Assembly (NCBI GenBank): GCA_020248985.1
Contig: JADCGL010000030.1
Coordinates: 100,600-164,599, forward strand
Reading direction: 5' to 3'
Length of the DNA stretch: 64,000 nucleotides
DNA from: Telmatospirillum sp.
GTDB lineage: Bacteria; Pseudomonadota; Alphaproteobacteria; CACIAM-22H2
Notes under the pieces: generated by a model
Told to the model about the DNA's origin: nothing
The model's input: the letters and a program-made list of their open reading frames with translations, nothing else
Databases searched by the model: none
Made by a program: the position numbers and the translations under genes
Shown here: positions 1 to 64,000 of the stretch, in pieces
Position numbering within the stretch: position 1 is the stretch's first letter
Layout of the letters: each line of letters begins with the position of its first letter

Positions 1-900
1 GCGGCCGGTCCGTGGGTCATGCAGACTTTGTCCAGCGTGTTGGGCTCGAACGCGCCGGCGACGCTGAAGCTCGTCAAGGGCAGTCATATCGTTGTGCCGC
101 GCCATTACGTAGGCGAGCACGCCTACATCTTCCAGAACGACGACCGCCGCATCGTGTTCGCGATTCCCTACGAGCAGCGCTTCACGCTGATCGGCACGAC
201 CGACGTTGTCTATGACGGCGATCCAGGCCGGGTTGCGATCAACCAAGACGAAATCGAGTATCTGTGCCGCGCGGTCAATCGCTATCTCGATACGCCGATC
301 GCACCGGCCGACGTGGTGTGGAGCTATGCGGGCGTGCGCCCGCTCTACGACGACGGTGCCGAGAATGCGAGCGAGACGACGCGCGACTACGTGCTCGAGA
401 TCGATGCGGCCGCCGACGGTGCGCCCGTGCTCTCGATTTTCGGCGGCAAGATCACGACATTTCGCCGCTTGGCCGAGCACGCGCTCGAAAAACTGGCTCC
501 CTTCTTTCCCGGGATGAAGCCGGCTTGGACCGCGAAGACCACGCTACCAGGCGGCGAACTCGACGGTGCGAGCGGCGATTTCGAGGGCTTTGTGCTGCGG
601 CTGCAGAAACGCTTTGCTTTCGTGCCGCCGGAACATCTTCACGGCATGGCCCGCCGTCAGGGCGGGCGGGCGCTCAAATTTCTGGATGGGGCCAAGTCGC
701 TCGACGATCTTGGTCCCCATTTCGGGGCGGGGCTCTACGGGGCCGAGGTCGATCTGATGGTGGCCGAAGAATGGGCGCGTACATCGGGCGACATTCTCTA
801 TCGGCGTTCGAAATTGGGGCTGCATATCGGCTTGAACGACCAAGCCGCGTTGGGCGGCTATCTCACCAGCCGCCACGGGCTCGGCAAGGTCGCCAACTGA
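1..900 (+). CDS. glpD: Glycerol-3-phosphate dehydrogenase, C-terminal part (5' end outside window)
   Basis: FAD-dependent sn-glycerol-3-phosphate dehydrogenase, which oxidises glycerol-3-phosphate to dihydroxyacetone phosphate at the inner membrane and passes electrons to quinone. The reading frame is open from base 1 and starts mid-domain with AAGPWV, a typical FAD-domain stretch, so the real start lies upstream. The blocks KGSHIVVPRH, IGTTDVVYDGDP, WSYAGVRPL and FGGKITTFRRLAEHA are characteristic of the GlpD/GlpA family, and the last ~130 residues form the usual helical C-terminal domain. About 299 residues are present of a family length near 500. The gene ends at TGA 898-900, with a tiny gene converging on it. 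Identification is secure; only the N-terminal Rossmann part is missing. Confidence 0.93.
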   Translation, partial: AAGPWVMQTLSSVLGSNAPATLKLVKGSHIVVPRHYVGEHAYIFQNDDRRIVFAIPYEQRFTLIGTTDVVYDGDPGRVAINQDEIEYLCRAVNRYLDTPIAPADVVWSYAGVRPLYDDGAENASETTRDYVLEIDAAADGAPVLSIFGGKITTFRRLAEHALEKLAPFFPGMKPAWTAKTTLPGGELDGASGDFEGFVLRLQKRFAFVPPEHLHGMARRQGGRALKFLDGAKSLDDLGPHFGAGLYGAEVDLMVAEEWARTSGDILYRRSKLGLHIGLNDQAALGGYLTSRHGLGKVAN

Positions 901-930
901 GCGACGAACAGTCCGTCGCCGTCGCGGGCC

Positions 931-1077
931 TTAGTGCTTGTATTTGGGCAGCAGCCCGTCTTCGCGCAGGATCTTTTTGAGATCTGCCAGGATCACCGAA
1001 AGGTCCGGCAGGTCCTCCTGCACGTCTTTGGGCGCCTTCGGTTTCAAATGCGCGATCTTGGGGGACACGCGGGTCAT
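931..1077 (-). CDS. Small hypothetical protein, 48 aa
   Basis: A 48-codon frame on the minus strand from ATG 1077 to TAA 931. The product begins MTRVSPKIAHLKPK and ends DGLLPKYKH; it is Lys/Asp-rich, without signal peptide, cysteine or membrane segment, and has a probable amphipathic helix in the middle (LSVILADLKKIL). It fills most of the gap between glpD and the imuA promoter and converges on glpD. Codon use is GC-rich at third positions like its neighbours, which supports real coding despite the size. I do not recognise the family and no function can be assigned. Confidence 0.5.
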   Translation of the reverse strand: MTRVSPKIAHLKPKAPKDVQEDLPDLSVILADLKKILREDGLLPKYKH

Positions 1078-1220
1078 TGCGGTCGTCTCAGGTTCACGTT
1101 TGGCATGATTGCCAAATTCATATTCTTATCATGCGCGTCTATTTGCAAAATGCAAATGAATTTTTCCGCAAAATTTGCGGTCCATTTAGATTTTAGGTAA
1201 TGCTTGATGCCCGGAAGCGC

Positions 1221-1260
1221 TTGACAGCTCCCAAAACACAAGATAGAACAAACAAAGAAT
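1221..1260 (+). promoter_or_regulatory. Predicted imuA promoter with overlapping LexA-like operator
   Basis: TTGACA at 1221-1226 is followed after 17 bp by TAGAAC at 1244-1249, a good -35/-10 pair 39 bases upstream of the imuA ATG (1289). Overlapping the -10 is GAAC (1246-1249), seven bases, then GAAT (1257-1260). Alphaproteobacterial LexA binds direct repeats GAAC-N7-GAAC, so this is one base off consensus. Known imuA-imuB-dnaE2 cassettes are SOS-controlled, which fits. LexA binding itself is inferred. Confidence 0.6.
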
Positions 1261-1288
1261 TAAACAAAACACGAACGGAGATGTCGCG

Positions 1289-2212
1289 ATGCTTTCCAGC
1301 CCTTATCCCCCTTCGTTTCATCCCGAGAAGGCCGCCCTCGCTTTCGATATGCGCGATTGCAGTCAAGAACATTTCATGCACGCAAATCGGGACCGCTTCC
1401 CGAGCCGCCAGCAAACGACCTTCGGAATGCTCCGCAACCCTCTGATTGGCAAGTCCGCCATGCTGCACGAACCGCGTTTTCGCCGCCCAGCCTCGACCAG
1501 CGTGCAAGAACTCAAGGCCAGGCTTGCTGCCTTCGAAACCCGCCCTGGGCACAAAGCCAAAGCAGCGCTGTCATTCGGCATCAGCGCGATCGACAGCGCC
1601 CTGCCCGGCGGCGGCTTGGCACGGGCTGCCTTGCACGAAATCGTGGGTGCAGGCAACGACGGCGCTTCGGCAGGCTTTGCAGCTGCCCTGCTGGCGCGGC
1701 TGGCGGCTGACGGGCCGGTCTTGTGGATCGCGCGCCGCCCGGATTTGAGTGCGGCCGGCTTGGCCGCTCTGGGCCTGGAGCCGGCGCGCCTACTGCTCGT
1801 GCATGCCGCCCGTCGCAACGATGCGCTGTGGGCCTTCGAAGAAGCGCTGCGCAACCCCGCTTTGGCGGCCGTAGTGGGCGAGATCGATGCGGTCGATCTC
1901 ACCCAGTCGCGCCGTCTGCAATTAGCGGCCGAAGCGGGCGGCACCACCGCCCTGCTGCTGCGCCCGGCAGATGAAATCACCACCGCCAGTGCGGCCCGCA
2001 CGCGCTGGCAGGTCGCGGCCGAGCCCGCCAAAGGCAGCGGCGAACTGCGCTGGCGCGTGGCCCTGGCGCGTACGCAAGGCGGCAAGCCGGCTGCCTGGTC
2101 GCTCGCCTGCCAGCGTCATACTTGGAATCTTGCCGATGAAGATGTCGTACCGGCGGCTGCTGGCGATCTCCCTGCCCTATCTGCCGGTCGAGCGCTGCGC
2201 AGCGTCGTCTAA
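1289..2212 (+). CDS. imuA: ImuA, RecA-fold mutagenesis accessory protein
   Basis: First gene of the imuA-imuB-dnaE2 damage-inducible mutagenesis cassette. ImuA is a RecA/SulA-like protein that works with ImuB and the error-prone polymerase DnaE2 in translesion synthesis. The 307-residue product carries the family core ALSFGISAIDSALPGGGLARAALHEIVG followed by a RecA-like fold (VLWIARRPDLSAAGLAALGLEPARLLLV and LRNPALAAVVGEID). The canonical Walker A lysine is absent, as is usual in this family. ATG 1289 is preceded by CGGAG at 1276-1280. The first ~60 residues are poorly conserved in character, so a later start (1378 or 1459) is possible. A SOS-type operator lies just upstream. The 3' end overlaps imuB. 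Confidence 0.85.
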   Translation: MLSSPYPPSFHPEKAALAFDMRDCSQEHFMHANRDRFPSRQQTTFGMLRNPLIGKSAMLHEPRFRRPASTSVQELKARLAAFETRPGHKAKAALSFGISAIDSALPGGGLARAALHEIVGAGNDGASAGFAAALLARLAADGPVLWIARRPDLSAAGLAALGLEPARLLLVHAARRNDALWAFEEALRNPALAAVVGEIDAVDLTQSRRLQLAAEAGGTTALLLRPADEITTASAARTRWQVAAEPAKGSGELRWRVALARTQGGKPAAWSLACQRHTWNLADEDVVPAAAGDLPALSAGRALRSVV

Positions 2213-3689
2213 AACCGGGGCGGATGTCGGAAACGGCCCCTGTGCGGTCTTTGCCAATCGGCAAGGCGCACTGCGCCTGACGTCGGTCTGCGCGCGCGCG
2301 GCCCAAGCGGGCTTGCGCATCGGCCTGCCTTTGGCCGAAGCGCGCGCGCGCCTGCCTGAACTGGCCGTGTGGCCGCAGCGCGTCGAGGCAGACGCCGCTT
2401 TGCGCCGCCGCTTGGCCGACCAAGCGTTGCGCTGGTCGCCGTCGGTTGCTTGCGACGAAGACGGGCTGCGCTTGGATGCCAGCGGCATTGCGCATCTGTT
2501 CGGCAGCGAATCGGCGCTACTGGCCGACATCGTGCGGCATTTCTGGCGCCAGGGGCTGACCGCGCGCGCCTGCATTGCCGATACGTTGGGCGCGGCTTGG
2601 GCCGGCGCGCAATTCGGACCGACCGCCTGCACGGTGTTTGCCCCCGGCCAGACGCGCGCCGATCTCGCCCCTTTGCCGGTCGCAGCCTTGCGCTTGGCGG
2701 CCGAGGATCTCGCACAGCTGCAGCGCTTGGGCTTGCGGCGCATCGGCGATCTCTATCCGATTGCCGATGCGGCCAGCGGGCGCGCAGGCCTTGCGCGCCG
2801 CTTCGGCCCGGTTGTGACCCAGCGTCTCTTCCAAGCGCTGGGTGCGGAGGCCGAGCCGCTTGTCCCCGATGCCGCAGCCCCGGCCTTACGCGCGCGCCTG
2901 GCCTTTGCCGAACCCGTGACGGCGCCCGACGCATTGGCGCGTATCGTCGCCAAACTGGCCGACGATCTGTGCGCGCAATTGGCTGCCGCACAGCTGGGGG
3001 CGCGACGGCTCGCACTCGTTTTCCATCGCGTCGACGGTTTGCCGCTACGCCTTGCCCTCGGCACCAGCAGGCCCACGCGTGCGCCCAGCGACATCGCGCG
3101 GCTGTTCGTCGAAAAGCTCGGCTCGCTCGATCCCGGTTTTGGCATCGAGCTCGCCACACTCGACGCGGAACTTGCGCAAAGCCTGATGCCGAGCCAACGC
3201 GACATGCTGCCCGACGGCGATCCGGGCTTTACGGCGGCCGATCTCGCCCCGCTCGTCGATCGGCTGGCCAATCGATTGGGGCCGGCCAATATCGGCCGCC
3301 TTGCGCATGCCGAAAGCCATGTGCCCGAACGCGCCCAGGTTTTTATGGCAGCTCTCGGCGCCGTGCCGCGCCATCTGCGCACGGCACAAGCTCCGTCCCA
3401 GCCACGCCCGTTGCGCCTGCTGGGCTATCCCGAATCCATCGACGTGACGGCCGAATTGCCCGACGCCCCGCCGCTGCTGTTCCGCTGGCGCAGCCAATTG
3501 CACCATGTTGCCGCCGCCAACGGACCCGAACGCATCGCCGGCGAATGGTGGCTAAAGGCCGGCGACATTCGCGACTATTACCGCCTCGAGGACCGCCAAG
3601 GGCGCCGCTTCTGGGTCTATCGCGAAGGTCTGTGGGGCGACGGTGCCGCGCGGCCACCACGCTGGTTTCTACACGGGCTGTTCGCGTGA
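2136..3689 (+). CDS. imuB: ImuB, Y-family polymerase-like protein of the DnaE2 cassette
   Basis: ImuB is a Y-family DNA polymerase relative believed to be catalytically inactive; it bridges ImuA, DnaE2 and the beta clamp. The product (517 aa from ATG 2136, or 515 from ATG 2142) starts MKMSYRRLLAISLPYLPVER, the normal ImuB N-terminus, and contains ARAAQAGLRIGLPLAEARA, the little-finger region, and the C-terminal ImuB stretch (WWLKAGDIRDYYRLEDRQG, RFWVYREGLW). The palm-type acidic motifs of active Y polymerases are not apparent, with DEDGLRLDASGIAHLFG in the corresponding place. The start lies inside imuA, giving a 71-77 bp overlap, and the stop overlaps dnaE2 by four bases (GTGA), so the three genes look translationally coupled. 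Start choice rests on homology rather than a strong ribosome-binding site. Confidence 0.88.
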   Translation: MKMSYRRLLAISLPYLPVERCAASSKTGADVGNGPCAVFANRQGALRLTSVCARAAQAGLRIGLPLAEARARLPELAVWPQRVEADAALRRRLADQALRWSPSVACDEDGLRLDASGIAHLFGSESALLADIVRHFWRQGLTARACIADTLGAAWAGAQFGPTACTVFAPGQTRADLAPLPVAALRLAAEDLAQLQRLGLRRIGDLYPIADAASGRAGLARRFGPVVTQRLFQALGAEAEPLVPDAAAPALRARLAFAEPVTAPDALARIVAKLADDLCAQLAAAQLGARRLALVFHRVDGLPLRLALGTSRPTRAPSDIARLFVEKLGSLDPGFGIELATLDAELAQSLMPSQRDMLPDGDPGFTAADLAPLVDRLANRLGPANIGRLAHAESHVPERAQVFMAALGAVPRHLRTAQAPSQPRPLRLLGYPESIDVTAELPDAPPLLFRWRSQLHHVAAANGPERIAGEWWLKAGDIRDYYRLEDRQGRRFWVYREGLWGDGAARPPRWFLHGLFA

Positions 3690-6600
3690 CCGGGCGTACA
3701 ACCGCAGGCGCCGCCTATGCCGAGCTGCAGGTCACGACGAATTTTTCGTTTCTGCGCGGGGCCTCGCATCCGCACGAATTCGTGGCGACGGCAAAAGCGC
3801 TGGGCCATTGCGCCATCGGCATTGCCGACCATGGCAGCTTTGCCGGAATCGTGCGTGCGCATGTCGCGGCCAAAGAAGCGGGCCTCAAGCTGCTGACGGG
3901 CGTGCGCGTCGATCCGACCAACGGCCCGCCTTTGCTGCTCTATGCCAAGGACCGCACGGGCTATGCGGGCCTATGCCGTCTGATTTCGGCCGGGCGGCGA
4001 CGGGCGGGCCATGGCAATGGCTGCCAAGTGTCGCTCGCCGAATGTTTGGCTCTGAAGGGCAGCGTGGTCGCGATTGCCCTTGACCCCATCGAACTCGACG
4101 CGGTGGCCGCCGCGTTTGGCCGCGACGCCTATCTTGCCGCGACGTTCCGCTATGCCGGCGACGATGCGGCCGCGATCTCAGCGCAAGCCAATCTTGCCCG
4201 CCGGCACAAGCTGCGGTTGGTTGCCACCAACGACGTGCAGGCACATGCGCCCGAGCGCCGGGCCCTGCACGACGTGCTCGCCTGCATCCGCAATCTGCAG
4301 ACGATCGACACGGCCGGCTATCTGCTGGCCGCCAATGCCGAGCGCCATCTGAAGCTGCCCGTAGAGATGGCGCGGTTGTTTGCCGCTTGGCCTGACGCGA
4401 TCGCCGCCACCGCCGCGATCGCCTCAGCATGCGACTTCTCGCTCGACCAGGTACGCTACGACTATCCCGATCTGCCGGGGGCCGAGCCTGGCAGTGCGCA
4501 GGCCACGCTCACAAGGCTTGCCTGGGACGGAGCGAAAGAACGCTATCCCGCAGGCATTCCGCCGAGTGTGGCAACCCAGATTTCCTACGAACTCGAGATC
4601 GTCGCTGAGCTCGGCTACGCGCCGTATTTCCTCACCGTACACGACATCGTCATGTTCGCACGCAATCGCGGCATTCTCTGCCAGGGGCGCGGCTCGGCCG
4701 CCAATTCGGCCGTGTGCTATTGCATCGGCATTACGGCTGTCGATCCGACACGCATGGATCTGCTGTTCGAGCGTTTCGTGTCGGCCGCGCGCAACGAGCC
4801 GCCCGACATCGACGTCGACTTCGAGCACGAACGGCGGGAAGAAGTGATCCAGTATATCTACGCGCATTACGGGCGCGAGCGGGCGGGCCTTGCCGGCGCT
4901 ATCGCCGCCTATCGCGCGCGCTCGGCCTTGCGCGACGTGGGCAAAGCGCTGGGCCTCACCGCCGATGCGATCGCGGCATTGTCGGGCAGCGTATGGGGGC
5001 GCAGCGAGGCCGCCATCGACGACACGCACATCAAGGCCGCCGGGCTCGATCCGGAAGCGCCGCGCCTGCGCTTGGCGTTGACGCTGGCGCGCACGCTCGT
5101 TGGGTTTCCGCGCCATCTATCGCAGCATTCGGGCGGTTTCGTGATTGCGCGCGGACGGCTCGACGAAATCTGCCCGGTCGTCGATGCGGCTATGGAAGCG
5201 CGCACGATCCTCGAATGGGACAAGGACGATCTCGAAGCGCTCGGCATCCTCAAGATCGACGTGCTGGCGCTGGGCATGCTGACCTGCATCCGCAAAGCGT
5301 TCGATCTGATTGCTGATGCCGGCGGCCCGCGCCTCGAACTTGCCGACGTGCCGGCCGAAGATCCGGCCGTCTACGACATGCTGTGCCGCGCTGACTCGAT
5401 CGGCGTGTTCCAGGTCGAAAGCCGCGCGCAGATGAGCATGCTGCCGCGCCTGAAGCCGCGCTGCTTCTACGATCTTGTGATCCAAGTCGCGATCGTGCGC
5501 CCGGGCCCGATCCAGGGCGACATGGTACATCCCTATTTGCGCCGCCGCAGCGGCCAGGAGACGGTCTCGTTCCCATCCCAAGCGCTCGAACAGGTACTGA
5601 GCAAAACCCTGGGCGTGCCGCTGTTCCAGGAGCAGGCCATGAAAATCGCCATCGTCGCAGCTGGCTTCACGCCGGCCGAGGCCGATGCACTACGCCGCGC
5701 GATGGCCACGTTCAAACGCGCAGGTCTCATCGGCGGCTTCGGCGCAAAGCTCGTCGAAGGCATGGTCGCGCGCGGCTACGCGCGCGATTTTGCCGAACGC
5801 TGTTTTCGCCAGATCGAAGGTTTCGGCACCTACGGTTTTCCCGAAAGCCACGCCGCATCTTTTGCGCTGCTCGTCTATGTCTCGGCTTGGCTCAAATGCC
5901 GCCATCCAGCGGCGTTTGCGGCGGCGTTGCTCAACAGCCAGCCGATGGGTTTCTACGCGCCTGCCCAGATCGTGCGCGACGCCCAAGAACACGGCGTGCG
6001 CGTAGCCCCGCCTTGCGCCGACCGCAGCCTGTGGGACGCAACACTCGAAGGCGCGGATACGCTGCGCTTGGGCCTACGCCAGATAAAAGGCCTCGGCCAA
6101 GCGGCGGCCGAAGCCTTGGTCGCGGCTCGCCCCGAAGGTGGCTATGCGGGCCCTGCCGATGCTGCACGGCGCGCCAAGCTCGACCGTGACGATCTGGAAG
6201 CGCTGGCGCGCGGCGATGCATTTTCCGCCGCCGGGACCAGCGGATTGCCGCGGCGCCAAGCGCTCTGGCAAGCGGGCCTGCGCGCTCCGCGGCCTTTGCC
6301 GCTATTCGACGGGCTACCGTCCAACGATGCGCCGATCATACTACCGGAAATGGCGTTGGGCGAACAGGTGGCCGAAGACTACGCACATCTGCGCCTGTCG
6401 CTGAAAGCCCATCCGCTTACCTTGCTGCGCACATATCTTTTGATTGCAAAAATGCAGACATGCGCGCAGCTGGCGTGCAGCAAGAACGGTGCACGAACGA
6501 CATTGGCGGGCTTGGTGCTGCTGCGCCAGCGCCCCGGTACAGCCAAAGGCACGATCTTCGTGACTCTCGAAGACGAAACCGGCATTGCCAATCTGATCGT

Positions 6601-6790
6601 CTGGCCGCACGTGTTCGAAGCGTATCGGCCGGTGGTGCTTGGGGCACGGCTGCTGCAGGTCGAAGGGCAAGTGCAGCGCGAGGCAAGCGTGGTGCATGTG
6701 ATCGTGCGCAAACTTTTCGACCGCTCGGCCCTGCTGGCCACGCTTGTCGGCAGTGCGCCCGTCCACTACCCGTCGCGCGATTTCCGCTAA
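3686..6790 (+). CDS. dnaE2: Error-prone DNA polymerase III alpha subunit DnaE2
   Basis: Replicative-type C-family polymerase that performs translesion synthesis with ImuA/ImuB. The 1034-residue product starts at GTG 3686, overlapping the imuB stop by four bases; longer upstream extensions of the frame only mirror imuB. An N-terminal PHP domain (AELQVTTNFSFLRGASHPHEF, IADHGSFAG) is followed by the polymerase core with GRGSAANSAVCYCIGIT, the acidic motif PDIDVDFEHERREEVIQY and the third carboxylate region LGILKIDVLALGML. Next come GFGTYGFPESHAASFALL and a C-terminal OB fold (TIFVTLEDETGIANLIVW). Length and order match DnaE2 rather than the longer DnaE1. Expression is expected to be SOS-dependent through the promoter before imuA. 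Confidence 0.95.
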   Translation: MTGRTTAGAAYAELQVTTNFSFLRGASHPHEFVATAKALGHCAIGIADHGSFAGIVRAHVAAKEAGLKLLTGVRVDPTNGPPLLLYAKDRTGYAGLCRLISAGRRRAGHGNGCQVSLAECLALKGSVVAIALDPIELDAVAAAFGRDAYLAATFRYAGDDAAAISAQANLARRHKLRLVATNDVQAHAPERRALHDVLACIRNLQTIDTAGYLLAANAERHLKLPVEMARLFAAWPDAIAATAAIASACDFSLDQVRYDYPDLPGAEPGSAQATLTRLAWDGAKERYPAGIPPSVATQISYELEIVAELGYAPYFLTVHDIVMFARNRGILCQGRGSAANSAVCYCIGITAVDPTRMDLLFERFVSAARNEPPDIDVDFEHERREEVIQYIYAHYGRERAGLAGAIAAYRARSALRDVGKALGLTADAIAALSGSVWGRSEAAIDDTHIKAAGLDPEAPRLRLALTLARTLVGFPRHLSQHSGGFVIARGRLDEICPVVDAAMEARTILEWDKDDLEALGILKIDVLALGMLTCIRKAFDLIADAGGPRLELADVPAEDPAVYDMLCRADSIGVFQVESRAQMSMLPRLKPRCFYDLVIQVAIVRPGPIQGDMVHPYLRRRSGQETVSFPSQALEQVLSKTLGVPLFQEQAMKIAIVAAGFTPAEADALRRAMATFKRAGLIGGFGAKLVEGMVARGYARDFAERCFRQIEGFGTYGFPESHAASFALLVYVSAWLKCRHPAAFAAALLNSQPMGFYAPAQIVRDAQEHGVRVAPPCADRSLWDATLEGADTLRLGLRQIKGLGQAAAEALVAARPEGGYAGPADAARRAKLDRDDLEALARGDAFSAAGTSGLPRRQALWQAGLRAPRPLPLFDGLPSNDAPIILPEMALGEQVAEDYAHLRLSLKAHPLTLLRTYLLIAKMQTCAQLACSKNGARTTLAGLVLLRQRPGTAKGTIFVTLEDETGIANLIVWPHVFEAYRPVVLGARLLQVEGQVQREASVVHVIVRKLFDRSALLATLVGSAPVHYPSRDFR

Positions 6791-6807
6791 CGGACCGCGA
6801 CGGCCAC

Positions 6808-7137
6808 TCAATCCACAATAAAAAGTGTGGCGCCATCGCGGGTGCGCGAGCGATGCGCCTCGGCCCCGTCGGCGACCTGATAGCTCACGCCGGGGCCCAT
6901 TTTGAACACGCGCCCATCGGCAAGCTCCGTTTCAAGTTCGCCCGCCAGCACGAGAAGCACATGCCCCTTCTGGCACCAATGGTCGGCAAGATAACCCGCA
7001 CTGTATTCGACCATGCGCACCCGGATGTCGCCGAAATGCCGCGTGCGCCACGTCGCCGACCCGGTTTCGCCCGGATGTTCGGTGCTTTCGACCGTTGCCC
7101 AATCGACGGTCGCAAAGGGAATTTCAGACAGTCGCAT
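6808..7137 (-). CDS. DHCW-motif cupin-fold protein
   Basis: A 109-residue single-domain cupin. The central stretch HFGDIRVRMVEYSAGYLADHWCQKGHVL carries the DHW(C)-type motif that names a small uncharacterised cupin family. It is followed by GELETELADGRVFKMGPGVSYQV and AHRSRTRDGATLFIVD, which form the second half of the beta barrel. His and Cys in this region are plausible metal ligands, but the substrate is unknown. No signal peptide is present, so it should be cytoplasmic. The gene converges on dnaE2 with only 17 bp between stops and is divergent from the OmpA-like gene, so its promoter lies in 7138-7243. Family identification is good; function is unknown. Confidence 0.8.
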   Translation of the reverse strand: MRLSEIPFATVDWATVESTEHPGETGSATWRTRHFGDIRVRMVEYSAGYLADHWCQKGHVLLVLAGELETELADGRVFKMGPGVSYQVADGAEAHRSRTRDGATLFIVD

Positions 7138-7243
7138 AATGCCTCTTTAAAATTTTTTCGCAACTTATGTCGAGTCGCGCTTGGCCGACTCGGACGCGAT
7201 ATGAAAAGGTTGCTGTGGATATCCCGAATCGAGGCATCAGCAC

Positions 7244-8437
7244 ATGCAGTTCCGAGTCTTTTCCACAGCGATGGTTTTGCTCTTGGCAGCCACCTCGGCG
7301 CACGCGCAAAAGCGCCCGCAATACCTGGACGGGCTCTATGTCAGCGGTCAAGCCGGCCTCAACAAGACCGAGGAGAGCGGAACAAGCCGCGACGGTGTTA
7401 CGACAAAAGCCGGATTTGCAAAAGGTGCCACGGGTAGCGTTGCCGTGGGTTATGGCCTGGGCAACGGCCTTCGCGGCGAACTCGAAGGCGCGTTGCGCCA
7501 ATCGACGGTGAATTCACTCCAGAACAGTTACGTCGTCGACGACGGTACAGGCGTCCTGTCGACCGTCAACCCTGGCCCCGGTGGGCGCGTTCGTACACTG
7601 AGCGTGATGGGCAACGTGATTTACGATGTGCCGACCTCTGTTGGCGTGACGCCTTTTGCCGGCGTTGGTGTTGGCGGTGCGCGCGTCGAAATGAACAATT
7701 TCGGTCCCGACGCGCGCGTCGCAGAACGCAGTGCAACGACATCCGGATCGAAGATCGTTCCCGCTTATCAGGCCCTTGCAGGCGTCAATGTCGGCGTAAC
7801 CGACAATGTTTCGGTCGGTGTGACGTATCGTTACTTCGCGACCGACAAGGTTTCGATTGCCTCGGATGCAGGTACGCCAACGAAGTTCACCATCCGCGAC
7901 CACTCCGTAATGGCCGGTTTGACTTGGGCCTTCAACGCACCGACCACAAGTGCGCCGAATGCGATGGCCAATGTGGCCGTGGTTCCGTCCGCAGCCCAGC
8001 CTCAGCAGCAGTCGATGACGGCAGGCACGCCACAATTGGCAAGCCCTGCTTTCAGCAACCAGCCGCAAGTCGCCGCCGTCGCGCCCGCAGCCGCGGCCGG
8101 CACGGGTCCGCGCGCCTTCACGGTGTTTTTCGAGTTCGACAAGGCGGCTATTTCGGGCGACGCCGACCGCGTTCTGGTCCAGGCGGCCGAGACAGCAAAA
8201 TCGGGCGTGTTTACCCGAATTCGGGCAACCGGCCACACCGACACGGTCGGCACGGCGCGCTACAACATGGCCCTGTCCATCCGCCGCGCCAATGCCGTGC
8301 GCGATGTGCTGGTCCGCGAGGGTATTCCGGCCACACAGATCGTCGTCGTCGGCCGCGGCGAGACCCAGCTGCTTGTCCCGACCCCCGACAATATCAACGA
8401 GCCGCGTAATCGCCGGGTTGAAATCGTTATTGAATAG
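7244..8437 (+). CDS. OmpA-like outer-membrane protein (first of two)
   Basis: A 397-residue envelope protein with a Sec signal peptide (MQFRVFSTAMVLLLAATSAHAQ, cleavage near residue 22). An N-terminal eight-stranded barrel-type region follows (GLYVSGQAGLN, GYGLGNGLRGELEGAL, FAGVGVGGARVEM, DNVSVGVTYRYF). After an Ala/Gln/Pro-rich linker (residues ~235-290) there is a C-terminal OmpA peptidoglycan-binding domain: FTVFFEFDKAAISGDA, ATGHTDTVGTARYNMALSIRRA, VVGRGETQLLVPT and NRRVEIVIE. The barrel should sit in the outer membrane and the C-terminal domain should anchor to peptidoglycan. GAGG at 7231-7234 serves ATG 7244. A paralogue follows at 8600, so this is a tandem duplication with quite diverged barrels. 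Confidence 0.9.
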   Translation: MQFRVFSTAMVLLLAATSAHAQKRPQYLDGLYVSGQAGLNKTEESGTSRDGVTTKAGFAKGATGSVAVGYGLGNGLRGELEGALRQSTVNSLQNSYVVDDGTGVLSTVNPGPGGRVRTLSVMGNVIYDVPTSVGVTPFAGVGVGGARVEMNNFGPDARVAERSATTSGSKIVPAYQALAGVNVGVTDNVSVGVTYRYFATDKVSIASDAGTPTKFTIRDHSVMAGLTWAFNAPTTSAPNAMANVAVVPSAAQPQQQSMTAGTPQLASPAFSNQPQVAAVAPAAAAGTGPRAFTVFFEFDKAAISGDADRVLVQAAETAKSGVFTRIRATGHTDTVGTARYNMALSIRRANAVRDVLVREGIPATQIVVVGRGETQLLVPTPDNINEPRNRRVEIVIE

Positions 8438-8599
8438 GGGGTTAGCTTCTCGGTTTGCGGTGGTCCTGAACCGTTGCAGTTGCGCCACAGAGTACAATTA
8501 CCTACGCCAAACGTGGTGCAAAACGGGAATTCTGTGCTAAAACTCAGACATGATTCGCCAGCCACCCTGGCTATCGATGCTTCGAAAAAAGGATACCCA

Positions 8600-9748
8600 A
8601 TGAAATTGCGCACTGCTCTTCTCGCCGCTGCCGCATCCGTTGCGCTGATCGGTACCGCCTCGGCCCAGAACACCACCGGCTTCTATATCGGCGGTGCAGC
8701 TGGCGTATCGATCATCGAAAAAGTCGATGGCACCTACAAGCCGGCCGGCACCAAAGCGTCCCAGGACTACAAGACCGGCTACGGTCTGTTGGGTGCGCTC
8801 GGCTACGGCTACAGCAACGGCTTCCGGTCGGAAGTCGAAGCCGCCTACTCCGAAGCCAAGACGAAGAACTCGAGCTATGCGCTGGGCAGCGGCATCACGG
8901 CCTCGACCGGCGGCAATGCCAACGCCTTTTCGCTGTTCGGCAACGCGCTGTACGACTTCAATCTCGGTCTGCCGGTCACGCCGTATCTGGGCGTCGGCCT
9001 CGGCTGGCTGCGTCTCGCCGCCGAAACCAAAGTCAATTCGAACTCCGGCAACATCAAGCTGATCGACGATTCGGCCGATACGGTGGGTTATCAGCTGATC
9101 GCCGGCATGTCGCTGCCGATTGTCGACAATCTCAAGGCGACGCTCGACTATCGCTTCAAGTCGAGCTTCAACAAGCCGAAATTCGACACGTCGGCCGAAG
9201 CGCGCGGCCTCAACGCCAATCTGCGCACGTTCGAAGCCGACCGTCCGATGATCCACAACGTGTTCTTGGGCTTGCGCTACGAGTTCGGCGCCCCGGCGCG
9301 TCCGGCCCCTGCCGCAACGCCCGTCCAAGCGCCGGCGCCGGCTCCGGCCCCGGCTCCGGCCCCTGTTGCCGCTCCGGCACCCGCCCCAGCCCCGGCCGCT
9401 GCACCGGCCGCACAGATCCAGCGCAACTTCCTCGTCTTCTTCGATTTCAACGAATCGACGCTGACGCCGGAAGCCTCGCGCATCATCCAGCAGGCCGCCA
9501 CGACCGCCCGCCAGGGCAACGTAACGCGCATCACGGCGACGGGCCACACCGACACGTCGGGCTCGCCGCAGTACAACCAGCGCCTCTCCGAGCGTCGTGC
9601 CGACGCGGTTCGCGCCGACCTGGTACGCCAGGGCATCCCAGCCAACCAGATCGTCACGATCGGTCGCGGCGAAAGTGAACTGCGCGTGCGCACCGCCGAC
9701 GGCGTGCGCGAGCCGCAGAACCGCCGCGTGGAAATCGTTCTCCAGTAA
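8600..9748 (+). CDS. OmpA-like outer-membrane protein (second of two)
   Basis: A 382-residue paralogue of the preceding gene. Signal peptide MKLRTALLAAAASVALIGTASAQ, then a beta-barrel domain (GFYIGGAAGVS, TGYGLLGALGYGYSNGFRSEVEAAY, PVTPYLGVGLGWLRLA, VFLGLRYEFGAP). A proline-alanine linker of ~40 residues (about 235-272) leads to an OmpA C-terminal domain (FLVFFDFNESTLTPEAS, ATGHTDTSGSPQYNQRLSERRA, TIGRGESELRVRT, NRRVEIVLQ). ATG 8600 has an A-rich GGA ribosome-binding site at 8585-8593; the frame is open further upstream but lacks a signal-like start. The gene is followed by a strong terminator. High use of preferred GC codons and the good RBS suggest an abundant structural protein (inference). 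Confidence 0.92.
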   Translation: MKLRTALLAAAASVALIGTASAQNTTGFYIGGAAGVSIIEKVDGTYKPAGTKASQDYKTGYGLLGALGYGYSNGFRSEVEAAYSEAKTKNSSYALGSGITASTGGNANAFSLFGNALYDFNLGLPVTPYLGVGLGWLRLAAETKVNSNSGNIKLIDDSADTVGYQLIAGMSLPIVDNLKATLDYRFKSSFNKPKFDTSAEARGLNANLRTFEADRPMIHNVFLGLRYEFGAPARPAPAATPVQAPAPAPAPAPAPVAAPAPAPAPAAAPAAQIQRNFLVFFDFNESTLTPEASRIIQQAATTARQGNVTRITATGHTDTSGSPQYNQRLSERRADAVRADLVRQGIPANQIVTIGRGESELRVRTADGVREPQNRRVEIVLQ

Positions 9749-9770
9749 CGGTTTCGTACCTTCAAACGGC

Positions 9771-9801
9771 AAAAGGGCCGGTCGCAAGACCGGCCCTTTT
9801 T
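9771..9801 (+). terminator. Rho-independent terminator after the OmpA-like pair
   Basis: A perfect 9-bp GC-rich stem (GGGCCGGTC 9775-9783, loop GCAA 9784-9787, GACCGGCCC 9788-9796) is flanked by AAAA on the left and TTTTT on the right (9797-9801). The GCAA tetraloop adds stability. The A run makes it usable on both strands, so it could also stop the converging gene that ends at 9854. Confidence 0.93.
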
Positions 9802-9853
9802 GTTTGGAAGGACGACGCTCGAAGCGAGCCCCCAGCGCCGCAGCCGCCGATCG

Positions 9854-10378
9854 TTACGGCGCCAGCGCGTACTGCATGGCCGGATCGCGGCCGCAAACTT
9901 CGCCCACGCGCATCATGCCGCCTTTGACCTTGGCTTCGACATGTTCGCCGAGCTTGCCCCGCGGAATGTCGGCGACGTCCGAGAATTGCTTGACCGTCTC
10001 TTCGCAGAAGCTTTGGCTTGCCATCGAGCGGTTGGACGCGTCGTTGGCAAGAGCCGTCGTGAACGTATCGTAGCGGCGCTGCGGATTGCCTGTACCAAGG
10101 CGCGTAAAATGCTGCTGCAGCACGCGATTGTAACGCTGCAGCTCGGCGCTGTGCCGATCCATGAAGGCGTTGTAGTGGCCGCTTTGGTCGATCGCACGCG
10201 TGCAAGACAATGTGGCGACCATCAATTCGGTCTGCAGCACGCGGGCCTTTACGGCGACCGCCTCCTCGCGCGTCAGGCATTGCTGCTGCTGGGCAAAGGC
10301 CAAGCCCGAACCAAGGCTCAGCGCGACGACGGCGGTGCTTAGGGTTCGGCTCAATCGCACAATTCTCTCCTGCCGCAA
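9854..10378 (-). CDS. Hypothetical secreted protein, 174 aa
   Basis: Signal peptide within the first ~30 residues (LSTAVVALSLGSGLAFAQ), then a mature domain of ~145 residues predicted to be mainly helical. Four cysteines (QCLTREEA, LSCTRAID, FCEETVKQF, EVCGRDP) are likely to form two disulfides in the periplasm. The spacing and the helical heptads give no match to a family I recognise. It converges on the OmpA-like pair across a shared terminator and is divergent from the aspartate dehydrogenase gene (82 bp between starts), so both probably have promoters in 10379-10460. The start at 10378 could instead be an internal codon; the signal peptide is retained either way. Confidence 0.65.
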   Translation of the reverse strand: MRQERIVRLSRTLSTAVVALSLGSGLAFAQQQQCLTREEAVAVKARVLQTELMVATLSCTRAIDQSGHYNAFMDRHSAELQRYNRVLQQHFTRLGTGNPQRRYDTFTTALANDASNRSMASQSFCEETVKQFSDVADIPRGKLGEHVEAKVKGGMMRVGEVCGRDPAMQYALAP

Positions 10379-10460
10379 CGGGCTGAATACGCGTTATATA
10401 CGAACATCGGGGCGCTTCCGACCAGCTTTTTTGACGCAGCACTAAGTCGCGGAGGTCGCA

Positions 10461-11252
10461 TTGAAAATCGGGATTGTCGGACTCGGCTCGATCGGGGCTG
10501 CGGTCGCAACGCGGCTCGCACCGCCGCTCGAACTCGTCGCCGTCGCAGGCCGCGAGTCGCAGGCGGCGGCCGCCAAATGCGCAGCACTTGGGCTTCGCGC
10601 GCCAACGACCGACCTTGCGGCCCTCGTCGCGGCCAGCGACGTGGTCGTCGATTGTGCCGTCGCCGCAAGCTTTCGTACGGTCGCCGAGGCAGGCCTCGCG
10701 GCCGGGCGCATCCTCGTCACGGTCAATGCCGCAGCCCTGCTCGATCATCTCGATCTTGTCGAACTTGCCGCAGCCAAAGGTGGGCGCATCGTCGTTGCCA
10801 CGGGCGCTTTGCTTGCGCTCGATGCCGTTGCCGCCGCCACCCTCGGCCGCATCGAAAGCGTTACGATGCGCAACCGCAAACCGCCGAAGGGTTTGGCGGG
10901 TGCACCCTACATCGTCGAAAACGGCATCGACCTCGCCGCAATCACAGCACCAATCTGCGTGTTTCGCGGCACGGCGCGTGAAGCCGCCAAAGGCTTTCCA
11001 GCCAACGTCAATGTCGCGGCCGCCTTGAGTCTGGCCGGTGCGGGTCCTGACCAAACGATGGTCGAAATCTGGGCCGATCCGACGCTGACACGCAATGTGC
11101 ACGAGTTCGATCTCGTGTCGGACAGCGTGTCGTTCTCGGTGCGCACCGAGGGCCTGCCGAGCCCCGACAACCCGAAGACCAGCGCCATCGTGCCGCTGTC
11201 GGTGCTGGCGACCCTGCAGCGGCTCGCGAGCCCGCTCAGGATCGGAACGTAG
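10461..11252 (+). CDS. nadX: L-aspartate dehydrogenase
   Basis: NAD(P)-dependent aspartate dehydrogenase, which oxidises L-aspartate to iminoaspartate for NAD biosynthesis or aspartate breakdown. The 263-residue product opens with a Rossmann fingerprint (KIGIVGLGSIGAAVATRL), continues with SDVVVDCAVAASFRTVAEAGL and VTVNAAALLD, and has the DUF108 catalytic region VTMRNRKPPKGLAGAPY. This is followed by GFPANVNVAAALSLAG, which includes the Asn typical of the family, and a late conserved VEIWADPTLTRNVHEFDL. Length matches NadX. The 3' end overlaps the converging OsmC gene by 17 bp. No other nad genes are close, so a catabolic role cannot be excluded. Confidence 0.88.
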   Translation: MKIGIVGLGSIGAAVATRLAPPLELVAVAGRESQAAAAKCAALGLRAPTTDLAALVAASDVVVDCAVAASFRTVAEAGLAAGRILVTVNAAALLDHLDLVELAAAKGGRIVVATGALLALDAVAAATLGRIESVTMRNRKPPKGLAGAPYIVENGIDLAAITAPICVFRGTAREAAKGFPANVNVAAALSLAGAGPDQTMVEIWADPTLTRNVHEFDLVSDSVSFSVRTEGLPSPDNPKTSAIVPLSVLATLQRLASPLRIGT

Positions 11253-11625
11253 TCGCGATCTTGATGCCGGCCGCCAGGAACTTGTGCACGGGGCAATGCT
11301 CGGCGATCGCCAACAGGCGCTGGCGCTGCTCGGCATCGAGCGTGCCGACCAATTCGATCTCACGCAGGATCGTACGGTCCGCCGCCATGCTCACGTGCGT
11401 AGCGATGCGCTCGAGCGGCCAGCCTTTGCGGTCGGCATAGAGGCGCACGGTCATGTTCGTGCAGGCGCCAAGCCCGGTCAGCACGAAGCCGAACGGCGGC
11501 AAGCCCGCCCCGCTCCCGCCCTCGGCCGCCGGCATGTCAGCCGTCAGGCGATGGCCGTCGCCGACCGCTTCGCTGGCGTATTTTGGCCCCGTTTCGGTGA
11601 CAACAATATCGGGTGTGTGCGCCAT
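11236..11625 (-). CDS. OsmC family peroxidase-like protein
   Basis: A 129-residue OsmC/Ohr-fold protein. It contains GDGHRLTADMPAAEGG, the helix segment PFGFVLTGLGACTNMTVRLYADRKGWPL with the resolving-type cysteine in GACTNMT, and the C-terminal AIAEHCPVHKFL with the second cysteine. Two such cysteines act as a thiol peroxidase pair in the family, which detoxifies organic hydroperoxides in the cytoplasm. The variant EHCPVH is usual for the YhfA-like branch rather than Ohr. ATG 11625 has GGGAG 10-15 bases upstream on the minus strand. Divergent from the Nudix gene and convergent with nadX. Confidence 0.85.
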   Translation of the reverse strand: MAHTPDIVVTETGPKYASEAVGDGHRLTADMPAAEGGSGAGLPPFGFVLTGLGACTNMTVRLYADRKGWPLERIATHVSMAADRTILREIELVGTLDAEQRQRLLAIAEHCPVHKFLAAGIKIATTFRS

Positions 11626-11712
11626 CTTCGCTCGTCTCCCTTTTGGCCGACCTCGGGCTACCGCCAGCCCAAGATGCTTGAAACCGTCGCTTCCCCCAAG
11701 AGACAATGGCGC

Positions 11713-12318
11713 ATGGACAAATCCGATGTCGAGATTCTGGCGCGCACCCAAAGCTATCGCGGCTTCCTGCGGGTCGACGAATACAAGCTGCGCCACCGCC
11801 TGTTTGCAGGCGGCTGGAGTCCCGTTCTGTCACGCGAAGTGATGGAGCGCGGCAACGCCGTTGCGGCCGCCCTCTACGATCCCGCCCGCGACCAGGTCGT
11901 GCTGATCGAACAGTTCCGCATCGGCGCCTTTACGGCTGGACAGACGCCCTGGATGGTCGAGGGGGTCGCCGGCATGCTGGCCAAAGACGCCGATCCGATC
12001 CCCGTCTTGCGCCACGAGATCGCCGAAGAAACCGGGCTCGAGGCAACCGCGATCGAGCGCATCGGCCGCGCCATGGCGTCGCCCGGCGGTACAAGCGAAT
12101 GCGTGGAGATGTACGCGGCCAAAGTAGATGCAAGCAAAGCCGCAGGCTTCCACGGGCTTGCGCACGAGGGCGAAGATATCCGCGTCTTCGCCGAGGATTT
12201 CGCGACTGCATTTGCGTCGTTCTTCGACGGACACCGCCTCGGAAGCGGCTTTACGATCATGTGCCTGCAATGGCTTGCCCTCAACCGCGAGCGGCTGCGC
12301 ACGCAATGGAGAGATTAG
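11713..12318 (+). CDS. Nudix hydrolase, ADP-ribose pyrophosphatase type, with altered Nudix box
   Basis: A 201-residue Nudix protein like NudF/ADP-ribose pyrophosphatase: RGFLRVDEYKLRHRLF, GNAVAAALYDPARDQVVLIEQFRIGA, WMVEGVAGML and ASPGGTSECVEMYAAKVD are the usual blocks of that branch. The Nudix box runs from G of GMLAKDADPIPVLRHEIAEE. The catalytic E-x2-EE-x-G residues are present, but the E at position 7 is Ala and the conserved Arg at position 15 is His, so activity or metal binding may differ. Probable start ATG 11713 (MDKSDVEI); the open frame upstream is shadow. The stop is one base before cysK, making a cysK-sseA operon with sulfur genes. Substrate is inferred only from family. Confidence 0.85.
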   Translation: MDKSDVEILARTQSYRGFLRVDEYKLRHRLFAGGWSPVLSREVMERGNAVAAALYDPARDQVVLIEQFRIGAFTAGQTPWMVEGVAGMLAKDADPIPVLRHEIAEETGLEATAIERIGRAMASPGGTSECVEMYAAKVDASKAAGFHGLAHEGEDIRVFAEDFATAFASFFDGHRLGSGFTIMCLQWLALNRERLRTQWRD

Positions 12319-12319
12319 A

Positions 12320-13372
12320 ATGAGCGATATCCGCGACGGCTTTGTTGGCACGATCGGCAATACGCCGCTGATCCGCCTGCGCAAGGCAAGCGAAGCGACG
12401 GGCTGCGAAATTCTCGGCAAGGCCGAATTCCTGAATCCCGGTGGCTCGGTCAAAGATCGTGCGGCTCTGCAGATGATCGTGGATGCCGAAGAAAAGGGCC
12501 TGCTGCGCCCGGGCGGCATCATCGTCGAGGGCACCGCCGGCAATACCGGCATTGGCCTTGCCCTCGTCGGCAATGCGCGCGGCTATCGCAGCGTCATCGT
12601 GATGCCCGACACGCAAAGCCAGGAGAAAAAGGATTTCCTGCGCCTCGTTGGTGCGGAACTGCGCTTGGTACCGGCCGCCCCTTACGCCAATCCCAACAAC
12701 TACATCAAAGTCTCGGGGCGCCTCGCCGAGGAAATCGGCAAGACACATCCGGCCGGTGCGTTGTGGGCCAACCAGTTCGACAATATCGCCAACCGCGAGG
12801 CGCATATCCGCACGACGGGGCCTGAGATCTTCAAGCAGACCGACGGCAAGGTCGATGCGTTCATCTGCGCCGTCGGCTCGGGCGGCACGCTTGCGGGCAC
12901 GGCCATCGCCCTGCGCCGCCTCAAGCCCAGCGTGAAAATCGGCATCGCCGATCCGTTCGGGGCTGCGCTCTACAGCTACTTCACGACGGGCGTGCTCAAA
13001 TCGGAAGGCAGTTCGATCACCGAAGGGATCGGCCAGGGCCGCATTACGAAGAATCTCGAGGGGCTTACGGTCGACCACGCCTTCCGCATTGCCGACGACG
13101 ACGCGGTGCGCATCGTGTTCGAACTGCTGCGCGAAGAAGGGCTGTTCTTGGGCGCGTCCTCGGGCGTCAACGTGGCAGGTGCAATCCAAATGGCCAAGAC
13201 GCTGGGTCCAGGCCACACGATCGTGACGATCCTGTGTGACGGCGGCGCGCGCTACGCCTCCAAGCTGTTCGACCCCACCTTCCTGCGCAGCAAGAACCTG
13301 CCCGTGCCCGCGTGGCTCGACAGCCCGACGGCGATCCCAATTCCAACCCCTTTGCAGACGGTGCAGCCATGA
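12320..13372 (+). CDS. cysK: Cysteine synthase A
   Basis: PLP-dependent O-acetylserine sulfhydrylase, which joins sulfide to O-acetylserine to make cysteine. The 350-residue product has GNTPLIRLRKAS, the Schiff-base lysine K45 in NPGGSVKDRAAL, the substrate loop EGTAGNTGIGLALVG, and the glycine-rich PLP phosphate region AVGSGGTLAGTA. ITEGIGQGRIT and GASSGVNVAGAI follow, then the C-terminal CDGGARYASKLFDP. Length is slightly above the ~310-residue enteric CysK, as in the alphaproteobacterial form. It begins one base after the Nudix stop and shares ATGA with sseA, so it is in the middle of a tightly coupled operon for cysteine and sulfane sulfur metabolism. Confidence 0.93.
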   Translation: MSDIRDGFVGTIGNTPLIRLRKASEATGCEILGKAEFLNPGGSVKDRAALQMIVDAEEKGLLRPGGIIVEGTAGNTGIGLALVGNARGYRSVIVMPDTQSQEKKDFLRLVGAELRLVPAAPYANPNNYIKVSGRLAEEIGKTHPAGALWANQFDNIANREAHIRTTGPEIFKQTDGKVDAFICAVGSGGTLAGTAIALRRLKPSVKIGIADPFGAALYSYFTTGVLKSEGSSITEGIGQGRITKNLEGLTVDHAFRIADDDAVRIVFELLREEGLFLGASSGVNVAGAIQMAKTLGPGHTIVTILCDGGARYASKLFDPTFLRSKNLPVPAWLDSPTAIPIPTPLQTVQP

Positions 13373-14217
13373 GCTTCCCGGCCCTCGTTTCGAGCGACTG
13401 GCTCGCTGGCCATCTCGACGATGCCAGCGTGCGCGTCGTCGACGGCTCCTACCATCTGCCGACCGCCAAACGCGATGCGGCCGCCGAGTTTCTGGCGGCG
13501 CATATTCCGGGGGCGGTGTTTTTCGACATCGAAGCGATCAGCGACCACACGAGCGATCTGCCGCACATGCTGCCCGCACCCGAGGCGTTTGCGGCGGCCG
13601 CGGGTGCACTCGGCATAGATGCCGACACGCATGTGGTGGTCTACGACGCGTACGGCCTCATGAGTGCGGCACGCGTGTGGTGGATGCTGCGCGTGTTCGG
13701 CCACGACCGCGTTTCGGTGCTCGACGGCGGTTTCCCGAAATGGCGCAAAGACGGCCATCCGGTCGAAGCGGGGCCCGCGCGCAATGCGCCGCGGCGCTTT
13801 GCGGCGACGTTTCGGCCCGAGCTCGTGCGCGCCAAAGGCGATCTTGTCGCCAATCTTGCGGCACCCGCATTCCAAGTGGCGGATGCGCGCTCGAACGCGC
13901 GCTTTTTGGCGCAGGCACCGGAGCCGCGCGCAGGCCTGCGCGGCGGCCATATTCCAGGCTCGGCCAGCCTGCCATACACGGCTCTGCTCGACCCCGCGAC
14001 GCAGACCTTGCTGCCGCCCGAGGCCATCGCCAAACGCTTCGCCGAAGCCGGGATCGACACAGGGAAACCCATCGTCGCCTCGTGCGGATCGGGCGTCACG
14101 GCCTGCGTGCTGGCCCTCGGGCTCTACACGCTCGGCCGCACGGACACGCCCGTCTACGACGGCTCATGGTCCGAATGGGGCCTGCCCGACGGCCCGCCGG
14201 TGGCGACGCGCGCTTGA
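13369..14217 (+). CDS. sseA: 3-mercaptopyruvate sulfurtransferase
   Basis: Two-domain rhodanese-type enzyme that transfers sulfur from 3-mercaptopyruvate to acceptors such as cyanide or thioredoxin. The 282-residue product has an inactive N-terminal rhodanese domain (VRVVDGSYHLPTAKRDA, HIPGAVFFDIEAISD, VVVYDAYGLMSAARVWWMLR) and a C-terminal domain with the catalytic loop SCGSGVTACV (Cys239). The CGSGVT loop distinguishes mercaptopyruvate sulfurtransferases from thiosulfate ones. ATG 13369 overlaps the cysK stop (ATGA), so translation is coupled. A longer in-frame start at 13312 lies inside cysK and is unlikely. It converges on aapP with two bases between stops. Confidence 0.93.
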   Translation: MSFPALVSSDWLAGHLDDASVRVVDGSYHLPTAKRDAAAEFLAAHIPGAVFFDIEAISDHTSDLPHMLPAPEAFAAAAGALGIDADTHVVVYDAYGLMSAARVWWMLRVFGHDRVSVLDGGFPKWRKDGHPVEAGPARNAPRRFAATFRPELVRAKGDLVANLAAPAFQVADARSNARFLAQAPEPRAGLRGGHIPGSASLPYTALLDPATQTLLPPEAIAKRFAEAGIDTGKPIVASCGSGVTACVLALGLYTLGRTDTPVYDGSWSEWGLPDGPPVATRA

Positions 14218-14219
14218 GC

Positions 14220-14984
14220 CTAGTGGTTTAGGATCTGCGACAAGAACAGCTTGGTGCGCTCGTTCTGCGGGTTGCCGAAGAACGCTTCCGGCTCGTTGGC
14301 TTCGACGATTTCGCCCTTGTCCATGAACACGACGCGGTCGGCGACGGCCTTGGCGAAGCCCATCTCGTGCGTGACGCAGATCATCGTCATGCCTTCGCGC
14401 GCAAGCTCGACCATCGTGTCGAGCACCTCCTTGACCATTTCGGGGTCGAGGGCCGAGGTCGGCTCGTCGAACAGCATGATCTTGGGCTTCATGCAGAGCG
14501 AGCGCGCGATCGCCACGCGCTGCTGCTGGCCGCCCGACAGTTGGCCCGGATATTTGTTGGCCTGCTCGGGGATGCGGACGCGCTTGAGGAAATGCATCGC
14601 CGTTTCTTCGGCTTCCTTCTTGGGCACTTTGCGCACCCAGATCGGCGCCAAGGTCAGGTTCTCGAGCACGGTCAGATGCGGGAACAGGTTGAAATGCTGG
14701 AACACCATGCCGACTTCGCGGCGAATCGCCTCGATGTTCTTGAGGTCGTTGGTGAGCTCGATGCCGTCCACCATCAGCGTGCCCTTCTGGTGTTCTTCCA
14801 GACGGTTGATGCAGCGGATCATCGTCGATTTGCCCGAGCCCGAGGGGCCGCACACGACGATTTTCTGGCCGCGCTCGCAGATGAAATCGATGTTCTTGAG
14901 CACATGGAACTCGCCGTACCATTTGTTGAGGGCCTTGAGCTCGATCATCGGCCCTTGTTTGGCGGCGGCTGGGGAAGCGGTCAT
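14220..14984 (-). CDS. aapP: General L-amino-acid ABC transporter, ATP-binding protein
   Basis: ATPase of the general amino-acid permease AapJQMP (polar amino-acid family), last gene of the operon. The 254-residue product has Walker [11 protein letters not shown]-loop [17 protein letters not shown], signature [15 protein letters not shown], Walker [16 protein letters not shown] and the switch histidine in VTHEMGF. The start [19 protein letters not shown] at 14984 has a short non-conserved N-terminal tail before MIELK. It is 34 bp downstream of aapM and ends two bases from the converging sseA. Confidence 0.95.
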
Positions 14985-15018
14985 GAGGGGATTTCTCCGT
15001 CGCTGAGTGGCGGTGGGA

Positions 15019-16119
15019 TTAGCGGTGTTTGTTGCGGTTGAGTTCGACTTCGATGCGCTGGCTGTATTTCGACATCGCGAAGCAGAACACGAAATAGATG
15101 AGCGAGACGCCGAAATAGGCCTCGGGCCCGAAGCCGCGCCATTGCGGATCGGCAACCGCGACCTTGGCGGCGTTGAGGATGTCGAGCAGGCCGATGATCA
15201 GCACCAGCGACGTGTCCTTGAAGAGGCCGATGAAGGTGTTGACCATCGGCGGGATCACCAGGCGCAGGGCCTGCGGCAGCACGATCATCATCGTCGCCTG
15301 CCAGTAGGACAAGCCGAGCGCGTCGGCCGCTTCGTATTGGCCCTTGGGCAAGGCCTGCAGGCCACCGCGAACGACCTCCGCGAGATAAGCGCCCGCGAAC
15401 ATGATGATCGCGATCTGCGCGCGCAGCAGCTTGTCGATCGAAACGCCTTCGGGCAGGAACAGCGGGAACATGACCGAGGCCATGAACAAGAGGCTGATCA
15501 GCGGCACGCCGCGGATGAGTTCGATGTAGACGACGCACATCGACTTGATCACGGGCATGTGCGAGCGCCGCCCGAGTGCGAGCAGAATGGCGAGCGGAAA
15601 GGCCAAGGCGAGCCCGAAGGTCGACAGGATCAGGGTCAACACGAGGCCGCCCCAGCGCTCCTGCGGCACGAAGCTCAAGCCCAGCACCCCGCCCCACATC
15701 AGCACGGAAATGGTTCCGAGGCCCGCGATCCACGCGATCGGCAGCCGCAAGTTCCAGTTCGCGCGCATCGCGCTGAAGAAATAGAGGCCGATGAAGATCG
15801 CCGACGACAGGGCCGGACGCCATTGCTCGTCGAACGGATATGTGGCGAACAGGATGAAGCGCCATTTCTCCGGAAACAGCGCCCAGCAAGCGCCAACGCC
15901 CTTGGCGGCGCGGCATTCAGCCGAGGTGCCGATCCAGACGGCGTTGAAGATGCCCCACGAGCCGAAGAAGAACACGGCTTTGGCGACGACGTAGAACACG
16001 ACCAGTGTGAGCGCCGTGTTGGCCCAGCTCGAAAACAGGTTGGCGCGCACCCAAGCCATGAGCTTGGACTCGCCGATACCGCCCGCAGCGTCCATCGCAG
16101 CCGCATTTGCGTTGGCCAT
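15019..16119 (-). CDS. aapM: General L-amino-acid ABC transporter permease AapM
   Basis: Inner-membrane permease of the Aap system, 366 residues, with about eight hydrophobic segments. It has the binding-protein-dependent transport motif typical of HisMQ-type permeases ([24 protein letters not shown], then [24 protein letters not shown]). The N-terminal ~150 residues contain the extra transmembrane and soluble region ([24 protein letters not shown]) that distinguishes Aap/Bzt permeases from shorter His/Gln ones. Starts three bases after the aapQ stop, so the two heterodimer partners are coupled. Confidence 0.94.
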
Positions 16120-16122
16120 GAC

Positions 16123-17322
16123 CTAGCGCTCCTTGAATGCGATGCGTTTGTTGTACCAGTTCATCAGCACGGAGATCGACAGGCTCACGGTCAAGTAAGC
16201 CGCCATGATCATCGCAATGCCTTCGATCGCCTGGCCGGTCTGATTGAGGGTCGTGTTGACGATCGACACGAGGTCGGGATAGCCGATCGCTACCGCCAGC
16301 GACGAGTTTTTCGTGAGATTGAGGAACTGGCTCGTCATCGGCGGAATGATCACGCGCAAAGCCTGCGGCAGAATGACAAGCTGCAGCATGGGCCCGCGGC
16401 GCAAGCCCAGCGCCGAGGCCGCTTCGGTCTGGCCGTTCGGCACGGCGAGAATGCCCGCCCGCACGATCTCGGCAATGAAGCCGGCCGTGTAGGTGACAAG
16501 CCCGACCAGCAACGCCGCAAACTCGGGCGTCATCGTAAGGCCGCCCTGGAAATTGAAACCGCGCAGCACCGGCCAATCCATCGTCACCGGAGCACCGCCG
16601 ATCAGCCATACGACGAGCGGTCCGCCCGCGAGCAGGCCGATCGTGGCCAGCAGAACCGGAAACTGCTCGCCCGTCGCCGCCTGGCGCACGCGCGCCCAGC
16701 GCGCCATGAAATACGAAGCGACGATGGCGGCGAGGAAGGCAACGCCCATCCATGCATGAATCCAATGATCGGCAGGCACCGGGATCTTGACGCCGCGGTT
16801 CGACAGGAACACGCCAGGCAACGCCTCGATCGCCTGACGGGGCCCCGGCAGACTGTCCTGGAACATCGCCCACCAGAAAAACAGCTGCACCAGCAGCGGC
16901 AGATTGCGGATAAATTCGACGTAGGTCGAACACACGCCGGCCACGAGAACGTTCTTGGACAAGCGCCCGATGCCGATCAGCGTGCCCAATATCGTCGCCA
17001 GCACGATGCCGATCACGGCCACGCGCAGCGTGTTGAGAATGCCGACGAGGACGGCGCGCCCATAGGTGTCTTGCGGGCCGTACTCGATCATCGTCTCGCC
17101 GATCGCGAAACCCGCCTCGCGCGACAGGAACGCCCAGCCCGTCGTGAAGCCGCGCGTGGCAAGGTTGGTCAGCGTGTTGGAGATCAGCCACCAGCCGCAA
17201 AAGCCGACGATTCCGACAACCACGACCTGCCAGAAAATTGCCCGGAACGTTGGATCGCTCAACGAAAAACGCATTGCGTTGTCGTCGTTGCGTCCACCGG
17301 AGCCTGCCGATTGACCGGCCAT
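16123..17322 (-). CDS. aapQ: General L-amino-acid ABC transporter permease AapQ
   Basis: Partner permease of AapM, 399 residues from ATG 17322, which has a GGAG sequence about seven bases upstream. It shows TRGFTTGWAFLSREAGFAIGE, STYVEFIRNLPLLVQLFFWW and the cytoplasmic ATPase-coupling loop EIVRAGILAVPNGQTEAASALGLRRG, followed by PPMTSQFLNLTKNSSLAVAIGYPDLV, all typical of AapQ/BztB. Around eight hydrophobic segments are visible. The frame is open for 34 more codons upstream, but that part has no conserved character. It follows aapJ after a 181-bp gap that holds a stable hairpin. Confidence 0.94.
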   Translation of the reverse strand: MAGQSAGSGGRNDDNAMRFSLSDPTFRAIFWQVVVVGIVGFCGWWLISNTLTNLATRGFTTGWAFLSREAGFAIGETMIEYGPQDTYGRAVLVGILNTLRVAVIGIVLATILGTLIGIGRLSKNVLVAGVCSTYVEFIRNLPLLVQLFFWWAMFQDSLPGPRQAIEALPGVFLSNRGVKIPVPADHWIHAWMGVAFLAAIVASYFMARWARVRQAATGEQFPVLLATIGLLAGGPLVVWLIGGAPVTMDWPVLRGFNFQGGLTMTPEFAALLVGLVTYTAGFIAEIVRAGILAVPNGQTEAASALGLRRGPMLQLVILPQALRVIIPPMTSQFLNLTKNSSLAVAIGYPDLVSIVNTTLNQTGQAIEGIAMIMAAYLTVSLSISVLMNWYNKRIAFKER

Positions 17323-17454
17323 CGCTCCACCCCTCTGTTCGCCGCAGCCCGGAAAAGGATTGCGACTGGTTACTGACTTTGCGGCTCTAACGACCGCTTT
17401 TTTAACATTCAAGAACCGGGCCAAACTTCGGATCGGCCACGGGTTTCGGCAATT

Positions 17455-17487
17455 CGGCGCCCGGGAGCGTTGGACTCCCGAGCGCCG
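17455..17487 (-). other. Intercistronic hairpin between aapJ and aapQ
   Basis: A 13-bp inverted repeat with one wobble pair: arms 17455-17467 and 17475-17487 around a 7-base loop (17468-17474). It starts 16 bases downstream of the aapJ stop and is not followed by a T tract, so it is more likely a 3' mRNA-stabilising or partial-attenuation element than a full terminator. Such hairpins commonly keep the binding protein in excess over the permeases; that role is inferred here. Confidence 0.65.
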
Positions 17488-17503
17488 ACAGCCGGTCCCA
17501 ACC

Positions 17504-18532
17504 TTAGCGGATCGGCGGGCTGTACATCAGGCCGCCCTTGGTCCACAGGTTGTTCACGCCGCGCTCGATACCGAGCGGCGTGATGTTGCGTTCGAAGCTT
17601 TCAGCGTAGTTGCCGACTTGCTTGATGATGTTGTAGGCCCATTTGTTGTCGAGGCCGAGCATCGCACCCATACCGCCCGTGACACCCAGCACGCGCTGCG
17701 TGTTCGGATTGGTCGAGGTCATCAACGAGTCGACGTTGGCCGAAGTGATGCCGGATTCTTCGGCTTCGAGCATCGCGTAGTGCACCCAGCGCACGATGTC
17801 GCCCCAGCGCGCGTCGCCGTGGCGAACCGACGGGCCCAACGGCTCCTTCGAGATCACTTCCGGCAGGATCACATGGTCGGCCGGCACGGGCGTGCGCGAA
17901 GCGCGCACCGAAGCGAGACCCGAAATGTCGGTCGTGTAGGCGTCGCAGCGGCCGGCGAGATACGCGGCAACGTTCTCTTCTTCGCGCTCGATGACGACGG
18001 GCGTGAAGCGGATGTTGTTGGCGCGGAAATAGTCGGCGAGGTTGAGTTCGGTCGTCGTGCCCGGCTGCACGCAGATCGTGGCGCCGTTGAGCTCCTTGGC
18101 GCTCTTCACGTTCAGCGACTTCTTCACCATGAAGCCCTGGCCGTCGTAGAAATTGACGCCCGTGAATTCGAGGCCGAGCGAGGTGTCGCGTGACAGCGTC
18201 CAGGTCGTGTTGCGCACGAGCAGGTCGACTTCGCCCGACTGCAGTGCGGTGAAGCGCTGCTGTGCCGTCAACGCCGTGTAGCGCACCTTGGTCGCGTCGC
18301 CGAAGATGGCGGCGGCAACGGCGCGGCAAACATCGACGTCGAGACCGGCCCACACGCCCTGGGCGTTGGGCAGGCCGAAGCCGGCCACGTTGCCGTTCGC
18401 ACCGCACTGCAGGAAGCCACGTGCCTTGATGGCGTCGAGCGTGGGCGAGGTGGCCGTCTGCTGCGCCATGGCGGGCAGCGACGCGGCGACGGCGACGAAC
18501 GCCGAAGCGAAAAGAAGAGCTTTGGTTTTCAT
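17504..18532 (-). CDS. aapJ: General L-amino-acid ABC transporter periplasmic binding protein
   Basis: Periplasmic binding protein of the Aap transporter, first gene of the minus-strand operon. The 342-residue product has signal peptide MKTKALLFASAFVAVAASLPAMAQ. Family blocks follow: GFLQCGANGNVAGFGLPNAQGVWAGLDVD, RFTALQSGEVDLLVRNTTWTLSRD, FYDGQGFMVKK, ATICVQPGTTTELNLADYF, GRCDAYTTDISGLASVR and the C-terminal NNLWTKGGLMYSPPIR. Broad specificity for L-amino acids is known for the family. Its promoter must lie in the 237-bp gap before metC (18533-18769), which is divergent. Confidence 0.95.
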   Translation of the reverse strand: MKTKALLFASAFVAVAASLPAMAQQTATSPTLDAIKARGFLQCGANGNVAGFGLPNAQGVWAGLDVDVCRAVAAAIFGDATKVRYTALTAQQRFTALQSGEVDLLVRNTTWTLSRDTSLGLEFTGVNFYDGQGFMVKKSLNVKSAKELNGATICVQPGTTTELNLADYFRANNIRFTPVVIEREEENVAAYLAGRCDAYTTDISGLASVRASRTPVPADHVILPEVISKEPLGPSVRHGDARWGDIVRWVHYAMLEAEESGITSANVDSLMTSTNPNTQRVLGVTGGMGAMLGLDNKWAYNIIKQVGNYAESFERNITPLGIERGVNNLWTKGGLMYSPPIR

Positions 18533-18769
18533 TCGAGAGGCACTCCCTATGGGGTCAGGATTCGGTCGAGCTTGAAAACGAGAAAAGCGGTCGGTCGAAC
18601 GGACGCCGACGGCCCCCCTCCCTCAATCGCGCGACGCTAACATGGTGTCCGGATGCGCCTCAATCGTTTTGTATGGAGACACCGGGGGTTATGGCCCTGC
18701 GCCGATACGATGGCTATAGTCGGAGGTGAACAGCGTCTGTCTCCATCTTCCACAGCAAGCGTGAGAATC

Positions 18770-19951
18770 ATGAAATCCGACACGAAAGTGACGACCCTTG
18801 GACGCGATCCCGAGGCCAATTTCGGCGTCGTCAACCCGCCCGTCTACCACGCCTCGACCATTCTGTTCCCGAGCCTCGAGGCGTACGACGCCGCGCAAAA
18901 AATCAAAACCAAGAACCAGATGCGGTATGGCCGCTACGGCACGCCTACAACCTTTGCGCTGCAAGATGCGATCGCCGAGCTTGAGGGCGGCTATGCGTGT
19001 TTTGCCGTGGGTTCGGGGGCTGCCGCCGTACTGTCGGTCTTAATGGCTTTCACGAAAGCGGGCGACCATGTGCTGTGCGTGGACAGCGCCTACGGCCCCA
19101 CGCGCCAAGCCTGCAACACGATACTGAAGCGCTACGGCGTCGAGACCACCTACTACGATCCCGCGATCGGTGCTGGGATCGCCGATCTCATTCGGCCCAA
19201 CACGACCTTGTGCATGATGGAATCGCCGGGTTCGGTGACGTTCGAGGTGCAAGACGTGCCGGCGATCGCCGCCGCGTGCCAGGCACGCGGCGTTGCGACT
19301 GCCATCGACAATACCTGGGCGACACCGCTCTATTTCCGTCCGCTCGAACACGGCGTGGACGTGTCGATCATGGCGGCGACCAAATACATCGTCGGCCACT
19401 CGGACGTGATGATGGGCGTGATCAGCGTGCGCACGCAGGCGATCTACGATGCCGTGCGCCCGACGGTCGACACGCTTGCCGCCCCGAGCGGCCCGGACGA
19501 CCAGTATCTCGCCATGCGCGGCTTGCGCACGATGGCGCTGCGCCTCAAGCAGCACCACCAGACCGGCCTTACCCTCGCGCGCTGGTTCCAGGCGCAACCG
19601 GAAGTCACGCGCGTGATGCACCCGGCCCTGCCCGGAGATCCTTCGCATTCGCTCTGGCAGCGCGACTTTTCGGGGGCGAGCGGCCTCTTCGGCTTCGTCA
19701 TGAAGCCCGTGGCACGCAAGGCGCTTGCCGCCCTCATCGACGATCTCGAGTTGTTCGGCCTCGGCGCTTCTTGGGGCGGTTTCGAGAGCCTCATCCTGCC
19801 GCAGGATATTCGCGCCGGCCGCACCGCAGCGCCGTGGACGGACCCTGGCCAGATCGTGCGCATCCATGCCGGCCTCGAAGCACCCGAAGATTTGATCGCC
19901 GATCTCGAACGCGGCTTTGCGCGCCTGCGCAAGGCCGTGGCCGCGGGCTAG
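18770..19951 (+). CDS. metC: Cystathionine beta-lyase
   Basis: PLP enzyme of the Cys/Met metabolism family, converting cystathionine to homocysteine, pyruvate and ammonia. The 393-residue product has TTLGRDPEANFGVVNPPVYHASTILFP at its N-terminus, YGRYGTPT, the PLP-binding VGSGAAAVLSV, and the active lysine K205 in SIMAATKYIVGHSD. The C-terminal ASWGGFESLI and VRIHAGLEAPEDLI are typical of the MetC branch. ATG 18770 follows GTGAGAATC with a weak ribosome-binding site; an upstream in-frame ATG at 18653 would add 39 residues without family character. It is followed nine bases later by hisI, an uncommon pairing. Confidence 0.92.
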   Translation: MKSDTKVTTLGRDPEANFGVVNPPVYHASTILFPSLEAYDAAQKIKTKNQMRYGRYGTPTTFALQDAIAELEGGYACFAVGSGAAAVLSVLMAFTKAGDHVLCVDSAYGPTRQACNTILKRYGVETTYYDPAIGAGIADLIRPNTTLCMMESPGSVTFEVQDVPAIAAACQARGVATAIDNTWATPLYFRPLEHGVDVSIMAATKYIVGHSDVMMGVISVRTQAIYDAVRPTVDTLAAPSGPDDQYLAMRGLRTMALRLKQHHQTGLTLARWFQAQPEVTRVMHPALPGDPSHSLWQRDFSGASGLFGFVMKPVARKALAALIDDLELFGLGASWGGFESLILPQDIRAGRTAAPWTDPGQIVRIHAGLEAPEDLIADLERGFARLRKAVAAG

Positions 19952-19960
19952 CAGCGGGCA

Positions 19961-20356
19961 ATGGACGCCGCCATCGAATCGCTGCTGGCCGAGATCGCTT
20001 TCGACGGGCAAGGCCTCGTCGTTGCCATCGCCCAACAGCACGACACCGGCGAAATCCTGATGGTCGCCTACATGAACCGGGAGGCCGTGCGCGAGACGCT
20101 TGCGACCGGCACGGCCTGCTATTGGTCGCGCAGCCGCATGCGACTGTGGCGCAAAGGCGAAAGCTCGGGCCAGAGCCAGCGCCTGGTCGAACTGCGCGTG
20201 GATTGCGACGGCGACGCGCTGCTCGTGCGCGTCGACCAGACCGGCGTTGCGTGCCACACGGGGCGCCGCGACTGCTTTTTCCGTGTCTTGCGCGACGGCA
20301 AGTGGGTCGTCGACAAACCGGTTCTCGTCGATCCGGACAAACTCTATGGCGGCTAA
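19961..20356 (+). CDS. hisI: Phosphoribosyl-AMP cyclohydrolase
   Basis: Catalyses the third step of histidine biosynthesis, opening the purine ring of phosphoribosyl-AMP. The 131-residue product carries the complete family signature: [45 protein letters not shown], the metal-binding region [30 protein letters not shown] with the Asp and Cys ligands, and the C-terminal tail. It is a single-domain HisI without fused HisE. The rest of the his operon is not in this window. Its last 11 bases overlap the next gene, giving a metC-hisI-modE-like run. Confidence 0.94.
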
Positions 20357-20735
20357 ACCACGCGCAACCGCACAAAAGCCGCCCAAAAGCGCGCCGCGCT
20401 TGCGTATCCTCATGGGCGAGGCGATCGCAGTCGGCCCGGGCAAAGCGGATCTGCTCGCCGCGATCGCAGCCGAAGGATCGATTTCCGCAGCCGCACGCAC
20501 GATGGGCATGAGCTATCGCCGCGCGTGGCTACTGGTGGACGAACTCAATCGCGTTTTTGTGGGTCCGGTCGTCGTCAGCGAGACTGGCGGCCGCCGCGGC
20601 GGCGGCGCGGTTTTGACGGCCCTTGGCCAGGAGATCTTACAGCGCTACCGTGCGATGGAAGAGCGAGCCGCGGCAAGCGTTGCCGAGGATATCCGGGCAT
20701 TCGGCACCCTTCTTCATGGAAAAACATATAGCTGA
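20346..20735 (+). CDS. ModE-like winged helix-turn-helix regulator (DNA-binding domain only)
   Basis: A 129-residue protein with a LysR/ModE-type winged [42 protein letters not shown], then [31 protein letters not shown] as wing and dimer helix. This matches the N-terminal domain of molybdate regulator ModE; the C-terminal molybdate-binding MOP domains are missing, so it cannot be called a molybdate sensor. ATG 20346 lies inside the hisI 3' end (11-bp overlap), which implies translational coupling. Known stand-alone ModE-N proteins are often near molybdate or tungstate genes, but none are seen here. Target unknown. Confidence 0.82.
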
Positions 20736-20876
20736 CAGTTGTTTGCGCCCCCATGGGCATCTCGCCGTGCATTCTATGAAAATGCTTGCATCCGTGGAAC
20801 TCGAGAGCTATATTTCATAGTAACTACGGATCGGTCGAAGACCGTCCGAATTTGGCAGTCAGAAGGACCGTCATCC

Positions 20877-21320
20877 ATGGTGGCAATCGCGCCACTCACC
20901 GCTGGGTCGCCTGCGCCGGGATTTGTCCGGCCGACAGCGACCGTGCAAGCGCAAGGAAGTCAGGCACCGTCGAATACCGCGACGGGGAATGCCTCGGTTG
21001 CGCCTGCAGCCTCGCCGGCGGTTTCGATTTCGATTGGCGGCGGCGCAGCGTCGTCGGCCATTGCCGACCAGGTCCGGTCCGAGCTTATCAACAGCAGCCG
21101 TGCGCTCGCCGCCGGCGGCGAACCGTCGGCAGGCAACGGGCGCCCGCCGGCAGCTTTGCCGACCCCGCCATATTCTCAGAATGTCGGGCTTTACGACAAT
21201 TCGACGCGCGTTTTTGTTGATATCGTGCTTTCTGGCGATTCCGGCAAGCGTGTCGCACGCGTGTTTGGAACGCCGCCGCCGCCGAAACCGAAAGAAGAGC
21301 CTGTCGATATCGTGGCGTAA
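20877..21320 (+). CDS. Hypothetical Ala/Pro/Ser-rich protein, 147 aa
   Basis: From ATG 20877 (AGAAGGAC 10-16 bases upstream) the product begins MVAIAPLTAGSPAPGFVRPT and is low-complexity for about 60 residues. A short segment ADQVRSELINSSRALAAGG follows, and a more ordered C-terminal part (NVGLYDNSTRVFVDIVLSGDSGKRVARVFG) ends with a proline-rich tail. The last segment resembles the beta-hairpin of FlaG-like flagellar proteins (a rigid VDIVL...SGK...V pattern), but the resemblance is weak and no flagellar genes are nearby. No signal peptide or membrane segment. Function unknown; coding is supported by length, RBS and codon use. Confidence 0.6.
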   Translation: MVAIAPLTAGSPAPGFVRPTATVQAQGSQAPSNTATGNASVAPAASPAVSISIGGGAASSAIADQVRSELINSSRALAAGGEPSAGNGRPPAALPTPPYSQNVGLYDNSTRVFVDIVLSGDSGKRVARVFGTPPPPKPKEEPVDIVA

Positions 21321-21406
21321 CGGCAGTTTTTGCGATTTCTTCGCAAGACATCGGCGTTGCTTTTCGATTAACGTGCAGCGTGATCAGTCGTTAAATCGAA
21401 GCCGCG

Positions 21407-21736
21407 ATGAACGAGTTTGGCGATACCCTCAACAGTCTGGACGCCGTCGGCCCTGAAAAGGCGCTCGGTGTTTTCGTAGCGGCCGTTCGCGCGGCCGTCC
21501 CCGACGCGCCGGCCTGCTATTTCGATCTCATGGCGGCCGAGGGTGCCGAACGACGCAAACTGCAGCGCCAATGCGAAACGCATTTCAATACGCTGTCGAT
21601 CGAACTGCGCAAGACGATCCGCGGCAACGCGATCGCCAGAGCACAGGAGATTGTGCAAAGCCCGTTCGAGCGCCTGGCTGCCACAATGAGCGCTTCGCTC
21701 GAGCAGACCAGTCTCGACGATCTGTTTCCGAAGTGA
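21407..21736 (+). CDS. Hypothetical helical protein, 109 aa
   Basis: Product MNEFGDTLNSLDAVGPEKAL... is soluble, without signal peptide, and predicted nearly all helical. Segments include EKALGVFVAAVRAAVPDAPACYFDLMAAEGAERRKL and FNTLSIELRKTIRGNAIARAQEIVQSPFERLAATM. It follows the previous unknown gene by 86 bp in the same direction and ends 17 bases before the 3' end of tRNA-Arg on the opposite strand. I do not recognise a family. The pair of small genes may be co-transcribed. Confidence 0.6.
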   Translation: MNEFGDTLNSLDAVGPEKALGVFVAAVRAAVPDAPACYFDLMAAEGAERRKLQRQCETHFNTLSIELRKTIRGNAIARAQEIVQSPFERLAATMSASLEQTSLDDLFPK

Positions 21737-21753
21737 AGGGCCGAAGCCGCTGT

Positions 21754-21830
21754 TGGCGAGCCCAGCTGGATTCGAACCAGCGACCTACAGCTTAGAAGGC
21801 TGTTGCTCTATCCAGCTGAGCTATGGGCCC
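21754..21830 (-). tRNA. tRNA-Arg (anticodon UCU)
   Basis: 77-nt cloverleaf on the minus strand with encoded CCA. The acceptor GGGCCCA pairs with TGGGCTC (one G-U). The D arm AGCTCAGCTGGATAGAGC, anticodon arm CAGCC-TTCTAAG-CTG with anticodon TCT, and T arm with GGTTCGAATCC are all intact. It decodes AGA, a rare codon in this GC-rich genome. There is no sign of integration at this tRNA. Confidence 0.96.
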
Positions 21831-21842
21831 GCATCTTGGCAA

Positions 21843-22142
21843 TCAGCGAACGCGATCGTATTTGAAATTGTCGGCGTAGGCTTTGGGACGAATGCGCGAC
21901 GCTTGCGGCACGCCGAGTTCGACCGCAATGCCGTGATGTTGGGCGTAGGCGAGCGCTTCTTCCTGGGTCGCGAAACGCAGCTGCACTTGGCCCGACGTAT
22001 CGGTTGAGCCGGCCCAGCCCATCAGCGCGTCGGGGCGCTTGGCGGCACCCGGCTCGAACTCGAGCACCCAGGCATGGGTCTTGGCGCGCCCGGATTGCAT
22101 GGCGGTTTTGGCGGGCTTGTAGACGCGCGCAGGCTTGTCCAT
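21843..22142 (-). CDS. NDUFS4-like respiratory complex I accessory subunit
   Basis: A 99-residue homologue of the mitochondrial NDUFS4 (18 kDa, AQDQ) subunit, annotated in alphaproteobacteria as ETC complex I subunit. The start MDKPARVYKPAKTAMQSGRAKTH at ATG 22142 matches the family, followed by WVLEFEPGAAKRPDALMGWAGSTDTSGQVQLRFATQEEALAYAQHHGI and KAYADNFKYDRV, the conserved C-terminal block. It is expected to sit on the peripheral arm of NADH:quinone oxidoreductase. The gene starts just downstream of the tRNA-Arg 5' end, in the same direction, and could share its promoter region. Confidence 0.9.
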   Translation of the reverse strand: MDKPARVYKPAKTAMQSGRAKTHAWVLEFEPGAAKRPDALMGWAGSTDTSGQVQLRFATQEEALAYAQHHGIAVELGVPQASRIRPKAYADNFKYDRVR

Positions 22143-22240
22143 CTCGGATCCTCGGATGCGGCCTCGAAGCGACGGTGCACCGCACCGTCCACGCCCTTCT
22201 ATACCAGAAAGCCGCCGAGTCAAGACAGAGCCGAAGCGCC

Positions 22241-25200
22241 TCAGAAGTAGATAAAGGCGCCGTCCGAGTCCATGGTCGAAAGACCTGCGACCGATTGACC
22301 CAAAATCGTAACCGAGTTGCCGCTGCCCAGATTGATCACCAGATTTCCGCCGACGTCGCTCGCGGCATTCGTCACATCGGTGATCGTTGCGAAGCTCGGA
22401 TAGATCAGCAAGTTGATCTTGTCGCCGGACGCGTAGTCCACGATCGTGTCGGCCCCCGCGGACAACAAGAATGTGTCGTTGCCCGCACCCCCGGTCATGC
22501 GGTCGCTGCCGCCCTCGCCGTTCAGCACATCGTTGCCGTCGCCGCCCGTGATGGTGTCGTTGCCGGCCCCGCTGCTGATGCGCACGCCGACGCTGCCGGT
22601 CACGGCGATCGTGTCGTTGCCGGCACCCGAGACGATCGTTTCGACGTTCGAAACGGTCACGGTATTGGCCGAGCTTGCAAGCGTGAGCCGGGCGTTGCCG
22701 TCGCCAAGATCGACCGTACCGCTGGTGAGAGAGCTGCCCCGCGTAACCGTGTCGTTGCCGGAATCGCCGACGATGGTTTCGATGTTGGTGAGCGTGACCG
22801 TGTTGTTGCCGTTGAACAGCGTCAGGCTGTCGTTGCCGGTGCCCAGATTGAAGGTCTGGCCGCCGGTGAAGGCCGCCCCCAGCGTCACGTTGTCGCTGCC
22901 GGTGCCGCCGACCAGCGTTTCGACGTTCGTGACGGTCAGCGTATTGGTGAAATTGCCGAGCGCCAGGCGATCGCTGCCGGCTCCCAGATCCACAAGACCC
23001 GCCGTGATCGCCGTCGACAGCACAATCGAGTCGTTTCCGGCCAAGCCGGTCAGCGTTTCGACGTTCGAAATCGAGATCGTGTTGGCGCCGTTGAAAAGGA
23101 TGAGTTGGTCGTTGCCGGCGCCGAGATCAACGAGCCCGCTCGTGCGCGCACTGCCGAGCGACACCGTATCGTCGCCCGTGCCGCCGATGACGGTCTCGAT
23201 GTTGATCACGGTGATCGAGTTGCCGCCGTCCGCCAGGGTGAGGCGATCGTTGCCCGCTGCAAGGTCGATCGTCTCGCCCGCCGTGTAGGTGGTTCCAAGC
23301 GTGATGTTGTCGGCGTTGGTGCCACCGATCAGCACTTCGACGTTAATGAGCGTCAGCGTATTGGCGAAATTTCCCAGGATCAGCCGGTCGGTCCCTGCCC
23401 CGAGATCGATGGTGCCCGAGGTGATCGTCGAACCGAGTGTGACCGTATCAGCGCCGAGGCCGCCAATGATCGTCTCGATGTTGGTGAGCGTCACCGTGTT
23501 GCCGGTGTCGGCGAGCGTGAGCCGGTCGCTGCCGGTTCCGAGGTTGAATGTCTCGCCGCCCGTGAACGACGCGCCGAACGTCACATCGTCGGCACCCGTG
23601 CCGCCGATGACCGTTTCGACGTTGATGACCGTGACGGTATTCGTGAAATTGCCGAGCACCAAGCGGTCGCTGCCGCCGGCCAAATCGATGGTGCCGTTGG
23701 TGATGCCGGCCCCCAGCACGATCGTGTCGTTGCCGGCTGCGGCCGTAATTGTCTCGACGTTGACGATGGTCAGCGTGTTGTTGCCATTGAACAGCACGAG
23801 GTTGTCGTTGCCCGCACCCAGATCGATGGTGCCGCTGCTACGCGCCGTCCCCATCGTGACCGTGTCGTCACCCGAACCGCCGATGATCGTCTCGATATTG
23901 GTGACCGTGAGCGTGTTGCCGCCAGCCGCAAGCGTCAGTCGGTCCGAGCCCGCGCCGAGATCGACCGTTTCGCCGGCCGTCAATGCGCTGCCCAGCGCGA
24001 TCGTGTCGGAATTAGCGCCGCCGACGATCACTTCGACGTTCACGATCGTGAGATTGTTGACAAAATTGCTCAAGATTAGGCGGTCTGCACCATCGCCCAG
24101 ATCGATGGTGCCGCTCGACACGCCGGTGCCGAGCGTCACCGTATCGGTTGAGATCCCACCAACGATGGTCTCAATGTTCGCAACAGTGATCGTGTTGGCG
24201 TAGTCGCCGAGGATCAGGCGGTCGTTGCCGGTTCCCAGATTGAAACTTTCTCCGCCAGCAAAGGCGGCGCCCAGCGTAACCGTGTCGGCAGCCGTTCCGC
24301 CGACGACTGTTTCGATGTTCAGCACCGTGACGGTGTTGGCGAAGTTGCCCAAGGCAAGACGGTCGGTTCCCGCCGCAAGATCGATCGTACCGTCGGTGAG
24401 CTGCGTGGCGAAAGCGATCGTGTCGTTGCCCGCAGCAGCGGTGACAGTCTCGATATTGGCGAGCGTGATCGTGTTGTTGCCGTTGAACAGGATGAGATTG
24501 TCGTTGCCTGCCGCGAGATCGACGGTGCCGGTCGTGCGCACCGTTCCAAGCGTGACGGTGTCGTCGCCCGAACCGCCGATGATGGTTTCGATATTGACGA
24601 TCGTGATCGTGTTGCCGCCGGCCGCGAGTGTCAGGCGGTCCGCGCCGTTGCCGAGATCGATGGTCTCGCCGGCCGTGTAGGCCGTGCCGAGGGTCACATT
24701 GTCGCCGCTCGTCCCACCGGTCAGAACTTCGACATTGATGATCGTCAGCGTGTTCGAGAAATTGCCCAGAACCAGCGTGTCGGTACCGCCGCCCAGATCG
24801 ATGGTACCGCTTGTGATCGCGTTGCCAAGCGTCACCGTATCTGCCGCAAGCCCGCCGACGATCGTCTCGATATTGACGAGCGTCACGCTATTGCCGGTGT
24901 CGGCCAGCGCCAGACGGTCGTTGCCTGCACCGAGATTGAAAGTTTCGCCCGCGTTATAGGAGGCGCCCAACGTGACGTCGTCGGTGCCGGTACCGCCGAC
25001 CAGCGTTTCGATGTTGATGACGGTGAGCGTGTTCGTGAAATTGCCCAGCGTCAGCCGGTCGTTGCCCCCTGCAAGGTCGATCGTGCCGTTCGTGATGCCC
25101 GTCGACAGCGTGATCGTGTCGTTGCCGGCATTGGCCGTGATCGTCTCGACGTTGGCGATCGTGAGCGTATTGTTGGCGTTGGCGAGGATCAGCGTGTCGT

Positions 25201-28200
25201 TGCCCGCAACCAGATCGACGAGGCCGCTCGTGCGCGCGCTGCCAAGCGTCACGGTGTCGTCGCCCGAGCCGCCGACGACCGTTTCAATGTTCGTCGCTGT
25301 GATCGAGTTGCCGCCCGTCGCGAGCGTGAGACGGTCGGCTCCGCCCGCAAGGTCGATGACCTCGCCCGAATTGTAGGACGAGCCGAGCGTCACCGTGTCG
25401 GCACCCGCCCCACCGGTCAAAGTTTCGACGTTGAGGATCGTAAGGCCGTTCGAGAAGGCGCCGAGAATGAGCTGGTCGTTGCCGTTGCCGAGATCGATGG
25501 TGCCCGAGGTGATCGTGGTGCCGAGCGTGATCGTGTCGTCGCCGTTGCCGCCGACGATCGCTTCGATATTTACGATCGTGATGTTGTTGCCGAGATCGGA
25601 CAGGATCAGGCGATCGGTGCCGCCGCCCAGATTGAAGGTCTCGCCGCCCGTATAGGCTGCCGCCAGCGTGACGGTGTCGTTGCCCGAACCGCCGATCAGG
25701 CTCTCGATATTCTGGATCGTGAGCGTGTTCGCGAAATTGCCGAGCACGAGCCGGTCGGCGCCGCTGCCGAGATCGTAGGAGCCCGCTGTCACCGAACTCG
25801 AGAGCGTGACGGTATCGTTGCCGCTATTGCCGATTACGGTTTCTGCGTTGGCGATCGTCAACGTGTTGTTGCCCGATCCGAGCGTAACCTGGTCGTTGCC
25901 GCCGGCAAGGTCGATCAAGCCCGCCGTGCGCGCCACGGCGAGCGTGACGCTGTCGTCGCCCGTACCGCCGACGACGGTTTCAATATTCGTAGCCGTGATC
26001 GCGTTGCCGCCGGCGGCCAGGGTCAGTCGGTCGTTGCCGCCGCCCAGATCGAACGTTTCGCCGCTGCTGTAGCTGTTGCCGAGCGTGATGTTGTCGGCAG
26101 CCGTACCGCCGACGATACCTTCGATGTTCGTGGCCGTGAACGTGTTGGCGAAGTTCCCGAGAATGAGCTGGTCGTTGCCGCCGCCAAGATCGTAGGTGCC
26201 CGAGACGACCGCCGTTCCGAGCGTGACCGTGTCGTCGCCCGAACCGCCGACGACGGTTTCAATATTGATCAGCGTCACGCGATTTCCGGCATTGTCGAGC
26301 ACAATACGGTCGTTGCCGAGGCCAAGATTGAAAGTCTCGCCGCCCGTATACGCAGCGCCAAGGGTCACGTTGTCGGCGCCTGTGCCGCCGACGAGGGTCT
26401 CGATGTTGTAGATGGTCAGCGTGTTCGAGAAATTGCCGAGAATGAGTTTGTCGTTGCCGTCGAGCAAATCGACCACGCCATTGACGACCGCCGAAGAGAA
26501 CGAAATCGTGTCGTTGCTCGCGGACGCGATCAGCGTTTCGACGTTGCTGATGGCGATCGAATTGTTGCCCTCGGACAGAATCAGCTGGTCGTTGCCGGCG
26601 CCCAAATCGATCGATCCGGTCGTGACGACAGAACCCAGCGTGACCGTGTCGTCGCCGCTGCCGCCGATGACGGTCTCGATGTTCAAGACCGAAACCGTGT
26701 TGCCGCCCGCTGCAAGCGTGAGACGGTCGTTGCCGGCGCCGAGATCGAAGAGTTCGCCATTGGCGAACGCGGTGCCGAGCGTGACGTTGTCGTTGCCGAC
26801 GCCGCCGGTAATCGTCTCGACATTGACGATCGTGACCGTGTTTGCGGAATCGCCGAGAATGAGCTGGTCGTTGCCGTCGCCGAGATCGATCGAGCCCGAG
26901 GTGACGACCGAGGCGAGCGAAACGGTGTCGTCGCCCGTGCCGCCGACCAGCGATTCGACGTTGCCGACCGTGATCGTGTTGCTGCTGTCGCCGAGTTGCA
27001 GACGGTCGCTGCCGGCGCCGAGATTGAACAACTCGCCCGCCACGTAGGCCTGGCCGAGCGTAATCGTATCCGCCCCTGTCCCGCCGATCACCGTCTCGAT
27101 GTTGTAGACCGTTGCCGTGTTCGAGAAATTGCCGAGAATCAGGCGATCGTAGCCGGCCAGCAAGTCGATCGTGCCCGAAGCGATCGCGTCGCCGAGCGTG
27201 ACGGTGTCCGCACCATCGGCCGCAACCAGCGATTCAACGCCGATGATCGTGACCGTGTTGTCGCCCAAAGCGAGATTCAGCGTATCGGTGCCCGCCCCCA
27301 GATCGACGACGCCGCCGGTCTGAGAGCCGCCGAGCGTGACGGTATCGTCGCCGGCCTGGCCGATCACCGATTCGATGCTGGTTACCGTGATCGAATTGTT
27401 CGTGTTGGCGAGCGTGAGCTTGTCGTTGCCGCCCGCGAGGTCGAAAGATTCGCCGCCGATGTAGGACTCGCCGAGCGTCACGTTGTCGTTGCCGGTTCCG
27501 CCGGTGATCGTCTCGATATTGAGGACCGTCACCGTGTTGGCGGAATCGCCCAGGATCAGGTTGTCGTTGCCGACGCCGAGGTCGATGGAGCCGGCCGTGA
27601 TAGCCGTACCCAGCGTGACCGTATCGTCGGCCGTGCCGCCGACGACAGTCTCGACGCCCGAGACCGAAATCGTGTTGCCAAGATTGCCCAGCACAAGGCG
27701 GTCGTTGCCGAGGCCGAGATTGAAATTCTCGCCGTTGGTAAAGGCCGCCCCCAGTGCGACCGTGTCGTTGGCGGTACCGCCGACCACGGTTTCGATGTTG
27801 AGCACCGTAACCGTGTTCGCGAAATTGCCGAGAATGAGACGGTCGTTGCCGTCCGACAGATCGACGGTCCCGCCGGTGAGCGCGGCACCGTAGGTGATTG
27901 TATCCGTACCTGACGTCGCGACCAGCGTCTCGACATTGAACAGCGTGAGCGTATTGAAGCCGCTCCCCAGAACGAGCGTGTCGTTGCCCGAGCCGAGATC
28001 GATGACGCCCTTGGTCTGGCCGTTGCCCAGCGTCACCGTGTCGTTGCCGGCGCGGCCCGTGATGGTTTCAGCGTTGACGATGCTGAGCGTGTTGGGGCCC
28101 GACGCCGCGAAAACGATGCGATCATTGCCGCCGCCAAGGTCGTAAAGCTCGCCTTGCGTCTGATTGCCGCCCAGCGTCACGATGTCGGAGCCCGTGCCGC

Positions 28201-29425
28201 CGATCAGCGTCTCGACGTTGACGGACGAAAAGCTGTTTGTGAAATTGCCAAGCACGAGCCGGTCGTTGTCGCCGCCCAGATCGATGGTGCCGGTCGTGAA
28301 GGCAGAGCCCAGCGTGACCGTGTCCGACAGCAGGCCGCCTGTGATCGTCTCGACATTAACGACCGAGATGATATTGACGCCATCGGCCAGGCGCAGGCGG
28401 TCGTTGCCCACACCGAGATCGATCAAAACGCCGCCCGAGGTCGCGGCCGAACCAAGCGTAATGCTGTCGTTGCCCGTGCCGCCGAGGATCGTCTCGATAT
28501 TGTAGAGCGTGGCCGTATTCGTGAAGTTACCCAGAATGAGCCGATCGTTGCCGCCCGCCAGATCCATTTCGGTGTTCGTGACCGACTGGGCCAAAGTGAT
28601 CGTGTCCGCACCGGAACTCGCGACAAGCGTTTCAACGTTGAGGATCGTGATGCTTGTTCCGAGCGCCGAAAGCGTCAGCGTATCGGCACCACCGCCGAGA
28701 TCGACGAGCCCCACCGATTGAGCCGCCGCAAGCGTCACATTGTCGATGCCTGTGCCGCCAATCACCGTTTCGATGTTGGAGACAGTGATGGTGTTGCCGT
28801 TGTTGGCAAGCACCAGTCGGTCCGTCCCGCCCAACAAATCGATATTGCCTGTCGTAATGACGGTGCCAAGCGTGATGTTGTCGTTGCCGGAATTGCCGAT
28901 CAGCGTTTCGACGTTCGTGACGGTGACGGTATTGGTGAACGTGCCGAGCACCAGCCGGTCGTTGCCGGCGCCGAGATCGATGAGGCCGCCAAGCTGCGCT
29001 CCGGCCAGCGTAACCGTATCGGCACCGGTGCCGCCGATGATCGTCTCGACATTGACGACGGTCAGCACATTGCCGCCGGTCGCAACCGTCGAACCGGTTC
29101 CGCCTGTGCCGCTCGAAGCACTGTTCGCAAGGATCAATCGGTCATTGCCGAGCCCCAGATCGATATAGCCGAGCGTTTGCGCGACGCCGAGCGTGACGGT
29201 ATCCGCACCGCCGCCGCCCAGAATCGTTTCGGCATTGGAAATCGTGAAGGAGTTGTTGGCCGTCGCGAGGCGCACGGAATCGAGGCCGGCCAACGCATCG
29301 AAGCGCCCGCCGCCGATCGACGCGCTGAAAACGACCGTATCGGCGCTTGCCGTGCCGGTTTGGGTCGTCAAGCTCGAGTAGGTAACTGCCCGCGCTGCCG
29401 TCGTCGTGGCTACTGTAGACGACAT
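22241..29425 (-). CDS. Giant repeat exoprotein with RTX-like C-terminus, 2394 aa
   Basis: One uninterrupted gene for a 2394-residue acidic Gly/Thr/Asn/Asp/Leu-rich protein. After ~60 N-terminal residues without a Sec signal (MSSTVATTTAARAVTYSSL) there are roughly 45-48 units of 46-47 residues of the form NTxTVxNVETIxGGTGxDxVTLGxxxTxGxxDLGxGNDRLxL, i.e. beta-roll-like strands with GGxGxD and GxGND turns. The last ~160 residues contain true RTX nonapeptides (GNDTITGGDGNDVLNGEGG) followed by a domain ending DGAFIYF, as in type I secretion substrates. Known RTX proteins bind calcium and leave through TolC-type exporters; no exporter genes are in the window. GGAG lies ~10 bases before ATG 29425. 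The upstream 29426-29625 stretch is AT-rich and must hold the promoter. Adhesin or matrix role is inferred only. Confidence 0.85.
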   Translation of the reverse strand: MSSTVATTTAARAVTYSSLTTQTGTASADTVVFSASIGGGRFDALAGLDSVRLATANNSFTISNAETILGGGGADTVTLGVAQTLGYIDLGLGNDRLILANSASSGTGGTGSTVATGGNVLTVVNVETIIGGTGADTVTLAGAQLGGLIDLGAGNDRLVLGTFTNTVTVTNVETLIGNSGNDNITLGTVITTGNIDLLGGTDRLVLANNGNTITVSNIETVIGGTGIDNVTLAAAQSVGLVDLGGGADTLTLSALGTSITILNVETLVASSGADTITLAQSVTNTEMDLAGGNDRLILGNFTNTATLYNIETILGGTGNDSITLGSAATSGGVLIDLGVGNDRLRLADGVNIISVVNVETITGGLLSDTVTLGSAFTTGTIDLGGDNDRLVLGNFTNSFSSVNVETLIGGTGSDIVTLGGNQTQGELYDLGGGNDRIVFAASGPNTLSIVNAETITGRAGNDTVTLGNGQTKGVIDLGSGNDTLVLGSGFNTLTLFNVETLVATSGTDTITYGAALTGGTVDLSDGNDRLILGNFANTVTVLNIETVVGGTANDTVALGAAFTNGENFNLGLGNDRLVLGNLGNTISVSGVETVVGGTADDTVTLGTAITAGSIDLGVGNDNLILGDSANTVTVLNIETITGGTGNDNVTLGESYIGGESFDLAGGNDKLTLANTNNSITVTSIESVIGQAGDDTVTLGGSQTGGVVDLGAGTDTLNLALGDNTVTIIGVESLVAADGADTVTLGDAIASGTIDLLAGYDRLILGNFSNTATVYNIETVIGGTGADTITLGQAYVAGELFNLGAGSDRLQLGDSSNTITVGNVESLVGGTGDDTVSLASVVTSGSIDLGDGNDQLILGDSANTVTIVNVETITGGVGNDNVTLGTAFANGELFDLGAGNDRLTLAAGGNTVSVLNIETVIGGSGDDTVTLGSVVTTGSIDLGAGNDQLILSEGNNSIAISNVETLIASASNDTISFSSAVVNGVVDLLDGNDKLILGNFSNTLTIYNIETLVGGTGADNVTLGAAYTGGETFNLGLGNDRIVLDNAGNRVTLINIETVVGGSGDDTVTLGTAVVSGTYDLGGGNDQLILGNFANTFTATNIEGIVGGTAADNITLGNSYSSGETFDLGGGNDRLTLAAGGNAITATNIETVVGGTGDDSVTLAVARTAGLIDLAGGNDQVTLGSGNNTLTIANAETVIGNSGNDTVTLSSSVTAGSYDLGSGADRLVLGNFANTLTIQNIESLIGGSGNDTVTLAAAYTGGETFNLGGGTDRLILSDLGNNITIVNIEAIVGGNGDDTITLGTTITSGTIDLGNGNDQLILGAFSNGLTILNVETLTGGAGADTVTLGSSYNSGEVIDLAGGADRLTLATGGNSITATNIETVVGGSGDDTVTLGSARTSGLVDLVAGNDTLILANANNTLTIANVETITANAGNDTITLSTGITNGTIDLAGGNDRLTLGNFTNTLTVINIETLVGGTGTDDVTLGASYNAGETFNLGAGNDRLALADTGNSVTLVNIETIVGGLAADTVTLGNAITSGTIDLGGGTDTLVLGNFSNTLTIINVEVLTGGTSGDNVTLGTAYTAGETIDLGNGADRLTLAAGGNTITIVNIETIIGGSGDDTVTLGTVRTTGTVDLAAGNDNLILFNGNNTITLANIETVTAAAGNDTIAFATQLTDGTIDLAAGTDRLALGNFANTVTVLNIETVVGGTAADTVTLGAAFAGGESFNLGTGNDRLILGDYANTITVANIETIVGGISTDTVTLGTGVSSGTIDLGDGADRLILSNFVNNLTIVNVEVIVGGANSDTIALGSALTAGETVDLGAGSDRLTLAAGGNTLTVTNIETIIGGSGDDTVTMGTARSSGTIDLGAGNDNLVLFNGNNTLTIVNVETITAAAGNDTIVLGAGITNGTIDLAGGSDRLVLGNFTNTVTVINVETVIGGTGADDVTFGASFTGGETFNLGTGSDRLTLADTGNTVTLTNIETIIGGLGADTVTLGSTITSGTIDLGAGTDRLILGNFANTLTLINVEVLIGGTNADNITLGTTYTAGETIDLAAGNDRLTLADGGNSITVINIETVIGGTGDDTVSLGSARTSGLVDLGAGNDQLILFNGANTISISNVETLTGLAGNDSIVLSTAITAGLVDLGAGSDRLALGNFTNTLTVTNVETLVGGTGSDNVTLGAAFTGGQTFNLGTGNDSLTLFNGNNTVTLTNIETIVGDSGNDTVTRGSSLTSGTVDLGDGNARLTLASSANTVTVSNVETIVSGAGNDTIAVTGSVGVRISSGAGNDTITGGDGNDVLNGEGGSDRMTGGAGNDTFLLSAGADTIVDYASGDKINLLIYPSFATITDVTNAASDVGGNLVINLGSGNSVTILGQSVAGLSTMDSDGAFIYF
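22630..29240 (-). repeat. Internal tandem repeat array with 696-bp higher-order period
   Basis: The repeat units of the giant protein alternate 46-47-46-47-46 residues (138+141+138+141+138 = 696 bp) and the five-unit block then recurs. A landmark in the unit whose DNA reads GTGTTGTTGCC (or a variant) sits at 23079, 23775, 24471, 25167, 25863, 26559, 27255 and 27951, exactly 696 bp apart each time. A diverged copy is found near 28646. No indel has broken the phase over about 5.6 kb. The blocks differ by many substitutions, so they are old duplications kept in register, not recent copies. Confidence 0.9.
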
Positions 29426-29625
29426 ATGAATGCCGCTCCTTCTGGAGTCCTACTCTTTGACCTTTTGTCGCCAAGACTTATAGCAGATTTTCTAATGCTA
29501 AGGCAAGGCGCCCCGGTCAGATCGAGAGCAATGTAACAAATTTTTACTAAAATTCTATTAATATTGCAGGAGCCGAGTGAATTTTCTGCGAAACTCGCAA
29601 ATCTTTTGCCGCACCAGCGTCCCTG

Positions 29626-30327
29626 TCAATTCGCCTTAACGATCGCCGATGTCTGGCCAAACAGGATCTTCTTGGCAGCCTCGTCCATGGTGGGCTTGGC
29701 ATTTATGGCTGCGGCTTTGGCATAGGCGCGCTGTGTTGCCGGCCTCGCCTGGATCGTCTCGAACCAACGCTTTAGGTTTGGAAAATCCTCTAGTTTCTGC
29801 CCTTGGCGCTCATACGGTACGATCCACGGATAACACGCCATGTCGGCGATCGAGTAGTCGCCGGCAATAAACGGGCGATCTGCAAGTCTCTTATTAAGAA
29901 CACCATACAAGCGGTTTGTTTCATTAACATATCTCGAAATCGCGTAAGGGATTTTTTCGGTCGCATAGACGGCGAAATGATGGTTCTGCCCGGCCATTGG
30001 GCCAAGGCCGCCCATCTGCCAAAAGAGCCATTGCAACGTATCGGTCCGCGTCGCCAAGTCTGAAGACAGGAATTTTCCTGTTTTTTCAGCCAAATAAAGA
30101 AGTATGGCGCCGGACTCGAAAATCGAAATCGGAGCAACGCCGCCGGTCGGCGCCTGATCGACGATTGCCGGTATCCGGTTGTTCGGTGCGATCTTCAGAA
30201 AATCGGGCTGGAACTGCTCGCCCGCCCCGATATTGATCGGGATAATGCGATAGGCAAGTTCCGCCTCTTCCAAGAACATCGTCACCTTATGGCCGTTCGG
30301 CGTCGTCCAATAATAGAGATCAATCAT
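29626..30327 (-). CDS. Glutathione S-transferase, YghU/YfcG type
   Basis: A 233-residue GST. The thioredoxin-like N-terminal domain starts MIDLYYWTTPNGHKVTMFLEEAELAY, with the T-P-N-G stretch typical of nu-class (YfcG/YghU) enzymes, and includes the cis-proline region NRIPAIVD and ESGAILLYLAEKTG. The helical C-terminal domain has DRPFIAGDYSIADMACYPWI and PNLKRWFETIQARPA. Nu-class enzymes act on disulfide or peroxide substrates with two glutathiones. ATG 30327 is chosen because the 13 upstream in-frame codons lack family character. Base composition is clearly more AT-rich than neighbours, which suggests acquisition from another source. Confidence 0.9.
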   Translation of the reverse strand: MIDLYYWTTPNGHKVTMFLEEAELAYRIIPINIGAGEQFQPDFLKIAPNNRIPAIVDQAPTGGVAPISIFESGAILLYLAEKTGKFLSSDLATRTDTLQWLFWQMGGLGPMAGQNHHFAVYATEKIPYAISRYVNETNRLYGVLNKRLADRPFIAGDYSIADMACYPWIVPYERQGQKLEDFPNLKRWFETIQARPATQRAYAKAAAINAKPTMDEAAKKILFGQTSAIVKAN

Positions 30328-30469
30328 CTTTGCCTCGTTTGCATGCGTCGGCGCCAACCGCAACACGCCGCCCAGTCTATGTCAATCGGCGACGAGTTGC
30401 CGGATATTCAAGATTGATATAAAATCTGAACTTGTTGATTCAGAATACGAATCTACCGCGCGAGCCGAC

Positions 30470-31762
30470 ATGAAGAATGCCGCGTTCAAATCGACTTATC
30501 TGTTGTGGGGCTGCCTTGCGGCACTCGTGTTTCTGCCGTTGCTGACGGTCGGGCTGCTTTATCTCGGCATTTTGTCGGAGCGCGAGCGCTTTGCCGCCTA
30601 CTCGTCGGTCGCGACGCAATTGCAGGCAATTCAAGACGCAGAAGTCGATTTTTCGCTCGCACGGCGTGCGTCTCAAGCTTATCTGCGCATTGGCGACCCG
30701 GTCGATCGCGAAGCGATGCGCAGCTTGATCGAAGGCAGCCGCCAGAAAATTGCAGCAGCGCGCAGCACCGGCGGTAACGAACCGAACGACGCCATGCTGA
30801 CAGCGCTCGACGCGCAGTTGGCGCGCTACGATCAAATCTCGCAATCGATGTTCGATCTCGTCGGAAGGCGGCGCGTCCTCGTCGATCAACGCCTGCGCAC
30901 GCTTGCGAACCAGATCGACGGCGATCTTGCCGAATATGCGTCGCGCTGGCAGCGCGGCGGCCTCAACGCGGTCGCGGCCTCCCTCGCCAATGCACGTGCC
31001 GCAATCGCCGATCCGCGGCTGCGCGCGACCTATCGCCCGGAGGATCTCGCTGCCGCCGTCGCCCGCCCCCTTGCTTTGGCCGCAACTGTCGAGATTGCCG
31101 AGCCCGACGCGGCCGCAATCGTGCGGCGCGTCGAGGCCCGTCTGGCAGCCTTTGTTGCGGGCTGGCGCGAGCTGATCGAGGTCGGCGCGCAGATCGCGAG
31201 CCTGGCGGACAACGACGTGCTCGCCATCGGCCAGACCATCAGCAGCCGCTTCGAAGCGCTTGCCGATGCGTCGACGGCGCGCCAGGCGTCGCTCTACCAG
31301 GCAAGCCAGCGCGCATCGGCCGGCGACGACATGCTCGTTTCGATCGTTGCGGCCGCAACTTTGCTTGCTGCTGTCGCTGGTGCCTTTGCGGCATCGCGGC
31401 TTTTCGCCCAGCAAGCCGCGCGCATGCGCAACGAACGTGCACGGCGCAAAGCGCTCGAAACCGTCTTGTCCCAGCTTGAAGCGGCGGCAAAGAGTGGTGC
31501 GTTCGCGGCTCGCGCGCCCGAAACGGCACCGATCGCTGCCGCAATGCCCGAGCCTGAGCCCGAAGCAACGGCCGAAGTTCCAATGACCGCACCTGCGATG
31601 GCACTTGCGGTCCCGCAACCGGCCGAGCCGACGCCGCAACCGGCCGCCGCTCCGGAAGCGGTCGCGGCGCGCGCGGCCCCCAAAGGCGATCCCACCAACG
31701 ACGATCTCATCAAAATGCTGTTAGCTTCGCTGCCCGCCACGCCTGCGCGCAACGCCAATTGA
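30470..31762 (+). CDS. Two-TM receptor-like membrane protein without signalling domain
   Basis: 430 residues: TM1 at ~11-33 (LLWGCLAALVFLPLLTVGLLYL), a ~260-residue periplasmic helical region (YSSVATQLQAIQDAEVDFSLARRASQAYLRIGD and several further amphipathic helices), and TM2 at ~287-306 (MLVSIVAAATLLAAVAGAFAA). A short cytoplasmic coiled coil follows (RLFAQQAARMRNERARRKALETVLSQLEAAAK), then a ~90-residue Pro/Ala/Glu tail. The layout is that of a methyl-accepting chemotaxis sensor of the helical-bundle type, but the HAMP and methyl-accepting domains are replaced by a disordered tail. It lies 57 bp upstream of the radical SAM-OGT gene, same direction, so they may be an operon. Function unknown. 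Confidence 0.7.
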   Translation: MKNAAFKSTYLLWGCLAALVFLPLLTVGLLYLGILSERERFAAYSSVATQLQAIQDAEVDFSLARRASQAYLRIGDPVDREAMRSLIEGSRQKIAAARSTGGNEPNDAMLTALDAQLARYDQISQSMFDLVGRRRVLVDQRLRTLANQIDGDLAEYASRWQRGGLNAVAASLANARAAIADPRLRATYRPEDLAAAVARPLALAATVEIAEPDAAAIVRRVEARLAAFVAGWRELIEVGAQIASLADNDVLAIGQTISSRFEALADASTARQASLYQASQRASAGDDMLVSIVAAATLLAAVAGAFAASRLFAQQAARMRNERARRKALETVLSQLEAAAKSGAFAARAPETAPIAAAMPEPEPEATAEVPMTAPAMALAVPQPAEPTPQPAAAPEAVAARAAPKGDPTNDDLIKMLLASLPATPARNAN

Positions 31763-31819
31763 ACCGCGCATGCGGTTCGCGTACCGTGACTTGTGGCTCG
31801 CCCTTTTGCCGAATCGAAA

Positions 31820-34747
31820 ATGAATCCGTTTGTACCGCCGCAACGGCTAGCCACGCTGCAGATCGAAATCACACGCAACTGCAACCTTGCCTGTGCCGCC
31901 TGCCCGCGCACCGACGGCATGGCCGCCGGCACTTGGCGCAATACGGACATGGCGCTCGAAACATTCCGGAAGCTGGTCGACCATGCGCCACCGGCCGACC
32001 TTCTGCTGCTGGCGGGCATTGGCGAACCGGCCTTGCATCCGCAGGCAGCAGGCCTCGTCGCAGCGGCCGTCGCCACGCGCCGGTTCGGTGCTGTCGCAAT
32101 GACCAGCAACGGGCTTGCAGGCGGCCCTGAACTCTACGCGAATCTACAGAATCACGGTCTTGCCGGCCTTCGCGTCGCACTTGCATCGCTTGCCGATGCC
32201 ACAGCTGCCGCAATGCGCAAAGGAACGGACGTCGCCGCGTTGCGCGCCAATCTTGCTGCCTTGGCAAAGCTCTTCAGCAAGAATTTCGTCGTCGTCGTGC
32301 GCGTGTCGCGCCGAAATTCGGGCGAGTTGGAAAGCCTAATCGAAACACTGGCAGCACTTGGCGTGGTGCGGATTTCGATCCAGCCCGACGACCGACCTGC
32401 AATCGAAGACAGGCTCGAAAAAGGCGAGCTCGCGGCAGTTTTGGCGCAGCTCGGCACGCTGCAAGCGCGGCTTGGCAGTGCTTGCACGCTCGATTGGGCA
32501 CCCGGCCTGGCGCCCAACCAGACGAAATGCCGTCAACCGCTCGCGACGGCGTCTGTCGATATTGCGGGCAAGCTGGCGCCCTGCCCTGCGACAAGCGATG
32601 CCAGCCACTATGCCGATACGAGCCTGCGCGATCTGCGTTTTGCCGATGCCTGGACCGCTCCCGGTGTGGCCGCATGGCTATCGGCCTATCTCGACCGCGA
32701 GCCGGCCCTGTGCCGCAGCTGCGCATTCAATCCCTCGGGCAGCTTTGCAATCCCACTCGAGCCCGCCGCCGCCCAGAAAGCCGCCGTGGCTTCGATCATG
32801 GCGCAGAAATTCGATGCGGCGCAGGCGACCCTTACCGCCCTCGTCGGCGGGCCGGTGCAGGCCGACAACCTGCATCTGCTCGGCATGGTCGAATCGCACA
32901 AGGGCAACGCCGAACGCGCCGTTGCCTTCGTTGCCGCAGCCGCCGCACTCGACGGGCAAGCCCATATCCGCAATAATCTTGGTACAGTCCTCGCGAAAGC
33001 CGGGCGCCTTGCCGAAGCCGAAACCGTGCTTCGCCAACTCGTCGCCGACACGCCAAGCTATCCGACCGCCTATATCTCGCTGTCCGGCGTCTTGGCCGAC
33101 AAGGGCGAAAAACAGGCCGCCATCGCTATCCTCGTCGATCTTGCCGAACTCGCCCTCAAGGCCGGCAAACAGAACGTGGCGGGCCAAGCGGTCGATCGCA
33201 TTTTGGCCGTGGGCGAACTGCATCCGCGCTTGCCGCTGCTGGGCCATTTGCTGCGCATGGCGGGCGCACAAACGCTCGCGTTGCGCCTGTTCGAATGGCT
33301 TGCCAAGACCGATCCCAACAATCTTGGGCATCTGCTCGCGCGCGCCATGACGCTGCTGCCCGTCGCCTACGAAACCACGCCGCAGATGCAGGCGATCCGC
33401 GCGCGCTACCGCGATGCGCTCGTCGATCTGCGCGCGCGCGTGGAACGGGCCAGCGACGGCGAACTTGCGGTCGCGGGCTATCATGTCGGCCTCGCAAAGC
33501 CCTTCTATCTCGCCTACCAGGGCGAAAACGACGTCGAGCTGCAGCGCCTCTATGGCGAGATCGTCGCGCGCATGTCGGCCAAGCGCCATCCGCAATGGAT
33601 GGTGCCGGTCGCACCGCTTGCCTACGGCGGAACGCGCAAGCTGCGCGTGGGCTTTGCCAGCGGCTATTTCAGCCGCCACAGCGTTTCGAAGCTTTTTGCG
33701 GGCTGGATCCGCCATATGTCGCGCGCCAAGTTCCAAGTCATCGGCTACGACCTTGCCGAAAGCGAACCCGACGAATACGGGCGCGGCCTGCTGGCCGATT
33801 TCGACGCCGTGCGTCGCAAGGTCGACGGCATCGACAAATGGGCCGCGACGATCCGCAACGACGCGCTCGACGCGCTGATCTATCCCGAAATCGGCATGGA
33901 ATCGCAGTCCGTGCGGCTCTCCGCGCTGCGCCTTGCACCGCTGCAGATGGTCGCCATGGGCCATCCGATGACCACCGGCATCCCCAATGTCGACGTGTTC
34001 TTGACGAGCGACCTCATGGAACCCGCGGACGGCCAGGCGCACTACACCGAGCGGCTGCTGCGCCTGCCGAATCTGTCGTTCGACTACGAGCGTCAGCCCG
34101 CCGGAGGGCCTGAATTCAAGCGCGAAGAACTCGGCCTCGATCCGAAAGCAATCGTCTTCATCTGCTGCCAATCCTTGTTCAAATACCGGCCCGACGACGA
34201 CGACGTGATCGTGCGCATCGCGCGCGAAGTGCCCAACGCGCAATTCGCGTTTCTGGGCGTGCCGACGGCCCCCCTCACCGAAATATTCTCTGCCCGCCTC
34301 GGCGCCAAATTCACGGCGTCCGGCCTATCCTATGCCGGACGCGTGGTGATCGTGCCACCGGTCGCCTTCGAGCGCTTCGGCGCTTTCCTGCGCGCGGGCG
34401 ACATCTATCTCGACAGTCTCGGCTGGTCCGGCGGCAACACCTCGCTCGAGGCGGCCAGCGTGGGCTTGCCCATCGTCACGACGCCCGGCGGCCCGATGCG
34501 CGCGCGCCACACGGCCGCGATCCTGCAATTCATGGGTCTCGGCCACTATGTCACCCCCTCGCAGGACGCCTATGTGGTTTTTGCCGCAAAGCTCGCGGGC
34601 GATGCGGCCTTGCGCAAAGCCTATGCGGGCGAAATCGCGCTCAATGCCGACAAATTGTTCGGCGATTTGTCGCCCGTGCGCGCGATCGAGAATTTCATCG
34701 TCGAGGAAATTTCCGCCCGCGAGCGGCTTCAGAGCCCTAGCGCCTAG
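31820..34747 (+). CDS. Radical SAM - TPR - GT41 (OGT-like) fusion protein, 975 aa
   Basis: Three modules in one chain. Residues ~10-305 are a radical SAM domain: the 4Fe-4S motif C21-x3-C25-x2-C28 in RNCNLACAACPRTDG, GIGEPALHP (the GGEP-like SAM motif) and SNGLAG, then C237, C255, C298 and C301 as a SPASM-like auxiliary cluster set. Residues ~320-500 are TPR-like helices (AHIRNNLGTVLAKAGRLAEAETVLRQL). Residues ~605-965 resemble the catalytic domain of O-GlcNAc transferase/SPINDLY: GFASGYFSRHSVSKL (H620), HPMTTGIPNVDVFLTSD, FICCQSLFKYRP (K788) and YLDSLGWSGGNTSLEAASVGLPIVTTPGG. Start is ATG 31820, or GTG 31793 nine codons upstream. The combination is unusual; a two-step peptide modification is inferred, not shown. 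The 3' end overlaps the converging SGNH gene by 11 bp. Confidence 0.85.
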   Translation: MNPFVPPQRLATLQIEITRNCNLACAACPRTDGMAAGTWRNTDMALETFRKLVDHAPPADLLLLAGIGEPALHPQAAGLVAAAVATRRFGAVAMTSNGLAGGPELYANLQNHGLAGLRVALASLADATAAAMRKGTDVAALRANLAALAKLFSKNFVVVVRVSRRNSGELESLIETLAALGVVRISIQPDDRPAIEDRLEKGELAAVLAQLGTLQARLGSACTLDWAPGLAPNQTKCRQPLATASVDIAGKLAPCPATSDASHYADTSLRDLRFADAWTAPGVAAWLSAYLDREPALCRSCAFNPSGSFAIPLEPAAAQKAAVASIMAQKFDAAQATLTALVGGPVQADNLHLLGMVESHKGNAERAVAFVAAAAALDGQAHIRNNLGTVLAKAGRLAEAETVLRQLVADTPSYPTAYISLSGVLADKGEKQAAIAILVDLAELALKAGKQNVAGQAVDRILAVGELHPRLPLLGHLLRMAGAQTLALRLFEWLAKTDPNNLGHLLARAMTLLPVAYETTPQMQAIRARYRDALVDLRARVERASDGELAVAGYHVGLAKPFYLAYQGENDVELQRLYGEIVARMSAKRHPQWMVPVAPLAYGGTRKLRVGFASGYFSRHSVSKLFAGWIRHMSRAKFQVIGYDLAESEPDEYGRGLLADFDAVRRKVDGIDKWAATIRNDALDALIYPEIGMESQSVRLSALRLAPLQMVAMGHPMTTGIPNVDVFLTSDLMEPADGQAHYTERLLRLPNLSFDYERQPAGGPEFKREELGLDPKAIVFICCQSLFKYRPDDDDVIVRIAREVPNAQFAFLGVPTAPLTEIFSARLGAKFTASGLSYAGRVVIVPPVAFERFGAFLRAGDIYLDSLGWSGGNTSLEAASVGLPIVTTPGGPMRARHTAAILQFMGLGHYVTPSQDAYVVFAAKLAGDAALRKAYAGEIALNADKLFGDLSPVRAIENFIVEEISARERLQSPSA

Positions 34748-35585
34748 ACGCAAAACCTGCTGTGCGCGCGGCCTCTGGCTTTGGCGCATCGGCCTTGGGC
34801 GCATAAGCGGCGATCGCCTGCGCCAGAACGCGCGACAGACAATAATAGCTCGTATCGGTCATGTGCAGACCGTCGCTGCCGATCAATTCGTCGGGCCTGA
34901 AAGCGCCGCTCTGCATCCAATGCGTCATGATGCGGAAGCGCGGAAAAATCGGCACGTCCTTGACGCGTGAGATCAGCATCATGTGGTCGGAAAACTGGCG
35001 GCGATGCGGCGCGTTGACGTAGCGCGGCGCATTCTGCGGGCCCATCATCATCACGTCGATGCCGTGTTTGCGCGCGATGTCGATGCCCACCGACATGTTT
35101 TCGACGAACTGTTCGAGCGGCCAGCCTTTGATCGCGGCATTAACGCCCGCCTGCCAGATCAGCAGATCGGGCTCGATCGCCAACACGTCGCGCTCGAAGC
35201 GCGCGAGCATCTGCCCCGCATCCTCGCCGCCGATCCCCTTGTTGTGCACCGTGATGGCAATGTTCGGGAACAGCGCGTGCAACTCGGCTTCGAGCCTTTC
35301 GGGATAGGCGTTGGCGCGCGTGCTGGCGCCAACGCCTTCGGTCGACGACGCGCCAAGTGCAACGATGGTCAGCTGCTTGCCTTCCGCAAGGCGCTGGGAC
35401 ACCAGCGGCATCGGATGCTGCAGGCGGCTGAATTCGGCAGGCACGTCGCAGCGCATTGCGAATTTTTCGACGTCGCCCGTCATCGCCGGCACGACAGGCG
35501 TGTGCACGACCGCGCGGTCTGCAGCGACCGCGGGCAACCCGAGCGTCAGAGCGGCAAACAAGGCCAAGCGGGTCAAACGACTCAT
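34737..35585 (-). CDS. Exported SGNH/GDSL-family hydrolase
   Basis: A 282-residue periplasmic or secreted esterase-like protein with signal peptide MSRLTRLALFAALTLGLPAVAA. SGNH blocks: block I IVALGASSTEGVGAS with nucleophile Ser in GASS, block II NKGIGGEDAGQ (Gly), block III LLIWQAGVNAAI with the Asn, and block V SDGLHMTD with the Asp-x2-His pair. All catalytic residues are present. Known relatives remove or transfer acyl groups on polysaccharides, lipids or peptidoglycan; the substrate here is unknown. The gene converges on the radical SAM-OGT gene (11-bp overlap) and is divergent from the binding-protein gene. Confidence 0.85.
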   Translation of the reverse strand: MSRLTRLALFAALTLGLPAVAADRAVVHTPVVPAMTGDVEKFAMRCDVPAEFSRLQHPMPLVSQRLAEGKQLTIVALGASSTEGVGASTRANAYPERLEAELHALFPNIAITVHNKGIGGEDAGQMLARFERDVLAIEPDLLIWQAGVNAAIKGWPLEQFVENMSVGIDIARKHGIDVMMMGPQNAPRYVNAPHRRQFSDHMMLISRVKDVPIFPRFRIMTHWMQSGAFRPDELIGSDGLHMTDTSYYCLSRVLAQAIAAYAPKADAPKPEAARTAGFASRR

Positions 35586-35696
35586 TTATGGAACAAGCTT
35601 ATGCGCGAACCGCGTAATTGTCGATTCGACATTCCCGGCCGCGGCGAAACCCGCTAAAGTCCGAAAAAATACAACGAGATGAGAGGGGAGAGCACC

Positions 35697-37253
35697 TTGC
35701 GCAAGCTCGCATTCGCGGCCTGTTTGGTCCTCGGCTGGAACACATCTCTCGCTGCCCAGGAACTTGCGGTCGGCCTCGGTCTCAACGTGACTTCGATCGA
35801 CCCGCATTTCCACAACACCACGCCCAATCTCAACGTCGCCGCCCAGATTTTCGACCGCCTCGTGCATACCGACGCGCAGCAGCGGCCGGTACCAGGTTTG
35901 GCCATCTCGTGGCGCACGCTCGATCCCACGACCTGGGAATTCGTGCTGCGCGACGGCGTGAAATTCTCCGACGGCACGCCGTTCGACGCACAAGACGTGC
36001 TGGCAAGTTTGCGCCGTGCGCCGCTTGTGCCCAACAGCCCGTCGAGTTTCGGCATCTATACGCGCGCCATTGCCGCGGCCGAGGCCCCCGCCCCCAACCG
36101 CGTCGTGATCCGCACGCGCGAGCCCTATCCGCTGCTGCCCTACGATCTTTCGGCCGTGAACATCGTCTCGCGCGCGGCCGAAACCGCGAGCACGGCCGAT
36201 TTCAATTCCGGGCGATCGGCGATCGGCACCGGGCCCTTCAAGGTCGTGTCGTGGACGCCCGGCGACCGTCTCGTCGTCGAGCGCAATCCCTATTGGTGGG
36301 GCGGGACGGTGCCGTGGGCACGCGTGACGTTCCGGCTGATCGTCAATGACACGGCGCGCGTTGCAGCCTTGCTCGCAGGCGACGTGCAGATGATCGAGGC
36401 TGTGCCGCCGGCGGACATTGCGCGCCTTGAGCGCGATCCCGCTTTCCGGGTAAGCCGCAGCCTCACCACGCGCTTTTTCTTCCTGCATCCCGACCAGTTC
36501 CGCGACGTAACACCCTTTGCGACCGACAAGGCGGGGAACGCGCTGCCGCGCAACCCGTTGCAGGACGTGCGCGTGCGCCGCGCGATCTCACTTGCGATCA
36601 ACCGTGCGGCGATCGCCGAACGTCTGTTCTCGGGCCAAGCCGTGCCGGCTGGCGGCGTGGTGCCCGACGGCTTCTTCGGCGGCGATCCGGACCTCAAAGC
36701 ACCTGCCTTCGATCCCGACCTTGCCAAGCGCCTGCTCACGGAAGCGGGCTATCCGGACGGCTTTGCGATCACGATTCACGGGCCCAACGACCGCTACGTC
36801 AACGACGACCAGGTCGTGCAGGCGATCGCCCAGATGCTGGCGCGCATCGGCATCCAGGCCAAAGTCGAGACGATGCCGTGGGCGACGTTCGCAAGCCGCT
36901 CCAACCGGCCGGATTTCAGCTTGATCTATATCGGCTGGCTGTCGGCGACCGGCGAAGCTTCCTCGACATTGCGCTCGCTCCTGGCGACGTTCAACCGCGA
37001 GACCGGGATGGGCTCGTCCAATCGCGGGCGTTTCTCCGATGCCGGTTTCGACGCCAAACTCGCCGAAGCGCTCGGCGAGATGGACGACGGCAAACGCGAA
37101 CTGGCTTTGCGCGCCGCCACGCGCCTGGCAATGGACGCGCAAGGCATCGTGCCGCTGCTCTACCAATACAGCGTCTGGGCAATGCGCAAGCCGCTTGCCT
37201 ACGGCCCACGCGCCGACGACCAGACTTGGGCCGCCTGGGTGCGGCCGGAATAG
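35697..37253 (+). CDS. ABC transporter substrate-binding protein, dipeptide/oligopeptide family (orphan)
   Basis: Family 5 solute-binding protein. The signal peptide (LRKLAFAACLVLGWNTSLAAQE) is followed by the family blocks SIDPHFHNTTPNLNVAAQIFDRLV, PGLAISWRTLDPTTWEFVLRDGVKFSDGTPFDAQDVLASLRR, GTGPFKVVSWTPGDRLVVERNPYWWG, DVRVRRAISLAINRAAIAERLFSGQA and AKRLLTEAGYPDGF. The start is taken as TTG 35697 because GAGGGGAG (35681-35688) is ideally placed for it. An in-frame ATG at 35679 lies ahead of that site and would add six residues. No permease or ATPase genes follow: the next gene converges after three bases, so the partner transporter must be elsewhere. Confidence 0.88.
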   Translation: MRKLAFAACLVLGWNTSLAAQELAVGLGLNVTSIDPHFHNTTPNLNVAAQIFDRLVHTDAQQRPVPGLAISWRTLDPTTWEFVLRDGVKFSDGTPFDAQDVLASLRRAPLVPNSPSSFGIYTRAIAAAEAPAPNRVVIRTREPYPLLPYDLSAVNIVSRAAETASTADFNSGRSAIGTGPFKVVSWTPGDRLVVERNPYWWGGTVPWARVTFRLIVNDTARVAALLAGDVQMIEAVPPADIARLERDPAFRVSRSLTTRFFFLHPDQFRDVTPFATDKAGNALPRNPLQDVRVRRAISLAINRAAIAERLFSGQAVPAGGVVPDGFFGGDPDLKAPAFDPDLAKRLLTEAGYPDGFAITIHGPNDRYVNDDQVVQAIAQMLARIGIQAKVETMPWATFASRSNRPDFSLIYIGWLSATGEASSTLRSLLATFNRETGMGSSNRGRFSDAGFDAKLAEALGEMDDGKRELALRAATRLAMDAQGIVPLLYQYSVWAMRKPLAYGPRADDQTWAAWVRPE

Positions 37254-37256
37254 GCG

Positions 37257-38084
37257 TCAGACCATCGCGAGTTTGCGCAGCGTCTCCGGGCTCGCGACCG
37301 GAAAGCCGAAGAATTCGAGATAGGCCGGGATCTGTTCGAACAGCATGTCGAGCCCCACTTGCGTGCGGCAGCCGCGCGCGCGTGCGGCCGCCAGCAGCGG
37401 TGTCGTCTCGGGCAGCAACACCACCTCGCCCACAAAGGTCTGCGGATCGAGGCGCGTCACATCGAAAGGCAGCGCATCGCCTGGCTTCATGCCGAGCGGC
37501 GTTGCGTTGACCGCGAGATCGACATCGGCTGGATCGTTGTGGCCGACGCGCAGTGCGACCTTCGGCGCGTGGCGCTGCAGCCGTGCCGCGAGCTGCTCGG
37601 CCAACTGCGGATTGGCGTCGCAGATCGCAAGTTGGCCCACACCGGCAGCGGCGAGCGAAGCCGCGATCGCCGAGCCGACGCCGCCGCAGCCCACCACGAG
37701 CGCGCGAATGCCTGAAAGCTCGAGCCCCTTGCGCCGCACGCCGCGCACGAAGCCTTCGCCGTCGAACATGTCGCCGCGCAGACCGCATTCGGCGTCGAGC
37801 CGCACGGCATTGCAGGCACCTGCAATCCGCGCCGTATCGCTCGCCGAATCGACGAGCCCCAATGTCGTTACCTTGTGGGGCATGGTGACGAGCGCCCCGT
37901 GGATGTTCGACAGGCGAAACAACATGCGCAAAAACTGCGGATAGTCGGCAGGCCCGCAACCCATCGGCACCACGATCGCGTCGATGCCCGCATTCTCGAA
38001 ATAAGGATTGTAGATCATCGGCGATTTGAAGCTCGCCGTCGGCACGCCCAGATGGGCGATGAGGCGCGTTGTGCCGCTGATCAT
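37257..38084 (-). CDS. Shikimate dehydrogenase-like enzyme (AroE family)
   Basis: A 275-residue AroE-family NAD(P) oxidoreductase: N-terminal substrate domain with KSPMIYN, VTMPHK (catalytic Lys71) and GDMFDGEGF (Asp108), then a Rossmann domain with VVGCGGVGSAIAASLAAAG, NATPLGM and the C-terminal GLDMLFEQIPAYLEFF. In canonical AroE the substrate loop is S-x-S-P; here it reads FKSP, so the first shikimate-binding serine is Phe19, pointing to a different substrate or to the quinate/shikimate catabolic branch (inference). The gene is divergent from a TRAP transporter, 122 bp between starts, as in catabolic loci. Confidence 0.82.
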   Translation of the reverse strand: MISGTTRLIAHLGVPTASFKSPMIYNPYFENAGIDAIVVPMGCGPADYPQFLRMLFRLSNIHGALVTMPHKVTTLGLVDSASDTARIAGACNAVRLDAECGLRGDMFDGEGFVRGVRRKGLELSGIRALVVGCGGVGSAIAASLAAAGVGQLAICDANPQLAEQLAARLQRHAPKVALRVGHNDPADVDLAVNATPLGMKPGDALPFDVTRLDPQTFVGEVVLLPETTPLLAAARARGCRTQVGLDMLFEQIPAYLEFFGFPVASPETLRKLAMV

Positions 38085-38206
38085 CCTGCCAAGCCCTTCG
38101 GATGCGTTGCAAATACCCTGCGAACTCGATATTGACGTCGCCTGCGAAGAAATAGATCATCGCCCCAACAAAAAGCATCCAAAAAAAGACAAACGGAGGA
38201 ACCGAC

Positions 38207-39205
38207 ATGACAAAAAACATCGACCGCCGCGCCGCCCTCGCAGGCTTGGCCGGGACCGCAGCTTTTGCAGCCCTCGCACCGACGCCGTCGCGCGCACAAG
38301 GGGTCACGCTGCGCATGTCCGGCCCCATGACGCCGACCGACCAGCGCGCAGTAGCGCTCGAACAGATTTTCGCGCCCGCAGTTCGCGGGTTTGCGACCTA
38401 TCAGCCGCACTACAATGCAACGCTTTTCCGGCAAGGCACGGAGCTTGAAGCGATCGCGCGCAACAATCTCGAAATGTCGATCACCTCGCCGCAGGAGCTC
38501 GCGACGCTGCTGCCCGAATGGTCGATCTTCACGGCGGGCTATCTGCTGCGCGATGCCGAGCACCAGAAGAAAGTGTTCGCGGCCCCCTTCATGGACGGCA
38601 TGAAGAAAACGGTGGAAGACAGGCTCAACGTCAAGCTTCTGTCGGTCATGTATCTCGGCCGCCGCCAGCTCAATCTGCGCACGGAAAAAGAAATCCGCAC
38701 GCCGGCCGACCTTGCCGGTCTCAAGCTGCGCATGCCAGGCACGGAAGCGTGGCTGTTCCTTGGCCAGGCCTTGGGCGCCAATCCCCTGCCCGTCGCGTTC
38801 ACGGAAATCTACACGGCGCTGCAGACAGGGGCCATCGACGGCCAGGACAATCCGCTGCCGACCAACCGCGATTCGAAATTCTTCGAAGTGACCAAGCAGA
38901 TCGTGCTGACGAGCCACCTCGTCGACCAGAACTACATCGCCTTCTCGAAGCGCGTGTGGGACAGGCTGACACCGGCACAGCAGCAGACCGTGCAGAAAGC
39001 CGCCGACGACGCGGCCGAATTCGGCCGCCAGAACCAGCTGAAGCTCGAGGCCGAACTCGAGGACTTCTTCAAGGAACGCGGACTCAGGGTGTACACGCCC
39101 GACGTCGCAGCGTTCCGCACGCGCGTCCAGCAGGCCTATCTCAGCTCCAAATTCGCGAACGACTGGCCGAAGGGCCTGCTCGAACAGATCAACGCGATTC
39201 AATAG
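38207..39205 (+). CDS. dctP: TRAP transporter substrate-binding protein (DctP family)
   Basis: Periplasmic binding protein of a TRAP transporter, 332 residues. The N-terminus (MTKNIDRRAALAGLAGTAAFAALAPTPSRAQ) is a Tat-like/Sec signal with twin Arg. The mature part has GTELEAIARNNLEMSITSPQELA, RTPADLAGLKLRMPGTEAWLFLGQALGANPLPVAFTEIYTALQTGAIDGQDNP (the TRAP signature with the carboxylate-binding Arg) and VTKQIVLTSHLVDQNYIAFSKRVWD. Followed by dctQ and dctM in the same direction. Substrates of the family are carboxylates; here shikimate- or quinate-like acids are possible given the AroE-like neighbour (inference). Confidence 0.92.
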   Translation: MTKNIDRRAALAGLAGTAAFAALAPTPSRAQGVTLRMSGPMTPTDQRAVALEQIFAPAVRGFATYQPHYNATLFRQGTELEAIARNNLEMSITSPQELATLLPEWSIFTAGYLLRDAEHQKKVFAAPFMDGMKKTVEDRLNVKLLSVMYLGRRQLNLRTEKEIRTPADLAGLKLRMPGTEAWLFLGQALGANPLPVAFTEIYTALQTGAIDGQDNPLPTNRDSKFFEVTKQIVLTSHLVDQNYIAFSKRVWDRLTPAQQQTVQKAADDAAEFGRQNQLKLEAELEDFFKERGLRVYTPDVAAFRTRVQQAYLSSKFANDWPKGLLEQINAIQ

Positions 39206-39273
39206 GCATGGGCCAGTAGGCAAAAGCGGGCGGCGGCTCCGACGGTGCCGCCGCCCGGTTCGCCGGAGTTGAG

Positions 39274-39789
39274 ATGCAACGGCTAGTCCAACGCGCGCGG
39301 GTGCTTGCACTCGACATTGCAGCACTGATGCTGGGCGCACTCTTCGTCGTGTTCCTGATCCAGATCCTGTCGCGCTACGTTCTCAACGCGCCGGCACTCT
39401 GGACGCTCGAAGCCTGCCTGACCCTCTGGCTCTGGGTGGTCTTCTGGGGTGGTGCCTTCGTGCTGCAGGAGAAGGACCATGTCCGCTTCGACGTGCTCTA
39501 TCTCGCGGTGGGCCGCAATCTACGGCGCGTCTTCGCGATGGTTTCGGCCGTCGCCATTGGTGGCGGTATGCTGGCGGCATTGCCGGCCACATGGAGCTAT
39601 ATCACCTTCTACCAGATCAAGCGGAGTGCCGTGCTGGGGATCCGGCTCGACATCGTATTCTGCATCTACGGCATCTTCGCGGCCATGCTGGTGATCCGCT
39701 ATTTCTGGCGCGCAATCCTCATCGCGCGCGGGGCCGATCCCGAAAAACTCGACAGGCGCGAGATACAAGACGGATATCACGTGCAATGA
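39274..39789 (+). CDS. dctQ: TRAP transporter small permease (DctQ family)
   Basis: 171-residue inner-membrane protein with four hydrophobic segments (IAALMLGALFVVFLIQILSRYVL; LWLWVVFWGGAFVLQEKDHVRFDVLY; VSAVAIGGGMLAALPAT; RLDIVFCIYGIFAAMLVIRYF). It carries the DctQ core W...WGGAFVLQEKDHVRFDV, the usual H-x-R-F-D motif. The 3' end overlaps dctM by four bases (ATGA), typical for TRAP operons. Confidence 0.92.
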   Translation: MQRLVQRARVLALDIAALMLGALFVVFLIQILSRYVLNAPALWTLEACLTLWLWVVFWGGAFVLQEKDHVRFDVLYLAVGRNLRRVFAMVSAVAIGGGMLAALPATWSYITFYQIKRSAVLGIRLDIVFCIYGIFAAMLVIRYFWRAILIARGADPEKLDRREIQDGYHVQ

Positions 39790-41087
39790 GTCTCGCGCTT
39801 TTCTCGTGCCTCGCGGTCATGATCGTCCTCGCGACGATCGGCGCTTCGATCCCTTTGTCGATGATCGTCTCGGCCGTCGTCTATCTGGCGGTGAAGGGCC
39901 AGGATATGGGGCTTGCCGCCGAGCAGATCATCCAGGGCCTCTACGACAGTTTCGTAATTCTCGCGATCCCGCTTTTCATCGTGGCAGCGAACTTCATGAA
40001 TGCCGGCACGATTTCGGACCGGCTCAACATATTCTGCCTTGCCATCGTCGGCCGGCTCAAGGGCGGCATGGGCCATGTGAACGTGCTCAACAGCCTCGTC
40101 TTCGCCGGCATGTCGGGCTCGGCCGTCGCCGACGTCGTCGGCATGGGCAAGATGTCGATCGACATGATGGTCAAGAACAACCGCTATCCTTTGGGCTACG
40201 CGGCGGCCATCACGGCGGCAACGGCCGTGGTTGGCCCGATCATCCCGCCCTCGATCCCGATGGTGCTGTACTCGATCGTGTCAGACGCCTCGATCGGCTA
40301 CTTGTTCCTCGGCGGGGTGTTGCCGGGCCTCATCATGTGCGCGGCGATGATGCTGCTGAACACGTACATGGCGCATCGGATGGACGTGCCGTTGGAAGAG
40401 CCGATTCCGCTTCGGGACATTCCCGCGGTCACGGCGAGGGCATTCCCGGCACTCTTGATGCCGATCATCCTGCTCGCCGGCATCTATGGCGGCGCCACAA
40501 CGCCGACCGAAGCCGCCGCCATCGCCGCCGCCTATGCCTTCCTCGTGGCCGTCTTCTTCTATCGTGCATTGAGTTTCAGCAACATCCGCACTGTCATGCA
40601 CGACAGCGTGAAATCCTCCGCCTCGGTCGGCCTGATCATCGGATCGGCGCTGATCTTCAACTATATCGTCGCGACCGAGAACATCCCTGCACAGGTGCAG
40701 CAAATGATGAAGGGCGTCGAGATATCGCCCCTTGTCTTCCTGCTGCTGCTGAACGTGCTGTTCCTGATTCTGGGCTGCCTTCTCGACGCGTCGACGATCA
40801 TCCTCGTCATCATCCCCGTCTTCATCCCGACGGTGAACGCGCTGGGGATCGACCTCGTGCATTTCGGCGTCGTCGCGGTTGTGAACTGCATGATCGGGCT
40901 GATCACGCCGCCTTACGGCGTGCTTCTCTTCGTGATCAACGCGATTACGGGCGTGCCGATGAAGCTTCTCATCCAGTATATCTGGCCCTGGATCGCGGTC
41001 TTGGTCGCCTCGCTGCTGTTGATGATCCTAGTACCCGATACCGTGCTGGCAATCCCAAAGCTGTTCGGTTACGTGCCCGGACGCTGA
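39786..41087 (+). CDS. dctM: TRAP transporter large permease (DctM family)
   Basis: 433-residue sodium- or proton-coupled permease with ~12 hydrophobic segments. It shows IPLFIVAANFMNAGTISDRL, GGMGHVNVLNSLVFAGMSGSAVADVVGMG (DctM signature), AAITAATAVVGPIIPPSIPMVLYSIVSDASIGYLFLGGVLPGL, GGATTPTEAAAIAAAYAFLV and GLITPPYGVLLFVINAITGVP. Start ATG 39786 overlaps the dctQ stop. It forms the transport channel with DctQ and receives ligand from DctP. Confidence 0.95.
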   Translation: MSLALFSCLAVMIVLATIGASIPLSMIVSAVVYLAVKGQDMGLAAEQIIQGLYDSFVILAIPLFIVAANFMNAGTISDRLNIFCLAIVGRLKGGMGHVNVLNSLVFAGMSGSAVADVVGMGKMSIDMMVKNNRYPLGYAAAITAATAVVGPIIPPSIPMVLYSIVSDASIGYLFLGGVLPGLIMCAAMMLLNTYMAHRMDVPLEEPIPLRDIPAVTARAFPALLMPIILLAGIYGGATTPTEAAAIAAAYAFLVAVFFYRALSFSNIRTVMHDSVKSSASVGLIIGSALIFNYIVATENIPAQVQQMMKGVEISPLVFLLLLNVLFLILGCLLDASTIILVIIPVFIPTVNALGIDLVHFGVVAVVNCMIGLITPPYGVLLFVINAITGVPMKLLIQYIWPWIAVLVASLLLMILVPDTVLAIPKLFGYVPGR

Positions 41088-41184
41088 GCCAAATCATCCG
41101 CAGCGATTAGCGGCGTGTCGCCTAGATTTTAGGCAGCACAGTCAAGACTTCCCTTTCTGCGGGCATAAGCGACGCGAATTTAGC

Positions 41185-41200
41185 TGGCATGTCGCTTGCA
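41185..41200 (+). promoter_or_regulatory. Sigma-54 (RpoN) promoter upstream of urtA
   Basis: TGGCATGTCGCTTGCA matches every fixed position of the sigma-54 -24/-12 consensus TGGCAYRNNNNTTGCW. It lies 50 bases upstream of the urtA ATG, at the head of the urea ABC operon. Urea transport genes are commonly activated by NtrC under nitrogen limitation, so the site fits the operon. An NtrC binding site further upstream could not be picked out with confidence. Confidence 0.8.
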
Positions 41201-41249
41201 GCCGCCATGCGCGGGTATCTTTGTCCACAAAATCGGGGAGGCCAAAAAT

Positions 41250-42542
41250 ATGCGCGTTTCGCGTCGGACATTGTTGGCAAGCGCTGCAGGCAGCGCTGCG
41301 ATTCTGAAATTCGGGGCCATGGGCTCGCACGCGCAGGGTGCGCCGATCAAGGTCGGCATTCTGCACTCGCTGTCGGGCACGATGGCGATCTCGGAAACGA
41401 CGTTGAAAGACGTCATGCTGATGCTGATCGAAGAGCAGAACAAGAAGGGCGGCATTCTCGGCCGCCGTCTCGAAGCGGTCGTCACCGACCCCGCCTCGAA
41501 CTGGCCGCTATTCGCCGAGAAGGCGCGCGAACTCATCACGCGCGACCGCGTGTCGGCGACGTTCGGCTGCTGGACGTCGGTGAGCCGCAAGTCGGTTCTT
41601 CCGGTGTTCAAGGAGCTCAACAACATCCTCTTCTACCCCGTCCAGTATGAGGGCGAAGAGAGCGAGCGCAACGTGTTCTACACGGGTGCCGCACCGAACC
41701 AGCAGGCGATCCCGGCCGTCGACTATCTGATGTCGAAGGACGGCGGCGAAGTGAAACGCTGGGTGCTCGCGGGCACGGACTACGTGTATCCGCGCACGAC
41801 CAACCGCATCCTCGAAGCCTATCTGCGCTCGAAGGGCGTCGCGGCGTCGGACATCATGATCAACTACACGCCGTTCGGCCATTCCGACTGGCAGACGATC
41901 GTCGCCAGCATCAAGACCTTCGGCGCTGCCGGCAAGAAGACGGCCGTGGTCTCCACGATCAACGGCGACGCCAACGTGCCGTTCTACAAGGAACTGGGCA
42001 ACCAGGGCGTCAAGGCGACGGACATTCCGGTCGTCGCCTTCTCGGTCGGCGAAGAAGAACTTGCCGGCATCGACACGAAGCCGCTCCTCGGCCACTTGGC
42101 CGCTTGGAACTACTTCCAGTCGGTCAAGAACCCGGACAACGAAGCCTTCATCAAAGCCTGGCAGGCTTTCACGCGCAACCCGAAGCGCGTGACCAACGAC
42201 CCGATGGAAGCCCACTATATCGGCTTCAACATGTGGGTTAAGGCCGTCGAGAAAGCCAAGACCGTCGACGTCGACGCCGTCATCGACGCGCTCCCCGGCA
42301 TCAAGCAGGCGAACCTGACCGGCGGCATCTCCGAAATGCTGCCCAACCACCACATCACCAAGCCCGTGATGATCGGCGAAGTGCGCGAAGACGGGCAGTT
42401 CGACGTGGTGTGGCAGACGGCCGGCCTCGTGCCGGGCGACGCTTGGTCGAAGCATCTCGAAGGTTCGAAAGACCTGATCGGCGACTGGGTCGGCCGCAAG
42501 TGCGGCAACTGGAACACGGTCACGAACCGCTGCGGCGCCTAA
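41250..42542 (+). CDS. urtA: Urea ABC transporter substrate-binding protein
   Basis: Periplasmic binding protein of the Urt system (430 residues from ATG 41250, with GGGGAG at 41235-41240). The Tat-like signal MRVSRRTLLASAAGSAAILKFGAMGSHAQ is followed by UrtA blocks: KVGILHSLSGTMAISETTLKD, GGILGRRLEAVVTDPASNWPLFAEKARELI, ATFGCWTSVSRKSVLPVFKELNNILFYPVQYEGEE, YVYPRTTNRILEAYL and SEMLPNHHITKPVMIGEVREDGQFDVVW. The Cys-Trp-Thr-Ser loop is typical of the urea/short amide branch. It heads urtABCDE, preceded by a sigma-54 promoter. Confidence 0.95.
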   Translation: MRVSRRTLLASAAGSAAILKFGAMGSHAQGAPIKVGILHSLSGTMAISETTLKDVMLMLIEEQNKKGGILGRRLEAVVTDPASNWPLFAEKARELITRDRVSATFGCWTSVSRKSVLPVFKELNNILFYPVQYEGEESERNVFYTGAAPNQQAIPAVDYLMSKDGGEVKRWVLAGTDYVYPRTTNRILEAYLRSKGVAASDIMINYTPFGHSDWQTIVASIKTFGAAGKKTAVVSTINGDANVPFYKELGNQGVKATDIPVVAFSVGEEELAGIDTKPLLGHLAAWNYFQSVKNPDNEAFIKAWQAFTRNPKRVTNDPMEAHYIGFNMWVKAVEKAKTVDVDAVIDALPGIKQANLTGGISEMLPNHHITKPVMIGEVREDGQFDVVWQTAGLVPGDAWSKHLEGSKDLIGDWVGRKCGNWNTVTNRCGA

Positions 42543-42571
42543 TCGGCGTTGATACTGGAGCACGTCGCCCG

Positions 42572-44224
42572 ATGCAGCGATCCATGGCAGCCTCGGTCGG
42601 CATGCACCAGAGCCTCATGAAAAAAGCAAGCATGGCGGGGTTCCTCGCCATGCTTGTGCTTTTTGCGGCCTTGCTCTCGATACCGGCGCGCGCGCAGAGC
42701 TACGACGCCGCGATCGACCGTTTCCTCTCGGACAGTTTCCCCGATACCGAAGCCGGCATTTCCGCCCTTCAAGCCGCGGGCGATGCGCGCGGCGTTGCCG
42801 TGCTCGACGCGCTGCTCGACCGGCGCCTGTTCGTGGTTGCGGCGAGCCGCACCGTGCTGGTGCGCGACCGCGCGGGCCAGACCAACGATGCGCGCACCGG
42901 CCAAACCGTTGCCGAGGCGCCAGCCGGCGCCGTGATGGTCCGGCTCAACAACCGACTGCGCGGACTCGCCCAAGCGGCCCTCGGCGCGATGACCTTGCTG
43001 TCGCCGGATCCCGAGCGGCGGCGGCTTGCGGCCGAAGCCGTGTTCCGCTCGCGCGATGCGAGTGCCCTTCCCGCCATCGACAAGACGCTCGAAACCGAAT
43101 CCGTGCCGCGCGTGCGCGCCGCTTTGCGCGAAGCGCGCGCCGCGATCTTGCTGGCCGATGCGCAAGCGCCGATGGCCGAGCGTATTGCGGCCGCCGCCTT
43201 CATCGGCGAGATCGGCGATCAGGACGGCATCGGCCTCCTGCGCCAAACGCTGACCAACGCGCAAGGTCAGCTGCGCGAAGCCGTCGAAGCCGCGATCAAA
43301 CGTGCGGAATTCACGCAGCAGCTGCGCCGTGCGGGCCAAACTTTCTGGTTCGGCCTGTCGCTCGGCTCGGTGCTGCTGCTGGCCGCCATCGGCCTTGCGA
43401 TCACGTTCGGCGTGATGGGCGTCATCAACATGGCGCATGGCGAGATGGTCATGATCGGCGCCTACGTCACGTTCGTCGTGCAGGATCTAATCCGCGCGAA
43501 TGCGCCGCATCTGTTCGACTGGTCCTTGCCGATCGCCCTGCCGCTCGCTTTCGTCATTACGGGCCTCATCGGCATTGTTATCGAACGCGGCATCATCCGC
43601 TTCCTCTACGGCCGTCCGCTCGAGACGCTGCTGGCGACGTTCGGCGTGAGCCTCGTGCTACAGCAGGCCGTGCGCACGGCTTTCGGCCCCACGAACCGCG
43701 AGGTGGGTGCGCCCTCCTACATGTCCGGCTCGTTCGATTTCATCGGCATGCAAATCACCTACGGGCGCCTTTGGATCCTCGTTTTCACCTTCGCCGTCTT
43801 CTTCCTGCTGCTGGCGGTGCTCAAAGCCACGGCCCTGGGTTTGCACATGCGTGCAGTCACGCAGAACCGGCGCATGGCGGCCTCGATGGGCATTCGCACC
43901 GGCTTCGTCGATGCGATGACCTTCGGCCTCGGCTCGGGCATTGCGGGACTTGCGGGCGTGGCGCTGAGCCAGATCGACAATGTGAGCCCCAATCTCGGCC
44001 AGAGCTACATCATCGACAGCTTCATGGTCGTGGTGTTCGGCGGCGTGGGCAATCTGTGGGGCACGCTTGTCGCCGCCTTCACGCTCGGTATCGCCAACAA
44101 AGTGCTCGAGCCGTTTGTAGGGGCCGTGCTCGGCAAGATCCTGATCCTCGTTCTGCTGATCTTGTTCATCCAGAAGCGCCCGCGCGGTCTGTTCGCCTTG
44201 AAAGGCCGGGCCGTCGAGCAATGA
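42572..44224 (+). CDS. urtB: Urea ABC transporter permease UrtB
   Basis: 550-residue permease with the family's long periplasmic N-terminal extension (signal-like AGFLAMLVLFAALLSIPARAQ, then ~240 residues of HEAT-like helices such as RRRLAAEAVFRSRDASALPAIDKTL). A LivH-type domain of about eight TM segments follows: GLAITFGVMGVINMAHGEMVMIGAYVTF, RGIIRFLYGRPLETLLATFGVSLVLQQ and AVTQNRRMAASMGIRTG. CTGGAG at 42555-42560 precedes ATG 42572; several later ATGs exist near the signal segment. Partner of UrtC. Confidence 0.94.
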   Translation: MQRSMAASVGMHQSLMKKASMAGFLAMLVLFAALLSIPARAQSYDAAIDRFLSDSFPDTEAGISALQAAGDARGVAVLDALLDRRLFVVAASRTVLVRDRAGQTNDARTGQTVAEAPAGAVMVRLNNRLRGLAQAALGAMTLLSPDPERRRLAAEAVFRSRDASALPAIDKTLETESVPRVRAALREARAAILLADAQAPMAERIAAAAFIGEIGDQDGIGLLRQTLTNAQGQLREAVEAAIKRAEFTQQLRRAGQTFWFGLSLGSVLLLAAIGLAITFGVMGVINMAHGEMVMIGAYVTFVVQDLIRANAPHLFDWSLPIALPLAFVITGLIGIVIERGIIRFLYGRPLETLLATFGVSLVLQQAVRTAFGPTNREVGAPSYMSGSFDFIGMQITYGRLWILVFTFAVFFLLLAVLKATALGLHMRAVTQNRRMAASMGIRTGFVDAMTFGLGSGIAGLAGVALSQIDNVSPNLGQSYIIDSFMVVVFGGVGNLWGTLVAAFTLGIANKVLEPFVGAVLGKILILVLLILFIQKRPRGLFALKGRAVEQ

Positions 44225-44234
44225 GTGTCGGGCA

Positions 44235-45341
44235 ATGATCCTCGCGCGCCTTCTCGAAATGGCGGACTATCGCGGCCGCATTTTCCTCGCCCTGCTGGCG
44301 GCCCTCGCCGTGCTTGTGCCGATCGCCAATCTGCTGGTGCCGCCGGATTCGTTTCTCCATATCGGCACCGGCACGGTGGTGCTGCTCGGCAAATACCTCA
44401 CTTACGCGATCCTGGCCCTCGCCCTCGATCTCGTCTGGGGCTATTGCGGGATTCTGTCGCTCGGGCACGGCGCCTTCTTTGCGCTGGGCGGCTACGCGAT
44501 GGGCATGTATCTGATGCGCCAGATCGGCCCGCGCGGCGTCTACGGCCATCCGATTCTGCCCGACTTCATGGTGTTCCTGAATTTCACCGAACTGCCGGTC
44601 ACCTGGTGGGGCTTCGACAATTTCCTCTATGCGATGCTGATGGTGGTGCTGGCGCCGGGCTTGCTTGCCTTCGTGTTCGGCTGGCTTGCCTTCCGCAGCC
44701 GCGTGACGGGCGTGTATCTCTCGATCATCACGCAGGCCCTCACCTTCGCGCTGCTGCTGGCCTTCTTCCGCAACGACATGGGCTTCGGCGGCAACAACGG
44801 CCTCACCGACTTCAAAGACATCCTGGGCTTCAACGTGCAGGCGCAGAGTACCCGCGTGGTGCTGTTCCTCGCGACGCTGCTCACGCTGGCCGCCGCCTAC
44901 ATCTTCGCGCGCTTCATGGTCACGTCGAGCTTCGGCAAGGTGCTGATCGCCATCCGCGACGCCGAAAGCCGCGTGCGCTTCCTGGGCTACCGGGTCGAGC
45001 ACTACAAGCTTGCCGTCTTTGTCGTGTCGGCTGTGCTGGCGGGAATCGCGGGGGCCCTCTACGTGCCGCAGGTCGGCATCATCAACCCGTCGGAGTTTTC
45101 GCCGACCAACTCGATCGAAGCCGTCGTGTGGGTCGCGATCGGCGGGCGCGGCACGCTCGTGGGGGCGGCTCTCGGCGCCTTCGTCGTCAACGTGCTCAAA
45201 TCCTTTTTCACGACCGGCAGCCTTGCGGCCTATTGGCTGTTCGTATTGGGCGGGCTGTTCGTGCTGGTGACGATCGCGCTGCCCAAGGGCATTCTGGGGG
45301 CACTCGAAAAGCTCGCTGCCAAGCGCGGCACGCGGAGCTGA
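44235..45341 (+). CDS. urtC: Urea ABC transporter permease UrtC
   Basis: 368-residue LivM-type permease with around nine hydrophobic segments. It has LALDLVWGYCGILSLGHGAFFALGGYAMGMYLM (LivM signature), FRSRVTGVYLSIITQALTFALLLAFFRNDMGFGGNNGLTDFKDILGF (UrtC-specific), GKVLIAIRDAESRVRFLGYRVEHYKLAVFV and EAVVWVAIGGRGTLVGAALGAFVVN. Ten bases separate it from urtB. Forms the channel with UrtB in the inner membrane. Confidence 0.95.
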   Translation: MILARLLEMADYRGRIFLALLAALAVLVPIANLLVPPDSFLHIGTGTVVLLGKYLTYAILALALDLVWGYCGILSLGHGAFFALGGYAMGMYLMRQIGPRGVYGHPILPDFMVFLNFTELPVTWWGFDNFLYAMLMVVLAPGLLAFVFGWLAFRSRVTGVYLSIITQALTFALLLAFFRNDMGFGGNNGLTDFKDILGFNVQAQSTRVVLFLATLLTLAAAYIFARFMVTSSFGKVLIAIRDAESRVRFLGYRVEHYKLAVFVVSAVLAGIAGALYVPQVGIINPSEFSPTNSIEAVVWVAIGGRGTLVGAALGAFVVNVLKSFFTTGSLAAYWLFVLGGLFVLVTIALPKGILGALEKLAAKRGTRS

Positions 45342-45347
45342 GGCGCC

Positions 45348-46100
45348 ATGGAAAAACGCACCAACGCGCTTCTCTATCTCGACGGCGTCAACGTGTCGTT
45401 CGACGGCTTCAAGGCGCTGCGTTCGCTGACGCTCATCCTGGCGGCGGGCGACATGCGCGCCATCATCGGGCCCAACGGGGCCGGCAAGACCACGATGATG
45501 GACGTCATCACCGGCAAGACGAAGCCCGACAGCGGCGACGTGCTGTTCGCCGACGGTTCGGTCGATCTCACGCGCCACGACGAGGCCGAGATCGCCGAAC
45601 TCGGCATCGGCCGCAAATTCCAGAAACCGACCGTGTTCGAAAGCCACACGCTCGTCGACAATATCCTGCTCGCTCTCGCCGGACGGCGCGATCCGTTCAG
45701 CGCGCTGTTCGGCACGCGCGCGCGCATCTCGCCGCAGCGCATCCGCGAGGTGCTCGACAAGGTGCGCCTGGCCGACAAAGCCGAGCGGCTCGCGGGCGAG
45801 CTCTCGCACGGCCAGAAGCAGTGGCTCGAAATCGCGATGCTGCTGGCGCAGAATCCGAAGCTCCTGCTCGTCGACGAACCGGTCGCCGGCATGACCGACG
45901 CGGAAACCGAAACCACGGCCGAGTTGCTGCGCGAGATCAACCGCGACCACACGGTCGTCGTAGTCGAACACGACATGCATTTCGTGCGCGCGCTCGATTG
46001 CCGCGTGACGTGCCTGCACGAAGGCTCGGTGCTGGCCGAGGGCACAATCGACGCCGTCGCCGCCAACGAGCGCGTCGTCGAAGTCTATCTGGGGCGCTAG
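45348..46100 (+). CDS. urtD: Urea ABC transporter ATP-binding protein UrtD
   Basis: 250-residue LivG-type ATPase: Walker A GPNGAGKTT, KFQKPTVFESHTLVDNILLAL as the Q-loop, the UrtD-type signature LSHGQKQWLEIAMLL in place of LSGGQ, Walker B LLLVDEPVAGMTDAE, and switch His in VVEHDMHFVR. It is followed directly (zero spacing) by urtE. Energises urea import with UrtE. Confidence 0.96.
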   Translation: MEKRTNALLYLDGVNVSFDGFKALRSLTLILAAGDMRAIIGPNGAGKTTMMDVITGKTKPDSGDVLFADGSVDLTRHDEAEIAELGIGRKFQKPTVFESHTLVDNILLALAGRRDPFSALFGTRARISPQRIREVLDKVRLADKAERLAGELSHGQKQWLEIAMLLAQNPKLLLVDEPVAGMTDAETETTAELLREINRDHTVVVVEHDMHFVRALDCRVTCLHEGSVLAEGTIDAVAANERVVEVYLGR

Positions 46101-46796
46101 ATGCTGAACGTCGAAAAAATCGATCTGCATTATGGGGCGGCCCAGGCCTTGCGCGGCGTGTCGATCGAAGCGCATTTCGGCCAGGTCTCGTGCGTGCTGG
46201 GGCGCAACGGCGTGGGCAAAAGCTCGCTGCTGCGCGCCGTCGTCGGCCAGCAGCCGATCTCGGGCGGGGCGATCGTTTTCGACGGCAAGCGGATCGACGC
46301 GATGGCGCCCGCCGCGCGCGCGCGCGCGGGCATCGCCTACGTGCCGCAGGGCCGCGAGATTTTTGCGATGCTGACGGTGCAGGAAAATCTCGAAACGGGT
46401 TTCGCGCCGCTGCCGCGCAAGGAGCGCAGCATCCCGTCCGAGCTGTTCGATCTGTTCCCCATCCTCAAGACCATGCTGTCGCGCCGCGGCGGCGACCTGT
46501 CGGGCGGCCAACAGCAGCAGCTCGCGATCGCCCGCGCCCTCGTCACCCGCCCGCGCCTGCTGGTGCTCGACGAACCGACGGAAGGCATCCAGCCTTCGAT
46601 CATCAAGGATATCGGCCGCACGATCTCGTATTTGCGCGGCCGCGGCGATATGGCCATCCTGCTGGTCGAGCAGTATTTCGATTTCGCCAAGGAACTCGCC
46701 GACCGCTGGTACGTGATGGAACGCGGCGAGGTGTCGCTGTCGGGCACGCGCGAAACGATGGACGAAACCGAAATCCGCCGCCGCATGTCGATCTGA
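46101..46796 (+). CDS. urtE: Urea ABC transporter ATP-binding protein UrtE
   Basis: 231-residue LivF-type ATPase: Walker A GRNGVGKSS, VPQGREIFAMLTVQENLETG, signature LSGGQQQQLAIARALVTRPRLLVLDEPTEGIQPSIIKDI and VEQYFDFAKELADRWYVMERGEV. Its start abuts the urtD stop. Last gene of urtABCDE; the converging HD-GYP gene ends 20 bases later. No urease genes are in the window. Confidence 0.96.
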   Translation: MLNVEKIDLHYGAAQALRGVSIEAHFGQVSCVLGRNGVGKSSLLRAVVGQQPISGGAIVFDGKRIDAMAPAARARAGIAYVPQGREIFAMLTVQENLETGFAPLPRKERSIPSELFDLFPILKTMLSRRGGDLSGGQQQQLAIARALVTRPRLLVLDEPTEGIQPSIIKDIGRTISYLRGRGDMAILLVEQYFDFAKELADRWYVMERGEVSLSGTRETMDETEIRRRMSI

Positions 46797-46815
46797 GGCG
46801 AGCTGCGTGCGGCCC

Positions 46816-47955
46816 TCAATGGTCCGCGAAATTTTCGACGATCGCGCGCGCCTTCGGCAGGGCCGCAATAAGAGCGGCCACGCAGTCGGCATTGAGCTTC
46901 AGCGGCGCCATGCGCTGCAGCTCGTCGATCGCCTTTTCGACCGGCCACGGCTCCTTGTAGGGGCGGCGCGAGGTCAGCGCGTCGAATACGTCGGCAACCG
47001 CCACGATCTGCGCTTCGATCGGAATCGCGTCGCCGACGAGCCCCAGCGGATAGCCGCTGCCGTCGAGCCGCTCGTGGTGCAGATGCACGACGTTTTCGAG
47101 GATTGCGCGGCCCGGCATGTTGCCGAGGCCCAGACACGCGACGATCTTTGCGACGATATCCGCACCGATCTTGGAATGGGTCTTGATCGTGGCGAATTCG
47201 TCCACCGTCAACTTGCCGGGCTTCAGCAGAATCGCATCGGCAATGCCGACCTTGCCGATATCGTGCATCGGGGCAAAACGGTACAGCCGATCGACGAACG
47301 CGTCGGTAAGACTGTGTTTTGCCGCCACACCGTCGGCAATCAGGCGCGTTATGTGCGCCATGCGCCGCAGGTGGTTCGCCGTGTCGGTGTCGTGGTAGGC
47401 GCCGACCTCCTGTGCCGCCACGAGGGCCGCAAGCACGGCGCGCTGCTGGCTCGTTTTTAGCTTCACGAGCAGCGACACCATGTGGACGTATGGGGCGATC
47501 TTGCGCTGCCGCTCGGGCGTGAAATAGCCGGGTTCCGTGGAATTCACGAAAACGATGCCGATCAGCTGGTCGTCGTCCTCGACGGCGCAGGCGTAGCTGG
47601 CGCGGTAGCCCATCGCCAATATCGCCGCATTGTGGGCCGAGTCGGCCGAGGCGAATGCGGCAAGATCGTCGACGACGCGCAAGGCTTGGCCTTTTTGGGC
47701 GAATGCGAGCGACGGCACGTCGGTGAGCCGGGCGGCGTAATGGTCGAGGCCCGCATCGGCCGATCCGGCGAGCTGGTACGTGTGCAGCATATCGCTGTCG
47801 GTATCGTAGAGCGCGATCGCGAGCCGGAGGGGCAGGTCGGCGCCGAGGGCTTCGACGATCTGGTTGTGGATCGCGAGCAATTCGCGAAGAAACGAATCGG
47901 GCTGGTCGAGCGCCTCGGCTTTGGGTGCTGTCTGCTGAAGAAGAACGTCGTTCAT
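46816..47955 (-). CDS. GAF - HD-GYP phosphodiesterase-type protein
   Basis: 379 residues. The N-terminal ~165 residues look like a GAF sensor (LPLRLAIALYDTDSDMLHTYQLAG, SYACAVEDDDQLIGIVFVNS). The C-terminal HD-GYP domain has the HD pair H231-D232 in MHDIGKVGIADAILLKPGKL, THSKIGADIVAK and HLHHERLDGSGYPLGL with GYP at 301-303, then VADVFDALTSRRPYKE. All metal ligands and the GYP motif seem intact, so it should hydrolyse cyclic di-GMP. ATG 47955 is chosen because codons upstream lack conserved character. It is divergent from the sensor kinase gene (236-bp gap), so they may be co-regulated. Confidence 0.88.
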   Translation of the reverse strand: MNDVLLQQTAPKAEALDQPDSFLRELLAIHNQIVEALGADLPLRLAIALYDTDSDMLHTYQLAGSADAGLDHYAARLTDVPSLAFAQKGQALRVVDDLAAFASADSAHNAAILAMGYRASYACAVEDDDQLIGIVFVNSTEPGYFTPERQRKIAPYVHMVSLLVKLKTSQQRAVLAALVAAQEVGAYHDTDTANHLRRMAHITRLIADGVAAKHSLTDAFVDRLYRFAPMHDIGKVGIADAILLKPGKLTVDEFATIKTHSKIGADIVAKIVACLGLGNMPGRAILENVVHLHHERLDGSGYPLGLVGDAIPIEAQIVAVADVFDALTSRRPYKEPWPVEKAIDELQRMAPLKLNADCVAALIAALPKARAIVENFADH

Positions 47956-48191
47956 CGAACACCTCGTTGTCGGAACGGAACCGAGACGTTGCGGCATGCA
48001 ACTGGAACCTTGCCGCCGCCCGTCGCGGATTGACCGACCCATCGACCCAAAAAACCACACAAAAGCTGCGTGATATGACAGTCAAGCTACGGCGACGCGC
48101 TTAACATTTCGTTACCAAAAAGGGCGCGATAAGCCGCCGCGCACGAATTCTATTAACGGCACTTTAACGAATAAATCCCATTGTCTTACCC

Positions 48192-49952
48192 ATGGATCAA
48201 ACATCACGCCTCGGACCGCACAACCCGGCGACGGTTGATCCGCTTTCGGTGCACAGTCCTGTGGTGTTGCCGGCCCGCCTTGCCACAGGTCCGAATCTTC
48301 TGCTTTTGGCGCTGATTCTCTGCGTTTGGGCGACGACAGCCATCGTCGTCGCCACAATGTACCACGACGTGCGAGCCGAGACCGAACGGCGAATTTCGTC
48401 GCAGGCCCATGTCGCCGCCTTGCACGTAGCCCAAGTAATTCATGCGATCGCGACGAGCCTCGAAAGCATCGACGCCAGCGCGATCTCGGACGAACGGCCA
48501 AGCGCCGGTGCGCGCGGCCGGCTTCACGCCCAACTCGTGCGTTTGAAAAAAGCATCCGACGCCATCCAGATTCTCGGCGTGATCGATGCCCGCGGCCGCG
48601 TCCGCGCGCTCGACAGCGATCCGGATCCGCCGCCGATCGATCTCTCCGACCGGCCCTACTTCGCGGCCCACCGCGATAGTCCGGATCCGGCCTTGCGTTT
48701 CGATGCGCCGATCGTCTCGCGGCCGGGCCTTGAAGTCAGCATCCCGTTCACGCGCCGCATCGAAACGGCCGACGGCAGATTTGCAGGCATGGTCGCGGCG
48801 CGCATCGATCCGCAGTATTTCGAGGCGTTCCTGAAGCTGACCGATGCCTCGTTGGCATCTATCGCAACGCGCGACGGGCTTCTCCTCGCCCGCTATCCAG
48901 AAGTGGACCTGATCGATGCGCAGCGCCTGCCGCGTGCGGATGGCGCCCCGTCGAGACCGCCGGCCTATCTGCGATCGCCGATCGACGGCCGGAGCTATCT
49001 GATGAAAGTGATTGAGGTCCCGAAGTCCGATTTGCTGATCCGAATTGGCGTGGACGCCGAAGAAGTCGCCGCCGAATGGCGAAGCCGCGCAACCGTGCCC
49101 GCAACGCGCGCCGTCGTCGCCACGCTGCTACTGATCGGATTCGGCGTCCTCATCCGTCGGCGCGAAAACGCGATGCTTGTCGCGCGCGTCGCGGACGCGC
49201 AGATACTTGCGGCAGCGAACGCTGCGAAAGCTGCCGCCGAGGACGTAAGCCGCAACAAATCGGCGTTTCTGGCCCAGATGAGCCACGAAATCCGCACGCC
49301 GCTGAACGCGATCCTCGGCTTCTCCGAAATGATCTCTGGCGACGAGCTCAAACGCGGCGTCGCCGACAAATATCGCGACTACGCAAACGACATCAACTTC
49401 AGCGCCCAGCATCTTTTGGCGGTCATCAACCAGCTCCTCGACATGGCCAAAGTCGAGGCCGGAAAATGGGAACTCGACGAAACGACGTTTACAGCCGCCG
49501 ACCTCGTCGAGGCGACGGTGCGCCTTGTCGCGTCGCGTGCGGCGGCCGCAAACGTCGCGATCGACGCGAGCGACGTCGACGCTTCGATAACTTTGAAGGG
49601 CGACGAACGGACGCTGCGCCAAGTGCTGCTGAACCTTGCCGTCAACGCCGTCAAACATGCCGGCGAGGACCGGCGCATCACGCTGCATGCGACGCGCGCG
49701 AGCGACGGCGGCGCAATTCTTTCTGTCGCCGACAATGGGGCGGGCATGGCGCCCGAAGACGCGGCGCGGGTGCTGAACCCGTTCGAGACCGTCGGCGACG
49801 ACCGCGCGCGCAAACGCGAAAGCACCGGCCTCGGTTTGCCGCTCGCCCGCCTGTTTGCCAAACTCCATGGCGGCCGGCTGACGCTCGAAAGCGCGCTCGG
49901 CAAAGGCACAACCGCGCGCCTTGTCATGCCCGACGCACGCGTCGTCGCATAA
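48192..49952 (+). CDS. Membrane sensor histidine kinase with Cache-type periplasmic domain
   Basis: 586 residues. TM1 at ~36-58 (LLLLALILCVWATTAIVVATMY), an extracytoplasmic double-Cache-like domain (AIQILGVIDARGRVRALDS, DLSDRPYFAAHRD, DGRFAGMVAARIDPQYFEAF) to about residue 300, and TM2 near 302-318. A coiled coil leads to HisKA with phospho-acceptor His365 (AQMSHEIRTPLNAILGFSEM) and an HATPase_c domain: N-box LLNLAVNAVKHA, G1 VADNGAGM, F-box LNPFETVGDD, G2 STGLGLPLAR. No receiver domain or adjacent response-regulator gene, so it is an orphan kinase. Its stop lies 38 bases before the tRNA-Pro fragment that bounds the island. Confidence 0.92.
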   Translation: MDQTSRLGPHNPATVDPLSVHSPVVLPARLATGPNLLLLALILCVWATTAIVVATMYHDVRAETERRISSQAHVAALHVAQVIHAIATSLESIDASAISDERPSAGARGRLHAQLVRLKKASDAIQILGVIDARGRVRALDSDPDPPPIDLSDRPYFAAHRDSPDPALRFDAPIVSRPGLEVSIPFTRRIETADGRFAGMVAARIDPQYFEAFLKLTDASLASIATRDGLLLARYPEVDLIDAQRLPRADGAPSRPPAYLRSPIDGRSYLMKVIEVPKSDLLIRIGVDAEEVAAEWRSRATVPATRAVVATLLLIGFGVLIRRRENAMLVARVADAQILAAANAAKAAAEDVSRNKSAFLAQMSHEIRTPLNAILGFSEMISGDELKRGVADKYRDYANDINFSAQHLLAVINQLLDMAKVEAGKWELDETTFTAADLVEATVRLVASRAAAANVAIDASDVDASITLKGDERTLRQVLLNLAVNAVKHAGEDRRITLHATRASDGGAILSVADNGAGMAPEDAARVLNPFETVGDDRARKRESTGLGLPLARLFAKLHGGRLTLESALGKGTTARLVMPDARVVA

Positions 49953-49990
49953 GCGGCGCGCAGCCCAGCGTGTCGGATCTTTGCGAAAAC

Positions 49991-50039
49991 TCCGGTCGGA
50001 GCGGCGGGATTCGAACTCGCGACATACAGCTCCCAAAGC
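49991..50039 (-). repeat. Left direct repeat: 3' part of tRNA-Pro, probable attachment-site copy
   Basis: 49 bases match 57327-57375 at 48 positions (difference at 50026 versus 57362). The segment corresponds to the 3' end, T arm, variable region and anticodon loop of tRNA-Pro(UGG), and identity stops just past the anticodon. The D arm and 5' acceptor are absent, so this is no functional tRNA. The orientation and the intact copy at the far end are what site-specific integration into a tRNA 3' half leaves behind. Confidence 0.88.
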
Positions 50040-50434
50040 GGGTCGAATTGTAATGATATCAATGCCAGTTCTAAGATTTATGAATGTTCTGGGGCAGACT
50101 TGGAGGCATTTCAGGTGTTATCGGCGTTTTACGGGCACCACCGTTTTCGCGTCTAGAACTTAATGGTGCTAGGAATCCGGGGTATTGGGACGCCCAAACT
50201 AGCCACGGTCAGACGGATACGCCACTTATCCCGCTGTATAGATTTGCCGAGCCAGCTCTCGCCATCCCGATTATCTTTTTGAATTGTGCTCTCTTGTGAT
50301 ATATCAAGGTCTTAGTGTTGTTTTTAGTTGTTTAGCTCTCTAAATGTGGACGCGATTAAATTTTTATTTCGATCGGCATTAATCAACCAGAGCTCTGATA
50401 AAGGGCATGTCTTTAGTAGCAGTGGTCATTTGCG
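50040..50434. other. Low-GC intergenic stretch at the left end of the island
   Basis: About 395 bp with visibly lower GC than the surroundings and A/T runs near 50310-50370. No frame of convincing length: one short frame runs across the attachment repeat but has no recognisable domain. The area must contain the promoter for the three-gene cassette starting at 50435, and it is the expected position of a lost integrase. No clear -35/-10 pair was assigned. Confidence 0.5.
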
Positions 50435-51823
50435 ATGTTCGGGATGGAATTGCATCGGCTTTCTAATTCTCGACGGCACATTTGGCGCCGAGCATTTGTG
50501 ACGTTTGCTGCGTTGATTCTTCTATTTGCAATGAAACTACCGGCGTCGGCACAAGTCGCAAACTCCGAATTCGCCCAGCAAATGGACACCGCTTTCACGC
50601 AGATGGTCCGCGATCCGGCGAATCTACAATTGACCTTTGCATACGCCGAGATCGCCGCACGCGCCGGGAATTACGAAGGTTCTATCGCCGCACTCGAGCG
50701 CATGCTGCTCATCGACCCGGATCTTCCGCGCGTTCGTCTGGAGTTAGGCGTTCTCTACTACCGGCTCGAATCCTTTGATCTTGCGCGCAGCTACTTCAAC
50801 TCGGCTGTTGCAGGCGCCAATGTGCCGCCGGAAGTACGAACACGCGTCGATCGTTTCCTCGCCGAAATCGAGAAGCGCCAATCCCGCCATCGCCTCTCAG
50901 GCTCGGTCCTTGTCGGTGCGCGCTACCAAACGAACGCGACCTCGGGCTACGGCAATACGCTGGTGCCGATCCCCGCGATCGCGGGCACGAGCCCGGTCGA
51001 TATCGGCACAGGCAAGCGCGACGACTGGAATCTGTTCAATGCAGCGACGGTCAACCACGTCTATGATCTCGAAACGCAGGCGAAGGACACGTTCGACACG
51101 TCCATTACGTTCTACGGAACGCGCCAGAACCACGTGAAGACCCTCAATACCGCACTCCTCGAAATCAACACCGGCCCGCGCTTTTCGCTGGGCGATCTGG
51201 GACTGGAAAACGCCGCGTTCCGGCCATACGCGATCGGGAGCCTCGTAACGCTAAAAGACAATCGATATTTGCATTCCTTCGGCGGCGGCCTGCAGTTCCA
51301 GCAACCAATCCTGTCGAACCTGCTTTGGACGCTCGGATACGAACTGCGCACGAAGAACTACAGGACGGACGCCTCGCGCCGGACCGTGCGCCAGCAGAAC
51401 GGATCCGAGCACGGTTTCACGACCGGCTTCACCTACGTCGTCACACCAAACGATTCGCTGACGCTAAGCACGGGCGTGTCGCGCACGCTGGCGCGCGCCG
51501 GGTCGAAGCGCAACGACAAGCATTTCGTGACCGGCGGCTACACGCGCAAACAGGCCGTGCCCGCCTTTTTCGGCAGTGAACCCTGGACGCTCGGCACGAC
51601 GGTCGGTCGCCATTTGACCGGCTATCGTTCGCCCGACGACACGATCGACGCTGACACACGCCGCGGAGACTTCGAATGGCGCTACAGCGCGCTCTGGGGC
51701 GTCCCGCTCACCGACACGCTCTCGTTCGTAACGGTGGTTCAACGCCAAACTGTCGCTTCTAGCTATCTTATCAACAAATACCGGAATGACTCGATTACGC
51801 TGGGGCTGTCATGGATGCTCTGA
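50435..51823 (+). CDS. Slam-like outer-membrane protein: TPR region plus DUF560-type barrel
   Basis: 462 residues. Signal peptide (RRAFVTFAALILLFAMKLPASAQ, cleavage ~40), then a TPR-like helical region (residues ~45-155: LQLTFAYAEIAARAGNYEGSIAALERMLLIDPDLPRVRLELGVLYYRLESFDLARSYFNSAV). A ~300-residue transmembrane beta-barrel follows, with alternating aromatic strands (FDTSITFYGTRQNH, FRPYAIGSLVTL, LLWTLGYELRTKNYR, GFTTGFTYVVTPNDSLTLSTGVSR) and ends DSITLGLSWML. TPR plus C-terminal barrel is the layout of surface lipoprotein assembly modulators (Slam), which move barrel-bearing cargo to the cell surface. Its stop overlaps the next gene by 13 bp, which encodes just such a cargo candidate. A later start at 50444 is possible. 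Confidence 0.75.
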   Translation: MFGMELHRLSNSRRHIWRRAFVTFAALILLFAMKLPASAQVANSEFAQQMDTAFTQMVRDPANLQLTFAYAEIAARAGNYEGSIAALERMLLIDPDLPRVRLELGVLYYRLESFDLARSYFNSAVAGANVPPEVRTRVDRFLAEIEKRQSRHRLSGSVLVGARYQTNATSGYGNTLVPIPAIAGTSPVDIGTGKRDDWNLFNAATVNHVYDLETQAKDTFDTSITFYGTRQNHVKTLNTALLEINTGPRFSLGDLGLENAAFRPYAIGSLVTLKDNRYLHSFGGGLQFQQPILSNLLWTLGYELRTKNYRTDASRRTVRQQNGSEHGFTTGFTYVVTPNDSLTLSTGVSRTLARAGSKRNDKHFVTGGYTRKQAVPAFFGSEPWTLGTTVGRHLTGYRSPDDTIDADTRRGDFEWRYSALWGVPLTDTLSFVTVVQRQTVASSYLINKYRNDSITLGLSWML

Positions 51824-54800
51824 AAGGCAAGTCTTTGGTTGCGATGGCGGTCGGGAGCTGGCTTGCCGCCATGGGGCCATTGCTCAGCACCGCGGCAGCG
51901 CAGCCAGCGGGCGACGCCGTCGGTGTGACATCGGCGGTCAATCCGGATGCGCGCGGCGTGCGCCCCGACGGCGCACAGACCACGCTGCTGATCGGCACCA
52001 ACGTGATCTTCAAGGAGCGCATCGAAACCGGTCCGTCCGGGCAGGTTCAGTTACTGTTCAACGATCAGTCCGCTATTTCCATCGGCCCGAACGCGCGCGT
52101 GGTCATCGACCAATTCGTCTACAATCCGGCGACGGGATCGGGCCAAATGGCCGTTTCGCTCGCGCGCGGCACGATGCGCTTCGTCGGCGGAAAAATCTCT
52201 AAGCAGAACGAAGTTGCCATCACCACGCCGTCGGCCACGATCGGTATTCGCGGCGGCGTGACGATGCCGACTGTTGGCGACGACGGTTCGACGCGCGTGG
52301 TGCATGTGTTCGGTGCGACGACCGTGCGCACACCGGACGGGCAGTCGGCAACGCTGACGCGCCCCGGCTTTGTCGCCGAAGTGGCAGCCCCTGCACCGCC
52401 GCCCGCGTCCGGCAGCACTCAAGCTGCAGCTCCTGCCCCCGGGGCGGCCCAGAGCGGTGCGGCACCGACCAGTACTGCGACAGCACCTGCGCCTGCCAGT
52501 GCGGCGAGCGGCGGCGGCATTTCGGTCCGTCGCGCCAGCGATGCGGAAATATCCGCAACAAAAAGCCAGCTCGAATCGGGGCCAGCCCAGCAGCAGGCGC
52601 GCGCGGCCCAAGCGCCGAGCGCACCCGGCGGCGGCCAGCAGCAAGTGGCGGGCGCACCGGCACCCGGCGGCGCGCCGGGTGCCGGTGCACTGCAAGGCGG
52701 CAATCAACAGGGTGGCAGCCCGGCGTCGGGCGGTCCAACTCAATCGGCGGGTGCGCAATCGGGCGGCGGCCAGACGAGCGGGCCGCCGGGCGGCACCGGC
52801 GGCGGGGCCATCGAAGGCGCACTCGGCGGCTCCGGCATGACGGCGCAGAACTCCGCCCAGGCGCCCGCCCAGATCGCGACCGTTTCCGTCGGCCCACCGC
52901 CGCCGCCGCCCGCCCAACAGGCAGCCCAGAGCGTGCAGACGGGTGGGCAGTTGGCGAATACGGCTAACGCGGCGCAGGCGAGTTCCACTTCAGCACTCTC
53001 GCAAGGCTACACGTCGAACCTTTCTTTCACCGGCCGCGCGCGCTTCGGTACCTGGCGGGTCGGGCCCGATACGTTTGGCAACCTCGCATCCACGCCGGTC
53101 TTCGACGCAACGGATAAATCGCGCAGTTTCAACGGCCAGTTCGTCAACGGGCGTCTTCGCGGGACGCTGAACAACGGCGAGATTTTCTCAATCGGTTTCC
53201 CGGTCGATGCTGCTGGGCGCTTTTTTTCGACCTCGTCCTCCGGCGCCACGTCGCCCGGCGGCGCTCTGTCAGGCAACTCGTTCCTGTCGTCAGACGGTCG
53301 TTTCTTCTTCGGTGACTACTCGACACCTAACGGCGAGCGTGTTGCGGTTTTCGGCGGTACGGCCGTCTCGGGCAGCGCACTTTCGAATTCGACCACGCGC
53401 TATGTGCGCGAATACACGCTGCGCGCCGACCCTGCCCTCGGCGCGCAGTTTCCGTTCCTTGCGCCGGTCGAAACCGGCGGCAGCTTTACAAATCCGTCAA
53501 TCGGAAAATTCACGATGGTGACGCCGGCAGCGGCCGGCCAGTCCGGCCGCGGCCTGCAAGTCAATTTTGCGCTGGACGGCAGTGGCAGCTCGCAGCGGAG
53601 CGTCTTTTCCGTGATGACGGCAAACGTCTTCAACGATTCGAACGGCAATCTTACGATCAGCGGCGCTGGCCGCGCATTCTTCGACTATTCGGGCAACCAG
53701 CGGCCGGGGCGCGGCTCGTTCGCGGCGACCACAGAAACCGACGGCTCAGGCAATTCGTTTTTCGGATCGCTTGGCGCTGACGGCGCGCCGAGCAATTTTG
53801 TGTTCGGCCAGAATTCCACGAACAACAGCAACCAGCGCGTAACCGACGGCGGCTATCTCAATCTCGCCCTCAACGGCACGCAAACCGAGCAGTACTATCG
53901 CTCCTCAACCGTCGCGACCTACAGCCAAACCGTCGGCAGCTCGACCGCACCCACGACAAGCTTCTTCAATGGCTATGCTGCGGGCCTCACGGAACGCAAC
54001 GGCGGCACAAACGTCGTCCGGCAGATTTCCAACGACCCGACCCAGACGGTGATCCGCCTCAATGCGGCGAACAATTCGGCCACGGCGCTGTTGGCGATCG
54101 AGCGTGTCGGCGCGGCGGAAAGTTTCCAGCTCGGGTTCGGTGCGCGTCCGGATTCCTTCACCGGTGCCGCGACGTCGCTGGCCTCGTCGACGACGCTCGC
54201 CGACATCCGCAACTCGAGCTACACGACGTTCGCCAACGACGGTGCGCGGTCGAGCCTCGTCGACGCAAAGACCTGGGTCGCGCGCGAGATGATCAATCCC
54301 GGCGCAGGCTTCGCTTCGGACGGCTCGCCCAATTCGTTCTCCGCCCTCGTCACGTCGAACCTGACGAACACCCCGGCTTCCGTCACGGACCAGACGCTGT
54401 CCGCGCGCCAAGTTCTCGTTCCTTCGACGACGATCGCCTCGAACGTGCTCAGCGCTGCATTCCCAAATTCGAGCATCGGAAATTTTGAAAGCATGCAATG
54501 GGGTTTTTGGGCCAGTCAGGTTCAGTTCCCCGATCCGCTCGTCACGGGCGGGCGCACCGACCGCTACCAGCTCGCCACATGGATCGCGGGGGTTTTGCCG
54601 GCCTTGGGCGACATCCCGACCACTGGGACCGCAACCTACAACGGACACGTCATCGGCACGGTCAACAACAACGGCGCGCGCTACACGACCGGGGGGAGCT
54701 ACAGCCAGACCTGGAACTTCGCCTCCGACAGCGGCACCGCGACGATCTCGAACTTCGACGGGCTCGGCAACATCACCGCGACGCTCTCCTCGGCGAACAA

Positions 54801-54960
54801 GCGCGAATTTACCGGCTCGCTTGCAGGCACGGGCATAACCGGCAACCTGGCGGGATCGTTCTTCCGCGGCAGCACCGACCCGGTCAAAAACGTCGGCGGC
54901 AATTTCAACATCAGCGGCACCAACTACCAAGCTGGCGGCATCGTCGCCGGTCAGCGCTAG
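51811..54960 (+). CDS. FecR-domain exoprotein with low-complexity linker and TbpB-like C-terminal barrel
   Basis: 1049 residues. Sec signal (VAMAVGSWLAAMGPLLSTAAAQ, no lipobox Cys), then a FecR-type domain at ~35-190 (GTNVIFKERIETGPSGQVQLLFNDQSAISIGPNARVVIDQF, RGTMRFVGGKI, TPSATIGIRGGV). A Gly/Ala/Gln/Pro linker of ~200 residues is followed by a beta-rich part (FTGRARFGTWRVGPDTFG, NGRLRGTLNNGEIF). The last ~110 residues (GTATYNGHVIGTVNNNG, GSYSQTWNFASDSGTATISNF, REFTGSLAGTGITGNLAGSFFRG, NFNISGTNYQAGGIV) look like the eight-stranded barrel of transferrin-binding-protein-B-type Slam cargo. The overlap with the Slam-like gene suggests it is that exporter's substrate (inference). FecR here need not mean iron signalling. 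Confidence 0.75.
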   Translation: MDALKGKSLVAMAVGSWLAAMGPLLSTAAAQPAGDAVGVTSAVNPDARGVRPDGAQTTLLIGTNVIFKERIETGPSGQVQLLFNDQSAISIGPNARVVIDQFVYNPATGSGQMAVSLARGTMRFVGGKISKQNEVAITTPSATIGIRGGVTMPTVGDDGSTRVVHVFGATTVRTPDGQSATLTRPGFVAEVAAPAPPPASGSTQAAAPAPGAAQSGAAPTSTATAPAPASAASGGGISVRRASDAEISATKSQLESGPAQQQARAAQAPSAPGGGQQQVAGAPAPGGAPGAGALQGGNQQGGSPASGGPTQSAGAQSGGGQTSGPPGGTGGGAIEGALGGSGMTAQNSAQAPAQIATVSVGPPPPPPAQQAAQSVQTGGQLANTANAAQASSTSALSQGYTSNLSFTGRARFGTWRVGPDTFGNLASTPVFDATDKSRSFNGQFVNGRLRGTLNNGEIFSIGFPVDAAGRFFSTSSSGATSPGGALSGNSFLSSDGRFFFGDYSTPNGERVAVFGGTAVSGSALSNSTTRYVREYTLRADPALGAQFPFLAPVETGGSFTNPSIGKFTMVTPAAAGQSGRGLQVNFALDGSGSSQRSVFSVMTANVFNDSNGNLTISGAGRAFFDYSGNQRPGRGSFAATTETDGSGNSFFGSLGADGAPSNFVFGQNSTNNSNQRVTDGGYLNLALNGTQTEQYYRSSTVATYSQTVGSSTAPTTSFFNGYAAGLTERNGGTNVVRQISNDPTQTVIRLNAANNSATALLAIERVGAAESFQLGFGARPDSFTGAATSLASSTTLADIRNSSYTTFANDGARSSLVDAKTWVAREMINPGAGFASDGSPNSFSALVTSNLTNTPASVTDQTLSARQVLVPSTTIASNVLSAAFPNSSIGNFESMQWGFWASQVQFPDPLVTGGRTDRYQLATWIAGVLPALGDIPTTGTATYNGHVIGTVNNNGARYTTGGSYSQTWNFASDSGTATISNFDGLGNITATLSSANKREFTGSLAGTGITGNLAGSFFRGSTDPVKNVGGNFNISGTNYQAGGIVAGQR

Positions 54961-54971
54961 CCGCGCGGCAG

Positions 54972-57209
54972 ATGGCAATCCGCAAACGTCTTTCCGCGTT
55001 GGCGCCGGCCCTGCTGCTGCTCGCCAGTCTTCTCGGCTTGCGGGCGGCAGATCCGGATCTTCTGCGCGGGCTGCGCGCCTTGGTTTTCGACGAATACCAG
55101 CGCCTGTCGCCGCGCGCGTGGGAAGATGTCGGCATCCGCATCGTCGATATCGACGAAGAGAGCCTTGCGCGCCACGGTCAATGGCCGTGGCCGCGAACGG
55201 TGGTGGCCAAGCTCACCCAGAAAATGGCCGAGATGGGAGCCGCCGCGATCGCCTTCGACATCGTGTTTGCCGAACCCGACCGCACCAGTCCAGCGGCGAT
55301 CGTGCCGATCTGGGCCGAGCTTGTCGACAATCCGGAAGCGCTGGCGCTCGCGCGCACGATCCCTGACCACGACGACGTGTTCGCCGCCGCTTTGCGCGAA
55401 ACGCCAAGCGTGCTCGGCTTCGTGCTGTCGGGCCAAGCAGGAGCGCCGCGAACGATCGAACCCAAATGGGGCCTTGCGACTGCCGGTGCTGATCCTCGGC
55501 CCTTTCTTCCCACCTATCGCGGTACGACGTCCAATCTCGCAGCACTCGAAGCCGCCGCCAAAGGGCTCGGCAGCTTCACGACGGGTTTCGACATTGGCGG
55601 CATCGTGCGCGACATTCCCTTCCTGTTGCGCCTGGCCGGGACCAAGGATGGCGGCCTGGGAGAGATCTATCCCTCGCTTGCCGCTGAAGCGCTGCGCGTG
55701 GCACAGGACGCCTCGACCTATGTCGTGCGCTCGGTCGGCGCCTCAGGGCAAACGGGCCTCGGTACCGAGACTGGCATCGTCGATGTGAAGGTCGGGGCCT
55801 TCACCGTCAAAACGGATGCTGCCGGCCGCGTCAAACTCTACGACACAGGACCGGTTCCGGCCCGCGTCGTGCCGGCATGGCGCATTCTGGCGGGCGAATT
55901 GCCCGAGGATGCGCTCGATGGGCTAGTCCTGTTCGTCGGCACGTCGGCCGTCGGACTAAAAGATCTGCGCGCAACGCCGCTCAATCCCGTCGCGGCAGGC
56001 GTCGAAATCCATGCGCAGATTGCCGAGCAGATCGTCGGAGCGGTCTTTCTGGAACGGCCTGACTGGGCCGACGGTGCCGAGTTCGTCGCACTGCTCGTCC
56101 TCGGTCTTTTGCTGATCGCACTCTTGTCGATCAATCGCGCGCTGTTCGGCGCGGCCGTGCTCGTCGTCGGCATCGGGGCCGCGTTCACAGCATCGTGGTA
56201 CGCGTTCCAAGCGCATCGCCTGCTCTTCGATCCGGTCTATCCCGCATTGACGGCACTTGCGATCTACATGCTGCAATCTCTGGCTAGTTTTCTTCGAAGT
56301 GAAGCTGAGCGGCGCCAGGTACGCGGCGCTTTCGGCCGCTATCTGGCACCGGCCCTCGTCGAACAGCTCGCCCGCGATCCGGACCGCCTTCAGCTCGGCG
56401 GCGAGATGAAGCCTATCACGCTCATGTTCATGGACATTCGCGGCTTTACGCCGATCTCCGAGCAATTCGACGCACACGGCCTCACGCGCTTTCTCAATCG
56501 CTTCCTCACGCGCATGACCGGGCATGTGCTTGCCAGCGGCGGTACGGTGGACAAATACATGGGCGATGCGATCATGGCGTTCTGGAACGCGCCAATGGAC
56601 GTCGCCGACCATCCGAAAAAGGCGCTTGCGGCAGCCCTGTCGATGCTCGCCGACGCAAAGGCCTTCGATGCCGAATGGCGCGCCGAGCGCGCGCGCGACG
56701 GGTTGGCGCACGTGCCCGTCAAAATCGGCATCGGGGTCAATACCGGAATTTGCTGCGTCGGCAATATGGGGGCAGAGCAGCGTTTCGACTATTCGGCGAT
56801 CGGCGACGACGTGAATCTCTGTTCGCGGCTGGAAGGCCAAAGCAAAGCCTACGGACTGACGCTGCTGGTCGCCGAAGCGACGGCAGAGGCATGCGCAGAC
56901 GCGTTCGCATTGCTCGAAGTCGATCTCCTGCGCGTCAAAGGAAAAACGCGCCCTGCCCGCATCTACACAGCCGTGCCGAACGCGGCGGACGATGCCTTTG
57001 CGGACTGGAAGATTGGCCACGACGCAGCACTCGCAGCCTATCGCAAACAGGATTGGCAAACGGCACGCGACGCGATTGCCAGAGTTCGAGGCCGCGGCCA
57101 CGGAATTCTTGATGGATACTATTCGATTCTTGAAGCTCGAATTTCAGCCTATGCGGCAGATCCACCGCCAAGTGACTGGGACGGCGTACATGTGGCTACG
57201 GAGAAATAA
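54972..57209 (+). CDS. CHASE2-domain adenylate/guanylate cyclase
   Basis: 745 residues. An N-terminal hydrophobic anchor is followed by a CHASE2 extracytoplasmic sensor at ~30-350 (VGIRIVDIDEESLARHGQWPWPRTVVAKL, AAIAFDIVFAEPDR, GLVLFVGTSAVGLKDLRATPLNPVAAGVEIHAQI). There are about three TM segments between ~368 and 440, and a class III cyclase domain at ~480-670. The metal-binding Asp488 (MDIRGFT) and Asp532 (YMGDAIMAFW) are present, as is the substrate region FDYSAIGDDVNLCSRLE, so it is predicted active. A short C-terminal helical tail follows. It starts 12 bases after the FecR gene and ends the cassette. ATG 54972 is chosen because upstream codons only mirror the FecR gene. Adenylate versus guanylate specificity is not certain. 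Confidence 0.88.
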   Translation: MAIRKRLSALAPALLLLASLLGLRAADPDLLRGLRALVFDEYQRLSPRAWEDVGIRIVDIDEESLARHGQWPWPRTVVAKLTQKMAEMGAAAIAFDIVFAEPDRTSPAAIVPIWAELVDNPEALALARTIPDHDDVFAAALRETPSVLGFVLSGQAGAPRTIEPKWGLATAGADPRPFLPTYRGTTSNLAALEAAAKGLGSFTTGFDIGGIVRDIPFLLRLAGTKDGGLGEIYPSLAAEALRVAQDASTYVVRSVGASGQTGLGTETGIVDVKVGAFTVKTDAAGRVKLYDTGPVPARVVPAWRILAGELPEDALDGLVLFVGTSAVGLKDLRATPLNPVAAGVEIHAQIAEQIVGAVFLERPDWADGAEFVALLVLGLLLIALLSINRALFGAAVLVVGIGAAFTASWYAFQAHRLLFDPVYPALTALAIYMLQSLASFLRSEAERRQVRGAFGRYLAPALVEQLARDPDRLQLGGEMKPITLMFMDIRGFTPISEQFDAHGLTRFLNRFLTRMTGHVLASGGTVDKYMGDAIMAFWNAPMDVADHPKKALAAALSMLADAKAFDAEWRAERARDGLAHVPVKIGIGVNTGICCVGNMGAEQRFDYSAIGDDVNLCSRLEGQSKAYGLTLLVAEATAEACADAFALLEVDLLRVKGKTRPARIYTAVPNAADDAFADWKIGHDAALAAYRKQDWQTARDAIARVRGRGHGILDGYYSILEARISAYAADPPPSDWDGVHVATEK

Positions 57210-57326
57210 AGAGCTGGGTCGGTTTGTTCGAACAGTTTTCCGAATTTTTCTGGCAGAGCATCTACCGGGATTGAGCGGCAGCTCAGCCCCCGCCCGAGGA
57301 ATCCACGTCATGCCATTGCAAAAAGG

Positions 57327-57375
57327 TCCGGTCGGAGCGGCGGGATTCGAACTCGCGACATCCAGCTCCCAAAGC
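57327..57375 (-). repeat. Right direct repeat within intact tRNA-Pro
   Basis: The counterpart of 49991-50039 (48 of 49 identical). Here the segment is continuous with the 5' half of the tRNA gene (57376-57405), so this is the end that reconstitutes the functional gene. The repeat starts five bases outside the mature tRNA 3' end and stops beyond the anticodon loop, a common integrase crossover region. Confidence 0.88.
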
Positions 57376-57405
57376 TGGCGCTCTACCAGGCTGAGCTACG
57401 CTCCG
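57332..57405 (-). tRNA. tRNA-Pro (anticodon UGG)
   Basis: 74 nt plus non-encoded CCA, minus strand. The acceptor CGGAGCG pairs perfectly with CGCTCCG and the discriminator is A. D arm AGCTCAGCCTGGTAGAGC, anticodon arm CCAGC-TTTGGGA-GCTGG with anticodon TGG, and T loop GTTCGAATC are all intact. Its 3' half is duplicated 7.3 kb to the left, marking it as an integration site. Confidence 0.97.
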
Positions 57406-57460
57406 CGACCGGACCGTCTATGTACACGATGGCCCTGGCCCAGGGCTAGCGGAACATCGC

Positions 57461-57925
57461 CTACCGAAACATCGGATGCACGAGGCGGTCGCCGGGCTTG
57501 AGGCCAAGCCTTGCCGCCGTCCCGCCGTTGAGTTCGAGCACGGCGCGCACCGGCTCGTCCGAGGCGATGATGGCTTCGGACAAGGGAACGGCGCGCGCGT
57601 GCACCTTGCGCACAATGCCGCGCGCATCGACGAACAGCATGTCGAGCGGGATCAGCGTGTTGCGCATCCACATCGACACGGGCGCGTCGCGCTGGAAATC
57701 GAACAGCATGCCCGCGTCGGCCGCCATCTGGCGGCGATACATGAGGCCGACCGTGCGGCGTTCGTCGTTGTCGGCCATCTCGACCGTGAAGCGATGGACC
57801 TTGCCGTCGCTTTCGATCGTGAGGCTCGAGGTTTCGAAACGCACATTGGGGGCTTGCGCCCCGGCCGGTGCGCTCGCCAGGGCGGCAAGCCAGAATGCGA
57901 GGAGTGCGCGTCGCTGCAGGATCAT
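57461..57925 (-). CDS. Exported DUF192 family protein
   Basis: 154 residues with a signal peptide (MILQRRALLAFWLAALASAPAGAQ). The DUF192 domain follows: FTVEMADNDERRTVGLMYRRQMAADAGMLFDFQRDAPVSMWMRNTLIPLDMLFVDARGIV, with the typical M-W-M-x-N-T and I-P-L-D-M-L-F blocks, ending LGLKPGDRLVHPMF. The family is widespread and exported but has no established biochemical role. ATG 57925 is preceded by codons with no family match. It ends 56 bases from the tRNA-Pro 5' end and lies just downstream of the deacetylase gene in the same direction. Confidence 0.88.
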   Translation of the reverse strand: MILQRRALLAFWLAALASAPAGAQAPNVRFETSSLTIESDGKVHRFTVEMADNDERRTVGLMYRRQMAADAGMLFDFQRDAPVSMWMRNTLIPLDMLFVDARGIVRKVHARAVPLSEAIIASDEPVRAVLELNGGTAARLGLKPGDRLVHPMFR

Positions 57926-57933
57926 GCGGGAAG

Positions 57934-59073
57934 CTATAGCACGCGCCTGTGGGCTTGCGAAACCGCCTCGGCATGGCGGTTGACGGCATCGGCAAGGGCG
58001 AAAATCTCGGCGCGGATCGGGCCGTCGGCGGGTTCGTCCTGCAGGGTCGAAAACCACGCTTCGGGGCGCGGCTGGTCTTTGCGCCGGTGCCAATTGAGGC
58101 TGCGCAGCAGGCTATCGGCCGCGGGCGGCAGCGCCTTGGGGATTTCGAAGCCGTTCAGCGTCCCCCACATTCCGACCCAGGCGCGCGCCACGCTCCAAGG
58201 ATTGTAGCCTCCGCCCCCGGTCATCAGCATCGGCGGCCCGAGGCGTTGCAGCGCGGCTCCAGCCCGCCACAGCGCATTGTTCGACAGCGCCAGGTTCGAC
58301 AGCGGATCGTCGGCCAGCGCATCGGCTCCACCCTGCACGACCAGCACCTGCGGTCCGAACGCTTCGACATGCGGCAGCAAGGCCGTATCGAACAGCAACG
58401 CGAATTCGGCATCGTTGAGGCCCGCAGGCGCCGGGATATTGACGGCATGCCCCGCATCCACGGCCCCGGTCTGCGGCCAGCGCCCGGCCTCGTGGATCGA
58501 GGCCAGCAGCACGCGCGGATCGTCGCCCAAGGCGGCCTCCACGCCGTCGCAATGGTGCGCATCGAGATCGACATAGGCGACGCGCGCCACCCCATGGTCG
58601 AGCAGGCGCAAAATGGCGAGGACAGGATCGTTCAGATAGCAAAAGCCGCTGGCCGCCGCCTTCTGCCCATGATGCGTGCCGCCGGCCGGCGAATAGATCG
58701 TGCGTGCTTGGCCTTTTGCGAGCATGTCGGCGGCGGCAAGCGAAGCCCCGCACGCGGTCGCAGGGCGGCGGAAGATTTCGCCGAACACCGGATTGCCGCC
58801 GCGCCCGATATTGTAGCGCTGGGAATCCTCGGCAGACACGGCTTGGGCCGCTTCGGCGGCCTGCAGGGCAGCGATATAGTCGGGCGCGTGGAAACGCGCG
58901 AGTTCGGCCGGTGTGGCGGTCGGGCTGTCGATATAGATCTCGTCGGGCAGCCAGCCCAGCAGGCGGGCAAGATCGATGCAGGTCGACACGCGCGGGATCG
59001 CCAGCGGATGGTTCGAGCCGTAGCGCGAGCGCCGATAGATCTCCGAGCCGATGAAGAGAGGGCGCGCTGTCAT
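57934..59073 (-). CDS. Histone deacetylase superfamily amidohydrolase
   Basis: 379-residue class II HDAC/AcuC/acetylpolyamine amidohydrolase-type protein. GGTHHGQKAAASGFCYLND contains the catalytic His134-His135 pair, VDLDAHHCDGVE gives the zinc ligands Asp171 and His173, and VVQGGADALADDPLSNLALS provides the third zinc Asp. TGGGGYNPWSVARAW is the conserved late glycine-rich block. Deacetylation of a protein lysine, polyamine or small amide is expected in the cytoplasm; the substrate is unknown. It is divergent from the TPP riboswitch/thiZXY region and eight bases upstream of the DUF192 gene. Confidence 0.9.
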   Translation of the reverse strand: MTARPLFIGSEIYRRSRYGSNHPLAIPRVSTCIDLARLLGWLPDEIYIDSPTATPAELARFHAPDYIAALQAAEAAQAVSAEDSQRYNIGRGGNPVFGEIFRRPATACGASLAAADMLAKGQARTIYSPAGGTHHGQKAAASGFCYLNDPVLAILRLLDHGVARVAYVDLDAHHCDGVEAALGDDPRVLLASIHEAGRWPQTGAVDAGHAVNIPAPAGLNDAEFALLFDTALLPHVEAFGPQVLVVQGGADALADDPLSNLALSNNALWRAGAALQRLGPPMLMTGGGGYNPWSVARAWVGMWGTLNGFEIPKALPPAADSLLRSLNWHRRKDQPRPEAWFSTLQDEPADGPIRAEIFALADAVNRHAEAVSQAHRRVL

Positions 59074-59095
59074 GCGTCGATGGAAATAGGGCGGC

Positions 59096-59125
59096 TTGCA
59101 AACGCCGTCAATCGGGCGCTATAAA
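59096..59125 (+). promoter_or_regulatory. Predicted promoter ahead of the TPP riboswitch
   Basis: TTGCAA at 59096-59101 and TATAAA at 59120-59125 with an 18-bp spacer. Transcription would begin around 59130, just where the riboswitch starts. No other promoter-like pair is closer to thiZ. Confidence 0.65.
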
Positions 59126-59128
59126 CAG

Positions 59129-59213
59129 CGCGTTCGCACGGGGTGCCGAGTTTTTTCGGCTGAGATCACACCCGAGAACCTGATCCGGGTCATGCCGGCG
59201 TAGGGATTGCGGT
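59129..59213 (+). promoter_or_regulatory. TPP riboswitch (thi box)
   Basis: The characteristic thiamine pyrophosphate aptamer elements appear in order: GGGGTGCC near 59140-59147, GGCTGAGAT at 59158-59166, ACCCGAGAACCTGATCCGGGT around 59170-59190, then CATGCCGGCGTAGGGATT. The 3' part runs into the thiZ ribosome-binding region (ATG 59216), which suggests control of translation initiation on TPP binding. It controls the pyrimidine/thiamine transporter thiZXY. Confidence 0.95.
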
Positions 59214-59215
59214 AG

Positions 59216-59953
59216 ATGGACCAAACCTCATCGGCCGTCGCAGGCTTCGGCCTGCATGTGCGCCAGGCGCGCGTCGCGTTCGGCGGTGCCGTGCTGTTCG
59301 ACGATCTGTCGTTCGATCTCGAACCCGGAAGCTTCACGTGCCTGCTGGGCCCGTCGGGGATCGGCAAAAGCACGCTTCTGCGACTGATCGCCGGCCTCGC
59401 GCCTGAGGATGCGCGCGGACAGATCCGCGCCGGCGACGGCGGCCCGCTGGCCGGACGCGTCGCCTGGATGGCGCAGACCGATCTCCTGTGCCCGTGGCTC
59501 GATGTCGCGGGCAATGTCGCGTTGGGCGCGCGGCTGCGCGGCACGGCGTACGCGCCCGCGCACGTAACCGCCCTGCTCGAAGCCGTCGGACTTGGCGACA
59601 AAATGCGCGCCATGCCAAATACGTTGTCCGGCGGGCAGCGCCAGCGTGCGGCGCTTGCGCGCACTTTGATGGAAGACCGGCCGCTCGTGCTGATGGACGA
59701 GCCGTTCGGTGCGCTCGACGCCATCACGCGTTGGCGCTTGCAGGAACTTGCCCTGCAATTGCTCAAGGGCCGCACCGTGCTGCTCGTCACGCACGATCCG
59801 CGCGAGGCGCTGCGCATGGGCGATGCGGTGCGGGTCCTCGCAGGCCGCCCAGCCACGCTGGGCGCCCCCTTGCATCCGCGCGGGCTATCACCAAACGAAC
59901 TGCTCGCCGCCGAGCATCGCCTGCTCGACGAACTTGCCGCGACGGCAGCCTGA
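59216..59953 (+). CDS. thiZ: Thiamine-precursor ABC transporter ATP-binding protein
   Basis: 245-residue ATPase: Walker A GPSGIGKST, Q-loop MAQTDLLCPWLDVAGNV, signature LSGGQRQRAALARTL, Walker B LVLMDEPFGALDAITRW and switch His in VTHDPREAL. It belongs to the nitrate/taurine/ThiZ group of ABC ATPases. Position directly behind a TPP riboswitch and before a ThiX-type permease and ThiY-type binding protein points to uptake of a hydroxymethylpyrimidine-type thiamine precursor. ATG 59216 has its ribosome-binding region inside the riboswitch. Confidence 0.88.
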   Translation: MDQTSSAVAGFGLHVRQARVAFGGAVLFDDLSFDLEPGSFTCLLGPSGIGKSTLLRLIAGLAPEDARGQIRAGDGGPLAGRVAWMAQTDLLCPWLDVAGNVALGARLRGTAYAPAHVTALLEAVGLGDKMRAMPNTLSGGQRQRAALARTLMEDRPLVLMDEPFGALDAITRWRLQELALQLLKGRTVLLVTHDPREALRMGDAVRVLAGRPATLGAPLHPRGLSPNELLAAEHRLLDELAATAA

Positions 59954-60696
59954 TGCGCCCGCTGCTGCTGTTTTCCGCGTTCTGCCTCGTCTGGGAAGCG
60001 CTCGTGCGCGCCTCGGGCGTCCCGGCCTTCATCCTGCCGGGGCCGCTGCGCGTTGTCGCCGCCTTGGCCAACAATGCATCGTTCCTTGCCGAGAATGCGC
60101 TCGTCACACTTGTTGAAATTGTGTTGGGCATGCTCGTCGGCGTCAGCCTCGGCTGCCTTGCGGCCCTCGCTTTGAGCGCGTCGCGCGGTGCCCGCGCATG
60201 GCTGCTGCCGCTTGTCGTGGCGAGCCAGGCGATCCCGATTTTTGCGATCGCACCCTTGCTCGTGCTGTGGCTCGGCTTCGGCCTTGCCTCGAAGGTCGCG
60301 GCGGCAGCCTTGGTCATCTTCTTCCCCGTCGCCTCGGTCTTCTATGACGGGCTCGCACGCACCGAGCGCGGCTGGCTCGACCTCGCCCAAGTGATGAACG
60401 CCAAACCCGCCGCGATCCTGTGGCGCATTCGCCTGCCCGCCGCCCTGCCCGCCCTCGCCTCGGGCCTGCGCATGGCGGCGGCCGTCGCCCCCATCGGCGC
60501 CATCATCGGCGAATGGGTGGGAGCCGCCGCAGGCCTCGGCTTCGTGATGCTGCAGGCCAACGCGCAAATGCAGACCGACCTCATGTTCGCGGCCCTCTTG
60601 GTGCTCGCGACCTTCGCCGTTCTTTTCTACCGCCTCGTCGATCGCCTCGCGTTGCGTCTTGCACCGTGGCAGCCGCCGACCCAATCCACCGTCTGA
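59953..60696 (+). CDS. thiX: Thiamine-precursor ABC transporter permease
   Basis: 247-residue inner-membrane permease with about six hydrophobic segments and the SsuC/ThiX-type EAA loop (MNAKPAAILWRIRLPAALPALASGLRMAAAVAPIGAIIGEWVGAAAGLGFVMLQANAQMQTDLMFAALLVLA). The start MRPLLLFSAFCLVWEALVRASGVPAFILPGPLRV overlaps the thiZ stop (TGATG). Transports the ligand delivered by ThiY. Confidence 0.88.
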   Translation: MRPLLLFSAFCLVWEALVRASGVPAFILPGPLRVVAALANNASFLAENALVTLVEIVLGMLVGVSLGCLAALALSASRGARAWLLPLVVASQAIPIFAIAPLLVLWLGFGLASKVAAAALVIFFPVASVFYDGLARTERGWLDLAQVMNAKPAAILWRIRLPAALPALASGLRMAAAVAPIGAIIGEWVGAAAGLGFVMLQANAQMQTDLMFAALLVLATFAVLFYRLVDRLALRLAPWQPPTQSTV

Positions 60697-60710
60697 CCAG
60701 GAGACCGACC

Positions 60711-61661
60711 ATGATCCGCCGCCGCAATATGCTTGCAGGCTTCGCCGCCGCCCCCTTCCTTGGCGGCACGGCGCGCGCGCAAGCGGCCGAGTTCACGCTG
60801 CTGCTCGATTGGTTCGTCAATCCGAACCACGGGCCGATCATCGTCGCGCAAGAGCTCGGCCATTTCCGCAACGCCGGGCTCAATCTGCGCATCGTGCCGC
60901 CGAGCGACCCCAACGACCCGCCGCGCCTGATCGCAGCGGGGCGCGGCGACGTTGCCGTGAGCTATCCGCACACGCAGATCTTCCAGGCCGCACAGGACAT
61001 TCCGGCGGTGCGCATCGGCGCTTTGATCGACAGTCCTCTGTCCACCGTAACTGTGCTTGCCGACGGGCCGATCAAAACGCTCGCCGATTTCCGCGGCCGC
61101 AAGATCGGCTATTCGATCTCGGGCGTCGAACTTGCGCTGCTGCGCACGATGCTGGCCTCGGCGGGTGTGCCCGCCGGAGCGTACGAAACCGTCAACGTCA
61201 ATTTCGCCTTGAGCCCGGCTTTGCTCACCAAGCGCGTGGATGGTGTCATCGGCGCGTTCCGCAATTTCGAACTTTTCCAACTCGAAATCGAGGGCTCAAA
61301 GGGCCGCGCCTTCCTGCTCGAAGAGCACGGCGTCCCGATGCACGATGCGCTGATCTTCGCGGCCCGGCGCGACCGCGCGCGCGGCCGCGATCCCAAGCTG
61401 CGCGCCTTCCTCGACGCCGTCGCGCGCGGGGCCGCCGATGCGGTCGCCAATCCCGATGCGGCGTGGAGCCTCTTCATCAAAGGCCGCGCCAATCTCGACA
61501 ACGAGCTCAATCGGCGCGCGTGGAAAGCAACGGTACCGCTGTTCGCGCGCAATCCGGCCGCCCTCGATACCGCGCGCGAAATGGCGTTCGCCGATTTCAT
61601 GGCCAAAAACGGTTTGATTGCGGCGGTCCCGCCGCTCGACAAAATCGCGGTCGCGCTTTAG
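60711..61661 (+). CDS. thiY: Thiamine-precursor periplasmic binding protein
   Basis: 316-residue NMT1/ThiY-type binding protein with CAGGAG at 60698-60703. The signal sequence (MIRRRNMLAGFAAAPFLGGTARAQ) has a twin Arg. Mature family blocks are FTLLLDWFVNPNHGPIIVAQELGHFRNAGLNLRI, GRGDVAVSYPHTQIFQAA, KTLADFRGRKIGYSISGVELALLRTML and VNFALSPALLTKRVDGVIGAFRNFE. Known ThiY binds formylaminopyrimidine; exact ligand here is inferred. The stop overlaps the converging exporter gene by four bases. Confidence 0.88.
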   Translation: MIRRRNMLAGFAAAPFLGGTARAQAAEFTLLLDWFVNPNHGPIIVAQELGHFRNAGLNLRIVPPSDPNDPPRLIAAGRGDVAVSYPHTQIFQAAQDIPAVRIGALIDSPLSTVTVLADGPIKTLADFRGRKIGYSISGVELALLRTMLASAGVPAGAYETVNVNFALSPALLTKRVDGVIGAFRNFELFQLEIEGSKGRAFLLEEHGVPMHDALIFAARRDRARGRDPKLRAFLDAVARGAADAVANPDAAWSLFIKGRANLDNELNRRAWKATVPLFARNPAALDTAREMAFADFMAKNGLIAAVPPLDKIAVAL

Positions 61662-63532
61662 CGCTCGGCCGGAACCGGCGACACGGGCGCGTCGGCCGCT
61701 TCGATGCGCGCTTGGGCTTCGCGCGTTTCGAGCTGGCGGCGCCACATCTGCGCGTAGACGCCGTCGGCCGCCAGCAGATCGGCATGGGTCCCGCGCTCGA
61801 CGACCTGGCCCTTGTCGAGCACCACGATCTGGTCGGCATCGACCACAGTCGACAGGCGGTGCGCGATAACGAGCGTGGTAACCCCCGCCGAAATTTGGCG
61901 CAGCGAATCCTGGATCTCTTTTTCGGTGCGCGTGTCGAGCGCGCTGGTCGCTTCGTCGAACACGAGCACTTTCGGGCGCTTCAAGATCGTGCGCGCGATC
62001 GACACGCGCTGGCGCTCGCCGCCCGAAAGCTTGAGGCCGCGTTCGCCGACACGCGATTTGTAGCCGTCAGGCAGCGCCATCACGAAATCGTGGATGCGCG
62101 CGAGCTTGGCCGCCTCTTCCACTTCCGCGCGCGTGGCCGACGGGCGCCCATAGGCGATGTTGTAGTAGATCGTGTCGTTGAACAGCACGGTGTCCTGCGG
62201 CACGATGCCGATCGCGGCGCGCACCGAGCTTTGCGTCACGTCGCGGATGTCCTGGCTGTCGATGCGGATCGCCCCGCTGTCGATGTCGTAGAAGCGGAAC
62301 AGCAGGCGCGAGATCGTCGATTTGCCGGCTCCGCTCGAGCCGACGATCGCGAGCGTCTTGCCGGCCGGCACGTCGATGTCGAGCCCGTGCAGGATCTGCC
62401 GGCGCGCATCGTAGCCGAAGCCGACATTCTCGAAGCGCACATGGCCGCCGGCGACGGCAAGATCGGGTGCTCCCGGCTTGTCGAGAATCTCGGCTTGCGC
62501 ATGCAGCAGGCGGAACATCGACTGCATATCGATCAGGGCCTGGCGCACTTCGCGATAGACCATGCCGAGGAAATTGAGCGGCAAATAAAGCTGGATGAGA
62601 TAGGCGTTCACGAGCACGAAGCCGCCCACGGTCATGCTGCCTGCCGCCACCATCTGGGCTGCGAGCCACATGACACCCGTGAGCCCGACCGCGATCACGA
62701 AGCCTTGCCCGACATTGAGCAGCGACAGCGACGTCTTCGAAAGCACGGCGGCTTTTTCGTAGGCGTCGAGCGATTTGTCGAAGCGCTGGGCTTCGTGGCG
62801 CTCGTTGCCGAAATATTTGACGGTTTCGTAGTTGAGCAAACTGTCGACCGCTTTGGTCGAAGCTTCGCCCTCGGCTTCGAGCATCGCGCGCCGATAGCGC
62901 AGGCGCCACGCCGTGATCGCGAAGGTGTAGGCGACGTAGAGCACGATCGTCGTGAAGGTGATCGCGGCAAAGCGCCAGTCGTAGAGATACCAGAGCATGC
63001 CGCAGACCATCGCGATCTCGAGGATCGTCGGCACGATCTGGAACAGCATGAAATGCAGCAGATTCTCGATGCCGGCCGTCCCGCGTTCGATGGCGCGGTT
63101 GAGCCCGCCCGTCTGCCGGTCGAGATGGAAGCGCAAGGAGAGTCGATGCAGATGCTGGAAGGTCTCGAGGGCTACCTGGTGCATTGCCTGGTGCGCGACG
63201 CGCGCGAACACAATTTCGCGCAGTTCGGTGAAGACCTGGCTCACCACGCGCGCACCCCCGTACGCGAGCACGAATCCGACCGCGACCGACAAGGCGATCT
63301 CGGCCCCACCCGCACTCGACAGCGCATCGACAGCCTGTTTGTAGAACAGCGGAATCACGATCGTCGCGAGCTTGGCGCCGACGAGCAGCACCACCGCCGA
63401 CAGAACGCGTATGCGGATTTCGGGACGGCCCTTGGGCCACAGATACGGCAAAAGCCGCAAAAGCGCGCGGGATTCGCCGGCCGCCTGGACACCGGGGACA
63501 TGGAGAGGATCAGCAGGGCCGACGCGACGCAT
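61658..63532 (-). CDS. Atm1-type ABC exporter (TM-ATPase half transporter)
   Basis: 624-residue half transporter with six TM helices at ~35-310 and an ATPase domain at ~360-600 (Walker A GSSGAGKST, Q-loop IGIVPQDTVLFNDTIYYNIAYG, signature LSGGERQRVSIARTIL, Walker B VLVFDEATSALDTRTEKEIQDSL, His in IAHRLSTV). STKAVDSLLNYETVKYFGNERHEAQRFDKSLDAYEKAA is the Atm1/HMT1 family fingerprint. Known Atm1 homologues export glutathione or metal-thiol conjugates from the cytoplasm. Converges on thiY with a four-base overlap. The long N-terminal tail MRRVGPADPLHVPGVQAAGES is typical of bacterial members. Confidence 0.93.
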   Translation of the reverse strand: MRRVGPADPLHVPGVQAAGESRALLRLLPYLWPKGRPEIRIRVLSAVVLLVGAKLATIVIPLFYKQAVDALSSAGGAEIALSVAVGFVLAYGGARVVSQVFTELREIVFARVAHQAMHQVALETFQHLHRLSLRFHLDRQTGGLNRAIERGTAGIENLLHFMLFQIVPTILEIAMVCGMLWYLYDWRFAAITFTTIVLYVAYTFAITAWRLRYRRAMLEAEGEASTKAVDSLLNYETVKYFGNERHEAQRFDKSLDAYEKAAVLSKTSLSLLNVGQGFVIAVGLTGVMWLAAQMVAAGSMTVGGFVLVNAYLIQLYLPLNFLGMVYREVRQALIDMQSMFRLLHAQAEILDKPGAPDLAVAGGHVRFENVGFGYDARRQILHGLDIDVPAGKTLAIVGSSGAGKSTISRLLFRFYDIDSGAIRIDSQDIRDVTQSSVRAAIGIVPQDTVLFNDTIYYNIAYGRPSATRAEVEEAAKLARIHDFVMALPDGYKSRVGERGLKLSGGERQRVSIARTILKRPKVLVFDEATSALDTRTEKEIQDSLRQISAGVTTLVIAHRLSTVVDADQIVVLDKGQVVERGTHADLLAADGVYAQMWRRQLETREAQARIEAADAPVSPVPAER

Positions 63533-63676
63533 TGGCTCAATTTAGGCACAATCGATTGTAGATACCAGGGTTGCCTGCGCATAATCGGCGCCAAGCCGGT
63601 CTTGCTTCGCAGGTGCTGGGTCGGCTACAGAAACGGTTCAAATCCGGTCAACAATACTCTTGGGAGGTACCCGCCA

Positions 63677-64000
63677 ATGTCGAATTTCGACCTCACCCGT
63701 CGCGATGCGCTGAAATACGGTCTTGCCGCCGCTGCAGCCGCTTCGTCCCTGCCCGGCCTTGCCCAGGCCCAGACGCTCGACCGTCTGCGCATGTATATCC
63801 CGGCAGCCCCGGGCGGCGGCTGGGACCAGACCGGTCGCTCGATCGAACAGGTCATGCGCGCCGCCGGCATCATGACGAATTTCCAGTTCGACAACGTGCC
63901 CGGTGCGGGCGGCGCTGTGGGTCTGCCGCGCTTCCTTGGGATGCGCGGCCAGGGCGACGTGATGATGGTCGCAGGCCTCGTGATGGTCGGCTCGCTGATC
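63677..64000 (+). CDS. tctC: Tripartite tricarboxylate transporter substrate-binding protein, N-terminal part (3' end outside window)
   Basis: The frame is open from ATG 63677 to the window end (108 residues, no stop). GGGAGG at 63662-63667 is a strong ribosome-binding site. The start MSNFDLTRRDALKYGLAAAAAASSLPGLAQAQ is a Tat signal (twin Arg at 8-9), followed by LRMYIPAAPGGGWDQTGRSIEQVM and NVPGAGGAVGLPRF, the Bug/TctC family N-terminal signature. Likely the first gene of a tctCBA operon for carboxylate uptake, with the membrane genes beyond the window. Confidence 0.9.
   Translation, partial: MSNFDLTRRDALKYGLAAAAAASSLPGLAQAQTLDRLRMYIPAAPGGGWDQTGRSIEQVMRAAGIMTNFQFDNVPGAGGAVGLPRFLGMRGQGDVMMVAGLVMVGSLI

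Follow-up and report, generated by a model that had tools for sequence, protein, structure and literature searches.

A single gene of the window (the whole 64,000-nucleotide stretch of Telmatospirillum sp. DNA analysed here) encodes in one polypeptide, from N- to C-terminus, a radical SAM core, a four-cysteine SPASM domain, TPR helices and a GT41 glycosyltransferase domain. Both halves are of known kinds, and their combination is new to us. The frame is open from 31793 to 34747 and, read from the ATG at 31820, gives a protein of 975 amino acids. The original prediction had joined a radical SAM domain with SPASM-like cysteines, TPRs and GT41 in one chain from the letters alone, and this architecture is borne out by the open frame, Pfam, structure prediction and conservation. 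The predicted model has a mean pLDDT of 86.7, and in fold comparison its residues 1 to about 311 match radical SAM/SPASM enzymes while residues 313-972 match OGT and SPY. The gene and its parts are as follows.

31820..34747, + strand: fusion gene, radical SAM - SPASM - TPR - GT41, 975 aa (open frame, Pfam, conservation in 17 further clusters, model)
31820..32509, + strand: radical SAM core, residues 1-230 (Pfam)
31880..31903, + strand: CX3CX2C [4Fe-4S]/SAM motif, C21, C25 and C28 (18/18 rows)
32177..32185, + strand: residues 120-122, A-L-A, where 13 distant fusions read S-V-D (alignment)
32510..32749, + strand: short SPASM-type domain, residues 231-310, with C237, C255, C298 and C301 (cysteines in 18/18 rows)
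32756..33310, + strand: TPR-type helix stack, residues about 313-497 (Pfam, model)
33320..34729, + strand: GT41 glycosyltransferase domain, residues about 501-970 (Pfam, sequence and fold matches)
33677..33679, + strand: H620, aligned with human OGT H558 (HMMER alignment; 18/18 rows)
34181..34183, + strand: K788, aligned with human OGT K842 and SPY 665 (HMMER alignment; 18/18 rows)
34430..34441, + strand: G-G-N-T motif, residues 871-874 (alignment; also in the flagellin-linked paralogue)

An assembly artefact is ruled out by the recurrence of the full-length fusion in 4 of the 11 genomes of the genus and in 17 protein clusters. The genus carriers are the source genome and three of its ten genus-mates (70-90% identity), which are also the only carriers among 61 genomes searched; a profile of the radical SAM part alone returned the same four among 23 family genomes. 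In 5.8 billion proteins we obtained 43 matches at 1e-10 among 7,990 candidates scored, 17 of which cover 98-100% of the fusion at 39-93% identity, and a profile search at 1e-60 (26 matches) found no fusion beyond those 17 among the candidates scored. Machine annotation by JGI names both domains in two proteins, P0009 and P0017. A scan of named genome contigs gave two carriers only, both of them among the four above and both public MAG contigs, one with the label Rhodospirillaceae bacterium and one with the doubtful-looking label Asaia bogorensis; related fragments carry source names that point to Rhodospirillales (P0048, P0058) and Acetobacteraceae (P0054). With up to five candidates scored per genome, 5 of 385 genomes of a class sample match at 1e-20, the source genome alone with a fusion-sized frame, and in a phylum sample the source genome is the single match at 1e-40 among 398. 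None of the 88 plasmid records matched covers 80% of the fusion query.

The window protein and the 17 full-length protein clusters make up an alignment of 18 rows, throughout which all seven Fe-S cysteines, H620 and K788 are invariant. The original prediction had named two ways in which it could fail, absence of the fusion from all relatives and GT41 catalytic residues that do not align; the fusion is present in relatives, and the residues align.

The N-terminal part carries the CX3CX2C motif and matches the Radical_SAM profile (PF04055) over residues 15-159 with 41.5 bits against a cut-off of 29.5. Its further cysteines follow the pattern CX9-15GX4C and then CX2C of SPASM domains (C237-x12-G250-x4-C255 ... 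C298-x2-C301). The full SPASM motif has seven cysteines, whereas the fusion has only four. The SPASM profile (PF13186) at residues 237-301 scores 13.9 bits, under its cut-off of 21.5, which a standalone homologue (L043, described below) exceeds. Among the best 25 of 31 NCBIfam matches, no named radical SAM maturase family is over its cut-off, the top one being TIGR04311 (68.8 against 400).

The nearest solved folds include both sugar-acting enzymes, BlsE and DesII, and peptide-acting ones, SkfB, SuiB, PqqE and anSME. A radical SAM domain that acts on a nucleotide-sugar or an attached sugar, by decarboxylation, deamination or epimerisation, with GT41 attaching that sugar, is one reading to be weighed, and we consider it unlikely. 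SkfB, SuiB and MoaA are tied with BlsE in fold score, PqqE and anSME lie within 1.5 of it, and the best sequence match is PqqE (6.8e-12); the passing match of BlsE covers the core only (profile positions 9-190), and DesII gives no sequence match at 0.01. The peptide maturases PqqE, SkfB, SuiB and anSME have the fold, CX3CX2C and auxiliary-cluster cysteines in common with the fusion, from which they differ in that the fusion has the short four-cysteine SPASM and a joined glycosyltransferase. Further evidence against a sugar target comes from the company that this radical SAM domain keeps. It is one of a broader, uncharacterised subfamily that shows G-[IV]-G-E-P-x-x-H in all 22 alignment rows. 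Members stand alone, follow TPRs (P0050, P0056, P0077) or precede them (P0044 and P0046, both possibly incomplete). Because the subfamily is also joined to TPRs where GT41 is missing, a polypeptide is favoured over a sugar as the radical target, and to judge from these sequences the balance leans that way. In P0050, P0056 and P0077 the TPR-type repeats (read by eye from the sequence in P0056) precede radical SAM/SPASM without GT41, and guidance of radical SAM enzymes by TPRs may be more widespread.

The standalone homologue of the radical SAM part, of 335 amino acids, lies near PAS/GAF and chemotaxis-type genes in two genomes (L043:9608-10615 in G315; L044:9862-10869 in G407). Of 13 neighbours called around L043, four were put through Pfam and none of these is a glycosyltransferase; the closest GT41 match in G315 is about 750 kb off. 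GT41 of the fusion's clade was found neither in G315 (best match 32%) nor in G407 (no match at 1e-10 in a genome 72% complete). In the radical SAM tree, L043, P0045, P0044 and P0046, in which no GT41 part is seen, are placed among the fusions, which indicates that the one part does not always require the other. These proteins have lost their GT41 part, or else the radical SAM tree lacks resolution. The radical SAM parts of the fusions do not come out as one clade in it (four changes, at least two of them imposed by well-supported branches), and it is for the GT domain alone that we claim one. In another genome (G374), a more remote radical SAM/SPASM gene (L047:5537-7428, - strand) shares four bases with a family 2 glycosyltransferase gene, according to our own frame calls.

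In the C-terminal half, Glyco_transf_41 (PF13844) matches in two stretches with 72.2 bits against a cut-off of 25. The TPR region ahead of it is matched by Pfam TPR models at residues about 350-440, each under its own cut-off. In the HMMER alignments, K788 is paired with position 665 of SPY and position 852 of 7yea, and H620 with 7yea position 568. Judging by the chain ranges, 7yea numbers are 10 higher than those commonly used for human OGT, so that the aligned sites are K842 and H558, which we take to be catalytically important in OGT. The further claim that the key histidine and lysine of GT41 are kept thus holds in all 18 rows. SPINDLY (the plant O-fucosyltransferase), human OGT, XcOGT and T. 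terrenum OGT are likewise built of TPRs followed by a GT-B catalytic domain, and SPY is the best sequence match of the fusion (1.6e-33), with OGT and SPY also its best fold matches. To our knowledge, none of these four GT41 enzymes has a radical SAM/SPASM domain. The HMW1C/NGT N-glucosyltransferases of adhesins are more remote, the fusion scoring only 52.8 bits against the NCBIfam cut-off of 1000 (NF049992). The glycine-rich motif reads GGNT in the fusion and GTTT in SPY, and thus does not allow the sugar donor to be inferred. Gene content was no better a guide to the donor, as NeuB is present in 11 of 11 genomes of the genus and does not track the fusion.

GT41 matches are numerous in the source genome, where we count 33, grouped by hand into 17 open frames. 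One frame encodes a tandem TPR-GT41-TPR-GT41 protein of 1262 amino acids (L066:5842-9630, - strand). In two others (L070:4133-6703, + strand; L073:6616-8889, - strand) an alpha/beta-hydrolase domain is fused with a GT41 C-terminal lobe, with no TPR match at 1e-3. It seems that this genome pairs GT41 modules with several enzymes.

In a tree of 46 GT41 domains, all 18 fusions fall on one side of a branch with support of 100/99, and their clade adjoins one of TPR-GT41 proteins that lack radical SAM (joint branch 92/89). Within the genus, the sister TPR-GT41 gene adjoins flagellin in 10 of 10 loci (the source genome and nine genus-mates, G007 being left out of the count; in four of the ten the flagellin is cut by a contig end). 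The sister genes of G002, G003 and G004 stand outside the tree rows and are 76-91% identical to that of the source genome. One of them, in G004 (C38:4918-6360, - strand), holds a single in-frame TGA, which is a real break or an assembly error. No flagellin was found around the sister-clade genes of two other genera, in stretches of 19.5 kb (G013) and 11.7 kb (G017), and the flagellin link is shown within the genus only. Given the flagellin-linked sister gene of the genus, the GT half of the fusion most likely has a common ancestor with a flagellin-type glycosyltransferase.

The two halves have not evolved alike in the lineage of the window. At residues 120-122, the window protein and its four closest relatives are without the S-x-D motif (A-L-A, T-L-A, T-L-S, S-L-A and S-L-G), which is kept in 13 of the 17 other fusions, that is, in all 13 outside the window's clade; in the alignment of the radical SAM subfamily it is kept in 21 of 21 rows besides the window, whose protein departs from the subfamily here. 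Moreover, the ratio of radical SAM core divergence to GT domain divergence is 1.9-2.3 in four pairs within the window's clade, as against 0.71-1.0 in ten pairs drawn from the other fusions; for the window protein and P0005 it is 1.13, all pairs being hand-picked. None of 500 bootstraps pointed the opposite way in any of five overlapping pairs from four genomes. These two observations agree with a further reading, which we hold to be quite improbable: that the protein of this genus is in essence a glycosyltransferase whose radical SAM part is structural, cluster-sensing or client-binding, with weak or no radical activity, and that the distant fusions are bifunctional. Against it, all 18 rows share the seven cysteines, G66, G68, E69, N97 and N166 of the radical SAM part, and dN/dS in the window's clade is 0.13-0.36 for the core (0.07-0.17 for the GT domain). 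The site reads SLD in BlsE, SID in SkfB and SVQ in PqqE, and from PqqE it follows that the aspartate is not indispensable across all radical SAM enzymes; the faster rate would also fit a change of substrate. The radical SAM domain of the window's clade is maintained by purifying selection, yet under different or looser demands. Given the lost motif and the faster core, neither of which the original prediction had noted, we are less confident of a functioning radical reaction here than in the 13 fusions outside this clade, for which a bifunctional reading deserves more trust than for the window's protein.

Four neighbours of the fusion bear on its possible client.

22241..29425, - strand: repeat protein of 2394 aa, the putative client (Pfam; near the fusion in 4/4 carriers)
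29626..30366, - strand: GSH-dependent disulfide-bond oxidoreductase-like protein with a GST fold (Pfam, NCBIfam; neighbour in 4/4 carriers)
30470..31762, + strand: two-TM protein of 430 aa, 57 bases upstream of the fusion (beside the fusion in 3/4 carriers)
34737..35585, - strand: GDSL-type lipase/acylhydrolase-like protein (Pfam; 4/4 carriers)

The order repeat protein, GST-like gene, fusion and GDSL-like gene is the same in the window and its three relatives in the genus, the four carriers that these counts cover. The two-TM gene, whose product has no Pfam match at E 0.1, is missing in G004. The repeat protein is encoded on the strand opposite to the fusion with two genes between them (one in G004), and in G002 its gene is split across contigs, the first 200 residues standing beside the fusion. 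It consists mostly of units of about 46-47 amino acids, is composed of 15.4% Thr, 9.4% Asn and 6.4% Ser with no Cys, and has RTX calcium-binding repeats near its C-terminus (Pfam). We do not class it as a toxin, its NCBIfam matches to models of RTX haemolysin, esterase and protease all being far under their cut-offs. The family includes very large paralogues, one of them a frame of 4004 amino acids in G003 (L079:6496-18510, + strand). In G000 and G002 one paralogue adjoins an ABC exporter and an HlyD-type gene on the contig of the flagellin-linked GT41, a position that makes type I export plausible. G003 has exporter genes at the same locus, where its contig ends, and neither paralogue nor exporter genes were seen in 19.9 kb of G004. 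Near the window's own copy no close exporter match was found, only an ABC match of 34% at 61772-62572.

The repeat protein, with many paralogues, is present in the four carriers, and none of the seven other genomes of the genus matches at 1e-10; outside the genus, relatives occur in G013 (5e-91, 47%), which has no fusion, and as a weak match in G022. The carriers also form a nested clade, a control protein being 98, 97 and 90% identical in them against 81-85% in six other genus-mates (no match in G006). A single gain could therefore explain both fusion and repeat protein, and their association is confounded by common descent. This leaves room for an alternative in which the two domains are merely co-expressed by fusion and serve separate clients or steps, the client being flagellin or another cytosolic protein and not the repeat protein, an alternative to which we attach little probability. 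The flagellin-linked sister GT41 in all ten loci of the genus fits it, as does the in-frame TGA of that gene in G004, where the fusion could stand in. On the other hand, the genus genomes examined already own a flagellin-linked GT41, and a flagellin query had no match within the window, where the fusion thus shows no flagellin adjacency of the FlmG type. Of the clients originally proposed, the repeat protein retains the best positional support; the two-TM protein is disfavoured by its absence beside the fusion in G004, and flagellin as the likely client of the non-fused sister. The likeliest client in the window's clade would accordingly be the Thr/Asn-rich RTX-type repeat protein.

Protein modification is known from radical SAM enzymes and from OGT-type glycosyltransferases alike. 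As the likeliest reading, though in an almost evenly balanced judgement, we put forward that the fusion would be a two-step, TPR-guided protein-modifying enzyme of the cytosol that carries out both steps on one client. The TPR stack would hold an unfolded, export-bound client, whose Ser/Thr (or Asn) residues would receive a sugar from a nucleotide-sugar through the GT41 domain, with K788 and H620 placed in the active site as in OGT and SPY. SAM cleavage would take place at the CX3CX2C cluster of the radical SAM domain, which would alter that same client by radical chemistry, an auxiliary cluster presumably sitting on C237, C255, C298 and C301. In this genus, the repeat protein would be modified prior to its presumed type I export. 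That one TPR-guided enzyme installs a radical change and a sugar on the same exported protein, here a surface repeat protein of some 2,400 residues, is a possibility we offer with more reserve.

The supposition that no described enzyme has both parts has withstood a search of an open-access library of 5.39 million papers, short of most subscription literature, which returned no enzyme with radical SAM and glycosyltransferase parts and no study of the fusion; nor was a paper found there on SPINDLY with RTX and adhesin. A partial precedent is FlmG of Caulobacter, a cytosolic protein whose N-terminal TPR part binds its flagellin client and whose C-terminal part is held to be the transferase (PMC7591256). 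By that description FlmG consists of an N-terminal binding domain and a GT domain; a TPR part and a transferase part are common to it and the fusion. In the genus it is the fusion's sister gene that adjoins flagellin.

If both halves serve one client, the product would be a new protein modification, and the enzyme might become a tool that puts a radical-made change beside a sugar. The non-fused, flagellin-linked sister within the genus provides a ready contrast for what the radical SAM half adds. If true, radical chemistry and protein glycosylation would be coupled in one enzyme, the founding member of radical SAM glycosyltransferases.
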